Part shown: piece by piece, positions 1 through 6,651 of the stretch
Layout: the number at the start of each line of letters is the position of its first letter
Position numbering within the stretch: position 1 is the stretch's first letter
Origin: Nitrospinota bacterium
Lineage (GTDB): Bacteria > Nitrospinota > Nitrospinia > JACRGO01
Direction of reading: 5' to 3'
NCBI GenBank assembly: GCA_016212295.1
Contig: JACRGO010000114.1
Span: forward strand, 1 to 6,651
DNA length: 6,651 nucleotides
Program-made: the position numbers and the translations under genes
Notes under the pieces: model-generated
The model's input: the letters and a program-made list of their open reading frames with translations, nothing else
The model's database searches: none
What the model was told of the DNA's origin: nothing

Positions 1-214
1 GACGTCCGGCTCCATAAATCCAATCCCAAGACATATAAAACAGAGAAGGTTTTTTTTAAGCTGTATGCCTTCCCATTGAAAGGGGGCCAGGAAGGAGAAA
101 ACTCAGCCGGCCTTTTGATGTGGCAAACTTAATAGATTTAAAATAAAATAAAGGGACAAAATATTATTACGTTCTGAAATTTGCGTTTTCTGCGTAGGTT
201 TTTAAAGCCAGTCA
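1..214. other. Gene-free AT-rich leader at window start
   Basis: I see no convincing coding region on either strand here. The stretch is AT-rich with short purine and T runs. The only structure I can point to is a GGGGGCCAGG-containing patch near position 85, annotated separately as a possible decayed repeat arm. No tRNA, obvious terminator or strong promoter is visible. A long reverse-strand open frame that begins downstream and runs into this area crosses the inverted repeat and the start of the DUF116 gene, and I read it as a shadow. Confidence 0.5.
69..97. repeat. Possible decayed arm of the C5/G5-rich repeat
   Basis: The stretch reads roughly TCCCATTGAAAGGGGGCCAG followed by GAAGG. It resembles the reverse complement of the arm at 6548-6577, sharing an AAAGGGGGCCAGG core. 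It may be a remnant of the same dispersed repeat family seen at the window end. Because the match is short and one-sided, chance similarity is possible. Confidence 0.3.
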
Positions 215-370
215 CATAGCGCTACTTGGCCGCAGACAAAATAAATTTCTCTTGAAGCATTCAACGCTGATTTTATTTCAAGCGGAAAACTCAAATTTCT
301 GAACATAATAATATCACCTAACGTTTGTATACATCGAAATTTATTTTGTCTGCGGCCAAGTAGCGCTATG
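215..370. repeat. Perfect 35-bp inverted repeat around 86 bp; MITE-like or regulatory hairpin
   Basis: Positions 215-249 and 336-370 are exact reverse complements over 35 bases, separated by 86 bp of AT-rich sequence. The outer end of the right arm is the ATG of the DUF116 gene. Read from TA to TA (217-218 and 367-368), the structure looks like a roughly 150-bp non-autonomous element with 31-bp terminal repeats flanked by a TA duplication, as mariner/IS630-type MITEs have. That reading is inference. The other options are an invertible segment or a transcribed stem that pairs the start codon with the CAT at 215-217. No transposase or recombinase gene is in the window. Confidence 0.75.
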
Positions 371-1177
371 GAAAAGACCACCGAAAAAGAAGCTCCGGCA
401 GCTGAAAAAATCGACCGTAAACTGGGAGATGAATGGGAGGATTGGGACGGCAGTTCAGCCGAGGACAGCATCGAGGAGGAAAAATCGACCTTCCTTCTCT
501 TCGCCTTGGCCGGCGGCGCGGTTATAGTCCTTCTCACCCTTTTTGTCTGGTATATGATCACCCCTCGCCTGGAGCAGCTTCATGCCTTCCTGCCGGCCAT
601 AACTGGGGCAGGAGTTATTGCCGGGCTTACGGTTTTCGGCCTTTTCCTGTTCTCGGTCATCATTACCGCCTTGACTGAAAAAGGATATCTGGGAGCTTGT
701 GTCCAGAAGAGCGTCCTTTTTTCGTTCCTGGTCCCGTTGGCCATAAGGATAGGTAACCGCTTCGGCATTTCCAGGGACCGCATGGGAAATTCCTTTATCA
801 AGGTCAATAACATTCTTGTAAAATCCAGCGCGCGCAGCCTAGCCCCCCAGGAAGTCCTGGTGCTCCTTCCGAGGTGCATTGAAAAGGAAACCCGAAAGGA
901 AATCTTAAGCACAATAGAGAGCTGCCATTGCAAGTCCTACACAGCCACCGGAGGAAGCTCGGCCAGGAAGATGATTTCGGAGCTGAAGCCAAAAGCCATA
1001 ATCGCCGTGGCCTGTGAGCGGGATTTGCTTTCTGGCCTTCAGGATGTCGCGCCAAAAATCCCGGTCATAGCAATACCCAATAAAAGGCCGGAAGGTCCCT
1101 GCAAAAACACCTTGATTGACCTGGAATTTTTCAAACGGTCCCTTAATGATCTGATCCGGCAAAACATGGAAAGATAA
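368..1177 (+). CDS. DUF116 family membrane protein
   Basis: This is a 269-residue protein of unknown function that I recognise as DUF116. Residues 1-40 are charged, acidic and probably cytoplasmic. Two hydrophobic segments follow at about 42-62 and 76-100. The soluble C-terminal half carries the family signatures: LLPRC (Cys170), a Gly/Ala-rich stretch after Cys186-x-Cys188 containing ATGGSSARK, VACERDLLSG (Cys216), and RPEGPCKNT (Cys245). The family has conserved cysteines suggestive of metal or Fe-S binding. As I recall it, the usual form has a fuller Cys-rich segment after LPRC, and this copy appears to have a shortened version. The start at 368 is the only ATG/GTG/TTG in the open frame before the first membrane segment. 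It has no visible Shine-Dalgarno sequence and lies in the tip of the 35-bp inverted repeat. It stands apart from the downstream respiratory genes, and no terminator is obvious after it. Confidence 0.85.
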   Translation: MEKTTEKEAPAAEKIDRKLGDEWEDWDGSSAEDSIEEEKSTFLLFALAGGAVIVLLTLFVWYMITPRLEQLHAFLPAITGAGVIAGLTVFGLFLFSVIITALTEKGYLGACVQKSVLFSFLVPLAIRIGNRFGISRDRMGNSFIKVNNILVKSSARSLAPQEVLVLLPRCIEKETRKEILSTIESCHCKSYTATGGSSARKMISELKPKAIIAVACERDLLSGLQDVAPKIPVIAIPNKRPEGPCKNTLIDLEFFKRSLNDLIRQNMER

Positions 1178-1712
1178 ATGCTTATAACTAAAACCTACCA
1201 CAACTTCAGGCACTTTAGACTCACTTGACACTTTATCCACTCAGCCTTACTGTAACATTAGAGTTGCTCTAAAATAATTTTCAAAATACACGGCAAAATC
1301 AATTATAATTCTTAAAAAAGCATACTTTCCCTTCGTTTCAAAAAGGTTTTTTCTGCCTCACCCTATATTTCTTATGTATCATTGTGCCCCAGAAACTCAG
1401 AAAATCATGAAAACGAGAGTGTGTGAAAGATTAATGTCCAAAAACCCTCTTGTTTTTTGTGTATCAATTTTGTTTCAAAATGTATTGGCCTTTTAATCTG
1501 CCTCTTAGGTCTTTTTATTTTTTTATCTTTTGAATCAGCTGGTTAGGATAAATATTTTCATTATTTACTTTCAGGCATCATTTTTGAATGGTAAGTTCAT
1601 AATTCTTTTTCACTACGAAAAATTTACTTGCATGGTTTTTCAAGGTAAGGTAAAATATTGCCGCGCTTTGAATTACCACTAATTTTAAAAATATGGAAGG
1701 AGGTGACATCAT
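1178..1712. other. 535-bp AT-rich intergenic region
   Basis: No credible gene is visible on either strand. The DNA is strongly AT-rich with poly-T runs and has no clear intrinsic terminator. Two promoter-like patterns occur: TTGACA-17-TACTGT at 1225-1253, far from any start and with a poor -10, and a better placed TTGCAT-17-TAAAAT at 1628-1656. The length suggests a control region for the copper-protein unit, but I could not find a convincing full FNR/CRP-type palindrome. Confidence 0.5.
1628..1656 (+). promoter_or_regulatory. Candidate sigma70 promoter of the copper-protein unit
   Basis: TTGCAT at 1628-1633 and TAAAAT at 1651-1656 are separated by 17 bp. The -10 matches consensus at 5 of 6 positions, the -35 at 3 of 6. 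Transcription would start near 1663, leaving a leader of about 50 nt before the TTG start at 1713. Such patterns occur by chance in AT-rich DNA, so this is a suggestion based on position and spacing. Confidence 0.4.
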
Positions 1713-2129
1713 TTGAAAGGAGTAAAACTATTCGCGGCTGCATTGATCGCTGCCTTTGGTATTGCGGCGTCTTCGCCTGCTTGGGCCTACGATGGTTCAT
1801 TGCCGGACGACACCATGTACATAGGAGACGTCACCAAGGTGGACGCAAAGAGCAAAACCATGGAAATCAAGACAAGGTTTGAAAAAACCCCAAAGACATT
1901 CAACATCAGCCTTCAACCGGAATGTTACGTCCACACAGCAAAGAGAGGGGAATTCAGCAAATTCGCCGACCTTAAGGCAGGCACCCTGGTTTCCGTTTAT
2001 GGCTGGCAAAAGGACGGTAAGTGGATGGCCAGAAGGATCGCGACCTGGGACCCCAATGATTATCTCATTAAAAGGCTTGAAGAGGACGCTAAGGCCGGGG
2101 TTTATTTTAAATCTGAAAACGTAGAATAA
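1713..2129 (+). CDS. Small secreted protein, possible OB-fold, upstream of NosZ-like gene
   Basis: This 138-residue exported protein is one I do not recognise as a named family. A Sec signal peptide spans residues 1-25 (MKGVK, a hydrophobic core, then an AWA cleavage site before Tyr26). The mature part of about 113 residues has short alternating beta-type stretches (YIGDVTKVDAKSKTMEIKT, FNISL, LKAGTLVSVYGWQKDGKWMA). These resemble the small beta-barrel layout of DUF5666/OB-like periplasmic proteins. One cysteine sits in a C-x-x-H arrangement (Cys71, His74). The start is TTG, fixed by GGAAGGAGGTGA at 1695-1706, six bases upstream. The gene ends 23 bases before the NosZ-like start and probably shares its transcript, which suggests a helper or partner role such as metal handling or assembly. 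That role is inference. Confidence 0.8.
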   Translation: MKGVKLFAAALIAAFGIAASSPAWAYDGSLPDDTMYIGDVTKVDAKSKTMEIKTRFEKTPKTFNISLQPECYVHTAKRGEFSKFADLKAGTLVSVYGWQKDGKWMARRIATWDPNDYLIKRLEEDAKAGVYFKSENVE

Positions 2130-2137
2130 AAAATAAA

Positions 2138-2147
2138 GGGGAGGTGA
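2138..2147 (+). promoter_or_regulatory. Shine-Dalgarno GGGGAGGTGA deciding the TTG start
   Basis: The sequence GGGGAGGTGA ends five bases before TTG at 2153. The GTG at 2144-2146, which would add three residues, lies inside this ribosome binding site and is unlikely to be the start. The neighbouring upstream gene uses the same AGGTGA plus TTG arrangement, which supports the choice. Confidence 0.75.
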
Positions 2148-2152
2148 TATTT

Positions 2153-3967
2153 TTGAAAAAAGTTTTTTTAAGCTTTATAGCAATCTCGGCTTTTATTGCA
2201 GGACTTATCGGCGTTTCCTTCAAAACGGCCAATGCGTATGACGTTCAATTGACCGAGCAAGACAAAAGGGACTGGCAGGTCACGGAAAAAGAGTTAACGG
2301 ATGCTCCCTTGCGTGACTATGCAGTCTTATACGACGCCGGCGGAACCGATGGGGCCATCGGGGTCATTGGTATACCCAGCATGAGGACGTTCAGGCATAT
2401 CCTCTGCGGCGTGGACTTGCACAACTTCCCGTTCAGCGGATCCAACGCAGGCAACAACAACGGCTCGCCTGACGGGAAATATCTCTATGTCAGCGATAAG
2501 GGCGCGGACACGGTGGTTGAAGTGAACCTCCAAACCGGCTTATCGGAAAGGCTCTTTGCCCTGCCAAAACCATTTGGCGTTCACCATAGCGCCGCGCTGA
2601 GCCCGAATGGGAAATATCTGTTCGCCACAGGCGAGTTGACGGGAAAAATGCTGAAACTCCGCCTTAACGACGGGGCCACTACCGTTATTGATATTCCCCC
2701 GGCCCCCAGCGCGCCGGACTATCCCGATACCTCCAAGGACGGGAAATATGTGTTCTCCGGCAACTATTACCACAGCGCGGTAATGGTCTTCAGCCAGGAC
2801 CCTTTTAAATTCATTAAGGAAATTCCAGTGGGAAAAAATCCCCACGGAACGAACGTCCGGCCCGACAACCGGTTCGTGACCACCTGCGACAAGCTTTCAG
2901 CCACCCTTTCCATAATTGACATAAGGAAGTTGAAGGTCGCCAAGGTCATCCCGGTCGGGGCCGGCCCGCTTCACAATCAGCATGACAACCTGGGAAAATA
3001 CGACTACATCAGTTGTTTCGTGTCGGATTCCACTTCCAAGGTGGATCTTACCCGGTTGCAATTAGTGGACGAATTCCCGGTCCATTATAGAGTGGGACAT
3101 AATTCCATCGCCCCGGATAACGCGTTCTACGTCTCTCAGAACAAGTTCTCCACCGGACTTTTCAATCCCACCGGCATGATCTTCCCCGTTAATTTTGAGT
3201 TGCAGGATATAGATGAAACCAGCAAGACCTATGGGAAGACCGTGAAACTCATACCGGTGGATGGAGAGCCACATGAAGGGCGCCAGATTTTCTCCTCCTA
3301 TATACAGACGTGGAACGAGGGACAAGGCGCTGATTTGTTTGAAAAGGGATATGATCTTGGTGATTACCACGTGTCCTTTGACGATCCAAGGTACGGCGGC
3401 AACGCCAAGAAACGGCCTATGATCGAGCCAGTAGGTCTCGCTGGAGGAAAGAGGTATTTTATTCCCAGGGACACCGGAAAGCCCGGCGTTGTTAAAACGG
3501 AAGACGGCGTTTATGAAGTCCGCGTAAAGGGTTTCAGTTACGGCTATGTTCCAAGGTTCATCCATGTTCCCAAGGGCGCCAAGGTACGGGTGATATACAC
3601 CAACATTGATAAGGCGGCCGGTTTGACCAAGAACCCGGATGTTACCATGGGATTCACCGTTTATGGCCATTACGGGCCAAAGACCAGCATAGAAGCTGTC
3701 CGAGGGATGTCCGCCGTGGCTGAGTTTGAAGCCACGTACGCAGGGGAGTACGAATACTACTGCCAGCAATTTTGCGGCCCTCTCCATTTGGAAATGAGAG
3801 GGACCTTCTTTGTTGATCCTCCTAATGGACAGGCATCCCTGGCTGTTGGTGACTACGACAAGGTTTCCGAACAGGAAATCATGTTGGCTCCTGAAGAAAG
3901 GGAGTTCATTGTCGGAGGAAACAAACTGCGCAATACCTTGAAGGAAGGAAGCGAGCCTGTAATTTAA
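2153..3967 (+). CDS. NosZ-family (Sec-type nitrous oxide reductase-like) copper protein with divergent metal ligands
   Basis: Exported 604-residue homologue of nitrous oxide reductase, which reduces N2O to N2 in the periplasm using CuA and CuZ centres. A Sec signal spans residues 1-28 (ANA cleavage site, no twin Arg, as in clade II NosZ). Next is a beta-propeller whose His positions match the classical CuZ set: DLH-N (His90, Asn91), GVH (144), NPHG (231), GPLH (274), GH (316), EPHE (374). A C-terminal cupredoxin (about 450-556) carries CQQFCGPLHLEM (Cys537, Cys541, His545, Met548), the CuA pattern C-x3-C-x3-H-x2-M. Two ligands differ: the second His of the usual HH pair is Asn91, and the upstream CuA His is Met499 (DVTMGF in place of the SHGF type). 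The segment from the second to third His motif is about 60 residues shorter than in Pseudomonas NosZ, and about 48 residues follow the cupredoxin. Family assignment is strong; N2O reductase activity is unproven. Confidence 0.85.
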   Translation: MKKVFLSFIAISAFIAGLIGVSFKTANAYDVQLTEQDKRDWQVTEKELTDAPLRDYAVLYDAGGTDGAIGVIGIPSMRTFRHILCGVDLHNFPFSGSNAGNNNGSPDGKYLYVSDKGADTVVEVNLQTGLSERLFALPKPFGVHHSAALSPNGKYLFATGELTGKMLKLRLNDGATTVIDIPPAPSAPDYPDTSKDGKYVFSGNYYHSAVMVFSQDPFKFIKEIPVGKNPHGTNVRPDNRFVTTCDKLSATLSIIDIRKLKVAKVIPVGAGPLHNQHDNLGKYDYISCFVSDSTSKVDLTRLQLVDEFPVHYRVGHNSIAPDNAFYVSQNKFSTGLFNPTGMIFPVNFELQDIDETSKTYGKTVKLIPVDGEPHEGRQIFSSYIQTWNEGQGADLFEKGYDLGDYHVSFDDPRYGGNAKKRPMIEPVGLAGGKRYFIPRDTGKPGVVKTEDGVYEVRVKGFSYGYVPRFIHVPKGAKVRVIYTNIDKAAGLTKNPDVTMGFTVYGHYGPKTSIEAVRGMSAVAEFEATYAGEYEYYCQQFCGPLHLEMRGTFFVDPPNGQASLAVGDYDKVSEQEIMLAPEEREFIVGGNKLRNTLKEGSEPVI

Positions 3968-3996
3968 GGAGCTTTCTTTTTTCACATGGAAAAATT

Positions 3997-4028
3997 GGGG
4001 CCAGGACTTGATCCTGGCCCCTTTTTTT
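3997..4028 (+). terminator. Strong intrinsic terminator after the NosZ-like gene
   Basis: A perfect 10-bp GC-rich stem (GGGGCCAGGA with TCCTGGCCCC) with a 5-base loop, CTTGA, is followed by seven T. It begins 29 bases after the stop codon. It should separate the copper-protein transcript from the lipoprotein and cytochrome genes downstream. Confidence 0.93.
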
Positions 4029-4068
4029 GTATTTTTTTTCAGACTTTCTGTGCAAAAGATAAAAAATT

Positions 4069-4563
4069 ATGCTATTTTATTTTATGCTTAAAAAAAATTT
4101 TAGAAAATTTCCAATCTGCCTTTTAATTACATTCCTTACTATATTATGGGGTTGCGCCAAAAAAGAGGAAAAGGCCGCCCAACCGGAAGAGAATCCCCAG
4201 CAAGTAGTGGAAAAGTTTTTTTCCTTTTTAAAAAGCGGGGGGAGGCAGACCCTGGAAGAGGCGCGGAAGCTTACAACGGCAAGCAAAACCGGGGCCGGTT
4301 CAGAGCCTTTCCGGCGCTGGACGGAAAAGTATGATGCGGAAACTGAAATAAAGATTATTGACAGCAGGATTTTGGATCAACCCGGCAAGGACGGGAGCAA
4401 GATAGCAGAGGTAAAAATCGGGTTTAAGGTTCCATCCGCGTTTGGCGGATTTATGGATTCCACCTCCCTCATGCATCTGATCCACGACAAGGAAACCAAT
4501 AAATGGTTGATTGATTTTTGGGCCGAAACCATAGATGAAGAGGGGTTTAAGAAGGGGGGATAA
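4069..4563 (+). CDS. Small lipoprotein, DUF4878-like helper of unknown role
   Basis: This 164-residue predicted lipoprotein has a basic N-terminus (KKNFRK), a hydrophobic stretch at 14-28 and a lipobox-like LWGC with Cys29. Trp at the -2 position is unusual. A charged linker (about 30-42) leads into a small alpha+beta domain starting NPQQVVEKFFSFLKSG and ending in beta-like stretches (KIAEVKIGFKV, KWLIDFWAE). This resembles DUF4878/NTF2-like lipoproteins, but I cannot name the family with certainty. Starts at 4069 and 4084 are both possible, the second giving a more usual signal (MLKKNFRK), and neither has a clear Shine-Dalgarno sequence. It lies after the terminator and 228 bp before cytochrome b, so it may be transcribed separately. 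No catalytic residues are recognisable. Confidence 0.7.
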   Translation: MLFYFMLKKNFRKFPICLLITFLTILWGCAKKEEKAAQPEENPQQVVEKFFSFLKSGGRQTLEEARKLTTASKTGAGSEPFRRWTEKYDAETEIKIIDSRILDQPGKDGSKIAEVKIGFKVPSAFGGFMDSTSLMHLIHDKETNKWLIDFWAETIDEEGFKKGG

Positions 4564-4580
4564 GGGAAGGCCAAAATACA

Positions 4581-4710
4581 ACAAAGGATATTTGAAATTT
4601 TCGATCGTGGATTTCAGGTTGAAGGAATATAAGAAATTACCACAAATATAGCAAAAGATATTTTAAATTTCAGATTTTAGATTTTAGATTGGAAGAATAT
4701 AAAAACAAAA
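4581..4710. repeat. Degenerate 70-bp-period direct repeat
   Basis: Positions 4581-4640 and 4651-4710 are diverged copies offset by exactly 70 bp. Over the first 50 positions, 38 match by my count, including AAATTT and GAATAT blocks in register. The second copy contains a small internal tandem of GATTTTA. The region is non-coding and AT-rich. It may be decayed repeat sequence, or a control region of the cytochrome genes. Confidence 0.6.
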
Positions 4711-4712
4711 AT

Positions 4713-4777
4713 ATCCTGTGCATCCTGTCTATCCCTGTTAAATTTTCTTTGGCAGGGATGGACAAGATAGGCAGGAT
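4713..4777. repeat. Imperfect 25-bp inverted repeat with ATCCTGT units, before cytochrome b
   Basis: Arms at 4713-4737 and 4753-4777 pair at 20 of 25 positions around a 15-base loop, and some mismatches would be G-U pairs in RNA. The left arm is built from ATCCTGT-like units (ATCCTGTGC, ATCCTGTCT, ATCCCTG), a pattern I recall from dispersed small repeats in environmental bacterial genomes. The hairpin ends 14 bases before the cytochrome b ATG. It lacks a T run, so it is not a typical terminator. It could be a mobile-type repeat or affect translation. Confidence 0.65.
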
Positions 4778-4791
4778 AAAGATCAAAAATA

Positions 4792-5424
4792 ATGAAAAAA
4801 ATAATCGATTGGCTGGAACATAGGACTGGGATTAAATCCAAAATCAGGAAACAGTTTTCCTACCCGGTGCCGCCCTTCGCCAATTTTTGGTTTTGTTTTG
4901 GTGGACTTGCGTTTTTGTGCATAGCGATCCAATTTCTCACCGGATTTTTCATGCTTTTTTATTATTCTCCAAACCCGGCTGAAGCCCAGGACAGCATCAA
5001 GATATTATGCAATGAAGCGTACATGGGGGGCCTGATAAGGAATCTCCACAGGTGGAGTTCAACCTTTGTCCTTTTCTTTTTATTCATTCACACGGTGAAC
5101 GTTATCACCAGGCGGGCCTATCAAAGTCCAAGGGAATTGAACTGGTGGTCTGGAATACTGCTTTACCTGATTGTGTTTATAGCGGTTATTACCGGGATTA
5201 TACTTCCCTGGGATTGGCGAAGTTATTGGGAGTTGGTGATATGGACAGATTGGATCGGGACCATCCCAGCCATGGGAGAGGAACAAAAGGCATGGTTTCT
5301 TGATATGTTTTCCCTGAAAAAAAGTTTTGCGGTCCATATCTGGCTCATTCCAATACTTTTAACTGTTCTTCTCCGGTTCCACTTTAAAATGGTGAAGAAG
5401 CTGGGCGTCAAGGAGCCGTTATGA
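4792..5424 (+). CDS. b6-type cytochrome b subunit of a quinol-oxidising bc complex
   Basis: This 210-residue N-terminal half of cytochrome b (PetB/QcrB type) would bind two b hemes in the membrane and oxidise quinol together with the next protein. Four transmembrane helices lie near 32-58, 83-106, 118-139 and 180-199. The heme ligands are visible as His86/His100 in the second helix (13 residues between) and His182/His197 in the fourth. The 14-residue gap in the second pair is typical of b6 rather than mitochondrial-type cytochrome b. Cys35 in FCFGG matches the b6 Cys that holds the extra covalent heme ci. ILPWDW (137-142) fits the conserved loop after the third helix. The length and MKKIIDWLEHR start fit b6. 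The nearest SD-like AGGAT is weak and about 15 bases upstream. The stop overlaps the next start as ATGA, indicating coupled translation. Confidence 0.93.
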   Translation: MKKIIDWLEHRTGIKSKIRKQFSYPVPPFANFWFCFGGLAFLCIAIQFLTGFFMLFYYSPNPAEAQDSIKILCNEAYMGGLIRNLHRWSSTFVLFFLFIHTVNVITRRAYQSPRELNWWSGILLYLIVFIAVITGIILPWDWRSYWELVIWTDWIGTIPAMGEEQKAWFLDMFSLKKSFAVHIWLIPILLTVLLRFHFKMVKKLGVKEPL

Positions 5425-6149
5425 GTGAAATCATGGAAAAAGAGGAAAAGAAGGAAGGACAAAAGACATGGTGGCCGCACCACGTTTTAAAAGCAGGCGC
5501 TTTTGCAGTGGTGTTTCTGGCCGTTCTTTTTTATCTTGCTGGCGCCTACCAAATTCCGGACGATGCCCCTGATATGATACCGCTTCCGGATGACGGCCAA
5601 TACATTCCAGGGCCGGAGTGGTTTTTTCTTGTGCTTTGGCAGCCTTTTTGGTTTTTTACCGGGATGAAAAAAAAGCTCCTGGTCTGGACGGCCATAGTCC
5701 CGCTCCTTTTCCTGGCGTTCCTTTTTTTTCTCCCCTTTGTCCAGAAAATTCCCTTTCATCGCGTTCCTGGAATAGGCGTCCTTTTTAGAAGAATAAGGGA
5801 AAGGCCAAAGGGTTTTGTAAGAAAGTTTTTCTATGTCTGTCCTGTTCTCCTGGTCAGCGGCTTGTTTCTCCTTGGAATAATAAAAAGCGGCTACCAGGCA
5901 AAATTGTTCGGTTGCGAGTCCTGCCATAATGCCTCCATGGGACCCAGGATGTATATTCCTCCCGCGGATGTGGCGGACTACTACAAGGTTGACCGGGCGC
6001 GCCAGATCAAGGTGGGGAAGTATCGCGCCGGAAAATCCGTGGGCTTGGATGCGCAGGGAAACCAAATATACGATACCGCCGGCACCCAATCATACAAGGA
6101 CTCCAACTGGCAGATGCGCCATATGTACGAACCCACGTTTACGTGGTGA
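5421..6149 (+). CDS. Cytochrome b subunit IV-like protein fused to a C-terminal monoheme cytochrome c domain
   Basis: This 242-residue protein completes the cytochrome b complex. Residues 1-20 are charged. Hydrophobic segments at about 25-43, 88-106 and 137-155 correspond to the three helices of subunit IV. PGPEWFF (63-69) is the Qo-site PEWY motif with Phe for Tyr. After the last helix comes CESCH (165-169), one covalent heme c site, with His169 as proximal ligand. The tail ends in NWQMRHMYEPTF, where Met232, Met235 or His234 could supply the sixth ligand. The heme domain should lie on the outer side of the membrane and pass electrons on to a soluble acceptor. The gene starts with ATG overlapping the cytochrome b stop by 4 bases, behind AGGAG at 5411. 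No Rieske gene is next to it. The tail of about 75 residues is short for a cytochrome c. Confidence 0.92.
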   Translation: MSEIMEKEEKKEGQKTWWPHHVLKAGAFAVVFLAVLFYLAGAYQIPDDAPDMIPLPDDGQYIPGPEWFFLVLWQPFWFFTGMKKKLLVWTAIVPLLFLAFLFFLPFVQKIPFHRVPGIGVLFRRIRERPKGFVRKFFYVCPVLLVSGLFLLGIIKSGYQAKLFGCESCHNASMGPRMYIPPADVADYYKVDRARQIKVGKYRAGKSVGLDAQGNQIYDTAGTQSYKDSNWQMRHMYEPTFTW

Positions 6150-6185
6150 TTTCATTTTTAAAATTTTCAAAAAGGAGGCATTGCA

Positions 6186-6359
6186 ATGGGAATTGATAAA
6201 GAGCTTCTGGACATTCTTGCATGTCCCAAGTGCAAAGGCGATATATATTTAACCGAAAATGAAGATGGACTCATTTGCGATGCTTGCAAGCTTAAATACG
6301 AAATCAAGGATGATATCCCAATCATGTTGATTGATGAAGCCATCAAGTTGGATGTATAG
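6186..6359 (+). CDS. Trm112 family (UPF0434-like) zinc-ribbon protein
   Basis: A 57-residue protein starts MGIDKELLDILACPKCKG and contains ICDAC and DDIPIMLIDEA. This is the Trm112/UPF0434 pattern: an N-terminal helix, CPxC, a beta hairpin, then a Y-x-I-x-D-x-IP-x-ML segment. All four cysteines of a zinc ribbon are present (13, 16, 31, 34), whereas E. coli YcaR has lost part of the second pair. Eukaryotic and archaeal Trm112 activates methyltransferases; the bacterial role is poorly defined. The start is fixed by AAGGAGG at 6172-6178, seven bases upstream of ATG. It follows the cytochrome gene by 36 bases with no terminator visible, so co-transcription is likely, though a direct functional link to respiration is not implied. 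Confidence 0.92.
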   Translation: MGIDKELLDILACPKCKGDIYLTENEDGLICDACKLKYEIKDDIPIMLIDEAIKLDV

Positions 6360-6547
6360 CTGTCTTCTGTCGGGATTTCCTATCTTATCGCTTATAAATC
6401 AACTCGATGCTATAAATGAAGAGGCAACAGCAGAACGTCGAGCATCGAAGTAATGAAAATTTATTTGTAACTATTCAGCGTGTTTTTATTTTTGTTCTCC
6501 TTAAAACTGAATTTTTATAGTTAAAGGGAGCCTGCGGTCTTTTTACA
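6360..6547. other. Non-coding spacer after the Trm112 gene
   Basis: No gene is recognisable here. The only symmetry seen is an 8-base inverted pair, TCGATGCT at 6404-6411 and AGCATCGA at 6441-6448, around a 29-base loop and without a T run. This is too weak to call a terminator. Confidence 0.4.
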
Positions 6548-6651
6548 TCCCCCTGGCCCCCTTTTCCAAGGGGGAATCAGGCGATGTATGGGAACATACC
6601 GCGATGGACGGCACAACCCATTCCCCCTTAACAAAGGGGGATTAAGGGGGA
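6548..6651. mobile_element. MITE-like element with C5/G5-rich inverted arms, cut by window end
   Basis: The left arm (6548-6577) and the reverse complement of the right arm (6620-6651) share the layout TCCCCC, a short spacer, CCCCC, an 8-base AT-rich loop, GGGGG, AAT, with a 2-base length difference. Each arm also folds on itself through CCCCC and GGGGG. The 42-bp middle contains a small GTATG/CATAC hairpin. There is no coding sequence. The pattern is like dispersed non-autonomous repeats common in environmental bacteria. The right edge may lie outside the window. Confidence 0.7.

Follow-up and report, generated by a model that had tools for sequence, protein, structure and literature searches.

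The analysed window is a stretch of 6,651 nucleotides that makes up a whole contig of a Nitrospinota genome (3.74 Mb, 90.5% complete), and a same-genus relative of the source genome is a Nitrospinia MAG. The following genes and gene features were found in the window.

1713–2129, plus strand: exported protein of the NOV5WD8W family (family F10; NF052405, 203 bits, above the cut-off of 170)
2138–2148, plus strand: strong Shine-Dalgarno sequence GGGGAGGTGAT of the TTG start, read from the sequence
2153–3967, plus strand: gene of a clade III-like (lactonase-type) nitrous-oxide reductase, with a TTG start, 604 aa and a Sec-type signal peptide
2318–3322, plus strand: seven-bladed beta-propeller (CuZ domain), residues ~56–390 (domain search, AlphaFold, VIA-align)
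3485–3820, plus strand: cupredoxin (CuA) domain, residues ~445–556 (domain search and L-NosZ model probing)
4069–4563, plus strand: small lipoprotein (family F7), which is likewise conserved beside clade III genes
4792–5424, plus strand: cytochrome b6-type subunit (family F8; PF00033, 131.9 bits)
5421–6149, plus strand: membrane subunit carrying a single CxxCH haem c motif (family F11) and acting as partner of cytochrome b (locus comparison)

The product of the ORF at 2153–3967 is called the window protein below, and its residues are numbered on the assumption that TTG at 2153 is the start codon. A GTG is found at 2144, but it overlaps the Shine-Dalgarno sequence, and therefore TTG is the likelier start.

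To evaluate the family of the window protein, it was compared with curated models. The best match, covering the full length, was NCBIfam NF052460 (clade III lactonase-type N2O reductase, L-NosZ) with 599.2 bits (E 4.7e-180) against a curated cut-off of 700. The models of clades I and II (TIGR04244 and TIGR04246) gave 120 and 161 bits, below their cut-off of 625. Orthologues of the window protein scored 565–614 bits against NF052460, none of them reaching 700, and other clade III-type proteins, from another phylum, scored 658–779 bits. Since some of the latter lie at 658–696 bits, the cut-off is not a clean border. The identity of the window protein with clade III-type proteins at or near the cut-off was 55–58% where measured. 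Nitrospinota and a second, related phylum, in which the gene is carried by 16 of 24 genomes, contain orthologues with an identity of 71–86%; the 23 different sequences from these two phyla are referred to as the window clade. In the trees this subclade had a support of 100/100 and lay on the clade III side, on a long stem branch (0.9 changes per column). Clade III without it was supported at only 48–60%, and both a sister and a nested placement are compatible with the trees. A profile match of the window clade to clades I/II spanned both domains (hhalign, E 8.8e-45). VIA-align placed NosZ chains among the top matches (Z ~26) with a whole-chain rmsd of ~16 A, which means that the superposition holds for individual domains only; other propellers reach equally high scores. 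The window protein is thus a close relative of the clade III nitrous-oxide reductases, a recently named group whose founding paper is reportedly He et al. 2025, Nature 646:152. No relatives of the window protein were found in scans of viral contigs, and a search for Bacillota, intended to reach Desulfosporosinus, gave no sporulating genome in 80 genomes.

The residues expected around the CuZ cluster were located as follows.

2414–2425, plus strand: D88-L-H90-N91 of blade II, where the second His of D-x-H-H is Asn (joint alignment; invariant in 23 sequences)
2582–2587, plus strand: H144-H145 of blade III, consecutive His pair, proposed seventh-ligand site (alignments and substitution probing)
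2771–2773, plus strand: His207 (NYYHS) in the strand 2–3 loop of blade IV, alternative seventh ligand (alignments, AlphaFold)
2843–2845, plus strand: His231 (NPHG), CuZ ligand position (joint alignment, probing)
2972–2974, plus strand: His274 (GPLH), CuZ ligand position (joint alignment, probing)
3098–3100, plus strand: His316 (GH), CuZ ligand position (joint alignment, probing)
3143–3145, plus strand: Lys331, equivalent of K450 (M. nauticus) next to CuZ (joint alignment, PMC11573801)
3266–3274, plus strand: Glu372-Pro-His374 (EPH), comprising the CuZ ligand position His374 (3272–3274) and the Glu that holds the CuZ-side Lys (joint alignment, probing)

When the sequences were aligned jointly with six NosZ proteins of clades I/II, D88-x-H90-N91-(3)-S95 fell exactly over D-x-H-H-(3)-S (codons of D88, H90 and N91 at 2414–2416, 2420–2422 and 2423–2425), and His144, 231, 274, 316 and 374 lay over the other five CuZ ligands. 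The original prediction that six of the seven CuZ histidines are kept in order and that the second His of D-x-H-H is Asn91 was therefore correct, as were its reading frame, residues and numbering with TTG at 2153. The profile of clade III in hhalign likewise aligned the D-x-H-N motif over D-x-H-H; the profile of the window clade alone had put it in a clade I insert, a placement which both former alignments overrule. D-x-H-N is present in all 23 window-clade sequences, so a sequencing error or an accident of a single genome was rejected. D-x-H-E was found in 16 of 16 clade III-type (L-NosZ) sequences compared, and D-x-H-H is a feature of clades I/II.

In order to see past the fetched sequences, single substitutions in segments of the window protein were scored against the NCBIfam L-NosZ model. 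At position 91, Glu scored 2.3 bits above Asn and 2.8 bits above His, and N91H lost 0.5 bits. The absence of the second His of D-x-H-H is a trait of the whole clade III-like group and not a private change of the window protein.

In known structures, seven His serve as CuZ ligands. According to the L-NosZ model, Ala costs 4.6–4.7 bits at H90, H231, H274, H316 or H374 and 3.9 bits at H144. The replacement of H145 by Ala, Gly or Asn costs 4.1, 4.5 or 3.8 bits, which is on par with the known ligands. Exactly seven of the probed His were strongly required in this model (90, 144, 145, 231, 274, 316 and 374), so the CuZ count of seven His is kept, with an apparent shift of the pair out of blade II and into blade III. 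On blade III, [VI]-H-H was found in the window clade and clade III; in clades I/II there is a His followed by a non-His residue, mostly Gly. K331 and E372, the equivalents of the CuZ-side K450/E488, were invariant in the window clade. Judged from the sequences, the pair H144-H145 very probably takes over the role of the missing blade II His, and we infer that H145 is a copper ligand.

Of the nearby extra histidines that were suggested to compensate (145, 207, 277), H145 is invariant in the 23 window-clade sequences and strongly required, H207 is invariant as well but more weakly required, and His277 was rejected as a replacement ligand, as it is not conserved and its change to Ala costs nothing in the L-NosZ model (the score rises by 0.2). 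It is unlikely, though it is the main alternative, that the seventh ligand is His207, from the loop that replaces the calcium loop of clade I, so that each blade would supply one His and H145 would be structural. His207 also occurs in all clade III-type sequences compared and is absent in clades I/II, and the corresponding blade IV loop carries Ca2+ in M. nauticus NosZ (PMC11573801). However, the wider L-NosZ model charges only 1.4–2.0 bits for changes of His207 (2.0 for Ala), compared with 3.8–4.5 for H145 and 3.9–4.7 for the known ligand positions. AlphaFold was run twice with 17 close relatives and yielded models of poor quality (pLDDT 44.7 and 55.3). Both place H207 in the strand 2–3 loop of blade IV, and by the secondary structure of the first one, H144-H145 stands where the inner strand of blade III starts.

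A six-His cluster, smaller or differently tuned and possibly with Asn91/Glu91 as a weak ligand, that still reduces N2O appears improbable. The invariance of N91 in the subclade and the clade III residue Glu, a possible oxygen ligand, are consistent with it, but Asn and Glu interchange between subclades and H145 is strictly conserved, which suggests that the ligand is not the second member of the blade II pair. The variant copper cluster put forward in the original prediction is thus supported as a variant ligand set, which is group-wide and probably still comprises seven His, with H145 standing in for the second His of D-x-H-H.

Two further sites concern the CuA domain.

3647–3649, plus strand: Met499, aligned with the distal CuA histidine (H583 in P. 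stutzeri, H579 in M. nauticus; joint alignment)
3761–3796, plus strand: CuA loop C537-x3-C541-x3-H545-x2-M548 (joint alignment; invariant)

The equivalent of Met499 was Met in the window clade and in 15 of 15 full-length clade III-type sequences compared. Nevertheless, the L-NosZ model places His 0.9 bit above Met at this position, and hence other clade III members probably retain the distal CuA His. In P. stutzeri and M. nauticus, this His flips between IN and OUT forms (PMC11573801). The earlier account contained neither Met499 nor the membership with clade III.

A comparison of loci revealed a conserved block with the order NOV5WD8W protein, N2O reductase gene, lipoprotein, cytochrome b and CxxCH membrane subunit, to which most window-clade loci add two Vgb-like propellers (F3) and an MFS/spermidine-synthase fusion. 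The NOV5WD8W gene lay upstream in 17 of 17 window-clade loci compared and was absent next to those clade III genes that were read. NOV5WD8W is described as a 'nitrogen cycling' protein, and it is possible that it acts as a maturation or electron partner. In another phylum, clade III genes are likewise accompanied by the families F7, F8 and F11 and, in several loci, by the pair of Vgb-like propellers. This gene neighbourhood supports a putative electron chain from quinol to N2O. No NosD above the cut-off was found in 29 genomes, namely the source genome and 28 others (relatives or clade III genomes); as the source genome is 90.5% complete, this does not prove that NosD is missing from it. ABC ATPase and permease genes were observed near clade III L-NosZ genes (L099:15602-17328 and L100:31-1786) and are perhaps a NosFY-like maturation pair; no such pair was seen adjoining the gene in the window-clade loci read.

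The joint alignment also revealed two kinds of paralogues in the same phylum that are without CuZ ligands. One (L005:1198-4266) is a fusion of 1023 aa, in which a degenerate L-NosZ-like protein (VNN, DPN, CuA cysteines lost) is joined to a long C-terminal part. The others are proteins of ~500 aa (L010:1420-2901, L012:1363-2904 and L013:1417-2901), from which nearly all CuZ histidines are gone; they retain a complete CuA site including the distal His and adjoin a small protein with one CxxCH motif. Because these degenerate paralogues have lost the CuZ ligands, the retention of ligands in the window protein is not passive.

This bears on the proposal that the protein has left N2O reduction and now serves as an electron carrier, a copper store or a reductase for another small molecule. 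The short paralogues demonstrate that such a loss does occur in the phylum, the window protein scores below the L-NosZ cut-off, and the stem branch of its subclade is long. On the other hand, the window protein has kept every other CuZ and CuA residue, its locus has the operon genes of clade III, and the mean column identity among orthologues is 83–87%. We regard this abandonment as quite unlikely. As the main reading, loss of function was rejected, given that the other metal residues are all invariant and that truly degenerate paralogues occur alongside. The corresponding part of the original prediction is left unsupported by the conservation of the other CuZ ligands, Lys331, Glu372, the CuA Cys/Cys/His/Met set and the clade III operon genes, when set against paralogues that lost such residues.

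With a probability of about 0.65, the window protein would work as an exported N2O reductase belonging to a clade III-like lineage, would be fed by membrane cytochromes and would hold its cluster with seven His, the pair of which is on blade III. This preferred reading is built on the directly established sequence, family, conservation and synteny; H145 as a ligand, a four-copper CuZ, N2O as the substrate and the electron route are its inferred parts. Quinol electrons are predicted to pass through the neighbouring cytochrome b and haem c membrane subunits to the CuA site, in which Met replaces the distal His. N2O would then be reduced in the hub of the propeller at a putative CuZ-type cluster, the consecutive pair of which would be H144-H145 rather than one on blade II, where H90-N91 is found. 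When each of the seven CuZ His was replaced in P. stutzeri NosZ, metalation was altered or abolished, completely in 6 cases (PMC11573801). Changes of CuZ ligands are thus not trivially tolerated, which counts against the preferred reading, as do the scores of the window protein and all its orthologues below the L-NosZ cut-off and the negative NosD result in the 29 genomes.

With clade III L-NosZ, the window protein shares full-length homology, the seven strongly required His including the H-H pair of blade III, the CuA Met in the members sampled, and the operon genes F7, F8, F11 and two Vgb-like propellers. It differs from clade III in having Asn where Glu is the commonest form after D-x-H, one extra residue after H-H, a longer insert before the CuA domain, the upstream NOV5WD8W gene and a score below the cut-off. 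Clade I (TAT) NosZ (P. stutzeri, M. nauticus, R. capsulatus) has the same propeller and cupredoxin, six of the seven CuZ His positions, the CuZ-side Lys and Glu and most CuA residues; it differs from the window protein in D-x-H-H, a single blade III His, the Ca2+ loop of blade IV, the distal CuA His, the Tat signal and the nosR/nosD neighbours. Clade II (Sec) NosZ (T. roseum, T. pelagia) is homologous in architecture and has a Sec-type leader like that of the window protein; it shows the same ligand differences as clade I, and its model TIGR04246 matched far below the cut-off. The L005-type fusion and the short paralogues are homologous propeller-cupredoxin proteins as well, but they lost the CuZ ligands (the L005 type the CuA ligands too) that the window protein kept. 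It is conceivable, though doubtful, that Nitrospinota and the neighbouring phylum harbour a distinct N2O-reductase lineage beside the three named clades, with a seven-His CuZ having its pair on blade III, a CuA without the gating His, and no canonical NosD.

No enzyme other than N2O reductase is known to act as a sink of N2O, a strong greenhouse gas, and one fixed set of seven His has so far been regarded as a requirement of CuZ. Natural proteins that carry the pair on a different blade and lack the distal CuA His would readily allow one to test which ligands assembly requires, and whether electron transfer is gated by the His flip. If the preferred reading is true, N2O reduction would be added to Nitrospinota-type genomes that standard nosZ searches miss.

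In addition, repeats were observed towards both ends of the window. A perfect inverted repeat of 35 bp (215–249 and 336–370, 86 nt apart) lies just before a DUF116 gene and is overlapped by an imperfect pair of 33 bp (161–193 and 282–314); together, the repeats at 161–370 look like a small mobile element. Near the contig end, an imperfect inverted repeat CCCCCTT...AAGGGGG was found at 6557–6640, of a type often met as a dispersed repeat.
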